Part shown: piece after piece, positions 1 through 42,280 of the stretch
How the letters are laid out: the number at the start of each line of letters is the position of its first letter
How positions within the stretch are numbered: position 1 is the first letter of the stretch
Origin: an uncultured Bacilli bacterium
GTDB lineage: Bacteria; Bacillota_I; Bacilli_A; RF39; UBA660
DNA: 42,280 bases
Assembly: GCA_944358735.1 (NCBI GenBank)
Contig: CALVRT010000087.1
Span: 1 to 42,280 of the forward strand
Direction: 5' to 3'
The notes under the pieces: model-generated
Told to the model about the DNA's origin: nothing
Databases searched by the model: none
The model's input: the letters and a program-made list of their open reading frames with translations, nothing else
Position numbers and translations under genes: made by a program

Positions 1-135
1 TTCTTTATATTCTTCTATTTTGTCAGCTAAAAAATGATTATATATAAACCTTGAGCAGCCAATAGTTTTATTAATTAATATTTCTTGTTCCTTAGTAGGA
101 TACAATCTAAATACATAGCCTTTAAATTCTCTCAT
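1..135 (-). CDS. tnpB: TnpB-family (IS200/IS605 OrfB) protein, N-terminal fragment
   Basis: The minus strand reads 45 codons from an ATG at 135 to the window edge, starting MREFKGYVFRLYPTKEQE and continuing through IGCSRFIYNHFL. That is the N-terminal helix-turn-helix region of TnpB, the RNA-guided nuclease carried by IS200/IS605 elements: basic start, YRLYPT-like strand, then a G-x-x-R-F-x-YN helix. An AAGGTG ribosome binding site lies 6 nt upstream, and a good sigma-A promoter lies at 155-183. The catalytic RuvC domain, the zinc finger and the 3' end that would encode the omegaRNA are outside the window, so intactness cannot be judged. It could also be a stand-alone TnpB without TnpA. Confidence 0.8.
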   Translation of the reverse strand, partial: MREFKGYVFRLYPTKEQEILINKTIGCSRFIYNHFLADKIEEYKE

Positions 136-154
136 ATTATCACCTTAGGTAACT

Positions 155-183
155 ATTATACACCGCAAACAAAAGTTTATCAA
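155..183 (-). promoter_or_regulatory. sigma-A promoter of the tnpB-family gene
   Basis: On the minus strand, TTGATA (178-183) and TATAAT (155-160) are separated by exactly 17 bp. The predicted transcript starts about 13 nt before the start codon, with the AAGGTG site in between. One mismatch from consensus in total. Confidence 0.65.
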
Positions 184-229
184 TACAGTTTTGCTGTTTT
201 TTCTCCGAAAGTATGACTTTCCTATTATA

Positions 230-260
230 TAAAAAATAAGCCTCTATTATAGGGGCTTAT
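230..260 (-). terminator. intrinsic terminator after the rsmE operon
   Basis: A 10-bp stem (236-245 with 251-260, one G-U pair, 5-nt loop) is followed on the minus strand by six T. It overlaps the stop codon of the 257-910 gene. Confidence 0.8.
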
Positions 261-910
261 AAATTTTCACGAAATTCTTTTAAAGAATTTAAAAACTGCG
301 CGTTATCATCTTCTTCTTTTTTAGCACTACGGTCAATTTTCTTTACCGTTGGATATGATGGATTACCATTTTGAATGCCGAAAATTGGCGAAATAAATTC
401 AGAATTTTTGAATTTTTTCTTTTCTTCGTGAGCTTCTTGTTCAAAGGTTATTGGTTCTTCTTCATAAACATCATATACATCTTGATAACTTGGTTCATTA
501 TAAAGTTCTTCTAATAAAGGACTTTCTTCTTCCTTAATTTCATATACTGGTTCTTCCTTAATTTGACCTTTAGCTTTAGCTTGCTTAATAAGCTCTTGAT
601 AACTAATAATCGCATTTTCCTCTTGTTCTTTTTCAAATTCATCAATTGGTGATACTTCTTCATTTTCCGCTTCTAAATCAGCACTCATCATATTGAAAAC
701 GCGTTCAAGTTCAGCTTTCGCTTGTTTTTGTTCTTCAGTAAGTTCTACCGGTTTATCTTCTTTATCAAAGCGTTCATCTTCAGAAAGCGGTTTTACTCTA
801 TTATTACGTTTAACAATATAAGCGATAATAACCCCAAAAATAACAAGGCCTAAAAAAGCCAAAGCAATAAAGATTAAATCACGGTCAGCTATTTCTAATA
901 ATAAATCCAT
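257..910 (-). CDS. membrane-anchored acidic protein of unknown function
   Basis: A 217-residue protein with an N-terminal membrane segment (about residues 12-33, ending IVKRNNR) and a long, charged, Glu-rich cytoplasmic tail that looks largely disordered. I do not recognise a family. The frame is also open to a GTG at 919 that overlaps the rsmE stop as GTGA, but the GGAGTG ribosome binding site (core at 919-922) is 8 nt from the ATG at 910, so the ATG is the better start. It is the last gene of the kinase / ApbE-like / rsmE operon and ends in a strong terminator. Single-pass membrane topology with an acidic tail suggests a scaffold or division/envelope accessory role, but that is only a guess. 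Confidence 0.75.
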   Translation of the reverse strand: MDLLLEIADRDLIFIALAFLGLVIFGVIIAYIVKRNNRVKPLSEDERFDKEDKPVELTEEQKQAKAELERVFNMMSADLEAENEEVSPIDEFEKEQEENAIISYQELIKQAKAKGQIKEEPVYEIKEEESPLLEELYNEPSYQDVYDVYEEEPITFEQEAHEEKKKFKNSEFISPIFGIQNGNPSYPTVKKIDRSAKKEEDDNAQFLNSLKEFRENL

Positions 911-915
911 ACAAA

Positions 916-1611
916 TCACTCCATATATTCATATTTAATTGTACTTAAAACAAATAAAGGAACTGTTTCCGTGCGCAAAATCAAATCCCCCAAAGTTACA
1001 GAAATAAACCCCTTTTGTTTTAAATATTCTTCTTCTTCAAGTTCTAGTCCACCCTCAGGACCAAAGCCTATATATAGTTTACCACATTTACAGTTACTTT
1101 TCAAAACATTTTTAAGAGTTTTTTCTTTTTCTTTTGTACTACACAGTATCTTGACACCATCAGTAAAGGTAATTTCGTCAAGTTTTGTAATAGGATAAAC
1201 GGTTGGAACTTTTAATCTTTTACATTGCCTAGACGCTTCTATACATATTTTTTGCCAGCGGCTCTGTTTCCCTATTTCTTTACCTTTATAGTTAATATTA
1301 CAATATTTATAAGTTACGGGGATAATATTACTAACCCCAAGTTCTGTCGCTTTTTGCAAAATAAAGTCCATTTTGCTTTCTTTTAAAGTAGGAACTAGTA
1401 AAGTTATGTCATAGTCATCTATGGTATTTTGAATAGTTTTTATTAATTTAATGTTATCATCAACGATTTGACAGATATTTAACTTTTCCTGATAAACAAC
1501 TTCAATCTTGTCACCATTTCGCATCCGCATAACCTTCTTAATATGATGCCAATCATTACTGTTTAAAATAAAATTATCTCCTTGTCTTTCATCACTAAAA
1601 TATCTCTGCAT
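916..1611 (-). CDS. rsmE: 16S rRNA m3U1498 methyltransferase RsmE
   Basis: RsmE methylates N3 of U1498 in 16S rRNA using S-adenosylmethionine; it is a SPOUT-fold enzyme that acts on the assembled 30S subunit. The 231 residues match the usual length. The N-terminal PUA-like part reads MQRYFSDE and WHHIKKVMRMRNGD. The C-terminal SPOUT knot shows IGFGPEGGLELEEEE and LGDLILRTETVPLFVLS, the cofactor-binding signature of the family. An AGGAG site precedes the ATG. The gene starts 2 nt after the ApbE-like gene and its stop overlaps the upstream GTG of the next frame, so it sits in a tightly packed operon. Confidence 0.95.
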   Translation of the reverse strand: MQRYFSDERQGDNFILNSNDWHHIKKVMRMRNGDKIEVVYQEKLNICQIVDDNIKLIKTIQNTIDDYDITLLVPTLKESKMDFILQKATELGVSNIIPVTYKYCNINYKGKEIGKQSRWQKICIEASRQCKRLKVPTVYPITKLDEITFTDGVKILCSTKEKEKTLKNVLKSNCKCGKLYIGFGPEGGLELEEEEYLKQKGFISVTLGDLILRTETVPLFVLSTIKYEYME

Positions 1612-1613
1612 AA

Positions 1614-2444
1614 TTATTCTCCTAAATATTTATCAAATTTATAAGTTTCGGTTTTTCCATCAAAATACCAATAAACCCCAGCATCAAAATCTTTTATAAA
1701 TTCTTTTCCATCTTCATAATCCATTAAATATAAAGCATCTGCCAGCATTGTGGCTGTTATAACATCATCAGCAATGATGGCTAAAGTATCATATTTTTTA
1801 GTTACCTTGTTTTCGATAGGATTAACCATATAACTTTCAGTTTTTTTAGAAGTACTTCTAGTAACCATACTTTTATTTTCTAAATTTACAACCTCTAATA
1901 TTTCACCATTATTTGGGTTATTAATACTTACTTTAAAAGTTCCATCATCATAGTAATTACCAGCAGTCACATCGCCATCATCACTAATTAAATATTCTTT
2001 AACCCCTTCACTTTCTAAATAATAAACAACATCACTTGTGGCAATCCCACCAATAATGGAATCAAGGTCAAGGTCATCTTTACTTTTGCTAGTTAAATTA
2101 TCTATTTTAGTTTCAAAATCACTAATTTGCCTATTAGTTAGTGTTTTTTTACTAATATCGACATATCCGTTAGTTTCTTTATACATTGACTGTCCATAAC
2201 TTATTATTTCTTCAAGTAATTTATCATTTTTACCCTTATAAGCTTTATCATAATCTTTATATATTTTATCAATGCCATCAAAAATATCTTTATTTTCATA
2301 GATTTTAACAACAATATTATGGTTAAAATAATTAAATGTTTGACTATATTCTCTTGGTTTATTAACATTAAGAAGTAAAAAAACACCAATAACAATGATA
2401 ATAGCTAAAATAATATAATTACGTTTTTCAATTATTTTGGTCAT
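1614..2444 (-). CDS. diverged ApbE-like (FAD:protein FMN transferase family) membrane protein
   Basis: A 276-residue protein with one N-terminal membrane segment (about residues 9-26) and an ApbE-like fold: a DLDSIIGGIATSDVV block (126-140) for the family's DLGGIAKGYAVD, LISDDGDVTAG (152-162) for the INLGGD strand, and IADDVITATMLADALYLM (224-241) for the metal-site helix. Canonical ApbE attaches FMN to Thr of extracytoplasmic flavoproteins. Several signature residues are altered: GGD becomes DDGD, the His-x-x-Asp-Pro motif becomes YMVNPI, and the D-x-x-x-T metal motif reads T232-x-x-x-D236. It may therefore be a pseudoenzyme or have another substrate. The start at 2444 has an AAAGGA site and is 1 nt past the preceding stop; the ATG at 2483 lies inside the upstream gene and has no good site. 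Confidence 0.75.
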   Translation of the reverse strand: MTKIIEKRNYIILAIIIVIGVFLLLNVNKPREYSQTFNYFNHNIVVKIYENKDIFDGIDKIYKDYDKAYKGKNDKLLEEIISYGQSMYKETNGYVDISKKTLTNRQISDFETKIDNLTSKSKDDLDLDSIIGGIATSDVVYYLESEGVKEYLISDDGDVTAGNYYDDGTFKVSINNPNNGEILEVVNLENKSMVTRSTSKKTESYMVNPIENKVTKKYDTLAIIADDVITATMLADALYLMDYEDGKEFIKDFDAGVYWYFDGKTETYKFDKYLGE

Positions 2445-2445
2445 T

Positions 2446-3648
2446 TTATTTGTTTCCTTTCTTTGTTTGTTTTTTCTTAACATTTTTAATTCTATCTTTA
2501 ATTAAAGTAATTTTATTTTCAATTTGTTCATCACTTAATCCAGTTAAATCTTGATATTTATATAATAAATGGGAAAACTCTTTAGGAATATCTTTTAATT
2601 TAGACAAATCAAAACGATTTAAATCTTCAATATAATCTAAAATTTTTTCAAAATTTAGAAAACTGGAAAAAAAGCGTCCTTTACCTTCATTAATAATAGT
2701 TTTATTATCATAGTTTAAAATATTTAAAGATTGTCCACTATCAAAAATAGGCGCGACATCTAGCCACTTTAAGGTATTAGCATCCCGAATAATCCCAAAA
2801 TTATTTAAATGTCTATCTTCATTAACTAATAAATAATCAATTAGTAGCATATTTTCAATCTTTTCTCTAGCTTTAGCTATTTCTTGTTCTTCTAATAATC
2901 TAACATAAGTATTATAAAGGTCATCCGCATCATAATAAATGTTTAAGATTTGGGCTGCTGAAACAAATTCTGTATCTTGGTTAATAAAACAAGGACACTT
3001 GGAAACTACTTTACCATTAATAACATCTAAAGTATAAGTAGCATGACTAATACCTAATCGTTTACAAATCTCTCCCGCTAAAACTTCATTAAAAGGCTCT
3101 AAAATGTTATCCTTAAAGCTTGCTTTTACTAAATAACGTTTACCATTTTCAATAATCCAACATTTTTTTTGCTTGCCAATTAGTGTATTATCAGGTGATT
3201 TTAAATTAGGTTTTAATTTTTTTTCTTCGTTAAAAAACCAATAATCTTTATTGTCTTCAAAATCATTATCAAAAAAGTTTATTTTTTCATACTTAACTTG
3301 GCTATTATAAGGCCGAAGCCAATAATGTTCGGATAAGGAACAAGCATAATTTTTAAATAATAAATCTTCAGTTTCCATTATTCGGCACTTTTTCATTAAA
3401 AGGTTAATACCATCCCGCCAAAAAGGAATAGACCGATTCTTAAACCACTCATTTAAAAATGGGCGCATATCCCGGCGATACAAGTAATTATTTAAAAAAC
3501 TTATGGGAGTATAATCTAAATTTTTAATCACGTTAATTTTCTTAAAAGTGTGCGAATCGTGGTTATATTCGGTAATTAAAACTTCAACATTTTTATACAT
3601 TAAAACATATTTTTTTATGTTAGGCTTTTTATTGCGCCGCTTTCTCAT
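2446..3648 (-). CDS. HipA-like kinase, paralogue 1
   Basis: A 400-residue protein with a C-terminal HipA-type protein kinase fold: nucleotide-binding Lys in RYLVKASF (K175), catalytic loop LLVNEDRHLNNFG (D278, N283) and metal-binding LDVAPIFDSG (D303). HipA phosphorylates glutamyl-tRNA synthetase in E. coli; the targets of this family are unknown. The N-terminal 130 residues (RSIPFWRDG, SLSEHYWLRP, INFFDNDF) form a domain shared with the neighbouring paralogue and with many HipA-like proteins of gut Firmicutes. No HipB-type HTH antitoxin is adjacent. I prefer the ATG at 3648 (GAGGG site 10 nt upstream) over a GTG at 3654. It heads the operon leading to the ApbE-like gene and rsmE. Confidence 0.8.
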   Translation of the reverse strand: MRKRRNKKPNIKKYVLMYKNVEVLITEYNHDSHTFKKINVIKNLDYTPISFLNNYLYRRDMRPFLNEWFKNRSIPFWRDGINLLMKKCRIMETEDLLFKNYACSLSEHYWLRPYNSQVKYEKINFFDNDFEDNKDYWFFNEEKKLKPNLKSPDNTLIGKQKKCWIIENGKRYLVKASFKDNILEPFNEVLAGEICKRLGISHATYTLDVINGKVVSKCPCFINQDTEFVSAAQILNIYYDADDLYNTYVRLLEEQEIAKAREKIENMLLIDYLLVNEDRHLNNFGIIRDANTLKWLDVAPIFDSGQSLNILNYDNKTIINEGKGRFFSSFLNFEKILDYIEDLNRFDLSKLKDIPKEFSHLLYKYQDLTGLSDEQIENKITLIKDRIKNVKKKQTKKGNK

Positions 3649-3724
3649 ACCCACACTTCCCTCTATAAATGTCTATCTTTATTTTTCTCTTTGTTATAAC
3701 TATATCACAAATTTAATTTTTTTT

Positions 3725-3758
3725 AAATAAAAGAACTATAAATTATCATTTATAATTC
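3725..3758 (-). terminator. terminator between the two HipA-like genes
   Basis: An 11-bp stem (3733-3743 with 3748-3758, one G-U pair, 4-nt loop) contains the stop of paralogue 2 and is followed on the minus strand by a T-rich run. The two paralogues are therefore probably separate transcripts. Confidence 0.6.
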
Positions 3759-4914
3759 CTTTAAGTTTATTAATTCTAGCTAAAAGTAAAGTACATATTT
3801 TATCGATACGTCTATCCGTCATTTTCGTAATATTTTGATATTTATGAAGTAAACTTGCAAACTCTTCTGGCAGGTTATCTAATTTAGATAAATCAAAGCG
3901 GTTAAAATCTTTAATATAATGCGTTATTATATCAAAGTTAAGGGTAGTATAGAAAAAACGGCCTTGTCCATTTATAATCATTTCTTCATCATTATAATCA
4001 ATAATATTTAAAGCCTGTCCACTATCAAAAATAGGGGCGACATCTAGCCACTTTAAAGTATTAACGTCTCTAATAATTCCAAAATTATTTAAATGTCTGT
4101 CTTCATTTAATAAAAGATAATCTAAAATAAACATATTTTCAATTTTTGTTCTTGCATCTTTAATTCCATTTTCTTCTAATATTTTAATATATTCTTCATA
4201 AGCTTTTGTTTTATCACAGTTATTATATAATATTTGATATGCCGGAATAAACTCGGTATCTTTATTAATAAAGCAAGGACATTTGGAAAGGGCTTTAGAA
4301 GAAATAACAATGGTTTCATATTTCGTACAATTAAAGCCTAATTTTTCACAAATCATTGTAGCAAGGACTTCATTAAAAGGCTGCATTACTTCTGTTTTAT
4401 AACCACCTTTTAATAAATATCTCGTCCCATTATCAATAATCCAAGTTTTTTTAAGCCGGCCATCAGTAGTATTATTAGGAGAAATTAAACTAACTTGCAA
4501 ACTAAAATCATAATTGTTAGAAAATGTAGCATTAGTAAAATCTGCTGAATTAAAATCATGGTCAAAGAAATTAATATCTTTATACTCTATTTTACTAGCA
4601 AAAGGTTTTAACCAGTATTGGTCCGATAAAGAAAGTCCAAAAGCTTTATCTAAAAGTTCTTTAGGCGAGCTTATGTTAATTCTAGCGAGTAATATATCTA
4701 AATCATCGCGAAAGGATGGAATACCCCGGCCTTTAAACCAATCTGATAATTGTCTTAAAAATTCTTCATTACCATTTTTTTGATATTCATTTTTTAAAAT
4801 CATAGGCGCATAATCAATATTTTTTATTTCATAGATTTTTGTAAATACAGACAGCTTTTCTTTATATTCAGCTACTAATACTTCGGTATTCTTATTCATT
4901 AATATACATTTCAT
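3736..4914 (-). CDS. HipA-like kinase, paralogue 2
   Basis: A 392-residue protein, co-linear with the previous kinase over its whole length. It keeps the ATP-site Lys (RYLLKGGY, K169), catalytic loop LLLNEDRHLNNFG (D272) and metal site LDVAPIFDSGQ (D297), so it should be an active kinase. The N-terminal accessory domain shows IPSFRDDLD, SLSDQYWLKP and INFFDHDF. A GAGGTGG ribosome binding site lies just before the ATG. Flanking genes are the downstream paralogue and, upstream, a glycosyltransferase; no antitoxin-like small ORF lies between. The pair looks like an old tandem duplication, because the sequences have diverged considerably outside the motifs. Confidence 0.8.
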   Translation of the reverse strand: MKCILMNKNTEVLVAEYKEKLSVFTKIYEIKNIDYAPMILKNEYQKNGNEEFLRQLSDWFKGRGIPSFRDDLDILLARINISSPKELLDKAFGLSLSDQYWLKPFASKIEYKDINFFDHDFNSADFTNATFSNNYDFSLQVSLISPNNTTDGRLKKTWIIDNGTRYLLKGGYKTEVMQPFNEVLATMICEKLGFNCTKYETIVISSKALSKCPCFINKDTEFIPAYQILYNNCDKTKAYEEYIKILEENGIKDARTKIENMFILDYLLLNEDRHLNNFGIIRDVNTLKWLDVAPIFDSGQALNIIDYNDEEMIINGQGRFFYTTLNFDIITHYIKDFNRFDLSKLDNLPEEFASLLHKYQNITKMTDRRIDKICTLLLARINKLKGIINDNL

Positions 4915-4930
4915 AAGCCACCTCTTTCTA

Positions 4931-4958
4931 TATATAGTTTATCATATTTTAAGAACAA
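4931..4958 (-). promoter_or_regulatory. putative sigma-A promoter of HipA-like paralogue 2
   Basis: Minus-strand TTGTTC (4953-4958), 16-bp spacer, TATATA (4931-4936). The -35 abuts the T-run of the upstream glycosyltransferase terminator. Confidence 0.45.
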
Positions 4959-4986
4959 AAAAAACTAAACATAATGTTTAAGTTTA
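4957..4986 (-). terminator. terminator of the sigG-ymxH-glycosyltransferase operon
   Basis: A bulged hairpin (arms about 4963-4972 and 4975-4985, with AAACA/TGTTT at its core) is followed on the minus strand by eight T. It overlaps the TAA stop of the glycosyltransferase. Confidence 0.65.
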
Positions 4987-5994
4987 AACTAAATCTTTTT
5001 CTATAACTTTTTCATAAACTTTTTTCAACTGTTTACCAATATTTTCAATACTTCTTTCTTTAGCTACTTTATACCCTTCTTCAGTTAAGTCAGGAAGCTC
5101 TTTATTAATAATTTTCCTTATTTTAGTTTCAAATTCCTGAACGTTTTTAGCTTTATAAATATTAACACCATCTAAAAGCCAGCCATCATATATGGGAATA
5201 TCACTAATAATTGTTTTCGCTTTCATTGCTAGGGCTTCTAACAAAACAATACCTTCAGTTTCTTCTTTAGTTGGAAAAATATAAATATCACAGCCACTAT
5301 AAGCTTTCTTTAATTCTTCGCTTGAAACATATCCTGGAAAATAAACATTATCTGATTTATTCTTTATGGCCTCATTTACTTTAGTCGTAATTAAAGCAGG
5401 ACTAGTATAACCAAACCAAACAAATTTATATTCTGGGCATCTTCTAGCTAGTTCTAAAAATTCTAAAATACCTTTTCTTTCAATATAAAGGCCAACAGAA
5501 ATAATAATTTTATCATCTTTAGTAAAACCATATTTTTTCCTAAATTCTTTTCCTTCTTCCTCGTTACGTTTAAAAAAATCTAAATCAATACCATTAGAAA
5601 TAGGCACAATTTCTTTGCCTAAATTATAACTATCTAATAACTTTTTAGAATAAGGAGTTGGTGTTATTATTAAATCGGCTTGCTTATAAGCAAATTTAAG
5701 CCACTGTTTAAAAGCTGGCGCTACCCCATTAGAAAATTTAAACGAATTTTTAAAATCTTCTTCAGTTGAGTGAGCGTGAAAAATAACTTTTTTACCTTTA
5801 GCTTTATTTAATTTAGCTACTAAAACTGATTTAGGAAAAATCGTATTAATATGAATAATATCATATTCATCTTTTTCATTAGTCGTATATGGCACGTGAA
5901 CTTTTTTTAAAGCCTTTTTTTGATGTTCAATCGCCTTTCCAACCCCACTTTTCTCGACGTCTTTAAAATTTTCGGTATACAGTAAAACTTTCAT
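4984..5994 (-). CDS. GT4 glycosyltransferase, LafB-like glycolipid synthase
   Basis: A 336-residue GT-B retaining glycosyltransferase. The start MKVLLYTENFKDVEKSGVG, then AIEHQKKAL, DIIHINT, VIFHAHSTEEDFKNSF, ITPTPYSKKLLDSY and ISNGIDLDFF follow the LafB-type family that adds the second sugar to glucosyl-diacylglycerol, the anchor lipid of lipoteichoic acid in Listeria and lactic acid bacteria. The nucleotide-sugar site E-x7-E lies in FPTKEETEGIVLLEAL. There is no signal peptide, so it would act at the inner membrane face. A perfect AGGAGG site precedes the ATG, 8 nt from the YlmC/YmxH stop, so it is cotranscribed with sigG. No LafA-type first glycosyltransferase is in the window. Exact sugar and acceptor are inferred. 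Confidence 0.85.
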   Translation of the reverse strand: MKVLLYTENFKDVEKSGVGKAIEHQKKALKKVHVPYTTNEKDEYDIIHINTIFPKSVLVAKLNKAKGKKVIFHAHSTEEDFKNSFKFSNGVAPAFKQWLKFAYKQADLIITPTPYSKKLLDSYNLGKEIVPISNGIDLDFFKRNEEEGKEFRKKYGFTKDDKIIISVGLYIERKGILEFLELARRCPEYKFVWFGYTSPALITTKVNEAIKNKSDNVYFPGYVSSEELKKAYSGCDIYIFPTKEETEGIVLLEALAMKAKTIISDIPIYDGWLLDGVNIYKAKNVQEFETKIRKIINKELPDLTEEGYKVAKERSIENIGKQLKKVYEKVIEKDLV

Positions 5995-6002
5995 AGGGCC
6001 TC

Positions 6003-6224
6003 CTAACTTTCTACATTTACTAGTATAACATCTTTACCAATTTTGTCAATATTGGACCATTTTATACCAATCGTCCCCCCAGAGAAAAAAATAAATCTTT
6101 TCTTTTGAACAGTTAATTCTTTAACCTTTCCATCGTCCCCTATTTCTGCATCAATAATAGTTCCAATTTTTTTACCATCAAGTAAATTTATAATGTCTTT
6201 AGCCTGTAAATCCGAAAGTAACAT
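6003..6224 (-). CDS. YlmC/YmxH family PRC-barrel sporulation protein
   Basis: A 73-residue PRC-barrel-like protein: MLLSDLQAKDIINLLDGKKI, IGTIIDAEIG, VQKKRFIFFSGG, and a closing IKWSNIDKIGKDVILV. This is the YlmC/YmxH family, which in spore formers lies next to sigma-factor genes of the spoIIG/spoIIIG region; its biochemical role is unknown. It follows sigG by 46 nt and has an AAGGTGAT ribosome binding site. Length matches the family. Confidence 0.85.
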   Translation of the reverse strand: MLLSDLQAKDIINLLDGKKIGTIIDAEIGDDGKVKELTVQKKRFIFFSGGTIGIKWSNIDKIGKDVILVNVES

Positions 6225-6270
6225 AATTCATCACCTTACTTAAGCATACTAAAAAAAATGAAAAAAATGC

Positions 6271-7044
6271 CTAGTCAATCAATTTTTTGATATTTTCCAG
6301 ACCACTTTTTTCAAGTCTTGATATTTGTGCTTGACTGATACCAATCTCTTCAGCTAGTTCCATTTGTGTTTTACCAACAAGAAAACGCTGAATAATGATA
6401 TATTTCTCTTTTTCTTTTAGTTTTTGTAAAGCTTTTCGTAAAGCTATTTTCATATCTAAATCATACATATCTTCTTCTTTATTTAGTTGGTCTTCTAAAT
6501 AAATAACATCTCCACCATCATTATAAATTGGTTCATACATACTAATAACATCTTTCATAGAATTTAAAGCATCTGCAACTTCATATTCGCTGACTTTAAT
6601 ATATTCCGCGATTTCACGAATCGTTGGTTCTTTACCATGAATGCTTGTTAAGTATTCTCTAGTTTTAACCGCTTTATAAGCTAAATCTTTGATACTTCTA
6701 GCAACTCTAATACTACTATTATCACGTAAATATCTTTTGACTTCTCCTAAAATCATTGGAACAGCATAGGTACTAAAACGTACATTATGACTTAAATCAA
6801 AATTATCAATGGCTTTGATTAAACCAATACAACCTACTTGAAATAAATCATCCATATTATCACACCGACCATTAAATCTTTTCAATATCGATAAAACTAG
6901 TTTTAAATTTCCATTTATTAATTCATTTTTCACCTCTAAATTACCATCTTGTAATTCTTTAAATAACTTCATTTGTTCCTCATTACTTAAAACTTTAATA
7001 TTCGCAGTATTCACGTTAGCAATTTCAACTTTGTAACGTGCCAT
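6271..7044 (-). CDS. sigG: forespore sigma factor SigG
   Basis: Sigma-G is the late forespore sigma factor. The 257 residues follow B. subtilis SigG closely: start MARYKVEIANVNTANIKVLS, region 2 with DDLFQVGCIGLIKAIDNFDL and VRFSTYAVPMILGE, region 3, and region 4 helix-turn-helix KTQMELAEEIGISQAQISRL. The N-terminal KVEI/VL motif and EPIYNDGGD separate it from sigma-F and sigma-B. A GAAAGGAG site precedes the ATG, but it is sequestered in a 14-bp leader hairpin (7046-7089). A forespore-type promoter is possible at 7061-7096. Downstream are the YlmC/YmxH gene and a glycosyltransferase. Sigma-E is encoded 6 kb away rather than immediately upstream as in Bacillus. Confidence 0.95.
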   Translation of the reverse strand: MARYKVEIANVNTANIKVLSNEEQMKLFKELQDGNLEVKNELINGNLKLVLSILKRFNGRCDNMDDLFQVGCIGLIKAIDNFDLSHNVRFSTYAVPMILGEVKRYLRDNSSIRVARSIKDLAYKAVKTREYLTSIHGKEPTIREIAEYIKVSEYEVADALNSMKDVISMYEPIYNDGGDVIYLEDQLNKEEDMYDLDMKIALRKALQKLKEKEKYIIIQRFLVGKTQMELAEEIGISQAQISRLEKSGLENIKKLID

Positions 7045-7045
7045 T

Positions 7046-7089
7046 AAAAATCTCCTTTCACATTCATATTGAACGGAAAAGAGATTTTT
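7046..7089 (-). promoter_or_regulatory. sigG leader hairpin covering the ribosome binding site
   Basis: On the minus strand, AAAAATCTCTTTTC (7076-7089) pairs with GAAAGGAGATTTTT (7046-7059): 14 bp with one G-U pair and a 16-nt loop. The 3' arm contains the whole Shine-Dalgarno and ends one nucleotide before the ATG region, with no T-run after it, so it is a translational control hairpin and not a terminator. A leader hairpin that lowers sigG translation has been reported in B. subtilis. Confidence 0.7.
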
Positions 7090-7096
7090 TATACAT
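7061..7096 (-). promoter_or_regulatory. possible sigma-F/G-type promoter of sigG
   Basis: Minus strand GTATA followed after 15 nt by GTTCAATATG, resembling the sigma-F pattern GYATA-N15-GGNNANANTR with two mismatches in the -10. The -10 falls in the loop of the leader hairpin, so a transcript starting from it would lack the 5' arm. Weak evidence. Confidence 0.3.
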
Positions 7097-7112
7097 TAAT
7101 TTAAAAACACCT

Positions 7113-8054
7113 CTATTTTTTTATTTGTTTTCCTTTATTATATTCTTCATCAAAGACAGAAAAGTTTCTAACAATTTCATTTTTATTTGGTAAATTATCA
7201 AATTCTTTTACGACTGCCATATATCTTTCATCTTGTCTTTTAGTCTCTAAATCATTTAACTTTTGTTTTAAATCTTCAAGTTCTTCTTTCGTTAATTTAT
7301 CTTTACTATAGGTTAAAACAAGACTAATGGCATTTTCCAAAGCATCAATATTAATATCAAAATAATCTTTATTAGCTAAATAAAATTCAGGATTAAAATT
7401 AATTAGTTGAATTTCTTTTAACCAGCGATACATTTGCTCATTTAGCGCACCTTCAAACAAACTTTCTTTAAAACTTTTATTTTGTTTTTCATGCCAAAGT
7501 TCTTTAAAAGCTGTTAATAAGTTGTTTTCAAAGTCAAAAGGGAAATGATAACTATGGTCATTAAATATATTTTTAAATATGTAATTATATTTTCTCAAAA
7601 GGCGCAAATCCCTATTTTTAACAATATTCCCGCCCCAAATAAAATAGCTATCATCAGGATTAGTTATTCCAAGTTTAAAAGCCGTTTTAATTAAAATATA
7701 TTTAATATAGTTATTTCCACGGCCTTGACTTTGACCCCATATATCTGCGATTTCACTTTCTAGTAAATTATGATGGTCTGTTAAAGCCACATAATTATTA
7801 AAGTACTGAACAGTTCGGTTTTTTGTTTCTAAATATTCGGTAAAAGTTATGGTATCCATTCCAATATAAGGCGTACATATTTCCTCAAACATTCCCGGAT
7901 AAACAGTTAATTTAACTATAACTGGATTAAATAATTTACTATCAGAAACACCAGCCATAAAAAGTTTATCAATATAATTAACAATTTCTGGTTTGGCTTC
8001 CTTTATTTCTTCATAAGAAGCAAAGCGCAGAAGCTTAACTAATTTTTCTTCCAT
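7113..8054 (-). CDS. conserved-looking protein of unknown function
   Basis: A 313-residue soluble protein, mostly predicted helix, with a helical Lys/Glu-rich C-terminal segment (about 245-285). I do not recognise a family. Readable segments include YPGMFEEICTPYIGMDTIT, DHHNLLESEIADIWGQSQGR, YIKYILIKTAFKLGITNPDD and FPFDFENNLLTAFKELWHEK. There is no signal peptide or membrane helix. An AGGAG site lies upstream of the ATG. It is the last gene of an apparent operon with yitT, a PAP2 protein and a flavin reductase, and lies 68 nt upstream of sigG. Confidence 0.7.
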   Translation of the reverse strand: MEEKLVKLLRFASYEEIKEAKPEIVNYIDKLFMAGVSDSKLFNPVIVKLTVYPGMFEEICTPYIGMDTITFTEYLETKNRTVQYFNNYVALTDHHNLLESEIADIWGQSQGRGNNYIKYILIKTAFKLGITNPDDSYFIWGGNIVKNRDLRLLRKYNYIFKNIFNDHSYHFPFDFENNLLTAFKELWHEKQNKSFKESLFEGALNEQMYRWLKEIQLINFNPEFYLANKDYFDINIDALENAISLVLTYSKDKLTKEELEDLKQKLNDLETKRQDERYMAVVKEFDNLPNKNEIVRNFSVFDEEYNKGKQIKK

Positions 8055-8062
8055 AGTTACTC

Positions 8063-8680
8063 CTAATCAGTAATTTTAGTAAAATGTGTTTGTCCACATA
8101 TTGGACATATATAATCTACCGGCAAAGTTTCCCCACGATATATATAACCACAAACATCACATTTATAACCACTAACTGCTTTACTCTTTTGATAAGAAGA
8201 TGCTTTTGGTGGGGTTTTACCTTTAAGTTCTTCTTTATAATATTTATAAGTCATCGCTGGTTTATCATTAAACCAAACAGCTTCACTTACTTCGCCTAAA
8301 AACAAAATATGCGTACTAGCGTCAATTTCTTCTTTAACCCGAACGGTAAACAAAGAGGTCATATTATCTTCAATATAAGGAAGTTCTAACAAGTCATATT
8401 TTACATTAAAAGGTTTATATTTATCTTCAAATTCACTACTAAAAAACCCAAACCGACTAATTAAATTCATATCAGCGTTTTCATCTAAAACCGTAACATT
8501 AAACTTTTTACTTTTTCTTATTTGTTTACATGTATAATTATCTTTATTAATAGCTACAACAACCATCTCTGGACTGGCCGCTACTTGTTCAAAGGTATTA
8601 ACAATACAACCCGATTCTTTATCACCTTTCGTGCCAACTAAATACATACCACTAGTTAAATTATTATAAGCTTTTAACAT
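8063..8680 (-). CDS. flavin reductase fused to rubredoxin (Hrb-like)
   Basis: A 205-residue two-domain redox protein. Residues 1-150 are an FMN-binding split-barrel flavin reductase (MLKAYNNLTSGMYLVGTK, VVAINKDNYTC, ISRFGFFSSEFEDKY). Residues 172-204 are a rubredoxin domain with two iron ligand pairs, YKCDVCGY and YICPICGQ. This is the architecture of high-molecular-weight rubredoxin, which passes electrons from NAD(P)H to flavo-diiron oxidases in anaerobes for oxygen or NO detoxification. No flavo-diiron protein is encoded here, so the partner is unknown. It sits in the yitT operon, 6 nt after the PAP2 gene. Confidence 0.88.
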   Translation of the reverse strand: MLKAYNNLTSGMYLVGTKGDKESGCIVNTFEQVAASPEMVVVAINKDNYTCKQIRKSKKFNVTVLDENADMNLISRFGFFSSEFEDKYKPFNVKYDLLELPYIEDNMTSLFTVRVKEEIDASTHILFLGEVSEAVWFNDKPAMTYKYYKEELKGKTPPKASSYQKSKAVSGYKCDVCGYIYRGETLPVDYICPICGQTHFTKITD

Positions 8681-8686
8681 CTTCCT

Positions 8687-9289
8687 TCACTCCTTCAATC
8701 TAATTATTTTAATAAATATGATTAAATACGCTGAAGCAATAAATATGCCAGCTAAAACATCACTTAAATAATGAACACCTAAATATACTCGGCTTAAACT
8801 AATTAATAAAATTAAAATGCTTAATAAAACTGTAAATAGTTTTTTCATTTTTTTACTTAAATTCATTTTCCAAATTATATAAATAATAAAGCCATAAAAA
8901 GCTACTGCCATCATTGTATGACCGCTAGGAAAACTATAACCGTGTTCATCGATTAACATAAGTTCTATTGGTCTTTCTCTAACAAAAATTAATTTTAAAA
9001 TTTGATTTAATAAAAATATAAATATTGTATTTATAAATAACAAAACACCATATTTTTTATTACTTATTATTACTAGAATAATAACTATCACTAGTAAAAC
9101 AAATACTGGACTCGCAAACGTTGTTATCATTTTCCAAAACCCACTAATTGAAATACTAGATAGGATGTGATAAGCGCCCATATCAATATTATAAAATATG
9201 TCATAATGAACGCCAATCGCGGTTAAAATGAATAGAATTATTAAAATGATAACACTTACCCACTCGATATTCTTTTTTATCAATTGCAT
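8687..9289 (-). CDS. PAP2-family membrane phosphatase
   Basis: A 200-residue polytopic protein with about six membrane helices. It has the three phosphatase motifs: KLIFVRERP, SFPSGHTM, and SLSRVYLGVHYLSD. Family members dephosphorylate undecaprenyl pyrophosphate, phosphatidic acid or phosphatidylglycerol phosphate at the membrane; the substrate here cannot be read from sequence. AGGAGG is 5 nt before the ATG. It lies 8 nt after yitT. Confidence 0.9.
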   Translation of the reverse strand: MQLIKKNIEWVSVIILIILFILTAIGVHYDIFYNIDMGAYHILSSISISGFWKMITTFASPVFVLLVIVIILVIISNKKYGVLLFINTIFIFLLNQILKLIFVRERPIELMLIDEHGYSFPSGHTMMAVAFYGFIIYIIWKMNLSKKMKKLFTVLLSILILLISLSRVYLGVHYLSDVLAGIFIASAYLIIFIKIIRLKE

Positions 9290-9297
9290 AATTCCTC

Positions 9298-10164
9298 CTA
9301 TTTCTCAATATCAGGGATTTTTTTAATATGGTTACCAATAACATCAGTAACATCAGTAATTGCAACAAAAGAAGAAACATCAGCATTTTGAACAATATCC
9401 CGTAATTCCTGAATTTCTAAACGAGTAATTACGGTATAAAGAATAGATTTTTCACTTTGTTCAACCATCCCTTTACCAGAGATAATTGTAACAGTTCTTC
9501 CAAGTCTTTTAAATATTTCACCGGATATTTGTTCTTCTTTACTAGTTATTATCAATGCTGCTTTTGCTTGTTCTAGGCCTTCAGAAACAATATCAATTAT
9601 TTTAAAAGTTATGAAATAAGTTAGTAGTGAATATAAAGCTCTATCAATACCAAAAACAAATATCGCACTACCATAAATAAAGATATTAAAAATAAAAACT
9701 ATTTGTCCAACTGATAAACTTACGTTTTTACTTAAGGTAATGGCTACTGCTTCTGTTCCATCTAAACAGCCACCTTCTTTAATAACAAGGCCGACTCCAA
9801 CGCCTAATAGTAAGCCACCATAAACTAAAGCAAGTAAAATATCATCAGTCACTTCCTCAAACGTACTAAAAAATTCAAGTAAAACAGAAAAGACTATCAT
9901 TCCATACGCGGCTTTCACCAAAAATTTTTTTCCTAATTGTCGCCAACCAAGAATTAAAAATGGAATATTTAAAACAATGATATAAATACTTAATGAGCCA
10001 CCAAATATTTTGTTTAAAATAATGGATACACCATTTAATCCCCCATCAATAATAGAGTTAGGAATTAAAAATATTTCTAAAGCCGCGGCCGCCATAGCTG
10101 CTCCCAAAGTAATAAAAATTACTGATGGCATTTGTTTTAAACACCATAAAAATTTATCTTTCAT
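9298..10164 (-). CDS. YitT-family membrane protein (DUF161 + DUF2179)
   Basis: A 288-residue protein with five or six N-terminal membrane helices (IFLIPNSIIDGGLNGVSIIL, VVIKEGGCLDGTEAVAI) and a cytoplasmic DUF2179 domain from about residue 205 (AALIITSKEEQISGEIFKRL, VTIISGKGMV). The YitT family is large in Bacillota; its function is not settled. The ATG at 10164 has an AAGGTGAT site and lies just downstream of a TATAAT at 10183-10188. The open frame up to 10212 would start inside that promoter and is rejected. It is the first gene of a four-gene operon. Confidence 0.88.
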   Translation of the reverse strand: MKDKFLWCLKQMPSVIFITLGAAMAAAALEIFLIPNSIIDGGLNGVSIILNKIFGGSLSIYIIVLNIPFLILGWRQLGKKFLVKAAYGMIVFSVLLEFFSTFEEVTDDILLALVYGGLLLGVGVGLVIKEGGCLDGTEAVAITLSKNVSLSVGQIVFIFNIFIYGSAIFVFGIDRALYSLLTYFITFKIIDIVSEGLEQAKAALIITSKEEQISGEIFKRLGRTVTIISGKGMVEQSEKSILYTVITRLEIQELRDIVQNADVSSFVAITDVTDVIGNHIKKIPDIEK

Positions 10165-10182
10165 AAATACATCACCTTCTAA

Positions 10183-10211
10183 ATTATATCGCATTTTATC
10201 GTTCATTTCCA
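10183..10211 (-). promoter_or_regulatory. sigma-A promoter of the yitT operon
   Basis: Minus strand TGGAAA (10206-10211), 17-bp spacer, TATAAT (10183-10188). It gives a leader of about 12 nt and fixes the yitT start at 10164. Confidence 0.55.
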
Positions 10212-10230
10212 CTACTATTAGAAAATTTAA

Positions 10231-10259
10231 AAGAAAAAGCCATAATTATTAAAATTATG
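10231..10259 (-). terminator. weak terminator after the sulfotransferase gene
   Basis: CATAATT/AATTATG 7-bp stem (10241-10247 with 10253-10259) followed on the minus strand by CTTTTTCTTTT. AT-only stem, hence low confidence. Confidence 0.4.
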
Positions 10260-10275
10260 ACCTTATAGTAAGATT

Positions 10276-11976
10276 TTATTCAAACCAATTTTCGTACTCA
10301 TATTTAAATACTCGATATGAATATTTTTTAGCTGGATACTCAAAATGTTTAATTAATTGTCCATCACTATCATATTCTGCAAAACTATGTGACATCCCAC
10401 TACTAGCAACCATATTACCATTATCCATATCCTGAACACTACTAACAATACTAGAGTAATCTAAATCAACTGATTCTACTAATTCATAAGTATTTTCATT
10501 TTCATCAACTAAATACTTATAATACATTGATTTTTCACCATTTTTATAATCTCCAGTACCTTCATAGTTAGACCAATCAAAGAATGGTCTAGTGCGGCTC
10601 GCTGAATAATTATTGTTATACATTACTAAATAATACTGCCCATCATCTAAACTATCGTCTTCTTCATAAGTGATAGTATGTTGTCCAGCATTTGAAGTAA
10701 AATCACCAACTTTATCTAAAAGTAAATCTTCATATTCTGTGTCTTCATACATTGAAGGGTCAGCGATTAAATATTTAATAGTTGGATTACTATCATAATC
10801 AGACAGATAAATTACTGTACTTAATTCTCTTGAAGATAAAACAATGTCATCATCATTAACGATACTTAAGCTATTTAAATGAAGCCAGTCTAATTCGTCA
10901 CCACCATAAGTGTTCCCACCTTCAGGGCTTTCAGCCATATCATACATTGCTGGAAGTAAGTCTCTAAAATCAACTAAATCAGTAACTTTGCCACTTTCTA
11001 AATCTAATGAAATAACGTGGTCTTCAATCGTATCTGTACCAAGTTTATTAGCTAAAATAAGTAAACGATTATTATCTTCATCATAAACATAATCATGGTG
11101 CATTTCATAACCATCTAAAGTATAAGCCTCTTCAATCTTGCCCATAGGATTAACAGAGATTAAAGTATTTTTTGAGTTACTATATACTAAATTATTATCG
11201 ATATTTATCACTCTGTCACTACGATAACCGTCTAAAACAAGTTCAGCTCTAAACGTTCCGTTATTATCGTATACATAAGTATTAGCTGTATAATTTTTAT
11301 CCCAACCTAGGAAAGTGTATAAACCATCAGCTAGTTCTTCTGTACTATCGCCATCTTCAGTATCAATAGTTACTTCAATATTTTCATTAGTTGGTAATTT
11401 AGGAATATTTAATTCGAGTGTTTGTTCATTAATTACTTCATCACCATCAGTAAGTTCTAACTTTAATGTGTTAGTGTATCCTGGTACTAGCCCAATAATT
11501 TGATAAGCATAACTACCATCAGTACCGTTATTGACAGCTACTCTTTCAAAATCAGCAATATCTTCATCATCAACACTTATTTTATAATTTAAATCATAAT
11601 CAGCGCTTTCATCAGTAAAATAAATGTTGAGACCTGTTGTATTAGTTCCATAAGGATTTACAATTAAAAGTGGAGCTTCAAAAGTATAATATCCTGACTC
11701 AAGTCTAGTGTCAATTAATTCATCCATAACTTTTTGATAATTCATATTAAAAATACTAATATTTTCGTTACGGCTAACTGTTAAAACATTGTCCCCTATA
11801 TCATTATTGTCAGTTAAAGTTGTATGTGAAGCTATCCAGTCATATTCAGTTGCTTTTTGCTCAATATAACCATCATACCACTTTTTGATGCCAAAACCGG
11901 CAGCTACTAATAATGCGATTACAATGATTGCAATAACAATGATTTTTAAAATTTTTTTCTTTTTTTTCTTTTCCAT
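10276..11976 (-). CDS. membrane-anchored arylsulfate sulfotransferase (AssT)
   Basis: A 566-residue protein with a Lys-rich start and one membrane helix (about 11-31), the rest outside the cell. It follows arylsulfate sulfotransferases: an N-terminal beta-sandwich, then a beta-propeller. Matches to E. coli AssT active-site residues are visible: His294 in EMHHDYVYD, His366 in DWLHLNSLSI, Arg383 in VLSSRELSTV, and the nucleophile His433 in NAGQHTITYE. The enzyme moves sulfate from one phenolic sulfate to another phenol without PAPS. E. coli AssT is periplasmic; here a membrane anchor replaces the cleaved signal. The ATG at 11976 has GGGTGA just upstream; a TTG at 11988 is less likely. Monocistronic. 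Confidence 0.88.
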   Translation of the reverse strand: MEKKKKKKILKIIVIAIIVIALLVAAGFGIKKWYDGYIEQKATEYDWIASHTTLTDNNDIGDNVLTVSRNENISIFNMNYQKVMDELIDTRLESGYYTFEAPLLIVNPYGTNTTGLNIYFTDESADYDLNYKISVDDEDIADFERVAVNNGTDGSYAYQIIGLVPGYTNTLKLELTDGDEVINEQTLELNIPKLPTNENIEVTIDTEDGDSTEELADGLYTFLGWDKNYTANTYVYDNNGTFRAELVLDGYRSDRVINIDNNLVYSNSKNTLISVNPMGKIEEAYTLDGYEMHHDYVYDEDNNRLLILANKLGTDTIEDHVISLDLESGKVTDLVDFRDLLPAMYDMAESPEGGNTYGGDELDWLHLNSLSIVNDDDIVLSSRELSTVIYLSDYDSNPTIKYLIADPSMYEDTEYEDLLLDKVGDFTSNAGQHTITYEEDDSLDDGQYYLVMYNNNYSASRTRPFFDWSNYEGTGDYKNGEKSMYYKYLVDENENTYELVESVDLDYSSIVSSVQDMDNGNMVASSGMSHSFAEYDSDGQLIKHFEYPAKKYSYRVFKYEYENWFE

Positions 11977-12063
11977 TTTCTCACCCAATTACACTATCTC
12001 ATACAATTGTGAAAATTTTATGTAAAAATTTGTAAATATTTTCATTTTTGTGTTATTGCGCTT

Positions 12064-12090
12064 ACTTGTTTAGTAAAGCCGCATAAAATA
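12064..12090 (+). promoter_or_regulatory. sigma-K-like promoter of the collagen-like gene
   Basis: AC (12064-12065), 16 nt, then CATAAAATA (12082-12090), which matches the sigma-K pattern AC-N16/17-CATANNNTA exactly. The start would be near 12097, just before the GGAGG site. The same arrangement precedes cotE. Confidence 0.6.
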
Positions 12091-12108
12091 ATAAGGAAGG
12101 AGGGTATC

Positions 12109-12933
12109 ATGGACTTATACGAAAAAGCGTTACGAAAAATTAAAGAAGACTCCAAATGTAAACCCGTTTGTTGTTGCTGTTTCGGGCCTACTGGGCCAAC
12201 CGGGCCGACTGGACCGACTGGGCCTGCAGGAGGAGGTACTGGAACAACTGGGCCAACTGGACCTACTGGGCCTACTGGTATAGCAACTAATATTACTATT
12301 GGAACAGTAACGACTGGTGAACCTGGTGGTTTCGCTGCCGCATCAATTACTGGTACAGTTCCTAATTTAATATTAAATCTAACAATTCCTCAAGGGCCAA
12401 CTGGACCAACTGGAGCTACTGGTGCTACTGGTGCTACTGGACCAACCGGGCCTACTGGACCAACTGGGGCTACTGGACCGACTGGGGCTACTGGACCAAC
12501 CGGGGCTACTGGACCGATCGGGGCTACTGGACCAACCGGTGCTACTGGACCGACTGGGGCTACTGGACCGACCGGTGCTACTGGACCAACTGGGGCTACT
12601 GGGCCAACCGGGGCTACTGGACCGACCGGACCTAGAGGAGAAGATGGAAGTTCAGCAACTATTGCTGTCGGAAATACAACTACCGGAGATGCAGGAACAA
12701 ATGCAGCTGTTACTGATACTGGTAGTGGTTCAAATCATATTTTAGAATTTGTAATTCCAAGAGGATTTGATGGTGTTGACGGCCAAGACGGGCAAGATGG
12801 GCAAGATGGACAGGATGGAGCTACCGGGCCAACTGGAGCAACAGGTGCTGATGGAATACCTGGACCTACTGGGCCAACTGGACCTACAGGCCCTACAGGA
12901 GCTACAGGAAAATGCAAATGTGAAAGTGCATAA
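12109..12933 (+). CDS. collagen-like, exosporium-type surface protein
   Basis: A 274-residue protein. A short N-terminal head with a Cys cluster (CKPVCCCC, 17-24) is followed by Gly-X-Thr/Pro collagen triplets at about 26-57, 96-180 and 222-267, and a KCKCESA tail. Between the triplet blocks are two related beta modules (about 61-95 and 182-219), each ending in an IPQG/IPRG-type strand. There is no signal peptide. In spore formers, proteins with GPT/GAT triplets and N-terminal heads (BclA type) form the hair-like nap of the exosporium. A strong GGAGG site and a sigma-K-like promoter fit late mother-cell expression. The Cys clusters suggest disulfide cross-linking. Assignment to the spore surface is inference from composition, promoter and context. 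Confidence 0.8.
12457..12618 (+). repeat. nine tandem 18-bp repeats in the collagen-like gene
   Basis: Nine consecutive units encode Gly-Pro-Thr-Gly-Ala-Thr (unit 4 has Ile for Thr). Units differ mainly at third positions. The copy number can change in frame by slippage or recombination. Confidence 0.85.
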
Positions 12934-12936
12934 CAC

Positions 12937-12968
12937 AAAAGCTATTGATTATCATTCAATAGCTTTTT
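12937..12968. terminator. bidirectional terminator between the collagen-like gene and sigE
   Basis: A perfect 12-bp stem (12937-12948 with 12956-12967) with a 7-nt loop, T-run on the plus side, shorter T-run on the minus side. It overlaps the sigE stop. Confidence 0.85.
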
Positions 12969-13653
12969 ACTTGTCTAAATTCTGAAGTTTTCTAATAACC
13001 TTTTTCTCAATTCTCGAAATATAAGACTGACTAATGCCTAATAAACTAGCAACATCTTTTTGCGTCATTTCTTCACTACCAAAAAGGCCATAACGAAGTA
13101 TCATAATTTTTTTATCACGTTCACTCAATTTACTTATCTCTTTATAGAGTAATTTCTTCTCAATTTCTTTTTCTAATCCTCTAGTAACAATATCATCATC
13201 AGTTCCAAGTATATCTTCTAAATGTAGTTCATTTCCTTCTGAATCAAAACTTAAATTATCTTCAAAACTAATTTCCCCTCTTCTTCTTTTATTCTTCCTT
13301 AAAAACATTAATATTTCATTATCAATACAACGAGAGGCATAAGTAGCTAGTTTAATATTTTTATCAAGTTTATAAGTATTAACCCCTTTAATTAATCCTA
13401 CACTACCAATACTAACTAAATCTTCTAAATCAACACCTGTATTTTCATATTTTTTAGCCAAAAAAACAACTAACCTTAAATTATGTTCAATCAGTTTAGC
13501 TCTAGCTACTTTATCACCATCCATTGATTTTTGAACATACATAACTTCTTCTTCTTTTGTTAAAGGTTCGGGTAACTTATCACTACTACCAATAAAAAAA
13601 ACATTTTCTTCGCCTAAAAAAATTCGAATAATTTCCTTAATTTTTGCTAACAT
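12967..13653 (-). CDS. sigE: mother-cell sigma factor SigE (pro-sigma-E)
   Basis: Early mother-cell sigma factor, made as an inactive precursor. 228 residues: N-terminal pro-sequence (MLAKIKEIIRIFLGEE and the FFIGSSDKLPEPL junction, near the SpoIIGA cleavage region of B. subtilis), region 2 (LIEHNLRLVVFLAKKYENTG, DLEDLVSIGSVGLIKGVNTY, LATYASRCIDNEILMFLR), LHLEDILGTDDDIV, and region 4 (TQKDVASLLGISQSYISRIE). It resembles SigK too, but the adjacent spoIIGA identifies it as sigE. The ATG lies within the 3' end of spoIIGA (7-nt overlap) with GGAGG inside spoIIGA, so translation is coupled. A sigG copy is not downstream; the convergent collagen-like gene is. Confidence 0.95.
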   Translation of the reverse strand: MLAKIKEIIRIFLGEENVFFIGSSDKLPEPLTKEEEVMYVQKSMDGDKVARAKLIEHNLRLVVFLAKKYENTGVDLEDLVSIGSVGLIKGVNTYKLDKNIKLATYASRCIDNEILMFLRKNKRRRGEISFEDNLSFDSEGNELHLEDILGTDDDIVTRGLEKEIEKKLLYKEISKLSERDKKIMILRYGLFGSEEMTQKDVASLLGISQSYISRIEKKVIRKLQNLDK

Positions 13654-14372
13654 ATAATATCCTCCATTTCCTTATTTAATAATACTTCAGCCCCTTCAAT
13701 ATTCATATTATCACTAAAGCCAAGTAAAACTTTGTCAAAAACTTGGGTATTAATAATTACTTTTTTTACCTTGATACACTCTAATAAGCTAGTTCCACTA
13801 ATTGTTTTATAAGGTACGAGGATAGTGTTTTTACCAAAATTATTTTTTAAATTAGTAATAATCACTAAATTTCCTTTATGTTTTAAAGTATTACCACTAT
13901 CTAAATAACCTGTTAAACTAATACATTTACTACCTATATAAAGTAAAACATCATAATATTTATTTTGTCTATTTGTAAATAATTTCATTTGTTTAATATA
14001 AAAATATATAATAAATGGACAAATTATAAATAAAAATAAAAGTGATTTATAGTCAAAATAAAGTTTTAAAAAATATAAAAAGCCACCAATACTTATACTA
14101 ACAAAATAAAAAACAACAATATTATAAACGGTATATCTAATACTTTTATAATAAAAAGTAAATAAATTCATTAAAATACTTAAGTAAACCTTTAAAATTA
14201 AAAGTTGGATACTATTAATATTTAAAAATAAAATAATAATACTTAAACTACCAATAAAAGCGCCAACTAATAAATTAAATATTTTGGCATTTCTTTTAAG
14301 TAAAATACTGGTTGTCATTAATATTAAAAAATCTAAAAAGAAATTAAATAAAAAAAGTATTTCAATATACAT
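13647..14372 (-). CDS. spoIIGA: pro-sigma-E processing peptidase SpoIIGA
   Basis: SpoIIGA is a membrane aspartic protease in the septum that cleaves pro-sigma-E after a forespore signal (SpoIIR). 241 residues: about five membrane helices in the first 130 residues, then a cytoplasmic protease domain with the single catalytic Asp in SLTGYLDSGNTL (D158), as in the family's D-T/S-G-N motif, followed by VPYKTISGTSLLECIKVKKV. The ATG at 14372 has GGTGA 5 nt upstream; the TTG at 14384 is less likely. It has its own promoter at 14394-14421 and overlaps sigE. Confidence 0.93.
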   Translation of the reverse strand: MYIEILFLFNFFLDFLILMTTSILLKRNAKIFNLLVGAFIGSLSIIILFLNINSIQLLILKVYLSILMNLFTFYYKSIRYTVYNIVVFYFVSISIGGFLYFLKLYFDYKSLLFLFIICPFIIYFYIKQMKLFTNRQNKYYDVLLYIGSKCISLTGYLDSGNTLKHKGNLVIITNLKNNFGKNTILVPYKTISGTSLLECIKVKKVIINTQVFDKVLLGFSDNMNIEGAEVLLNKEMEDIIC

Positions 14373-14393
14373 ATTCTTCACCAAGATAAGTTT

Positions 14394-14421
14394 AATATAT
14401 TAAATTAAAATAATATGTCAA
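14394..14421 (-). promoter_or_regulatory. promoter of spoIIGA-sigE
   Basis: Minus strand TTGACA (14416-14421), 16-bp spacer, TATATT (14394-14399). The B. subtilis spoIIG promoter has a long spacer and needs Spo0A; here the spacing is normal. TGTCAAA on the plus strand differs from a 0A-box core (TGTCGAA) by one base, which is weak evidence for Spo0A. Confidence 0.55.
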
Positions 14422-14454
14422 AAAAAGAACTTATTTTTAACCTATAAGTTCTTT
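14420..14454 (-). terminator. terminator of proS
   Basis: An 11-bp perfect stem (14424-14434 with 14444-14454), 9-nt loop holding the proS stop, then a T-run on the minus strand that merges into the -35 of spoIIGA. Confidence 0.8.
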
Positions 14455-16122
14455 AACAGTATCATAAATTTCTTCTAATTTAATGTCTTTATTTATTTTA
14501 TTATCTCTAGTTTTTATTTCCACTAAACCATCATTTAATTTTTTACCAACTGTTATTCTAATTGGAATACCAATTAAATCCATATCTTTAAATTTAACGC
14601 CAGCTCTTTCATTACGATCATCGTATAAAACATCTATACCTTTTTTCTTTAGTTTTTCATAGATATTATCAGCTGTTTTAACCATTTCTTCACTAGTACC
14701 AGCTAAAACTAGGCAAACTGGATAAGGAGCGATAGAAAGTGGCCAAATAATACCATTTTCATCGTGATGTTGCTGAACTACGGCCGAAATACATCTCGCT
14801 GTTCCAATCCCGTAGCACCCCATATCAACTGGCTTTAACTTATTACTTTCATCTAAATAATTAAGCCCGAGAGCTTCAGAATATTTCGTACCTAATTTAA
14901 AGGTATTACCTATTTCAATTCCTTTTTTGAAAGATAATTTTTTACCACAAACTGGGCATTTATCATGTTCATTAATATTAACAATATCTCCAGCTTTATA
15001 AACATCGAAATCTTTTAGATTAACATTTATGTAATGGTAATCTTCTTTATTCGCCCCGCAAACAAAATTAGTCATTTTAAGTATTTCATTATCAGCAATT
15101 ATTTTAGCTTTAATATTAACAGGTCCTAGTGAACCAAAAGTTCCATCAGTAATAGTTTTTAATTCTTCTTCCGTAGCCATATTCATTTCTAAAGCACCAA
15201 TTAATTTTTTTACTTTAGTTTCATTTAAGTCTCTATCACCTTTAATTAAAATCATCATTATTTCGCCATCAATATTATAAACTAAAGATTTAACCGTATC
15301 ATTAATGTCTATGTTTAAATAGTTTACTAAATCATTAATTGTTCTAACATCTGGAGTATGAACAAGTTTTATTTCTTTTAAATCTTCTTTTTTTTCATAA
15401 TCGCTTTTTACTTCAGCAACTTCAAGGTTAGAAGCAAAATCACAAGAATTACAAATAACTAAAGTATCTTCACCTATTCCACTTAAAGCTTGATATTCTT
15501 CGGATAATAGTCCCCCCATAGCGCCTGTATCAGATTTAACTACTCTATAATCTAAATCTAAACGATTAAAAATATTATGATAAGCTTTTGTCATTTTAGA
15601 ATACGCAATATCAGTATGGGCTTCATCAATATCAAAACTATAAGCATCTTTCATGGTAAATTCACGAGTTCTAATAAGTCCATATCTAGGTCTTGCTTCA
15701 TCTCTAAATTTATCACCTATTTGATAAATGTTAAAGGGCATATCTCTATAAGATTTAACTCTTTCTTTAGCCGCTAAAACAAATAACTCTTCATGAGTTG
15801 GTCCTAGTAAATAATCTCTATTATAACGGTCTTTTAATTTAAACATATCAGCACCAAAAGAAGAAAGTCTACCTGATGCTTCAAAAACATCAGTTGGTAA
15901 TAGTATTGGCATCGCTAGTTCATTAGCTCCGGCTTCTTCCATTTCTTCTCTAATGATATTTTCTAGTTTTTGTTTTACTTTTAAACCAAGGGGCAAAAAC
16001 ATATAAATACCACTAGCAGTTTTTTTAACCATCCCACTCCTAACTAATAAATTACCACTTACAGAGTCTTCATCTTTAGCGTTTTCTCTTAACGTATAAA
16101 AAAAAGTATCTTTTAATCTCAT
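14437..16122 (-). CDS. proS: prolyl-tRNA synthetase (bacterial type with editing domain)
   Basis: Class II synthetase that charges tRNA-Pro. 561 residues, full length for the bacterial type: motif 2 in KFRDEARPRYGLIRTREFTM, the inserted editing (YbaK-like) domain about 225-380 with SDTGAMGGLLSEEYQAL at its front edge, CPVCGKKL Cys pair, motif 3 in YGIGTARCISAVVQQHHDE, and a C-terminal anticodon-binding domain (PYPVCLVLAG). The ATG at 16122 follows a GGTG site and a strong promoter; upstream codons to 16191 precede the promoter and are rejected. B. subtilis proS lies next to rseP/polC; here it lies between spoIIGA and a secreted protein. Confidence 0.95.
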   Translation of the reverse strand: MRLKDTFFYTLRENAKDEDSVSGNLLVRSGMVKKTASGIYMFLPLGLKVKQKLENIIREEMEEAGANELAMPILLPTDVFEASGRLSSFGADMFKLKDRYNRDYLLGPTHEELFVLAAKERVKSYRDMPFNIYQIGDKFRDEARPRYGLIRTREFTMKDAYSFDIDEAHTDIAYSKMTKAYHNIFNRLDLDYRVVKSDTGAMGGLLSEEYQALSGIGEDTLVICNSCDFASNLEVAEVKSDYEKKEDLKEIKLVHTPDVRTINDLVNYLNIDINDTVKSLVYNIDGEIMMILIKGDRDLNETKVKKLIGALEMNMATEEELKTITDGTFGSLGPVNIKAKIIADNEILKMTNFVCGANKEDYHYINVNLKDFDVYKAGDIVNINEHDKCPVCGKKLSFKKGIEIGNTFKLGTKYSEALGLNYLDESNKLKPVDMGCYGIGTARCISAVVQQHHDENGIIWPLSIAPYPVCLVLAGTSEEMVKTADNIYEKLKKKGIDVLYDDRNERAGVKFKDMDLIGIPIRITVGKKLNDGLVEIKTRDNKINKDIKLEEIYDTVKELIG

Positions 16123-16140
16123 ATATAAATCACCACTTAC

Positions 16141-16169
16141 ATTATACAAAATAATAGGAAAAATAACAA
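16141..16169 (-). promoter_or_regulatory. sigma-A promoter of proS
   Basis: Minus strand TTGTTA (16164-16169), 17-bp spacer, TATAAT (16141-16146). The -35 lies inside the stem of the preceding gene's terminator. Confidence 0.6.
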
Positions 16170-16185
16170 GTTTTAACCTGTTATT
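16156..16185 (-). terminator. terminator of the secreted-protein gene
   Basis: AATAACA/TGTTATT stem (16162-16168 with 16179-16185), followed on the minus strand by TTTTTCC. Confidence 0.55.
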
Positions 16186-16187
16186 TA

Positions 16188-17207
16188 TCATAAACTAATT
16201 TGAAAAGGATCAGAACTTGAGCCTATGCCGTCTGTAATTTGAATTTCTGGAGATAACGTTACTACTGGGCATGCTGAAAATGCATTACGTTCAGCACCAC
16301 TTGTACTATAAGCATGATTAATTCCTAAAATACCTTCAGAGTCCCAAAATTTAGAAACAGTTAATACAAGCGAAGCGTTAGTAGTATTGGGTGTGATAGT
16401 CCATAAATATCCGTTAGATGGAACTAAACTATACATCCAATTTGTTGTCAAACAGGTTAAGCCATTATCATTATTTAAACTTATTGTCCCACACTGCACT
16501 GAATTTGTATTGGCTCTTATATATTCGGATGAAGTAATCATTCCAACTTTTCCATTCCATACTGTTCCATTTTCGCTTGTTATTTGCTCAGCTAAATTGC
16601 TATTGCCAGATGTTACTGCGCCAACACTATAATTATGAGTTACTATTTTATTACTATCTAATAAACCGTTTAAATATTCTCCATTTAAATGGATATTTAA
16701 TTCAGCATCTTTTAATACTGTTCCTGTATATGTTCCATTATCAAAATTATTACTTATTGCCCATGCATTACATCCAAAACTTGAATTAGCACAATAAGTT
16801 CCGCCGGCTCCATTACTCGAACCATCTCTCAAACCAGCACTATCAAAAGCAATCATTCCTAAATTGTTATTTCTCATTATTTTTATTGTATTATCTTCTA
16901 TATTGATACTGATTATTCTCCACAATTCATTATTAAAAATTACATAGTTATTTGGATTGGCGCCTCTATAAGTATAGACATTTTCTTCATAGCCATCTAC
17001 ATATAATCCATCGCCACTGGTTACAGTTCCGACTTCTTCTACCAAATCACTGCCAGCAGTAGCATTCTTAACCACATTTCCTTTAACACTAATACTTAAA
17101 TTAGTTTGCATAGCCGCATATCCTACAGTCATAATTAATAAAATACTACATATACTAATTATGATTATTTTTCTTTGTTTATTTCTTCTTCTACTTCTTC
17201 TCATCAT
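16188..17207 (-). CDS. secreted or surface protein of unknown function
   Basis: A 339-residue protein starting MMRRSRRRNKQRKIIIIS, a very basic n-region followed by a hydrophobic helix and GYAAMQTNLSISVKGNV, which looks like an uncleaved anchor or signal peptide with an A-x-A site near residue 33. The rest is Asn/Ser/Thr/Gly-rich beta-type sequence with YVIFNNELWRIISINIEDNT, GTYCANSSFGCNAW and a C-terminal SDPFQISL. Five Cys in the exported part could pair. Similar exported proteins with a NELWRIISI-type motif occur in uncultured gut Bacilli, but I know no function. It faces a small XRE regulator across a 21-bp palindrome and has a strong GGAAGG site. Confidence 0.75.
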   Translation of the reverse strand: MMRRSRRRNKQRKIIIISICSILLIMTVGYAAMQTNLSISVKGNVVKNATAGSDLVEEVGTVTSGDGLYVDGYEENVYTYRGANPNNYVIFNNELWRIISINIEDNTIKIMRNNNLGMIAFDSAGLRDGSSNGAGGTYCANSSFGCNAWAISNNFDNGTYTGTVLKDAELNIHLNGEYLNGLLDSNKIVTHNYSVGAVTSGNSNLAEQITSENGTVWNGKVGMITSSEYIRANTNSVQCGTISLNNDNGLTCLTTNWMYSLVPSNGYLWTITPNTTNASLVLTVSKFWDSEGILGINHAYSTSGAERNAFSACPVVTLSPEIQITDGIGSSSDPFQISL

Positions 17208-17246
17208 TATTACCTTCCTAAATTTATCATAACCTATTTTGTTATA

Positions 17247-17271
17247 TGTCAATAACTTATTTTAAGTTATT
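17247..17271. promoter_or_regulatory. 21-bp palindromic operator between the secreted-protein and XRE genes
   Basis: AATAACTTA-TTT-TAAGTTATT (17251-17271) is a perfect 9-bp inverted repeat. On the minus side it overlaps TTGACA (17247-17252), the -35 for the secreted-protein gene (TATGAT 15 bp on). On the plus side it covers the only TATTAT-like -10 (17268-17273) for the regulator. It is the obvious binding site for the XRE protein. Confidence 0.55.
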
Positions 17272-17296
17272 ATACAATCTAATCGGAGGTATGATT

Positions 17297-17533
17297 ATGA
17301 ATAGATTAAAAGATTTAAGAGAAGACAAAGATATGTATCAAAAAGATATTGCTAAAATTCTTGGGATGAGTCAAACAGGATATTCACAGTATGAAACTGA
17401 AACTAATGATATTCCTACAAGCATCTTAAAAAAACTAGCGCTTTACTATAACACTAGTATTGATTATATATTAGGTTTAACTAATGAAAAGAAGCCTTAT
17501 CCCAGAAAAAAAGAGACTACTACAAATAAATAA
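17297..17533 (+). CDS. small XRE-family HTH regulator
   Basis: A 78-residue Cro/CI-type DNA-binding protein: MNRLKDLREDKDMYQKDIAK, helix-turn-helix KILGMSQTGYSQYETETND, then PTSILKKLALYYNTSIDYIL, the usual third block. There is no C-terminal ligand domain, just a basic tail. GGAGGT at 17285-17290 touches an ATG at 17291 (spacing 0) but is 6 nt from the ATG at 17297, so the latter is the start. It is divergent from the secreted-protein gene and separated from it by a palindrome, so it probably represses itself and perhaps that gene. Confidence 0.88.
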   Translation: MNRLKDLREDKDMYQKDIAKILGMSQTGYSQYETETNDIPTSILKKLALYYNTSIDYILGLTNEKKPYPRKKETTTNK

Positions 17534-17551
17534 TTTTGTAGTAGCCTTTTT
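17517..17551. terminator. bidirectional terminator after the XRE gene
   Basis: A perfect 10-bp stem CTACTACAAA/TTTGTAGTAG (17517-17526 with 17535-17544). CCTTTTTATATTTT follows on plus and CTCTTTTTTTC on minus, serving the convergent coiled-coil gene as well. Confidence 0.8.
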
Positions 17552-18302
17552 ATATTTTCTTTAATGAAACACTATTAACTTCTTCTTTATCAGAAGTATC
17601 TGTATTATAATTATTTAAAGTTCTAATCGCAACCTCTAAAGCTTCTTCACAGTCATTAAATAATTTAGTTTTATCATCAATGGTTTGATAAATTTTATTA
17701 TATGTGTTTTCTAATTCTTTTATTTTAGCCTTATATTCATTAATATAATTACTTTCTTTAAGTTCATACCTATCTTTTAATTTATTTTCACCACTTACAA
17801 TAGCGGTTCTTGTACCTTGAATTAAACTAGAGGTTTTATGTTCTATTGTTCTAGTCACTTCATCATCAGAGTGATTAATAAAATACTTAATTAAACTAAC
17901 AACAAGTAAAGTTAAAATAATAAGTAAGAATATTCCCCCAACTATAATATTTATAATATTCATTGGAATTATAAATATAGTTACAACAATTAAAATAATT
18001 CCTATTATAAGCGCTAATCTAATAATAATTTTTAAAGCTTTGTCTAAACCATCTTCTAAATCAACAAAATTTTTATCTTTATCTCTATTTATTTTTTCGT
18101 TCATTTTATCAATTTTCTTTTGTTTATTACTTACTTTTTTATCTTTAGCCTCTTCTAAAACTTTTATTTGTCTTTTGTACATCTCAATTTTATCTTTAGT
18201 TTCTTGAAGACTAATTTTATCATTATCAAGTTCTTGTTTTAAACCATTTATTTTTTCTTCTAACTTTTGCTTTCTATCTTGTAAATACTTTTCCCTTTCC
18301 AT
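17550..18302 (-). CDS. coiled-coil membrane protein of unknown function
   Basis: A 250-residue protein: N-terminal Lys/Glu-rich coiled coil (about 1-80), two adjacent hydrophobic helices (about 88-138: RLALIIGIILIVVTIFIIP and IIVGGIFLLIILTLLVVSLI), then a second coiled-coil region (about 155-235). Both coiled coils should be cytoplasmic around a hairpin in the membrane. No family recognised. The ATG at 18302 has AGGGGG 8 nt upstream; the TTG at 18320 is rejected. Confidence 0.7.
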   Translation of the reverse strand: MEREKYLQDRKQKLEEKINGLKQELDNDKISLQETKDKIEMYKRQIKVLEEAKDKKVSNKQKKIDKMNEKINRDKDKNFVDLEDGLDKALKIIIRLALIIGIILIVVTIFIIPMNIINIIVGGIFLLIILTLLVVSLIKYFINHSDDEVTRTIEHKTSSLIQGTRTAIVSGENKLKDRYELKESNYINEYKAKIKELENTYNKIYQTIDDKTKLFNDCEEALEVAIRTLNNYNTDTSDKEEVNSVSLKKI

Positions 18303-18371
18303 AGGAAATCCCCCTCTCAAGTTAAGCGTTATTATAACAGAATTCCATATTTTGTCAAATTAAAAGAAGAA

Positions 18372-18746
18372 TTATCTTCTCCTTAAATTTTTAACATAAT
18401 GTAAATTTTTAATTTTATTCTCATTTACTTCAGAAAGTTTGCGGTCAATACTCGCTATTCTAGCTCTTTTTATAGCAAGTGGCCCAAAAGTACCAGCTAA
18501 AAAGGCACTAAAACCAACTAACCCAGAAATAAATGATATATCGCCTTCCGCATAAGCCGCGATACCGGTTCCAGCAATTCCACATACCGCACCTCTAAAC
18601 ATTGAAGGAATAACATTTTTGTTCATGGATTCGTCAATACCATTATAAAGTTCATTTCTTTGCGTTTCATAAGTATCTTTTTTGGCCATTAAATAGCCCA
18701 AATAATCTTCTTTTTCATATAACAATTTCTTTTCATAATCGTTCAT
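18372..18746 (-). CDS. small membrane protein with glycine-rich hydrophobic segments
   Basis: A 124-residue protein: charged, helical start (MNDYEKKLLYEKEDYLGYLM), two hydrophobic Gly/Ala-rich segments (about 51-68 and 72-92: FRGAVCGIAGTGIAAYAEG, ISGLVGFSAFLAGTFGPLAI), then a basic tail ending in NLRRR. AAAGGAG before the ATG. Unknown function; layout resembles the coiled-coil membrane protein next to it, so they may act together. Confidence 0.65.
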   Translation of the reverse strand: MNDYEKKLLYEKEDYLGYLMAKKDTYETQRNELYNGIDESMNKNVIPSMFRGAVCGIAGTGIAAYAEGDISFISGLVGFSAFLAGTFGPLAIKRARIASIDRKLSEVNENKIKNLHYVKNLRRR

Positions 18747-18767
18747 TTAAACTCTCCTTTCAAAGGT

Positions 18768-18788
18768 TAAAAAAAGTCCATAAGGACT
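18768..18788 (-). terminator. terminator of rpsP-khpA
   Basis: AGTCC/GGACT 5-bp stem with 4-nt loop (18775-18788), followed on the minus strand by seven T; overlaps the khpA stop. Confidence 0.75.
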
Positions 18789-19029
18789 AAAATTCATTAA
18801 TTTCAATTTTTACTTTTGGTAAATTATTCATATAACTACTAGCACTTACTAAAGTCCTAATAGCTTTAATAATTTTTCCTTGACGGCCAATAACTTTACC
18901 CATATCCTTTTTAGCAACCATTACAACAATCGTTACTAAATCTTCGTCATCAAACTCTTTTACAGATACCATATCTGGTTCACTAACTAAACTTTTTACT
19001 AAAAATTCAGTTAACTCAAGAAGCTTCAT
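18787..19029 (-). CDS. khpA: KH-domain RNA-binding protein KhpA (YlqC)
   Basis: An 80-residue single KH domain with the GxxG loop in KVIGRQGKIIKAIRTLV. KhpA pairs with KhpB (Jag/EloR) and binds RNA, affecting cell elongation and division in streptococci. It follows rpsP by 2 nt, the order found in most Bacillota. Unlike B. subtilis, rimM and trmD do not follow; they lie 16 kb away in this window. Confidence 0.93.
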   Translation of the reverse strand: MKLLELTEFLVKSLVSEPDMVSVKEFDDEDLVTIVVMVAKKDMGKVIGRQGKIIKAIRTLVSASSYMNNLPKVKIEINEF

Positions 19030-19031
19030 AA

Positions 19032-19307
19032 TTATTTACTTTCTTTTTTTTGTTCGTGGAATTTTTTCATAATTCCTTGTTTACTAAATAAACTTCTTAC
19101 TGTATCTGTTGGAATTGCTCCCATTGATAACCATTTTAAAGCTACTTCTTCGTCAATTTTAACTTCAGCTGGATTCATAATTGGATTATAAGTTCCCACA
19201 AGTTCGATATATTTACCATCTCTTTTTGTTCTAGAATCTGCAGCTACAACACGATAAAATGGTTTCTTTTTCGCACCCATACGCATTAATCTTAATTTTA
19301 CTGCCAT
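19032..19307 (-). CDS. rpsP: 30S ribosomal protein S16
   Basis: 91 residues, full length: [43 protein letters not shown], then [17 protein letters not shown]16 binds 16S rRNA in the body of the 30S subunit. GGAGGG before the ATG, and a near-consensus sigma-A promoter at 19334-19362. Confidence 0.97.
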
Positions 19308-19333
19308 TTCTTTTCCCTCCGTTTCTAGTAGTC

Positions 19334-19362
19334 ATTCTATCATAAAAAAATAGTCCTGTCAA
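19334..19362 (-). promoter_or_regulatory. sigma-A promoter of rpsP-khpA
   Basis: Minus strand TTGACA (19357-19362), 17-bp spacer, TAGAAT (19334-19339). Confidence 0.75.
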
Positions 19363-19379
19363 CACTTTTTGGTTGACAG
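19356..19379. repeat. 8-bp inverted repeat between the rpsP and miaB promoters
   Basis: CTGTCAAC and GTTGACAG (19356-19363 and 19372-19379) with an 8-nt spacer. Each arm contains a TTGACA box, one on each strand; the left arm is the rpsP -35. Confidence 0.6.
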
Positions 19380-19394
19380 TTAATTATATGCATA

Positions 19395-19423
19395 TTGAAA
19401 AAATTTATTAATTATGGTATTAT
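19395..19423 (+). promoter_or_regulatory. sigma-A promoter of miaB
   Basis: TTGAAA (19395-19400), 17-bp spacer, TATTAT (19418-19423). It overlaps the upstream in-frame ATG at 19414, so the real start is 19447. Confidence 0.65.
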
Positions 19424-19446
19424 CGTTAAAGAAAAGAAGGGATAAT

Positions 19447-20850
19447 ATGTTAAAACCATGTTTAAAAGATGCGAAAATAAGGACTGATAAGCCTATTACT
19501 TTTAAAGAATATACTATTTATGATAAATATAAAAATCTAGGTCAAGGCAAAAAATATTTTATTAGAACCTATGGCTGTCAAATGAATGAACACGACAGCG
19601 AAAACATTAAAGCTATCCTTGAAGATATGGCTTTTACGGAAACTGATGAAATGGAAAACGCCGACCTAATTTTACTTAATACTTGTGCGATTAGGGAAAA
19701 TGCCCATAATAAAGTTTTTGGAATGATTGGAAGAATTAAACATCTAAAAGAAAGTAAGCCAGGTATTGTAGCTGGTATTTGTGGTTGTATGGCCCAGGAA
19801 GAAGTTGTTGTTGATGAAATTTTAAATAAATATAGTTGGCTTAACCTAGTATTTGGAACTCATAATATTGCTGAATTACCGGTTCTTTTAGCTAATGTTT
19901 ATGACGGGCAAAAACAAATAGAAGTTTATAGTATTGAAGGCGATGTTATTGAAAATATGCCGGCTAAAAGAGATAGTAAATACAAAGCTTGGGTTAATAT
20001 TATGTATGGATGTGACAAGTTTTGTACTTACTGTATTGTACCTTATACTAGAGGCAAACAAAGAAGTAGAAAAATAAAAGAAATTATTAAAGAAATAAAT
20101 GAACTTAAAGAAAAGGGTTATCAGGAAGTTACCCTTTTAGGTCAAAATGTTAATGCTTATGGGAAAGACTTAAATGAAGAATATGATATGAGTGACTTAT
20201 TAGAAGCCGCTGCTGAGACAGGCATTCCAAGAGTTAGATTTATTACTTCTCATCCTTGGGACTTTACCGATAAAATGATTGAAGTTATTAAAAAATATCC
20301 AAACATTATGCCTTATATTCATTTACCTTTACAATCTGGTAGTAACCGCATTTTAAAACTTATGGGACGACGCTATACTAAAGAAAGTTATTTAGAATTA
20401 TTTAACAAATTAAAAACAATTCCAAATGTCGCAATTACCACCGATATTATTGTCGGCTTTCCAGGGGAAACGGAAGAAGATTTTAAAGAAACATTAGACG
20501 TTGTTAATACTTGTAAATATGATTCAGCTTTTACCTTTATCTTTTCAGCTCGTGAAGGAACGCCAGCCGCTAAAATGGAAGATAATACTTCTTTGGAAGA
20601 AAAGGAAAAAAGATTATATAAATTAAATGACCTTATTAATAAATATGCGAAAGAAGCTAATGATAAATATTTAGATAAAGAAGTTTTAGTTTTATTAGAA
20701 GGAAAAAGTAATAAAGATGAATGCTTAATGGGCTATACCGAAACAATGAAACTAGTTAATGTTAAAGCTGACCCTAAACATTTAGGACAAATTGTTAAAG
20801 TTAAAATAACTGATGTTAAAACTTGGAGTTTAGACGGAGTAATCATATAA
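19447..20850 (+). CDS. miaB: tRNA-2-methylthio-N6-dimethylallyladenosine synthase MiaB
   Basis: Radical SAM methylthiotransferase that adds the 2-methylthio group to i6A37 of tRNAs reading UNN codons. 467 residues: N-terminal UPF0004 domain with the auxiliary cluster Cys (C44 in TYGCQMNEHD, C80 in LLNTCAIRE, C114 in GCMAQ), radical SAM motif C189-x3-C193-x2-C196 in MYGCDKFCTYCIVPYTRG, and a C-terminal TRAM domain ending in ITDVKTWSLDG. The ATG at 19447 has a GAAGGG site; an upstream ATG at 19414 lies in the -10 box. No mutS/mutL downstream, unlike B. subtilis. Confidence 0.96.
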   Translation: MLKPCLKDAKIRTDKPITFKEYTIYDKYKNLGQGKKYFIRTYGCQMNEHDSENIKAILEDMAFTETDEMENADLILLNTCAIRENAHNKVFGMIGRIKHLKESKPGIVAGICGCMAQEEVVVDEILNKYSWLNLVFGTHNIAELPVLLANVYDGQKQIEVYSIEGDVIENMPAKRDSKYKAWVNIMYGCDKFCTYCIVPYTRGKQRSRKIKEIIKEINELKEKGYQEVTLLGQNVNAYGKDLNEEYDMSDLLEAAAETGIPRVRFITSHPWDFTDKMIEVIKKYPNIMPYIHLPLQSGSNRILKLMGRRYTKESYLELFNKLKTIPNVAITTDIIVGFPGETEEDFKETLDVVNTCKYDSAFTFIFSAREGTPAAKMEDNTSLEEKEKRLYKLNDLINKYAKEANDKYLDKEVLVLLEGKSNKDECLMGYTETMKLVNVKADPKHLGQIVKVKITDVKTWSLDGVII

Positions 20851-20865
20851 ATGGTTACTTTTTTC
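20839..20865 (+). terminator. terminator of miaB
   Basis: GTAATCAT/ATGGTTAC stem (20839-20846 with 20851-20858, one G-U pair, 4-nt loop) and six T. Overlaps the stop. Confidence 0.75.
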
Positions 20866-20894
20866 TTGCTCTTTAGGTTAAAGTCTGCTATTAT
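20866..20894 (+). promoter_or_regulatory. putative sigma-A promoter of the 20915 gene
   Basis: TTGCTC (20866-20871), 17-bp spacer, TATTAT (20889-20894); leader about 14 nt with AGGAG. Confidence 0.5.
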
Positions 20895-20914
20895 TAATGT
20901 AGGAGCGTGTTAAG

Positions 20915-22174
20915 ATGAGTGATGAAAAAAAAGATTTAAATGAGGAAAAATTAGAAACCAAAGATGAACAAACTAAAACTTTATCAATGGCTAATGAAAG
21001 TGATAGTTTTAATACGGCTTTAGAAGACAAAATTGAAAAACAAACTAATGATGCTTTAATTAAAGATGATAAGAAGAAAAAACGAAGAATTATTATTATT
21101 TCTGTAATTATTATTATTGTTCTAGCGGCTATCGGCATTTTCTATTATATAACTAATGACCCTAGATTTATTATGAAAACAGCTGTTAATAAAGTTTTTA
21201 ACAATTTAAATAGGCCATATGATTACGAAGAAGGAAATATAGGCTTTAAATTAAATGACAAAGCTTCAGATGATTTTGTAAATATTACTTTCGATTATAA
21301 GCGTGATAATAAGCAAGGTTTATTTGATGCTAATGCTAATGTTTTATTTACTGGACAAGCTGAATTTGATATTCATCTTCAGCAAGCTGAAAACAAACTT
21401 TATTTAGGTATTCCAATTTTATATGAAAATTATTTAAGTTATGATAAAGAAGCTATTTCAAAAGAAACTACAAATGCAATTACAGACGCTTTTAAAAATG
21501 CTATTACGGAAATTATCAATAGTGAAAAAATTAATGGTGATAATTTAAATATTACTATTAATGAAAAAAATGTTAAGACTAAAAGAGTATCTTTAAAAAT
21601 TGATAATAATAATATTAAAAATATTTCTGAAATAATTGCTAACAATTTAAAAGAATGCCCAGAATTTATTGATATATTAATGAATAATGACGATTTAAAT
21701 AAACAAGATGCCCTTAAAGAAATTAATAAAATTGTAATTGACAAAATCGAAAAACCAATCACTATTAGTCTTTATACTAAAGGTTTAACTAATGAGTTTG
21801 TTAAATTAGAAATTTTTACAGAAAATAACGAAGAAATTATTAATGATTTTAATCTCATTAAAACCGATAACAATAACTATGAATACAACATTATCAATAA
21901 TGATGGTCCACAAGATAGCTTTAATGGTAACTTAAAACTTACAGATAATAAAGTTACTTCTGATTTTCAAATTACAATTGATGAAGTTCTTACTTACGAA
22001 GGTAAAATAGAACTTAATAGTAGTATTAAAGAAGCTAAAGATTATCAACCTGAAAATATTTCTAATGATAAAAATATTACCGAATTAACTGATGATGAAC
22101 TTCAAAATATTTATATGGGACTATTTACTACTGTTTTCTATACTAGTAGTGCTTTAGAAAGTACTGATGTTTAA
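20915..22174 (+). CDS. single-pass membrane protein with large extracellular domain, unknown
   Basis: A 419-residue protein: acidic cytoplasmic N-terminus (1-45), a KDDKKKKRR stop-transfer cluster, one membrane helix (about 59-77, IIISVIIIIVLAAIGIFYYI) and a 340-residue outside part rich in Asn/Asp/Lys with repeated beta-like segments. N-in topology. No family recognised; the layout resembles the RsgI/anti-sigma or lipoprotein-like membrane proteins of Bacilli without their motifs. Own promoter and terminator, upstream of cotE. Confidence 0.7.
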   Translation: MSDEKKDLNEEKLETKDEQTKTLSMANESDSFNTALEDKIEKQTNDALIKDDKKKKRRIIIISVIIIIVLAAIGIFYYITNDPRFIMKTAVNKVFNNLNRPYDYEEGNIGFKLNDKASDDFVNITFDYKRDNKQGLFDANANVLFTGQAEFDIHLQQAENKLYLGIPILYENYLSYDKEAISKETTNAITDAFKNAITEIINSEKINGDNLNITINEKNVKTKRVSLKIDNNNIKNISEIIANNLKECPEFIDILMNNDDLNKQDALKEINKIVIDKIEKPITISLYTKGLTNEFVKLEIFTENNEEIINDFNLIKTDNNNYEYNIINNDGPQDSFNGNLKLTDNKVTSDFQITIDEVLTYEGKIELNSSIKEAKDYQPENISNDKNITELTDDELQNIYMGLFTTVFYTSSALESTDV

Positions 22175-22194
22175 ACCTAAAATTAGGTTTTTTT
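22173..22194 (+). terminator. terminator upstream of cotE
   Basis: AAACCTA/TAGGTTT 7-bp stem, 4-nt loop, then four more T; it insulates cotE. Confidence 0.75.
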
Positions 22195-22198
22195 GTTC

Positions 22199-22225
22199 AC
22201 TTTTTACCCTCCCCTGCATAAATTA
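22199..22225 (+). promoter_or_regulatory. sigma-K-like promoter of cotE
   Basis: AC (22199-22200), 16 nt, CATAAATTA (22217-22225): exact match to AC-N16-CATANNNTA, as before the collagen-like gene. Predicted start near 22232, so the leader is only about 8 nt and the GTG at 22228 cannot be the start codon. B. subtilis cotE uses sigma-E and sigma-K. Confidence 0.6.
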
Positions 22226-22239
22226 AAGTGAGGGGTGAT

Positions 22240-22776
22240 ATGGTGGCAGCATATAAAGAAATCGTTACTAAAGCTATTATCGGTAAAGGTAAAAAATCAT
22301 TTAAAAACACTTATACCGCCGTAGCTGAACACGAACCATCAACAGTACTTGGTTGCTGGGTAATTAATCATCAATTTAAAGGATATAAAGCCGGAGATAA
22401 AGTAGGCGTTAACGGGTCATTTGACGTTAATATTTGGTACTCTTATGACGATGATAGTAAAACTACAGTAATTAATAAAAAAATAGATTACAATGAATTA
22501 TTTAACGTCAGAGTTAGAGAAGATGCCGATATATCAGGAGATACTGATATTATCGTTAGGTCTCTAAAACAACCAACCTGTTCTAGTGTAAATCCAATCG
22601 AAGGAAAGAATATTTCTTTTGATATTACTAAAGAACTTGGTGTTGAAATTGTTGGCGAAACTAAAGTAAAAATAGCCGTTGAAGACGAAGAAGACCCATG
22701 GGATGAAATTGTCGACGACATTGACGAAGAAACTTTAAATGAAATTGATGAAAAAGTTAACGAAAATTATATTTAA
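22240..22776 (+). CDS. cotE: spore outer-coat morphogenetic protein CotE
   Basis: CotE directs assembly of the outer spore coat. 178 residues aligned by eye with B. subtilis CotE: AYKEIVTKAIIGKGKKSFKN, EPSTVLGCWVINHQFKGY, SFDVNIWYSYDDDSKT, LKQPTCSSVNPIEGKNISFD, VEIVGETKVKIAVEDEED and a strongly acidic C-terminal tail. The start is ATG 22240 after GAGGGGTGAT; an upstream GTG at 22228 is excluded by the promoter position, and a GTG at 22243 is possible. In Bacillus cotE lies next to the miaB/mutS region; here it is two genes after miaB, which supports the call. Flanked by terminators on both sides. Confidence 0.92.
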   Translation: MVAAYKEIVTKAIIGKGKKSFKNTYTAVAEHEPSTVLGCWVINHQFKGYKAGDKVGVNGSFDVNIWYSYDDDSKTTVINKKIDYNELFNVRVREDADISGDTDIIVRSLKQPTCSSVNPIEGKNISFDITKELGVEIVGETKVKIAVEDEEDPWDEIVDDIDEETLNEIDEKVNENYI

Positions 22777-22809
22777 AAAGGTATTAGAAGCAAAACTAAT
22801 ACCTTTTTT
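22776..22809 (+). terminator. terminator of cotE
   Basis: A perfect 12-bp stem AAAAGGTATTAG/CTAATACCTTTT (22776-22787 with 22796-22807), 8-nt loop, T-run. Confidence 0.9.
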
Positions 22810-22896
22810 GGTTCTTTTAAACCTTTATATTAAATTTACCAAAATTTTCTATTTCAGCATCATTTAAAGCTTTAAATAAAATAATCACTAATACCT

Positions 22897-24456
22897 TTAT
22901 AGTTTTAAATTCATTTTTTCATCTTTAAATATTCTTTCATCCATTTCTTTTAAATTAGAAGAAATAAATGGTTTAAATTCCATTTGATTTAATATATCTT
23001 TTTCAAGATTAGCCCCTTTAGCTATTTCCGTAAGTTCAAGGCCTAATGAAGTTAATCTAAAGACAGCTCTTTCAGTCACATATAATATTTCTTGATTATT
23101 AGCTAAAGCATTTTTCGCCGAAAAAGTAATTTGCTCTAAATTTTTAACAAATTTTTTTATTTTTCCTTCGTTTAAAATATTAAGTTTATTATCTTTAACT
23201 TCTTCTTTTAAACCAGAAGCAGTAAAAGTACCCATGAAAATAACCTTTTTTGTATTTTGCGTAATATTAATAAAGCCTCCTGGACCTGTTACTCTCGTTC
23301 CAAATTTACTAACATTAACATTACCTTCTTCATCAACTTGGGCGAGTCCCACAATCGCCATATCAAGTGAACCGCCATTATAAGCATCAAACTGTTCAGC
23401 CGTTGGAATAACACTATCAGGATTAATTGCTCCACCAAAAGCAACTCCGCCTATCGGTACACCGCCAGTTGGACCAGATTCTACTGACAAGAAAATATCT
23501 TCACTTATTCCTTCTTCCGCACAAACATTAGCAACCGAGTCTGGCATCCCAACCCCCAAATTAATTACATAACCTTTTTTTAGTTCTAAAGTGCTTCTTC
23601 TTCCGCACACTTTTCTTTCATCAAGTGGTTTTGGTTTTATATTTTCTAATTTAATGCGTTTATCGCCTGTTACTTCCGGCCTATAAACTGGCATATTATA
23701 CTCACCTAAACTCGTATCTGGCTTGCTAACAACAACATAATCAACAATTGACGAGTGAATTAAAACATTTCTAGCCCGTAAAGAATTTTTAGGAACAATT
23801 TTTTCTACTTCTACTATTACAATTCCCCCACTATTATGAGCAGCAATCGCCATATTATATTGCTCGCCAATAACCGCTTCATGTTCTAAAGAAATATTCC
23901 CCGCTTCATCAGCATAAGTTGCTTTTATCACGGCGACATTAATAGGAAATGATTTATATAATAGGAAATCTTGATTATCAATATTAACTCTTTCGACAAT
24001 TGGTTTTAATTTTTTAGCTTTAGAATTAGCGCAGCACCCTTCTATTAATGGGTCAGCAAAAGTATTTAAACCAATATGTGTTATTACGCCAATCTCGTGA
24101 CCGGCAATTGCTCTATATAAATGATTTATAACACCAAGGGGCACGGCAAAAGCTGGAAACTTATTTTTACCAATTGCATTACCAAAAACCCTTCCCATAC
24201 CTAGATGAGCACAAATAGCTTTACCAACTAATCCTTCTTTAGCCAGCATATTCATACCAACTTCATCTTCTGTTAAATTACCTGGGCTAATACCACAAGT
24301 AACAGTTAAATTTTGGGGATGACCGGTTTTAACAAAACTATCACTTATCCCTTTGATAATCGCTTCCGCTGACCCTGAACCACCAGAACCACTAATAGCC
24401 ACCGTGTCACCATCTTTTATAATTGTCCCTATTTCATTTGGCGTTATTATCTTCAT
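22897..24456 (-). CDS. propionate/acetate CoA-transferase family (YdiF/Pct-like)
   Basis: A 519-residue class I CoA-transferase with both half-domains fused. First half: GDTVAISGSGGSGSAEAI and GCCANSKAKK. Second half: GYVINLGVGMPDSVANV with the catalytic Glu (E326) in LSVESGPTGGVPIGG, which forms the glutamyl-CoA thioester intermediate. Family members move CoA between acetyl-CoA and short-chain acids, often in lactate or butyrate fermentation of gut anaerobes. GAGGTG before the ATG. Monocistronic, with no fermentation genes beside it, so substrate is unknown. Confidence 0.9.
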   Translation of the reverse strand: MKIITPNEIGTIIKDGDTVAISGSGGSGSAEAIIKGISDSFVKTGHPQNLTVTCGISPGNLTEDEVGMNMLAKEGLVGKAICAHLGMGRVFGNAIGKNKFPAFAVPLGVINHLYRAIAGHEIGVITHIGLNTFADPLIEGCCANSKAKKLKPIVERVNIDNQDFLLYKSFPINVAVIKATYADEAGNISLEHEAVIGEQYNMAIAAHNSGGIVIVEVEKIVPKNSLRARNVLIHSSIVDYVVVSKPDTSLGEYNMPVYRPEVTGDKRIKLENIKPKPLDERKVCGRRSTLELKKGYVINLGVGMPDSVANVCAEEGISEDIFLSVESGPTGGVPIGGVAFGGAINPDSVIPTAEQFDAYNGGSLDMAIVGLAQVDEEGNVNVSKFGTRVTGPGGFINITQNTKKVIFMGTFTASGLKEEVKDNKLNILNEGKIKKFVKNLEQITFSAKNALANNQEILYVTERAVFRLTSLGLELTEIAKGANLEKDILNQMEFKPFISSNLKEMDERIFKDEKMNLKL

Positions 24457-24515
24457 TATATACTCACCTCTATTATAATTTTAGCACAAAAATAGTAGAA
24501 AAACAAAAAATCATC

Positions 24516-24540
24516 AAAAAACCAAAGTATTAAGCTTTGG
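24516..24540 (-). terminator. terminator of the acyltransferase gene
   Basis: CCAAAG/CTTTGG stem (24522-24527 with 24535-24540), 7-nt loop, then TTTTTT on the minus strand; overlaps the stop. Confidence 0.7.
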
Positions 24541-25798
24541 CTTTTGATTTCTTCTTTTCTTCAAGTTCTTCAGCTTTTTCTAATTGTCTACTTTCTTCTA
24601 TCATTTCCATCACCGATTTTAAAATCATACTAAAGATAATTGTAAGAATTACTGTTGGAATAAAAACAGTCCAGAAAGAATAAGAACTAGTAGCTGAATT
24701 TGGTCCAAGAAGTTTTAAAACAAATATGGCAACTGGATAATGAAGCATATAAATATGTAGAGATATACTACCTAAATAACTAAAGAAATCATTTACTTTT
24801 TCGTGGTTCAATAGACCAGTAATTTTATCTTTATTAAGTAAAGTTAACCCAATAACAACAATACATAATAAAGCAACTGTCCATCTTTCTAAATTAAACC
24901 AAGTTGCTGGATAAATTGTATACCATAGTAATAAAACACCACAGATTAAGTAAAGAAGTGTAAGTCCCCACTGCCCAGCTGACGTAAATTTGTGGTCTTT
25001 GATTCTATTTATTAAATAGTATAAAACTATACCAGCAAGCATTCCCATTAGGACAAACAATAAACCATTGTTAAATCCAAGGATAGCGGTTGTATCAGTA
25101 GCCGCTCCCCCAGTTCCATTAGTTGAAGCTGTTTGCGCCCCAATTGTTGACCAAGCCGTTTGTGATGCTCTTGTACCAGTGAAGCACCACCAACCACCTA
25201 GAAAAATAAAGGTAAATGGAGCGATTATTCCTGACATAAAGTCTTCATTTTTACAAAGACCCCAATATAAGAAATAACCCACAATAATAATTGCCGATAT
25301 AAACCAAAGTGGTCCATTTAAATTAAAAAATTCATTACCAGCACTTCGAAGTCCAGCTGCGTGGAAACCAAGAAATTCCCAGAAACTGTTTACAACCATT
25401 GTACAAACTTGTTGAAAATTATAATCTGGATAATAGAAACTAGTACATATAAGTACCCCAAGAATATAGCCTATAATTAGAACAGGAATTAAGGCTTTTA
25501 TTCTTGACCAAGTATAAGCCCAAGCTCTTGATGAAGCACTTTTACTATTATAATCTTTATCTTTAGCCCGCTTTTTAAAATGAGATACCATGAAGAAGCC
25601 GGCTGTTATTGTAAAAATCCATAATACTTCACTTGAACCAAAGAACCAATTAGAAGAATCCATATAATATCCATTAGAACCGTTACAAGTGTTCGCGATA
25701 ATGAAACCTATATGAAATCCAATAATGGCTACAGCAATCACAAATCGCCATATTTCAATCGCACTATTTCTCTTTTTAACCGTGCCTGCTTTTGTCAT
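24530..25798 (-). CDS. acyltransferase-3 family membrane protein (OafA-like)
   Basis: A 422-residue polytopic protein with about ten membrane helices. It starts with SAIEIWRFVIAVAIIGFHIG, the acyltransferase-3 entry helix with its His, and has an ISLHIYMLHYPVAIFVL helix near the end, followed by a cytoplasmic Lys/Glu tail (EESRQLEKAEELEEKKKSK). The family O-acetylates or O-succinylates surface glycans, peptidoglycan or lipids. No separate SGNH domain. A Ser/Thr/Ala/Gly-rich outer loop (about 208-232) is unusual. AAGGAGG before the ATG; monocistronic. Confidence 0.88.
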   Translation of the reverse strand: MTKAGTVKKRNSAIEIWRFVIAVAIIGFHIGFIIANTCNGSNGYYMDSSNWFFGSSEVLWIFTITAGFFMVSHFKKRAKDKDYNSKSASSRAWAYTWSRIKALIPVLIIGYILGVLICTSFYYPDYNFQQVCTMVVNSFWEFLGFHAAGLRSAGNEFFNLNGPLWFISAIIIVGYFLYWGLCKNEDFMSGIIAPFTFIFLGGWWCFTGTRASQTAWSTIGAQTASTNGTGGAATDTTAILGFNNGLLFVLMGMLAGIVLYYLINRIKDHKFTSAGQWGLTLLYLICGVLLLWYTIYPATWFNLERWTVALLCIVVIGLTLLNKDKITGLLNHEKVNDFFSYLGSISLHIYMLHYPVAIFVLKLLGPNSATSSYSFWTVFIPTVILTIIFSMILKSVMEMIEESRQLEKAEELEEKKKSKAKA

Positions 25799-25901
25799 AA
25801 AGTCCTCCTTCCAAGTAGTCTCCTACTATAAATTATTTTATCACTAACTTCAAAATTAAACAATATAAATTTTAAAAAATATATCTATTTATTTTTTTTT
25901 A

Positions 25902-25910
25902 TGATAAAAT
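25902..25910 (+). promoter_or_regulatory. possible extended -10 promoter of the PepSY gene
   Basis: TGATAAAAT (TGn plus TAAAAT) 19 nt before the ATG; no clear -35. Confidence 0.35.
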
Positions 25911-25928
25911 AGTATTAGAGGTGAAGAT

Positions 25929-26507
25929 ATGAAAACAATATGGAAAGTAATTATCGCTGTTGTAATTATTATCATCCTAATCGTTATTGGCTTTATCATC
26001 TATATTAATACAGCATTTATTTCTAAAGAAGAAGCTCAAAATGCTGTTATTAAAGATATGAATCAAGACGAAGATGACATTTATTTTGAAAGTACTGATT
26101 TAGAATTAGAAGAAGGACAATATGATATTAGTCTTTATTATAATAATACTGAATACGAATACAAAATAGATGCCAAAAACGGTAGAGTTATTTATACTGA
26201 CTACGTTAATTCTAGTAATCAAAATAATGGAACTACTAACCAAGATACAAATAACCAAAACACGCAAAATAATAGTCAAACTAACTCAACTGCTACAGCT
26301 ATATCATTAGATAAAGCTAAACAAATTGCTTTTGAACACGCTGGGGTTACTGAAGCCGATATCAATTTAACTAAAGCGCAAAATGAAATGGATGATGGTA
26401 AAGAAGTTTATGAAATTGAATTTTACTATAACAACCAAGAATATGATTATAAAATAGATGCAAATAATGGCGAAATTATTTCTTATGACAGAGATGGACA
26501 TCATTAA
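25929..26507 (+). CDS. membrane-anchored protein with two PepSY domains
   Basis: A 192-residue protein: one N-terminal membrane helix (about 5-28), PepSY domain 1 (about 33-95: SKEEAQNAVIKDMNQDEDDI, EYEYKIDAKNGRVIY), an Asn/Gln/Thr-rich linker (about 98-125), and PepSY domain 2 (about 127-190: SLDKAKQIAFEHAGVTEADI, EYDYKIDANNGEIISYDRD). PepSY domains are often protease inhibitors or propeptides, and those with YKIDAxxGEI are typical of Firmicutes surface proteins. GAGGTG before the ATG. Single-gene unit closed by a terminator. Confidence 0.87.
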   Translation: MKTIWKVIIAVVIIIILIVIGFIIYINTAFISKEEAQNAVIKDMNQDEDDIYFESTDLELEEGQYDISLYYNNTEYEYKIDAKNGRVIYTDYVNSSNQNNGTTNQDTNNQNTQNNSQTNSTATAISLDKAKQIAFEHAGVTEADINLTKAQNEMDDGKEVYEIEFYYNNQEYDYKIDANNGEIISYDRDGHH

Positions 26508-26521
26508 CCATCTTTTTTTTT
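26492..26521 (+). terminator. terminator of the PepSY gene
   Basis: AGATGG/CCATCT stem (26492-26497 with 26508-26513), 10-nt loop, then eight T. Confidence 0.7.
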
Positions 26522-26524
26522 ACT

Positions 26525-26554
26525 AAAAAAAGCTAACCTTTTAATTGTTTAGCT
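26525..26554 (-). terminator. terminator of the rbgA-mrnC-rlmB-sigH operon
   Basis: AGCTAA/TTAGCT stem (26531-26536 with 26549-26554), then six T on the minus strand; overlaps the sigH stop. Confidence 0.7.
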
Positions 26555-27144
26555 TTATTTCTTATACGCTGAAAAGCATTATCAATAGCTTTAATATCAC
26601 GGTCTAATATCTCGGACATTTCTTTATAATTAAGACCATAATCACGAAGCTCTAAAACCATTTGTTCAAAGTCCGTTAATCGTGATTTTAATTTTTCATA
26701 CATTCTTGCAGTATCTTCTTTACCAATTAAAATATTAATTGGATTACTTGCTTCATCTTTCAAAACTTTGTCTAACCCGTTAAATTCATCATTATTATCG
26801 ATAACTTCCACTGATACGGAATCATTAAGTACTCGGTGCTTTTGCCGATTTATTCCAATAACATAGCTAATCATCGCTTTTTGAATACAAACTCTAGCAT
26901 AAGTAAAAAACAAATTATCCCGTCCAGGATTATAATACTGAATAGCATGTGAAAGACCAATATTACCTTCCTGAACAACATCCTTTAATTCAATCCCCCC
27001 CTTATTATTAGTAGCAAATATTTGTTTAGCCAACTTGTAAACTAAAGGTTGATATTTTTTATATAAAATTTCACAAGCTTCAGGATTGGTTTTAGCTAAA
27101 TCAACTAGTTCATAGTCATTTAATTCTTCATAATTCATCGACAT
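26533..27144 (-). CDS. sigH: RNA polymerase sigma factor SigH
   Basis: Sigma-H (sigma-30) runs the switch to stationary phase and sporulation. 203 residues: ELVDLAKTNPEACEILYKKY, region 2 LKDVVQEGNIGLSHAIQYY and FFTYARVCIQKAMISYVIG, NRQKHRVLNDSVSVEV, and region 4 MVLELRDYGLNYKEMSEILD with IKAIDNAFQRIRNKAKQL. The QKH...L and IDNAxQR motifs are those of SigH rather than sigma-B or sigma-I. Position directly after rlmB matches Bacillus (mrnC-rlmB-yacP-sigH; yacP is missing here). The ATG at 27144 has GAGGCGG 4 nt upstream; an ATG at 27138 overlaps the rlmB stop as ATGA and is also possible. Confidence 0.9.
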   Translation of the reverse strand: MSMNYEELNDYELVDLAKTNPEACEILYKKYQPLVYKLAKQIFATNNKGGIELKDVVQEGNIGLSHAIQYYNPGRDNLFFTYARVCIQKAMISYVIGINRQKHRVLNDSVSVEVIDNNDEFNGLDKVLKDEASNPINILIGKEDTARMYEKLKSRLTDFEQMVLELRDYGLNYKEMSEILDRDIKAIDNAFQRIRNKAKQLKG

Positions 27145-27818
27145 CTAACCGCCTCATAAATAATTAAAGCTGCCGCCACTGAAGCATTTAAACTATTGAC
27201 TTTTCCTTTCATCGGAATTGAAGCGATAAAATCACAATGTTTTTTCGTCGCACTACCTATTCCACTACCTTCATTACTGATAACTAAAACAATTTTCCCA
27301 GTATAATCAATTTGCCGGTAATCAGTTCCATTCATATCCGTGCCAATAACCCAATAACCATTTTTCTTTAATTTTTCTAAAGTATTATTGATATTACTAA
27401 CTAACGCGATATTGACATTAGCTAGGCAACCGGCACTAACTTTCATTACTGTCGCATTAACTTTTGCACTACGGTCTTTCGGAATAACGATATTTTTAAG
27501 CCCCGCCGCCTCACAAGTCCTAATAATAGCCCCTAAATTATGCGGGTCTTCTAAATGGTCTAAAACGACAATAATTTCATCATTTAACATATCATCTAAC
27601 GAAGAATATTCATAATCATTAATTTGTAAAATAATACCTTGATGATTTCCCTTTTCCATCGCATCTAGTTTTTGTTTTGGCAAGAACAATGTTTGAATTT
27701 TTTTCTTTGAAAGTAACGCTAAAATATCTTTATCTTTTAAATGCTCATAGACATAAGCCTTTCTGACAATATTTTTATTTAGCGCTTCTAACGCCGCATT
27801 TTTTCCATATATTTGCAT
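27135..27818 (-). CDS. rlmB: 23S rRNA Gm2251 2'-O-methyltransferase RlmB (TrmH family)
   Basis: SPOUT methyltransferase of the TrmH family acting on 23S rRNA. 227 residues: N-terminal substrate domain (MQIYGKNAALEALN), motif 1 VVLDHLEDPHNLGAIIRTCE, motif 2 IVLVISNEGSGIG, motif 3 IPMKGKVNSLNASVAAALII. Specificity for G2251 is inferred from gene order (after mrnC, before sigH). GGGTGAT before the ATG; overlaps sigH by up to 10 nt. Confidence 0.92.
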   Translation of the reverse strand: MQIYGKNAALEALNKNIVRKAYVYEHLKDKDILALLSKKKIQTLFLPKQKLDAMEKGNHQGIILQINDYEYSSLDDMLNDEIIVVLDHLEDPHNLGAIIRTCEAAGLKNIVIPKDRSAKVNATVMKVSAGCLANVNIALVSNINNTLEKLKKNGYWVIGTDMNGTDYRQIDYTGKIVLVISNEGSGIGSATKKHCDFIASIPMKGKVNSLNASVAAALIIYEAVRCR

Positions 27819-28559
27819 TTAATCACCCACTATAAATTTCATTATCTCTTCTATTCGTTCATTGTTTTCTATTAAAGCTAAATAACCTATTAAAGCCTCT
27901 AATCCAGTTGACTTTTTATAAGTAACAATATCGGTACTTTTAGATTTATGACTTTTATGATTACGCGCTCTTTTAACAATATTAAGCTCCTTACTAGTTA
28001 AAAAATTTAAATTTATCATTTGTGTAAGAAAATTACTTTGCGCTTTCGCACTAACATATTTAATGCTTTCGCTTTGCAAATCTTTTACTGTTGCATAATG
28101 TTTAATTAAGAACGTTCGAATATAAAGTTCATAAACTGCATCACCCAAATAAGCAAGATTTAAAACATTCATATTTTGGGCTTTTAAATAATTATCAATA
28201 ATTTGTAAATCACGTTTATCTTTTGGACGATTTAAATTTTGCTTAAGGGAAATTATATCTGATAACTTTTGAATCTTATACCCATTAATTATATCATATT
28301 CTTCTGTATAGTAAAGCCTTCCAAAGTTAATTTCATTATTTATTAAGTACGCTTTACATTCATTATTAATATGATTATCTTCTTCACAGTTATAATTAGC
28401 TAATAAATAATCATATAACTCTGAAGTAACGGCAATATCAATATCATTAGTCTTGTGTTTAATACCAAGCATAACTAAAGCTGCTCCAGATAATATGATA
28501 AATTCATCTTTAGGAAAGTTATATTTTTCTAAAGTTATATATATTTCTTTTTCAGTCAT
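27819..28559 (-). CDS. mrnC: fusion: nucleotidyltransferase-like domain + Mini-ribonuclease 3 (MrnC)
   Basis: A 246-residue protein with two parts. Residues about 128-246 are Mini-III RNase, which trims the ends of 23S rRNA precursors: LNLAYLGDAVYELYIRTFLI (catalytic D140), AKAQSNFLTQ, RNHKSHK and TGLEALIGYLAL (catalytic E221). Residues about 8-124 look like a nucleotidyltransferase-fold domain: ILSGAALVMLGIKHKTND with the D39-x-D41 pair, and KLSDIISLKQNLNRPKDKRD, the usual closing block of MNT/AbiEii-type proteins. Mini-III is normally a stand-alone 130-145-residue protein. The ORF has no break, and the internal ATG at codon 130 has no ribosome binding site. The ATG at 28559 has GAGGG; it overlaps rbgA by 8 nt. 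Order rbgA-mrnC-rlmB-sigH. Confidence 0.88.
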   Translation of the reverse strand: MTEKEIYITLEKYNFPKDEFIILSGAALVMLGIKHKTNDIDIAVTSELYDYLLANYNCEEDNHINNECKAYLINNEINFGRLYYTEEYDIINGYKIQKLSDIISLKQNLNRPKDKRDLQIIDNYLKAQNMNVLNLAYLGDAVYELYIRTFLIKHYATVKDLQSESIKYVSAKAQSNFLTQMINLNFLTSKELNIVKRARNHKSHKSKSTDIVTYKKSTGLEALIGYLALIENNERIEEIMKFIVGD

Positions 28560-29430
28560 TATTTCCCTCGTACCTATCAAAAGTTACCCCTTTAATATAA
28601 CCATTTTTAACATCATTAATAATTAAACTAATTACTTTATCATAATCTACTTCACCACCCTTTAGAAGTGCGCCTCTTTTAATGCCGATTTCTTTAAGGG
28701 TTACTAATATATCTTCATTTAAATTTTCAGTATAACGTTCTTTTAAAATTTCTGGATAATATTTGGCTAAAGATTTTAAAATATATTCAGCGACTTCAAA
28801 AAGTGGTAAAACTTCCTCTTTTATTGCGGTAAAAGACGCTAAATTAAAGGCTTTATTTTCTTCTAATTTAGGCCACAAAATACCAGGAGAGTCTAATAGT
28901 TCAATATCGTTATTAACCCTAATCCAGCTCAAATTTTTCGTTACACCTGGTTTATTACCTGTACTGGTAGCTTTTCTACCAGAAAGTCTGTTAATTAAAG
29001 TGCTTTTTCCAACATTAGGAATACCAATTACTAAAACTCTGATTTTTCTTGTTTTAAGTCCAGCTTCCTTTCGTTTTTGATTAAAATCATTCATTATCTT
29101 CATTGTTAAATTAATAAGGGGCTTTAGATTAACATTACCTTCTAAATTAACTGGTAAAACAGTATAGCCTTTATTTTCATAATGTTTTATCCATTTGTCA
29201 GTTTCCTTTTTATCACATAAATCATATTTAGTCATAATAATTAATTTAGGTTTGCCTTTTGTGATTTCATCACTATCTATTAGTTTTGAAGAAAAAGGCA
29301 TCCTCGCATCAATTACTTCATAAACTAAATCAATTAGTTTTATATTTTCTTTAATTAATCTTTTTGTTTTTGCCATATGTCCAGGATAATGGTTAATATG
29401 AACTTTACCTTGTTTATCAATATTACTCAT
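28552..29430 (-). CDS. rbgA: ribosome biogenesis GTPase RbgA (YlqF)
   Basis: Circularly permuted GTPase needed for the late steps of 50S assembly. 292 residues: HYPGHMAKTKRLI at the start, G4 IIMTKYDLCD before G1 (IGIPNVGKSTLINRL), G2/switch GNKPGVTKN, G3 LLDSPGILWP, then a helical RNA-binding C-terminal domain. In Bacillus rbgA follows rplS; here a 3.5-kb accessory island separates it from lepB-rplS. Site AAGGCGA 7 nt upstream. Confidence 0.95.
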   Translation of the reverse strand: MSNIDKQGKVHINHYPGHMAKTKRLIKENIKLIDLVYEVIDARMPFSSKLIDSDEITKGKPKLIIMTKYDLCDKKETDKWIKHYENKGYTVLPVNLEGNVNLKPLINLTMKIMNDFNQKRKEAGLKTRKIRVLVIGIPNVGKSTLINRLSGRKATSTGNKPGVTKNLSWIRVNNDIELLDSPGILWPKLEENKAFNLASFTAIKEEVLPLFEVAEYILKSLAKYYPEILKERYTENLNEDILVTLKEIGIKRGALLKGGEVDYDKVISLIINDVKNGYIKGVTFDRYEGNND

Positions 29431-29444
29431 TTCTTTCGCCTTCT

Positions 29445-30185
29445 TTACTTTTTAATTTCATTTTTATTTTTCTTATCGTCTAATTGTTTCTTTTCTCTTT
29501 CCAGCATTTTTAAACTTTTTCTTGGAGTAGGCATTTCTTCAGGCATCATTCCACCGATATCAGCGATGGCTCTTCTTACTTTTTTTCCAACTTCATAATG
29601 CACATTTTTTGCATTGTTTTCGCCTTGCACCTTATCTCTTAAAAGCTTTTGCTTTGTTTGATTTATCCTAAATAAATTCGCTACTAACTCATCTTCACTC
29701 ATATTATCTAAAATATCTTCTCTATAGCGTAATTTTTTTCTTTTAAATATATCATCAGCGGTTTCACCATTATATAATCCTTTATAACCAGCATTATGAA
29801 ATTCAGCCATATTTTTTACACTCGCAGACGATGCAACTTTTTGTAAAGTATAATTGCCTTGTTTTGTTAATTTTCTTTGATAAAACCTTTTTTCATCATC
29901 AGATAGTGAATCATATTCCTTCTCTGTTATTTCTTGTTTCCTTGTTTGAACAGCAAAATAAGTTTGACCTAAAGCAACAACTTCTTTACTGGGAGCTGCA
30001 TTTTGTACTATTAAATAGCATGCATATCTGGAAAGTTTATAGTCAAAAATTTTCCTTCTTGCAGTTTTACCTAATTCTATCATTTTGTTGGTTTCAACAA
30101 AATGTTCAAGTACATTAATTTTACTGTTTTCACAAGATGTTATAGCTTTATCTATTACTACTTTAAAATTTCTCCACTCTTTATA
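29445..30185 (-). pseudogene. dinD: dinD (DNA damage-inducible protein D), 5'-truncated pseudogene
   Basis: The frame is open from 30185 to 29445 (246 codons) and matches DinD: YKEWRNFKVVIDKAITSCEN, INVLEHFVETNKMIELGKTA, YKLSRYACYLIVQNAAPSKE, TYFAVQTRKQEIT, ELVANLFRINQTKQKL and VGKKVRRAIADIGGMMPEEM. It begins after a TAA at 30186-30188, and the first 25-35 residues of the family (the WYARELxxVL region) are missing. The only ATG is internal (30083) without a ribosome binding site. At 30219 an ATG with a perfect AAGGAG opens only eight codons and may be the remains of the original start. DinD inhibits RecA in E. coli. No LexA box seen. Confidence 0.85.
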
Positions 30186-30438
30186 TTACCAATTATTTTT
30201 TAAAGCCTGCTTCTAACATAATATTATCTCCTTGTATAATACAGTTAAAATATTTTTCAACTTCCAACATTTTGTCAGAATTTCATTCCCTTCGTTATTT
30301 TTTTAATCTCCTTTTTAAAGTTGCCCAATAATCACTAAAGAAAAATAGATAAAACCCTATTTTGTGGCTGCTAACAATATAATTCTTTAACAATTTTTTT
30401 AGATTTATTTATACAATACCACATCTTTCCAACAATTA

Positions 30439-31455
30439 CTATTTATCTATCTCGGCTAATAATAAGTCAAAATCCGATTTATACAATTTATCTTGTTTTA
30501 CTCTATATTTTTCAAATTCTGTTAATGCTTTATCAGAAGCTATTTCATGAGATATTTTGCCAGCATCTTTCAATATGTCTCTATCATCTGATAATAAAAA
30601 TTTATCAATTCGAGTCGACCAGTCTTCCATTGTCATCGGAATTCGTCTTTTAGCCCTAGCTTCTGCCAAATCTAAAAATGCAGTAACTATCAGTTCTAAT
30701 TGTTCTAATTCTTCCTTGCTTAAATAATTTTTGGCGATTACAACATCAGTTTCAAGTATTTTCCCATTTGGAGAGTTTCTCCAATTTGTAAGTCCCATAT
30801 GTTCTTTTTCGGCATCTGCCCTATTATAAATTATTTCTGCAGCAGTTTTATTGGATACTGCATAGTGCATTTTATTTTGAACTTTCTTAAAAAAATTAAT
30901 TGTCGTTGGCGATTTTTTATCATAATCAACACTTGTGGCATAAATATCTGTTATTTTTTGATAAAATCTTCTTTCAGATAATCTTATTTCTCTTATTTCA
31001 GCAAGCAAAGAATCATAATAATCTTCGTCAAAGAAAGCACCATTTGCCATCCTCTTTTTATCAATAATATAACCTTTTTTTGAAAATTCTTTTAATATAT
31101 GAGTAGCCCATCTTCTAAACTGAACAGCCCTATCAGAATTAACTCTATATCCGACAGAAATAACGGCATCTAAATTATAATATAGTATTTTTCTTTTTAC
31201 TTCTCTATTTCCTTCTTTTTGAACTACCGAGAATTCCTCGGTAGTTGAATTTTTATTAAGTTCATAATCATTATATATATTCTTTAAATGTAATGAAACA
31301 TTATCTGTAGTACAGTTATACAATTCACCCATAGCCTTTTGAGTTAACCATAAATCACCATTTTCAAATCTGACTTGAATTCCTTTATTATGTGTTTGCC
31401 TTTCAAATATTAAAAACTCCGCACTACTACTTCTAATCATTAAATCTTTTGCCAC
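30439..31455 (-). CDS. rhuM: RhuM family protein
   Basis: A 338-residue protein of the RhuM family (first named from a Salmonella pathogenicity island, function unknown): GDLWLTQKAMGELYNCTTDN, a Bro-N/KilA-like DNA-binding start, then KILYYNLDAVISVGYRVNSD and AVQFRRWATHILKEFSKKGY, followed by ITDIYATSVDYDKKSPTTIN. RhuM genes often lie in type I restriction loci. Start: AGAGGAG is 8 nt before a GTG at 31455, and an ATG at 31473 lies upstream of the site, so the GTG is preferred. It looks intact, unlike its neighbours dinD and DUF1016. Confidence 0.9.
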   Translation of the reverse strand: MAKDLMIRSSSAEFLIFERQTHNKGIQVRFENGDLWLTQKAMGELYNCTTDNVSLHLKNIYNDYELNKNSTTEEFSVVQKEGNREVKRKILYYNLDAVISVGYRVNSDRAVQFRRWATHILKEFSKKGYIIDKKRMANGAFFDEDYYDSLLAEIREIRLSERRFYQKITDIYATSVDYDKKSPTTINFFKKVQNKMHYAVSNKTAAEIIYNRADAEKEHMGLTNWRNSPNGKILETDVVIAKNYLSKEELEQLELIVTAFLDLAEARAKRRIPMTMEDWSTRIDKFLLSDDRDILKDAGKISHEIASDKALTEFEKYRVKQDKLYKSDFDLLLAEIDK

Positions 31456-31522
31456 AATATCATCTCCTCTCATAATAAAGTCAAGTATTTTAATACAAAA
31501 TTTTATATTCAAACTAGTTATT

Positions 31523-31943
31523 TTACTGGTCTTTATAATTATTATTTAAAGAAATAAATTCAAAAACATAAGAATCTTTTACTACATTATTTACTAAATC
31601 ACTATTATTTGGTAGAAGTAGCAATGAAAATTATTATCACCTTTACCAATTATTTTATGAAAAGCTGAATTTATTTGAAGCGCCTAAACATTCCTACTCT
31701 CTCCATTTTTAATAGCATTTTCGTCATATATTTTTCTTATATTTTTATCTTTAATTTTTTCAATCAGTAATAAATTATGGTCTATGGTAATTTGGCAACA
31801 AGTTGTTGCCAAATTTCATCATCTGCATATTCTTTGTAAAATAGTCTCATTGATTTTATGTTTCTTTCTGAAAATCCTTTCATATTTGGAAAATTACTAT
31901 CACTTTTCGATTTCGCTATATCAGAAAATACAAATATAATCAT
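31523..31943 (-). pseudogene. DUF1016 (YhcG-type nuclease) pseudogene
   Basis: Three frames on the minus strand carry pieces of one DUF1016 protein in the right order. From about 31905 down to 31787: KGFSERNIKSMRLFYKEY and EIWQQLVAKLP, then TAG. From about 31782 to 31637: DHNLLLIEKIKDKNIRKIYD, KNGESRNV, then TAG at 31684-31686 where the family has Leu, then ALQI. In a third frame to 31523: LLLPNNSDLVNNVVKDSYVF and EFISLN, then a stop. The C-terminal PD-(D/E)XK nuclease domain is missing and the N-terminal domain is eroded. DUF1016 proteins accompany type I restriction systems. Confidence 0.85.
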
Positions 31944-32041
31944 TATTTGTTACATTTATTTTTATATTTTGAATTTCAATAATATTATTTCACACCAATA
32001 TATTCATCTTTCTAATGATTCTCAAATACGTAATTATTTTT

Positions 32042-32902
32042 TTACACTTTCTTGTTTTCAATTTGCTCTTGGGAATCAATATATTGATAATCTAAAATAT
32101 TTTCCTTAGAAATAGCAGATTTTTTTGTTTCCTTCTCATACAAATCTCTTGCTCCTCTAGCAACCCCACCACCTCTTTTAGCAACATTTAAATTTTCTTT
32201 TAATCCTTGAGGGTGCTCTTCTCTAGCAATATCACGAGTCGCAATTTCTCCTATATTAGTAAGAGCTACTTCAATATCGGTCATATTATCTCTTAAAGAT
32301 TCTTTATGAAGACCTTTATATGCCTTATATTCTGACGCTTTCATCCCAGACCAACCTTTATATATTTCATTAGTTAAAATAGCATATTCCACCGGTTTTG
32401 TTATACCGCCAACCTTCCAAACATCAGTTAATTTTTTTCTATCTAATATAGCTTTTAGTCTACTTTCAATCCAGCTATCAGAATATCCACGATTACGATA
32501 ATAAGTTATCGCTCTATCAATGGCAATTTCTGGATCAAATACTTCATTTATTCTTTCACTGCCTAAACTAGCAAGCCAAACTTTAAATGGTTCTGCTTTA
32601 GGGCTAGGTACTGATTCTATAAGTCTTAAAATCCCTTTGGTATCTAATACATCAGTATTATAAAATTTTCCATCTTTTTTTGATTTCATTTTCAGTTGCA
32701 CGATATTTTCGTGCAACTCACTACCTTCCCCTTTTAGTTTTCTTTTTAAATCACTCCAGTAATTCCTTGGAATATTAGCATCAGTTAAAACACTAATTAC
32801 ATCAACTACACTGAAGTAGTAATCTTCTTCTTCACTATTCCAAATACTTCTAATCTCATTACCTTCAAAAAGATTAGTAATTGTTTCTAATTTATTATTC
32901 AT
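32042..32902 (-). CDS. BRO-family (Bro-N) DNA-binding protein
   Basis: A 286-residue protein with an N-terminal Bro-N domain: IRSIWNSEEEDYYFSVVDVI, PRNYWSDLKRKL, and LDTKGILRLIESVPSPKAEP followed by FKVWLASLGSERINE. The C-terminal half (RGYSDSWIESRLKAILDRKK, KASEYKAYKGLHKESLRDNM, KRGGGVARGARDLYE) matches the longer BRO-type proteins found in phage and in restriction-modification islands. DNA binding is known for the domain; the role here is unknown. AAAGGTGAT before the ATG and a promoter at 32960-32988. First gene of the island, possibly cotranscribed with the decayed genes. Confidence 0.88.
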   Translation of the reverse strand: MNNKLETITNLFEGNEIRSIWNSEEEDYYFSVVDVISVLTDANIPRNYWSDLKRKLKGEGSELHENIVQLKMKSKKDGKFYNTDVLDTKGILRLIESVPSPKAEPFKVWLASLGSERINEVFDPEIAIDRAITYYRNRGYSDSWIESRLKAILDRKKLTDVWKVGGITKPVEYAILTNEIYKGWSGMKASEYKAYKGLHKESLRDNMTDIEVALTNIGEIATRDIAREEHPQGLKENLNVAKRGGGVARGARDLYEKETKKSAISKENILDYQYIDSQEQIENKKV

Positions 32903-32959
32903 TATATCACCTTTCCATTTCTAATTTATCCGGAAAGTCTCTCGTAATAACCCATAACC

Positions 32960-32988
32960 ATTATAGCAAAAACCTTTTCCATTGACTA
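32960..32988 (-). promoter_or_regulatory. promoter of the BRO-family gene
   Basis: Minus strand TAGTCA (32983-32988), 17-bp spacer, TATAAT (32960-32965) with an upstream TGC making an extended -10. Leader about 50 nt. Confidence 0.55.
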
Positions 32989-33040
32989 CCGAACATTTTT
33001 ATTTATTTAATAAAATTAACCACTAAAATAATCATACAAA

Positions 33041-33074
33041 TAAATAAAACAAGTAACTATTAAAGCTACTTGTT
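33041..33074 (-). terminator. terminator of lepB
   Basis: AACAAGTA/TACTTGTT 8-bp stem (33048-33055 with 33067-33074), 11-nt loop, then a broken T-run on the minus strand. Confidence 0.6.
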
Positions 33075-33596
33075 AATTCTTCCCATTTCAGAAAAAGGAA
33101 ATAAACTTAAATTAGTTGAACCATATATCTCGTCTTCTTTAACTAAACCAATAACCCGGCTATCAGTTGAATTATTACGGTTATCTCCCATTACAAAATA
33201 ATAACCTTCTGGTATTTTATCATAACCTAGTTCCTCTAATTTAAAATCATTAGTCTTTTGGGTACTGATAAAATCTTCCTTAACCTGTTTATCATTTATA
33301 TATAATTTGTTATCTTTATACTCAACATATTCGCCAGGAAAGCCAATTACTCTTTTAATTAATCTTGAACCATTATAGTTGAAAACAACAATATCAAAGC
33401 GTTCAAATGAATGGTCGTATTTCTTTAAAAGTAATATTTCGTTATCTTTAAGTGTCGGATACATTGAAGCACCTTCCACTTGAACTGGCGTTATGACGAA
33501 AGAACGAAGTAAAATAACAATTACAATAATAACAATATAAGGAATTAATTCTTTGATAAATGTTTTTTTCTTATCTTCTAGTTTTTTTTCTTCCAT
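33066..33596 (-). CDS. lepB: signal peptidase I
   Basis: Membrane serine protease that removes signal peptides. 176 residues, the short Gram-positive type: one N-terminal membrane helix (about 17-33), catalytic Ser44 in VEGASMYPTL, catalytic Lys81 in GSRLIKRVIGFPGE, and the conserved MGDNRNNSTDSR box. GAGGG 9 nt before the ATG. It lies after rplS, as in many Bacillota where lepB, rplS and rbgA are neighbours. Confidence 0.95.
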   Translation of the reverse strand: MEEKKLEDKKKTFIKELIPYIVIIVIVILLRSFVITPVQVEGASMYPTLKDNEILLLKKYDHSFERFDIVVFNYNGSRLIKRVIGFPGEYVEYKDNKLYINDKQVKEDFISTQKTNDFKLEELGYDKIPEGYYFVMGDNRNNSTDSRVIGLVKEDEIYGSTNLSLFPFSEMGRINK

Positions 33597-33611
33597 TTTC
33601 GCACACCCTCA

Positions 33612-33645
33612 ATATATAAAAGATAAGACCAATTGGCCTTATCTT
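33612..33645 (-). terminator. terminator of rplS
   Basis: An 11-bp stem (33620-33630 with 33635-33645, one G-U pair), AATT loop, followed by TTTATATATT. It contains the rplS stop. The T-run is weak, so read-through into lepB, which has no clear promoter, is likely. Confidence 0.65.
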
Positions 33646-33977
33646 CTTTCTTTTATTTTTGCTTGGCCTTTTAAATTACGTAAATAATTTAATTTAGCTC
33701 TTCTAACTCGGCCTTTTCTTACCACTACAATACTGTCGATTTTTGGCGAATTAAAAGGAAAGGTTCTTTCAACACCAACACCACCAGATTTTTTTCTAAC
33801 AGTGAAAGTTTTTCCAACACCACTACCAACAATTTTAATTACGAAACCTTCAAACGCTTGAATTCTTTCACGTTTTCCTTCGATAATTTTGTAGTTTACT
33901 CTAACAGTATCACCAACTTGGAAAGCAGGTAAATCTGTTCTGATTTGACTTTGCGTAATTTTGTCAATAATATTCAT
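33639..33977 (-). CDS. rplS: 50S ribosomal protein L19
   Basis: 112 residues, full length: [80 protein letters not shown]19 sits at the 30S-50S interface. AAAGGAG before the ATG, a 70-nt leader with a conserved-looking structure and its own promoter at 34054-34082. Confidence 0.97.
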
Positions 33978-34047
33978 ACTTTCACGCTCCTTTACTTAAA
34001 ATCTATGGTCATAAGTTAACTTATTATACACCCTAGCGGACCACGAC
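33978..34047 (-). ncRNA. rplS leader RNA (L19-leader type, putative autoregulatory)
   Basis: Between the predicted start (about 34047) and the rplS site the minus strand forms TGGTC/GACCA (34039-34043 with 34006-34010) enclosing CGCTAGGGTGT and an ATAAGT/ACTTAT hairpin (34011-34024). This resembles the L19 leader described for Firmicutes, which binds L19. Recognition is from memory and structure only. Confidence 0.5.
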
Positions 34048-34053
34048 ATAAAG

Positions 34054-34082
34054 ATTTTATCATATATTTTAAAAATATGCAA
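34054..34082 (-). promoter_or_regulatory. sigma-A promoter of rplS
   Basis: Minus strand TTGCAT (34077-34082), 17-bp spacer, TAAAAT (34054-34059), preceded by TGA (extended -10). Confidence 0.6.
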
Positions 34083-34121
34083 GTGGTGGCGTAAAAAGTA
34101 ATAAGACATTTTATTTTAAAA

Positions 34122-34562
34122 TTACCGGCTAAATCCTTGATAAAAATTATTCTGTTTTTGACTGCTTCTAATTTTTCGTTTTAGTTCTTCTTCAACGAGT
34201 TTTACTTTTCCAAACAAACTCCTAATATAATATGGGTCTAAATACTGTGAATAACGGTTCATAATAATAGTTTTATATCTTTGAACATCGTTTAAAACTA
34301 AATTAAGGTCATCAGGGTCAGTATCGTCATCATCTTCTTCTAAAATGCCATATAGATACTTTAGATAAGCATCTAATTTTTTCGTAACTTTTCTTTTAAT
34401 AACATTTTCAATAAGTTCCGGCTTTAAAAGGACTAGATGTCCAACTTCAACACCATCATATTTAATAGTATTTTGAGGTTTAATATGAAAGCCATCAATT
34501 CCCTTATCTAAATAACCTTCTTTATTATTATTTATTTTAATTACTACATAGTATTTACTCAT
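34122..34562 (-). CDS. unknown protein between trmD and rplS
   Basis: A 146-residue soluble protein: beta-like start (MSKYYVVIKINNNKEGYLDK, GVEVGHLVLLKPELIENVIK), an acidic middle (EEDDDDTDPDDLN) and a helical basic end. No family recognised. It starts 4 nt after the trmD stop and is cotranscribed with rimM-trmD. Weak ribosome binding site (AAAGAGATG), so translation may be coupled to trmD. Confidence 0.7.
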   Translation of the reverse strand: MSKYYVVIKINNNKEGYLDKGIDGFHIKPQNTIKYDGVEVGHLVLLKPELIENVIKRKVTKKLDAYLKYLYGILEEDDDDTDPDDLNLVLNDVQRYKTIIMNRYSQYLDPYYIRSLFGKVKLVEEELKRKIRSSQKQNNFYQGFSR

Positions 34563-34566
34563 AATT

Positions 34567-35235
34567 TCATCTCTTTTCTAATAAATCAGGTCGTCTTTCT
34601 TTTGTCCGTTTTAAACGTTCTTCACTTCGGTATTTTTCAATATTGGCATGATGACCGGAAAGTAAAACTTCGGGCACTTTTAAACCACGAAAATCGGCTG
34701 GTCTAGTATAAACTGGATAATCAAGTAAATTATCGTTAAAAGTTTCTTTTAAGTGTGAATCTTCTTTAATAACCCCTGGCACTAATCTAACCACACTATC
34801 GATAATCGCCTGACTTGCAATTTCCCCACCAGTTAAAATAAAATCACCAATACTTATCTCTTCATCAGCCAGCGTTCGAATACGTTCATCAAAGCCCTCA
34901 TAATGACCGCAGATAAATAATAAACTTTTTTCTTTAGCAAGTTCATAAGCCTTTTTTTGATTATAAGTTTTTCCTTGAGGTGTTAGTAAAATAACTTTGG
35001 TATTTTCTTCCTTGATATCCTCTACCGCATCAAATATAGGTTGAGGCATTAAAACCATCCCTTGACCTCCACCAAATGGATAATCATCAACCCGTTTATG
35101 CGGGTCTGTACTATAATCCCGAAAATTATGTATCTTAATCGTTACTTTTTTATCATCGATAGCCCTTTTAACAATGGAAGTATTTAAAAAGCCAGCAAAC
35201 ATTTCCGGAAATAAAGTTAAAACATCAATCTTCAT
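34567..35235 (-). CDS. trmD: tRNA (guanine-N1)-methyltransferase TrmD
   Basis: Makes m1G37 in tRNAs with G36, preventing +1 frameshifts. 222 residues: [56 protein letters not shown], the knotted SAM site [12 protein letters not shown] and [14 protein letters not shown], and [25 protein letters not shown] before the ATG; overlaps rimM by 11 nt. Confidence 0.97.
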
Positions 35236-35698
35236 CGATAAGCCCCTTAATTAATTTAACTTCAATTTTATCATTTATATTTTTAATAAATTCATCAACA
35301 TAAGGAATTAAATACTCTTTATTATTTTTTTGAATAACGATTAATTCTTGACTACCGTTAGTAATAACATCAGTAACTTTACCAACAAATTTATTACTAT
35401 CATACACATCTAATCCAATTAAATTTTCATTTAAGATACCGGGAAAAACATAATCATTTTCATCGATATAAACACTTTTACCTTTAAACTTTAAGACATT
35501 ATCAATATTATTATAACCTTTTAAAGTTACCATATCATATTCCTTATGAACCCTATAACTTGTTATTTCTAGTTTTTCATTATTTATATAAATAATGTTT
35601 CCCACTTTAAAAACAATATTTTTATATTTAAAATGGGATAAAATTCTAATTTCCCCTTTAAGTCCGTGGGTATTCGTCATTTTACCAATTTTAATCAT
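35225..35698 (-). CDS. rimM: 16S rRNA processing protein RimM
   Basis: 30S maturation factor that binds S19 near the head. 157 residues: [20 protein letters not shown], then a C-terminal PRC-barrel ([33 protein letters not shown]). GGTGGTGAT before the ATG. Promoter at 35758-35785 and a short leader hairpin at 35731-35745. Confidence 0.93.
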
Positions 35699-35730
35699 TT
35701 TATCACCACCACAAACATTATTCTTATATT

Positions 35731-35745
35731 AAGGCATAGTGCCTT
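35731..35745 (-). other. hairpin near the 5' end of the rimM transcript
   Basis: AAGGCA/TGCCTT 6-bp stem with a 3-nt loop about 5-10 nt after the predicted start. No T-run on the minus strand. Perhaps a 5' stabiliser. Confidence 0.4.
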
Positions 35746-35757
35746 TCTTTGCATTTT

Positions 35758-35785
35758 ATTATAGCAAACTTTTTATTTTTTTCAA
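35758..35785 (-). promoter_or_regulatory. sigma-A promoter of rimM-trmD
   Basis: Minus strand TTGAAA (35780-35785), 16-bp spacer, TATAAT (35758-35763) with a TGC extension. Confidence 0.7.
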
Positions 35786-35804
35786 GAGATTTTTAAATTA
35801 AAAT

Positions 35805-35837
35805 TTGAAAAAAAGCACCTTATGTTTAAGGCGCTTT
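35805..35837 (-). terminator. terminator of the pilin-like gene
   Basis: An 11-bp stem (35812-35822 with 35827-35837, one G-U pair, 4-nt loop) and a T-run on the minus strand; overlaps the stop. Confidence 0.85.
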
Positions 35838-36285
35838 ATTCTGAACTTTTTACATCTTCGACAACATTTCCATTTTCATCTTTTATTTTTCCGCTATATT
35901 CATATTTATAGTCAGCTTTTTCACTTGTCCCTTCATTAGTAATTGTAAAACAAGTGTCCTTTAAAACAAATTCACTACTATCACGGCCATTAACTTTTAT
36001 ATAATAAGTTCTATCATCTTTTTGAAGCGCATCTAAATAACCATCTTCAATCAGTTCGTTTAAACAAAGCTTTTTAAATTCATCAGTATCAGCTGCTGGC
36101 ATAGCAAACACATGCGTCCCAGCCCAGCTTTTAGCTGCTTTTTCAAAAGACTCTATTTGCATATTCTTACTATTTTCTTCACCACTTTCTAAAAGTCCCT
36201 GAATAATAGGAACAGTAATAACAGCTAGTATTCCTAATATTGCTAATACGCCGAGTAGTTCTATTAATGTAAATCCTTTTTTCAT
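35836..36285 (-). CDS. type IV pilin-like (prepilin) protein
   Basis: A 149-residue protein with a class III signal: MKKGFTLIELLGVLAILGIL, with prepilin peptidase cleavage expected after Gly4 and Glu at +5 of the mature protein. One N-terminal helix, then a small globular domain with two Cys (LKKLCLNEL-type segment and LKDTCFTI) that may pair. Similar single pseudopilins occur in ComG systems or as solitary surface proteins; no pilus assembly gene is in the window. The ATG at 36285 has GAGG 4 nt upstream and the GTG at 36294 is not used. Monocistronic, convergent with nothing. Confidence 0.85.
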   Translation of the reverse strand: MKKGFTLIELLGVLAILGILAVITVPIIQGLLESGEENSKNMQIESFEKAAKSWAGTHVFAMPAADTDEFKKLCLNELIEDGYLDALQKDDRTYYIKVNGRDSSEFVLKDTCFTITNEGTSEKADYKYEYSGKIKDENGNVVEDVKSSE

Positions 36286-36384
36286 TTTCCTCACCTATTA
36301 TAATTATAAAAGATATTAAACAGTTTGACAAGCCTTCTTGTACTTTTTTTTAAGCTGAAACATATACTTTACTGGTGATGAAGC

Positions 36385-38289
36385 TTGTTCATTAAACATA
36401 TCCATACACGAATGAAATTTATTTTAGTAGCTATTTTATTTATTTTTATTGTTATAATTGCTAAAGTTTTTTATATTCAAGTAATTGATTACAAAAAATT
36501 AAATGAAAAAGCTAGTGATTTATGGAGTCGTAATTTACCAATTAAAGCCGATAGAGGTCTTATATATGACCGAAATGGTGTAGTAATGGCCGATAACATT
36601 ACAACTACTTCTTTAGTTTTAATTCCTAATCAAATAGAAGATAAAGAAGAAACCGCTAAAAAACTAGCTAAAATACTTGGGGTTGAAACTTCAGATATGC
36701 AAGAACACGACAATAAAAAAACATCGATTGAAAGAGTGCATCCTGAAGGAAGAAGACTTTCTTATGAAATCGCTGATAAAATTAAAGACTTAAATTTGCC
36801 AGGAGTTTATCTTGTCAAAGAATCCCAGCGTTACTACCCTTTTGATACCTTCATGTCTCATACTTTAGGCTTTGTTGGCATCGATAATCAGGGATTATCT
36901 GGAATTGAACTAGAATACGATGACTATTTAACCGGGGAAGATGGGGCGATTAAATATTATAGTGATGCTAAAGGCAATAAACTTGAATTAAATGAAGTTT
37001 ATGAGCAACCTCAAAGTGGAATGAACATAACCTTAACTATTAACTATGAAATTCAAGAAGCTGTTGAACGCGAACTCGATAATGCCGTCACTAAATTTAA
37101 CCCAGACCAGGCCCTAGCTTTAGTAATGGACCCTAATAGCGGAGAAATCCTTGCTATGTCAGCAAGACCTAATTATTCACCATCTAATTATTCTGATTAT
37201 TCTATCGAAGAAATTAACCGAAATTTACCAATATGGGCAACTTATGAACCGGGGTCAACTTTTAAAATTATTACCCTAGCGGCTGCTTTAGAAGAAGGTA
37301 AAGTCGATTTAGCTAAAGATACTTATTACGATTCAGGAAGTATCAAAGTTGAAAATGCAACAATTCACTGCTGGAAACACGGCGGTCACGGGGCTGAAAC
37401 CTTTATGGAGGTCGTGCAGAATTCTTGCAACCCAGGCTTTGTTATTTTGGGCCAAAGACTTGGTAAAAATACTTTGTTTGATTACATTAACAAATTTGGC
37501 TTTGGTAAAAAAACAGGCATTGACTTAAATGGTGAAAGTACAGGTATCCTTTTTCCTTTAGATAAAGTAGGCCCAGTCGAACTCGCCACAACCGCTTTTG
37601 GGCAAGGTGTTTCCGTCACTCCAATCCAACAAGTAACCGCTGTTAGTGCCGCCGTTAATGGTGGGATTTTATATAAGCCATACATCGTTAAAAGTATTAA
37701 TGAACCTGAAACCAATACCGTTATTAAAGAAAATAAAAAAACGGTTGTTAGAAAAGTTATCAGTGAAGAAACTAGTGCGAAAGTAAGGGATGCTTTAGAG
37801 CACGTTGTTGCTTATGGTAGTGGCCGAACTAGTTATATTGAAGGTTACCGTGTTGGTGGTAAAACCGGAACTGCTCAAAAAGTTGAAAACGGTAGGTATT
37901 TAGATAACAACTATATTCTATCATTTATTGGAGTAATGCCGGCTAATGACCCCGAAGTTGTCGTTTATGTGGCAATTGATAATCCTAAAGGGGTTGTTCA
38001 GTATGGTGGTGTAACTGTTGGTCCGATTGCTAAAAATATTTTAACTGACTGTATTAGTGCTTTAAATATTGAAAGGCAAGATGGCGGGCTTCAAAAAAAA
38101 TATGTTTATACGGATGCGAAAACCGATGTTGTCGCTGATGTTACTGGAAAAAGCGTCAGTGAAGCTAAAAAAAGTTTAAAAAATTTTACCGTCGATGTTG
38201 AAGGTAATGGTGACAAAGTATTATATCAATCACCAGAAGCCGGTGTTACTTTAGAAGAAGGCGAAACAGTTAGAGTGTTTACAAGTTAA
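36385..38289 (+). CDS. spoVD: class B penicillin-binding protein, SpoVD type, with PASTA domain
   Basis: Transpeptidase that makes spore cortex (SpoVD) or septal (PBP2B/FtsI) peptidoglycan. 634 residues: short basic N-terminus, one membrane helix (about 12-32), pedestal domain (ADRGLIYDRNGVVMA), transpeptidase with S291-TFK, SxN as S347-C348-N349, and K493-TG in VGGKTGTAQK, then one PASTA domain (about 575-634). C329 (HCW) and C348 are 19 residues apart, the pair that forms the redox switch of B. subtilis SpoVD. The start is a TTG at 36385 with GGTGAT 5 nt upstream; the ATG at 36412 has no site and would cut the cytoplasmic tail. It is followed by mraY and a SEDS gene. Confidence 0.92.
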   Translation: MFIKHIHTRMKFILVAILFIFIVIIAKVFYIQVIDYKKLNEKASDLWSRNLPIKADRGLIYDRNGVVMADNITTTSLVLIPNQIEDKEETAKKLAKILGVETSDMQEHDNKKTSIERVHPEGRRLSYEIADKIKDLNLPGVYLVKESQRYYPFDTFMSHTLGFVGIDNQGLSGIELEYDDYLTGEDGAIKYYSDAKGNKLELNEVYEQPQSGMNITLTINYEIQEAVERELDNAVTKFNPDQALALVMDPNSGEILAMSARPNYSPSNYSDYSIEEINRNLPIWATYEPGSTFKIITLAAALEEGKVDLAKDTYYDSGSIKVENATIHCWKHGGHGAETFMEVVQNSCNPGFVILGQRLGKNTLFDYINKFGFGKKTGIDLNGESTGILFPLDKVGPVELATTAFGQGVSVTPIQQVTAVSAAVNGGILYKPYIVKSINEPETNTVIKENKKTVVRKVISEETSAKVRDALEHVVAYGSGRTSYIEGYRVGGKTGTAQKVENGRYLDNNYILSFIGVMPANDPEVVVYVAIDNPKGVVQYGGVTVGPIAKNILTDCISALNIERQDGGLQKKYVYTDAKTDVVADVTGKSVSEAKKSLKNFTVDVEGNGDKVLYQSPEAGVTLEEGETVRVFTS

Positions 38290-38301
38290 GGAGGGATAAA
38301 T

Positions 38302-39294
38302 ATGCTAGTGCTAACTAAAGTGGTTTTGGCAATGATGATAGGCTTTATTATCGCTACCCTTTTAGCTATTATTTTAATTCCTTTTTTAAAAAAAGAAAAA
38401 GCTGGGCAAAGCATTAGTGTTTATTTACGAAAAGCCCACAAAGAAAAAGAAGGAACGCCAACAATGGGCGGTCTTATCTTTATTATTCCGACCATTTTAA
38501 TTACTATTTTATTTTTAATAATGCACAAAATCGAATTTAGCTATACCCTCCTTATTATTTTATTTACGTTTATTAGTTATGCTTTTATTGGTTTTTTAGA
38601 TGATTATTTGATTATTAAAAGACATAACAATAAAGGTCTTACAAAAATGCAAAAATTAGGTATGCAAATAATTGTCGCGATTATTTTCTTTTACTTGTTT
38701 ATGAAAGGTGGGAATGAACCATTACTTTGGATTCACAGTTTAAATTTTAAACTAGATATTGGTTTCTTTTATGGGTTATTTATTTTATTTGTTTTAGTCG
38801 CTAGTAGTAATGCCGTTAATTTAACAGATGGTTTAGATGGTCTAGCTGGTGGTCTTTCAGTTATTGTTTTCCTAACCTTTGGGATAATATCTTGGAATAC
38901 TGGTTGGCTAGCTGGTTATGAAGATATCGCGATTTTTGCTTTTACCTTAACCGGCGCATTACTAGGTTTTTTACTATTTAATACCAATCCCGCCAAAGTT
39001 TTTATGGGCGACACTGGTTCTCTTGCTTTAGGCGCTACTATTGGGGCATTTGCGATTTTAACGAGACACGAAGTTTTACTCGTTTTAATTGGTTTAGTTT
39101 TTGTTATTGAAACGCTTTCTTGTATTATTCAAATTATCTATTATAAACTAACGAAAAAAAGATTGTTTCCAATGACCCCTATCCATCACTCTTTTGAAAA
39201 AAAAGGAATGCCGGAAAGTGATATTGTCAAGCTTTTTTGGACCATTGGTCTTATTAGTGCGATGCTGGCTTTAATATATGGGGTGTGGTTATGA
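38302..39294 (+). CDS. mraY: phospho-MurNAc-pentapeptide translocase MraY
   Basis: Makes lipid I from UDP-MurNAc-pentapeptide and undecaprenyl phosphate. 330 residues, ten membrane helices: GTPTMGGLIFI, IGFLDDYLIIKRHNNKGLT, AVNLTDGLDGLAGGLS, NPAKVFMGDTGSLALG, and TPIHHSFEKKGM. A strong AAGGAGG site 12 nt after spoVD. Its stop overlaps the next start as ATGA. Confidence 0.97.
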   Translation: MLVLTKVVLAMMIGFIIATLLAIILIPFLKKEKAGQSISVYLRKAHKEKEGTPTMGGLIFIIPTILITILFLIMHKIEFSYTLLIILFTFISYAFIGFLDDYLIIKRHNNKGLTKMQKLGMQIIVAIIFFYLFMKGGNEPLLWIHSLNFKLDIGFFYGLFILFVLVASSNAVNLTDGLDGLAGGLSVIVFLTFGIISWNTGWLAGYEDIAIFAFTLTGALLGFLLFNTNPAKVFMGDTGSLALGATIGAFAILTRHEVLLVLIGLVFVIETLSCIIQIIYYKLTKKRLFPMTPIHHSFEKKGMPESDIVKLFWTIGLISAMLALIYGVWL

Positions 39295-40364
39295 ATAAAA
39301 TAAATATAAGTTTAATTATTACTGTAATTATTATTTCTTTATTTGGGCTTTTAATGATTTATTCTTCTTCTTATATCTGGGCTGAATATAAATTTGATGA
39401 CCCTTTTAAATATGTTAAAAATCAAGGTTTGTTTTTAATAATTGGGATTATTCTAATGCTTTTAGTTAGTAAAATTCCTTTTGAAAATTATTATAAACAT
39501 GCAAATATTATATTTATCATTTGTTTCATTCTACTTGTTTTAGTTTTATTTTTTGGTACTGAAAGAAATGGTAGTAAAAGCTGGTTTGGCATAGGTTCTT
39601 TTGGCATCCAGCCCAGTGAATTTATGAAACTGGCAATGATTATTTTTACAAGTAAATATTTATATAAAAATAGAAAAGAAATAGGTAATATCAAAAAAGG
39701 GGTTATTCCCATACTAGGTCTTACTTTAATTATTTTTGGACTTATTATGCTGCAACCAGACTTTGGAACGGGCGTTATCCTCGTCATGGGCGTAATTGGT
39801 TTATTATTTGTTGGTGGGGTTAATTTAAAATTTTTCTTAAAAATTGGTTTTCTTGGTATTGGTGGTATCATTGCTTTAATACTAGCTGCTCCTTACCGTC
39901 TAAAAAGAATTTTATCGTTCTTAAATCCCTGGGAAGACCCCCTTGGCAGTGGCTTTCAAATTATTCAGTCATTATATGCCATTGGTCCAGGTGGCTTATT
40001 TGGCTTTGGACTTGGTGGTTCAAGACAAAAACATTTTTATTTACCTGAACCCCAAACTGACTTTATTTTTTCTATTATTAGTGAAGAATTTGGCTTTTTA
40101 GGCGTTTTAATTGTTTCCGCTTTATTTATTACAATTATTTATTTAGGTATTAAAATTGCTTTAAAATCAAATAATTTATTTGGTAAATATTTAGCTTTTG
40201 GAATTGTTTTTTCCCTAGGCTTTCAAGCTTTACTTAACTTAATGGTTGTCGTTGGTTTAATTCCCGTAACTGGCGTTACCCTACCTTTCCTTTCTTACGG
40301 TGGTTCAAGCCTTTTAATTACTTTAGTCTCCATTGGTATTGTTTTAAATGTCAATCGGCGATAA
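39291..40364 (+). CDS. spoVE: SEDS glycosyltransferase, FtsW/SpoVE
   Basis: SEDS-family peptidoglycan polymerase that works with a class B PBP. 357 residues, ten membrane helices: ISLFGLLMIYSSSY, GIQPSEFMKLAMIIF, MLQPDFGTGVILV, NPWEDPLGSGFQIIQSLYAI, GGLFGFGLGGSRQKHFYLPE, TDFIFSIISEEFGFLG, and PVTGVTLPFLSYGGSSLL. Pairing with spoVD suggests SpoVE; since no second SEDS gene is near, it may serve as FtsW too. Start at ATG 39291 with ATGA overlap and GGGGTG upstream; GTG 39285 is rejected. Its last 50 bp recur in degenerate form at 41150-41199. Confidence 0.92.
   Translation: MNKINISLIITVIIISLFGLLMIYSSSYIWAEYKFDDPFKYVKNQGLFLIIGIILMLLVSKIPFENYYKHANIIFIICFILLVLVLFFGTERNGSKSWFGIGSFGIQPSEFMKLAMIIFTSKYLYKNRKEIGNIKKGVIPILGLTLIIFGLIMLQPDFGTGVILVMGVIGLLFVGGVNLKFFLKIGFLGIGGIIALILAAPYRLKRILSFLNPWEDPLGSGFQIIQSLYAIGPGGLFGFGLGGSRQKHFYLPEPQTDFIFSIISEEFGFLGVLIVSALFITIIYLGIKIALKSNNLFGKYLAFGIVFSLGFQALLNLMVVVGLIPVTGVTLPFLSYGGSSLLITLVSIGIVLNVNRR
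40304..40356 (+). repeat. ftsW/spoVE 3' end, parent copy of a degenerate direct repeat
   Basis: Positions 40304-40338 match 41150-41184 at 30 of 35 bases, all five differences being transitions; after a 3-base gap 40347-40356 matches 41190-41199 at 9 of 10. Confidence 0.75.
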
Positions 40365-40400
40365 TTTATATTTTCAACATACGCAAAGATTATTGTAAAA

Positions 40401-40431
40401 CAATATATGTACATAACAAAGCAATATATTG
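40401..40431 (+). promoter_or_regulatory. palindromic operators of the toxin-antitoxin promoter
   Basis: Two perfect 10-bp palindromes, TATGTACATA (40406-40415) and CAATATATTG (40422-40431). The second overlaps the -35, and CAATATAT also occurs at 40401-40408. They are likely autorepressor sites for the DinJ-like antitoxin. Confidence 0.5.
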
Positions 40432-40457
40432 ACAAAATAATAACAAAGTTTTATAAT
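40429..40457 (+). promoter_or_regulatory. consensus sigma-A promoter of the toxin-antitoxin operon
   Basis: TTGACA (40429-40434), 17-bp spacer, TATAAT (40452-40457): perfect consensus. Confidence 0.85.
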
Positions 40458-40480
40458 TGAAATGGAAATGAGGGATAAAT

Positions 40481-40756
40481 ATGGAATCTTTAAATTTAAA
40501 TGTTCGCGTTGATGCGAATGACAAAAAAAGATTTGAACAATTTTGTAGCAATGTTGGGATGAACGTTTCTACAGCTATTAATATGTTTATAAAAGCCGTA
40601 TTGAGAGAACAAAAATTACCATTTGAAATACGTGCCAATAATTTTGACGAAACAGTATATGAAAAACTAAAATCCGCTGAAGAAGAAATGGAAAACAACC
40701 CTAAAAGATATTCTAAAGAAGATATTTTAGAAAGTATAAATAATATTATAGATTAA
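40481..40756 (+). CDS. RelB/DinJ-family antitoxin
   Basis: A 91-residue ribbon-helix-helix protein: LNLNVRVDANDKKRFEQFCS, VGMNVSTAINMFIKAVLREQ, KLPFEI, the DinJ signature, and a C-terminal toxin-binding tail. It should bind the operators and neutralise the toxin 2 nt downstream. Confidence 0.9.
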   Translation: MESLNLNVRVDANDKKRFEQFCSNVGMNVSTAINMFIKAVLREQKLPFEIRANNFDETVYEKLKSAEEEMENNPKRYSKEDILESINNIID

Positions 40757-40758
40757 TT

Positions 40759-41070
40759 ATGTATAAAATAGAATTTTTACCAATAGCAAAAAAAGATATT
40801 GATAATATTATTTATTATATTGTTCATAATCTTAAAAATATTACTGCTGCCAAAAAACATAGAAACTTATTTATGAGTAGTATTAATAATATTTCAGAAT
40901 TTCCTTATGGTAGTCCTATTTACAAACCAGGTGATATTTTAAAAAAAGAATACAGAAGTTATAAAGTTAAAAATTTTCTTATATTTTATACTATCAATGA
41001 AAGAGAAAAGTTAATTACTATTGTTAGAGTTTTATACCAAAAGATGGATATTGAAAATATTTTAAATTAG
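40759..41070 (+). CDS. RelE/ParE-family toxin
   Basis: A 103-residue toxin of the RelE/ParE superfamily: MYKIEFLPIAKKDIDNIIYY, REYRSYKVKNFLIFYTI-type core strands and ITIVRVLYQKMDIENIL at the end. Family members cleave mRNA at the ribosome (RelE) or poison gyrase (ParE). The FLIFYTI and VLYQKMD blocks resemble ParE/YoeB-like members more than YafQ; activity not decidable. No ribosome binding site, so translation is coupled to the antitoxin. Confidence 0.88.
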   Translation: MYKIEFLPIAKKDIDNIIYYIVHNLKNITAAKKHRNLFMSSINNISEFPYGSPIYKPGDILKKEYRSYKVKNFLIFYTINEREKLITIVRVLYQKMDIENILN

Positions 41071-41091
41071 AGCTTATGCCCTAGTTTTTTT
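41064..41091 (+). terminator. terminator of the toxin-antitoxin operon
   Basis: A 10-bp stem with one mismatch and one G-U pair (41064-41073 with 41078-41087), TTAT loop, in a T-run. Confidence 0.6.
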
Positions 41092-41149
41092 ATCTTTATA
41101 AATGAACTTAATAAATTTAAATACTAATTTATTAAATAATTTCCTTTAA

Positions 41150-41199
41150 TTTAAGTCTTTTAATTACTTTAATTTTCATTGGTAAAATTAATGGCAATC
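41150..41199 (+). pseudogene. degenerate second copy of the ftsW/spoVE 3' end
   Basis: Reads SLLITLIFIG in frame, against SLLITLVSIG at the end of FtsW/SpoVE, then KINGNQ against IVLNVNR. Upstream, TTTCCTTT (near 41140) also matches the codons for LPF. Only the gene tail remains. The rest of the 258-base gap up to dedA holds a weak terminator and the dedA promoter. Confidence 0.7.
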
Positions 41200-41247
41200 A
41201 AAAAGTTAGGAAAATATAATTGATTGGTTACTTGAAAGTAAATAATA

Positions 41248-41274
41248 GAGAGCTGTAAAAGTTCTCATTTTTTT
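41248..41274 (+). terminator. weak terminator upstream of dedA
   Basis: GAGAGC/GTTCTC stem (41248-41253 with 41261-41266, one G-U pair), 7-nt loop, then ATTTTTTTT. It may be the old terminator of the decayed ftsW copy. Confidence 0.5.
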
Positions 41275-41294
41275 ACAAAATATTAATAAAAATA

Positions 41295-41303
41295 TGATAT
41301 AAT
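41295..41303 (+). promoter_or_regulatory. extended -10 promoter of dedA
   Basis: TGATATAAT (41295-41303). A TTTACA at 41272-41277 is 20 bp away. The ATG at 41302 lies in the -10, so the start is 41329. Confidence 0.55.
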
Positions 41304-41328
41304 GGAAAAGTATTTGGAGGTTGAAGTA

Positions 41329-41985
41329 ATGGATATAATTGATTTTATTTTACATTGTAATGAATATATTGGACAGTTTATTAATGATTATGGTAATTTT
41401 ATATATGCGATTTTATTTTTAATTATCTTTTGTGAAACAGGGCTTGTATTTTTACCTTTTTTACCAGGTGATTCACTAATATTTGCCGCCGGTACTTTTG
41501 CTGCTATTGGGGAAATGAACTTTTTCTTGTTACTTATTTTAATTATATTGGCAGCTATTTTAGGAGACACCGTTAACTATGAAATTGGTAAACATTTTGG
41601 AAGAAAAATAATTAATAATAAAAAATTTACCATTATTAAAAAAGAAAATTTAGAAAAAGCTGAAGCATTAGTCGCTAAATATGGCGGAGCAGCTGTATTT
41701 ATTGCAAGATTTATGCCAATCATTAGAACCATTGTTCCTTTTGTTGTTGGTATGGGTAAACTTCACTATCCAAAGTTCATTAAATTTAATGCTTTAGGTG
41801 GTATTATATGGGTTACTTTATTTTTAACAATTGGTTATTTATTTGGTAATATTCCTTTTGTAAAAGAGCATTTTTCTATTATTGTTTTAGCTATTATTTT
41901 CTTATCTGTATTACCAATTGTTATAGCATTTATAAAAAGCAAATTAAATAAAAGCACGGCCAACCCGAGAAAAACGACAAATTAG
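41329..41985 (+). CDS. DedA-family membrane protein
   Basis: A 218-residue protein with about five or six membrane helices: FLIIFCETGLVFLPFLPGDS, LAAILGDTVNYEIGKHFGRK, AALVAKYGG-type linker, and VFIARFMPIIRTIVPFVVGM with the membrane-embedded Glu/Asp/Arg residues of the family. Some DedA proteins flip undecaprenyl phosphate across the membrane (UptA); others move phosphatidylethanolamine. GGAGG 8 nt before the ATG. The context near cell-wall genes fits UptA-like recycling, but that is inference. Confidence 0.93.
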   Translation: MDIIDFILHCNEYIGQFINDYGNFIYAILFLIIFCETGLVFLPFLPGDSLIFAAGTFAAIGEMNFFLLLILIILAAILGDTVNYEIGKHFGRKIINNKKFTIIKKENLEKAEALVAKYGGAAVFIARFMPIIRTIVPFVVGMGKLHYPKFIKFNALGGIIWVTLFLTIGYLFGNIPFVKEHFSIIVLAIIFLSVLPIVIAFIKSKLNKSTANPRKTTN

Positions 41986-42002
41986 GTTAGCCGTGTTTTT
42001 TT
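41955..42002. terminator. bidirectional terminator after dedA
   Basis: CACGGCCAACC/GGTTAGCCGTG 11-bp stem with one mismatch (41955-41965 with 41985-41995), T-run on plus, T-rich on minus. GC-rich for this genome. It contains the dedA stop and abuts the stop of the convergent gene. Confidence 0.75.
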
Positions 42003-42280
42003 ATACATAATTTTCTATTTTTTCTAAAAAGTTATAATTATAACTTTCATTTAATTTTATATTAATTATATTTATTCTATTATTTATAGATAAAATTTTA
42101 ATAAAGTTTTTATAATTATTATTTTTATACTTTTTTCTTATTATTTCTTTATTATAAATCAAATAATTTATTTTAAAATATTTTAATTTATTAATTACTT
42201 TATTTAATGACCTTAATGGAAAACCTACTTTAATACTATTAGCTATTTTAACTTTTTTATAATTAAACATTTCTTCTAAT
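42001..42280 (-). CDS. C-terminal part of a protein entering from the right edge (MutS domain I-like?)
   Basis: The frame is open from the window edge (reading LEEMFNYKKVKIANSIKVGF) to the stop at 42001, so it is probably a partial gene and the ATG at 42270 is internal. The VGFPLRSLNKVINKLKYFKI segment followed by NYLIYNKEIIRKKY resembles the end of MutS domain I (G-[FV]-P-x-x-[SA]-L-x-K-...-L-...-Y-x-V-x-x-x-[EQ]), as found in small stand-alone MutS-N-like proteins. Very Asn/Ile/Lys-rich. Family call is uncertain. Confidence 0.45.
   Translation of the reverse strand, partial: LEEMFNYKKVKIANSIKVGFPLRSLNKVINKLKYFKINYLIYNKEIIRKKYKNNNYKNFIKILSINNRINIINIKLNESYNYNFLEKIENYV

Follow-up and report, generated by a model that had tools for sequence, protein, structure and literature searches.

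The ribosome binding site of sigG in this uncultured bacterium is held in a long hairpin whose 5′ arm is the spacer of the gene's own putative forespore promoter. We think it likely, with good confidence, that this hairpin is a read-through lock: RNA arriving from upstream would be silent, and RNA started at the forespore promoter would be translated. What is new here is that, across related genomes, the hairpin tracks the exposure of sigG to read-through, and the evolutionary evidence for insulation that sequence comparison provides appears unusually strong. The analysis starts from a stretch of 42,280 nucleotides, hereafter the window, in which the following features are relevant.

6271 to 7044, minus strand: sigG coding sequence, 257 aa, with its ATG at 7042-7044 (open reading frame call and NCBIfam models)
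7046 to 7066, minus strand: 3′ arm of the hairpin, with 7060 bulged, holding the whole Shine-Dalgarno sequence (SD) (fold)
7051 to 7056, minus strand: SD core AGGAGA, wholly within the 3′ arm and paired with UCUCUU at 7079-7084 (sequence and fold)
7058, minus strand: predicted transcription start, within about 2 nt either way, placed from the -10; its leader of about 14 nt would lack the 5′ arm
7065 to 7071, minus strand: -10 element CAATATG, at the hairpin apex (promoter scan)
7067 to 7069, minus strand: loop of 3 nt (fold)
7070 to 7089, minus strand: 5′ arm of the hairpin (anti-SD); its part from 7072 to 7089 coincides exactly with the promoter spacer of 18 nt
7090 to 7094, minus strand: -35 element GTATA of a promoter of the sigma-F/sigma-G type (promoter scan)
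7113 to 8054, minus strand: gene for a 313-aa protein directly upstream of sigG, co-directional, stopping 68 nt before it
8063 to 11988, minus strand: further co-directional genes (flavin reductase-rubredoxin, PAP2, YitT, arylsulfotransferase)
12970 to 13671, minus strand: frame for a sigE/K-like sigma factor, read from stop to stop and lying some 6 kb upstream of sigG

The hairpin comprises 14 outer pairs, a 1-nt bulge, 6 inner pairs and the loop, 20 pairs in all, with an A-run opposite a T-run at the base of the stem. The window sequence from the -35 through the start codon folds at -20.8 kcal/mol, and a 91-nt fold reaches -24.4 kcal/mol (z -5.15), which none of 200 shuffles equalled; when only the spacer is shuffled, z is -6.8. 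Rfam has no match in the window at the gathering score. The first-pass annotation had described a 14-bp stem over the complete SD of sigG in the 44 nt from 7046 to 7089, and the minus-strand fold has exactly these limits, with the 14 outer pairs extended by the six inner ones and the SD core inside the 3′ arm. It had also put the -10 in the loop: the element is indeed at the apex, but it takes in the apical stem as well as the loop.

With the promoter spacer as its 5′ arm and the -10 at its apex, the hairpin is predicted to lock read-through RNA and to be missing from RNA of the sigG promoter. The predicted opening of the SD is 0.00 in the former and 0.95 in the latter, and a start at 7080 or further 3′ would free the SD (predicted opening 0.60-0.95). 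In the mechanism we propose, transcripts entering sigG from upstream would carry the promoter spacer, which would pair with the SD and block translation; this would keep vegetative cells and the wrong compartment free of sigma-G. Forespore initiation, by sigma-F and later by sigma-G, would take place at the promoter whose -10 forms the apex; this RNA would begin 3′ of the anti-SD arm, could not form the stem and would be translated.

The sigG protein has SigG models as its best NCBIfam matches (PRK08215, 357 bits; TIGR02850, 345 bits; SigF just 266 bits), with both SigG scores under their curated cut-offs. The genome assembly is 1.39 Mb in 104 contigs and 88% complete. Close relatives go by the labels uncultured Bacilli, Mollicutes or Candidatus Coprosoma, and the genome probably belongs to the RF39-type group, for which the accessible text of PMC10868615 predicts spore formation. 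The 313-aa protein has no match in Pfam or NCBIfam, and a pattern scan gives no terminator between its gene and sigG. The co-directional genes behind it are possible sources of read-through. The first-pass annotation had named the yitT operon as the source; YitT does lie upstream and in the same direction, but the nearest gene is that of the 313-aa protein, and YitT is three genes further. Other genes separate the sigE-like frame from sigG, and no adjacent sigE operon serves here as source of read-through.

Some observations concern the window and sigG more broadly. Two ORFs that resemble each other, 402 and 392 aa long, lie in tandem on the minus strand (2446-3654 and 3736-4914) and have in common the motif EDRHLNNFGIIRD, which we take to be reminiscent of HipA-like kinases; the second has no NCBIfam match. 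Among the relatives, one sigG has an internal TAA (G081:C17:7681-8448), and this genome may possibly have lost sporulation. Three genomes (G050, G353 and G373) have two sigG-like matches each at E<=1e-60, which may represent mixed bins or duplications.

We collected leaders from 110 of the 119 sigG places of the family (nine were left out, six of which were later added as L335-L340) and from 80 loci. These 191 records, the window's own copy included, gave 175 distinct leaders, and 173 once two with less than 90 nt upstream (L035, L046) were dropped. The scan found a forespore-type promoter in all 173, with a spacer of 18 nt in 150 and of 17 nt in 23. Its -35 reads GAATA in 70 leaders, GTATA in 67, GTTTA in 21 and otherwise in 15; the -10 keeps its C in 172 of the 173 and the A at its fifth position in every one. 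For L146 and L166 at least, with 37 and 53 nt to the start, the scan put the promoter in the wrong place; both are counted as called. A strict promoter pattern gave 10 places in the window's own genome and 5 for a reversed control, too few for use.

A leader was scored as locked when its read-through fold was at or below -11 kcal/mol, with an SD unpaired probability below 0.4 and z at or below -2. This is the case for 88 of the 173 leaders, including L028 and L169, scored as locks despite an SD misplaced by the SD finder. The median opening of the SD in locked leaders is 0.003 in read-through RNA (n=88) and 0.885 in the predicted own RNA (81 of the 88 measurable, 3 of them below 0.5).

Compensatory changes in relatives, which the first-pass annotation had set as a check, are present: the two arms covary both when swapped and in a fixed register. 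The native arms of the 88 locked leaders fold at -17.75 kcal/mol on average, against -11.90 (sd 0.28) with the 5′ arms permuted (z -21), and none of 10,000 permutations went as low as the native mean. The fixed register was applied, with no fitting, to 59 locked leaders of equal -10-to-SD distance, a set chosen after a variable-length alignment had given no structure. In these, pairing is 77.7%. Covariation is 0.199, a value that none of 500 shuffles reached (0.149 +/-0.009), and sliding the register gave 0.127 at most. Double-changed cells number 52 against the 28.8 of the shuffles; neither the pairs with a double change, of which there are 8, nor the pair types are more numerous than in shuffles of the same set. 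The covariation signal is absent from the 40 unlocked leaders of the same spacing. The variable-length alignment (MAFFT and RNAalifold, 60 leaders) yielded no structure and a sequence-only model because the register slips. These results bear on another reading, very improbable in our view, by which the palindrome acts as DNA, as the operator of a regulator at the promoter. The inverted repeat is near-perfect and centred on the -10, as an operator might be, but its arms vary freely in sequence with pairing retained, promoters without a palindrome are otherwise identical, and its presence follows read-through exposure.

This last pattern emerged on reading the leaders, where the unlocked ones often have a terminator ending right at the -35, and many of those with neither lock nor terminator have a divergent upstream gene. 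Lock and terminator occur together in 4 of the 173 leaders, the lock alone in 84, the terminator alone in 32 and neither in 53 (OR 0.079, p 4e-8). When the upstream gene is co-directional and no terminator intervenes, which we call exposed, 71 of 81 leaders are locked. The lock is found in only 6 of the 42 leaders with a terminator before the -35 (4 of 33 for terminators <=-6, 2 of 9 for weak ones) and in 1 of the 26 with a divergent neighbour; orientation was unresolved for 24 of the 173 (10 locked, 14 not; 3 with a terminator). Median fold energies are -17.6 kcal/mol for exposed leaders, -5.4 for those with a terminator and -6.3 for divergent ones. All 18 variants of thresholds and orientation gave an OR of 9-49 with p <=7e-10. 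The exceptions are the 10 exposed leaders of the 81 that are unlocked and 7 insulated leaders that are locked. Since sigE adjoins sigG in only 12 of the 173 family leaders, the lock would answer to exposure and not to sigE as such. As judged from these leaders, the lock is kept mainly where upstream transcripts could reach sigG.

The association was also followed on a tree of sigG proteins (n=172; L134, with no full protein, is absent). It shows no fewer than 42 changes of the lock and no fewer than 35 of exposure, counts that are rough given a quick tree from a 257-residue protein. Of the independent pairs with contrasting exposure, 16 are supported; on average the lock differed in the same way in 11.4 of these and in the opposite way in 0.0 (median p 0.00098). 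The terminator idea arose from these same leaders, and only a further sample consists of leaders not used for forming it. Its criteria were fixed before scoring. It comprised 39 of the newly listed + strand places, less 8 duplicates and one leader without promoter call (L445, which appears locked by eye), and 27 of the resulting 30 were resolved. Exposed leaders were locked in 14 cases and unlocked in 2, insulated ones locked in 2 and unlocked in 9 (OR 31.5, p 8.5e-4). One exposed leader scored as called, without lock, has a misplaced promoter and appears locked by eye (L461). As for the extra leaders of the family, four are locked and without a terminator <=-6 (L335, L338, L339, L343), one is divergent and unlocked (L336), one is exposed and just under the lock threshold (L337), and one has both terminator and lock, contrary to the rule (L340).

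It is therefore hardly credible that chance or shared ancestry explains the hairpin, with A+T-rich arms pairing accidentally with a conserved SD and relatedness driving the statistics. The leaders are A+T-rich, and the A-run and T-run at the stem base are what such an accident might produce, but this account is contradicted by the spacer-only shuffling in the window, by the independent pairs (about 11 to 0), by the further sample and by the background: other SD-bearing starts of the window and the 80 loci score as locks in 7 of 223 cases, against 35 of 78 sigG starts.

A more serious rival is termination. As an intrinsic terminator or attenuator, the hairpin would end read-through transcription immediately ahead of the sigG start codon, and the pairing of the SD would be a by-product or a second layer. 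Like an intrinsic terminator, it has a U-rich 3′ side, and across the family it alternates with classical terminators, as expected of a substitute. Runs of at least 6 T between SD and start occur in 50 of the 88 locked leaders and in 2 of the 85 unlocked ones, so termination could contribute. Yet the SD lies within the stem, and the U-tract is short and its residues are paired: the window has five T in a row there, the pattern scan gives no terminator hit, and 19 of the 88 locked leaders have runs of at most 4 T. The T-run is missing from locks found in other families (e.g., L354, L356, L368), which argues for SD pairing as the common feature. We thus regard termination as unlikely to be the main function, and favour the promoter-dependent switch that the first-pass annotation had proposed, which is well supported by the covariation, the conservation of the promoter and the occurrence of the hairpin chiefly in leaders that read-through could reach.

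The other families of the class were represented by 31 of 36 places, of which L371 and L374 were lost (start not found), and L363 and L370, without promoter call, count as having no lock. Of these 29 leaders, 12 score as locked, with quite different stems (e.g., L352, L354, L356, L357, L360, L368). A weak hairpin of 7 bp in one family mostly stays below the lock criteria, and further leaders do not qualify. The upstream gene is co-directional in all 29, mostly of 600-760 nt, a length from which it is possibly sigE. With only 12 locks among 29 co-directional leaders, exposure is no guarantee of a lock there. The locks outside the family may have a common origin or may have arisen by convergence. 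In one family (L361, L364, L366, L367, L369), a different conserved inverted repeat, GTTGC...GCAAC, surrounds the -10 and in some leaders adjoins the SD without covering it.

A covariance-model search of the window's own genome gave 57.4 bits for sigG, 26.3 for the reverse strand of sigG and 25.0 for the best match elsewhere. In 58 relatives the lock model had a few matches outside sigG, and those inspected resemble ordinary forespore-type promoters or repeats, with one exception (L409); no general second user of the lock was established in the own genome and these relatives. The exception, G012:C24:2113-2152 on the minus strand, scores 40.5 bits; its strong hairpin precedes a small ORF whose product begins MYYNNYYGNN, possibly a second gene with the same device. 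Another match outside sigG reaches 42.6 bits (G037:C34:696-735). Near-equal matches on eight contigs of one genome, some near contig starts, look like a multicopy repeat or a mobile element (G017, C2, C5, C14, C16, C19, C32, C34 and C39). In the own genome, a forespore-type promoter before an ORF starting MNISIRKH has its -35 within the tail of an upstream terminator-like hairpin, which is the terminator-abutting arrangement on another gene (C42:11569-11610, minus strand; L381, L419).

Protection of a ribosome binding site from read-through is known from the transposase genes of IS10 and IS50 and from genes e and soc of phage T4. As in these, the promoter lies inside or 3′ of the 5′ arm, such that only outside transcripts are locked. 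Genes and sequences are unrelated, and the sigG hairpin works alike without being a member: the resemblance is one of logic only. The accessible text of PMC8450116 treats other kinds of control of transposases.

The first-pass annotation had compared the hairpin to one in Bacillus subtilis that damps translation and delays sigma-G. By the accessible text of PMC5942855, that one is a different structure, a small 5-bp hairpin (-6.2 kcal/mol) inside the PsigG transcript, which always damps translation 2-4-fold; the same text argues against a delaying mechanism for sigG transcription. Both hairpins occlude the sigG ribosome binding site. Constitutive damping of the normal sigG mRNA is nevertheless an improbable role for the hairpin of the window, since its 5′ arm, between -35 and -10, falls outside the own RNA provided that the promoter is correctly placed, the predicted SD opening in that RNA is high, and damping gives no reason for a dependence on terminators or on the orientation of the neighbour.

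The real counterpart in B. subtilis is another, large hairpin of 20 or more bp, for which a block on the translation of spoIIGA-sigE read-through has been proposed (Masuda 1988 and Sun 1991, cited by the accessible text of PMC5942855). The switch idea is thus not new for sigG. The two probably share the gene, and they share a long stem (here 20 bp) proposed to act on read-through RNA only; the B. subtilis stem cannot form in the PsigG transcript, and that of the window is predicted to be absent from the own-promoter transcript. As far as the large hairpin is described there, they differ in sequence and in the source of read-through, here five other genes and not a neighbouring sigE; in the window the 5′ arm is the promoter spacer and the -10 the apex. 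Early read-through of sigG from sigE was reported to be untranslated in B. subtilis (accessible text of PMC2530871). By the accessible text of PMC5942855, the read-through RNA is not needed there, and these texts hold no evidence of selection for the large hairpin. In the open-licence literature, outside which most subscription papers lie, we found no report of locks, terminators and divergent neighbours replacing each other, nor of the lock in this group.

Taken as a rule, a reading to which we lean with some reserve, the 17-18 nt between the -35 and the -10 of the sigG forespore promoter would be a free slot, repeatedly turned into an anti-SD and back, and sigG could never do without insulation, be it by a divergent neighbour, by a terminator that abuts the -35 or by a translational lock for which the promoter itself supplies the sequence. 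In this rule the changes of lock (at least 42) and of exposure (at least 35) on the tree would have gone in step. If so, leak-proofing of a developmental sigma factor would be a strong and directly measurable selective force. Differences in gene neighbourhood amount to dozens of repeats of one natural experiment, with the lock mostly present if a leak is possible and gone if sigG is otherwise insulated, which makes the cost of leaky sigma-G testable. A promoter spacer that doubles as anti-SD would also provide a design rule for leak-proof promoters, and the control of sporulation would be extended to uncultured Bacilli with reduced genomes.
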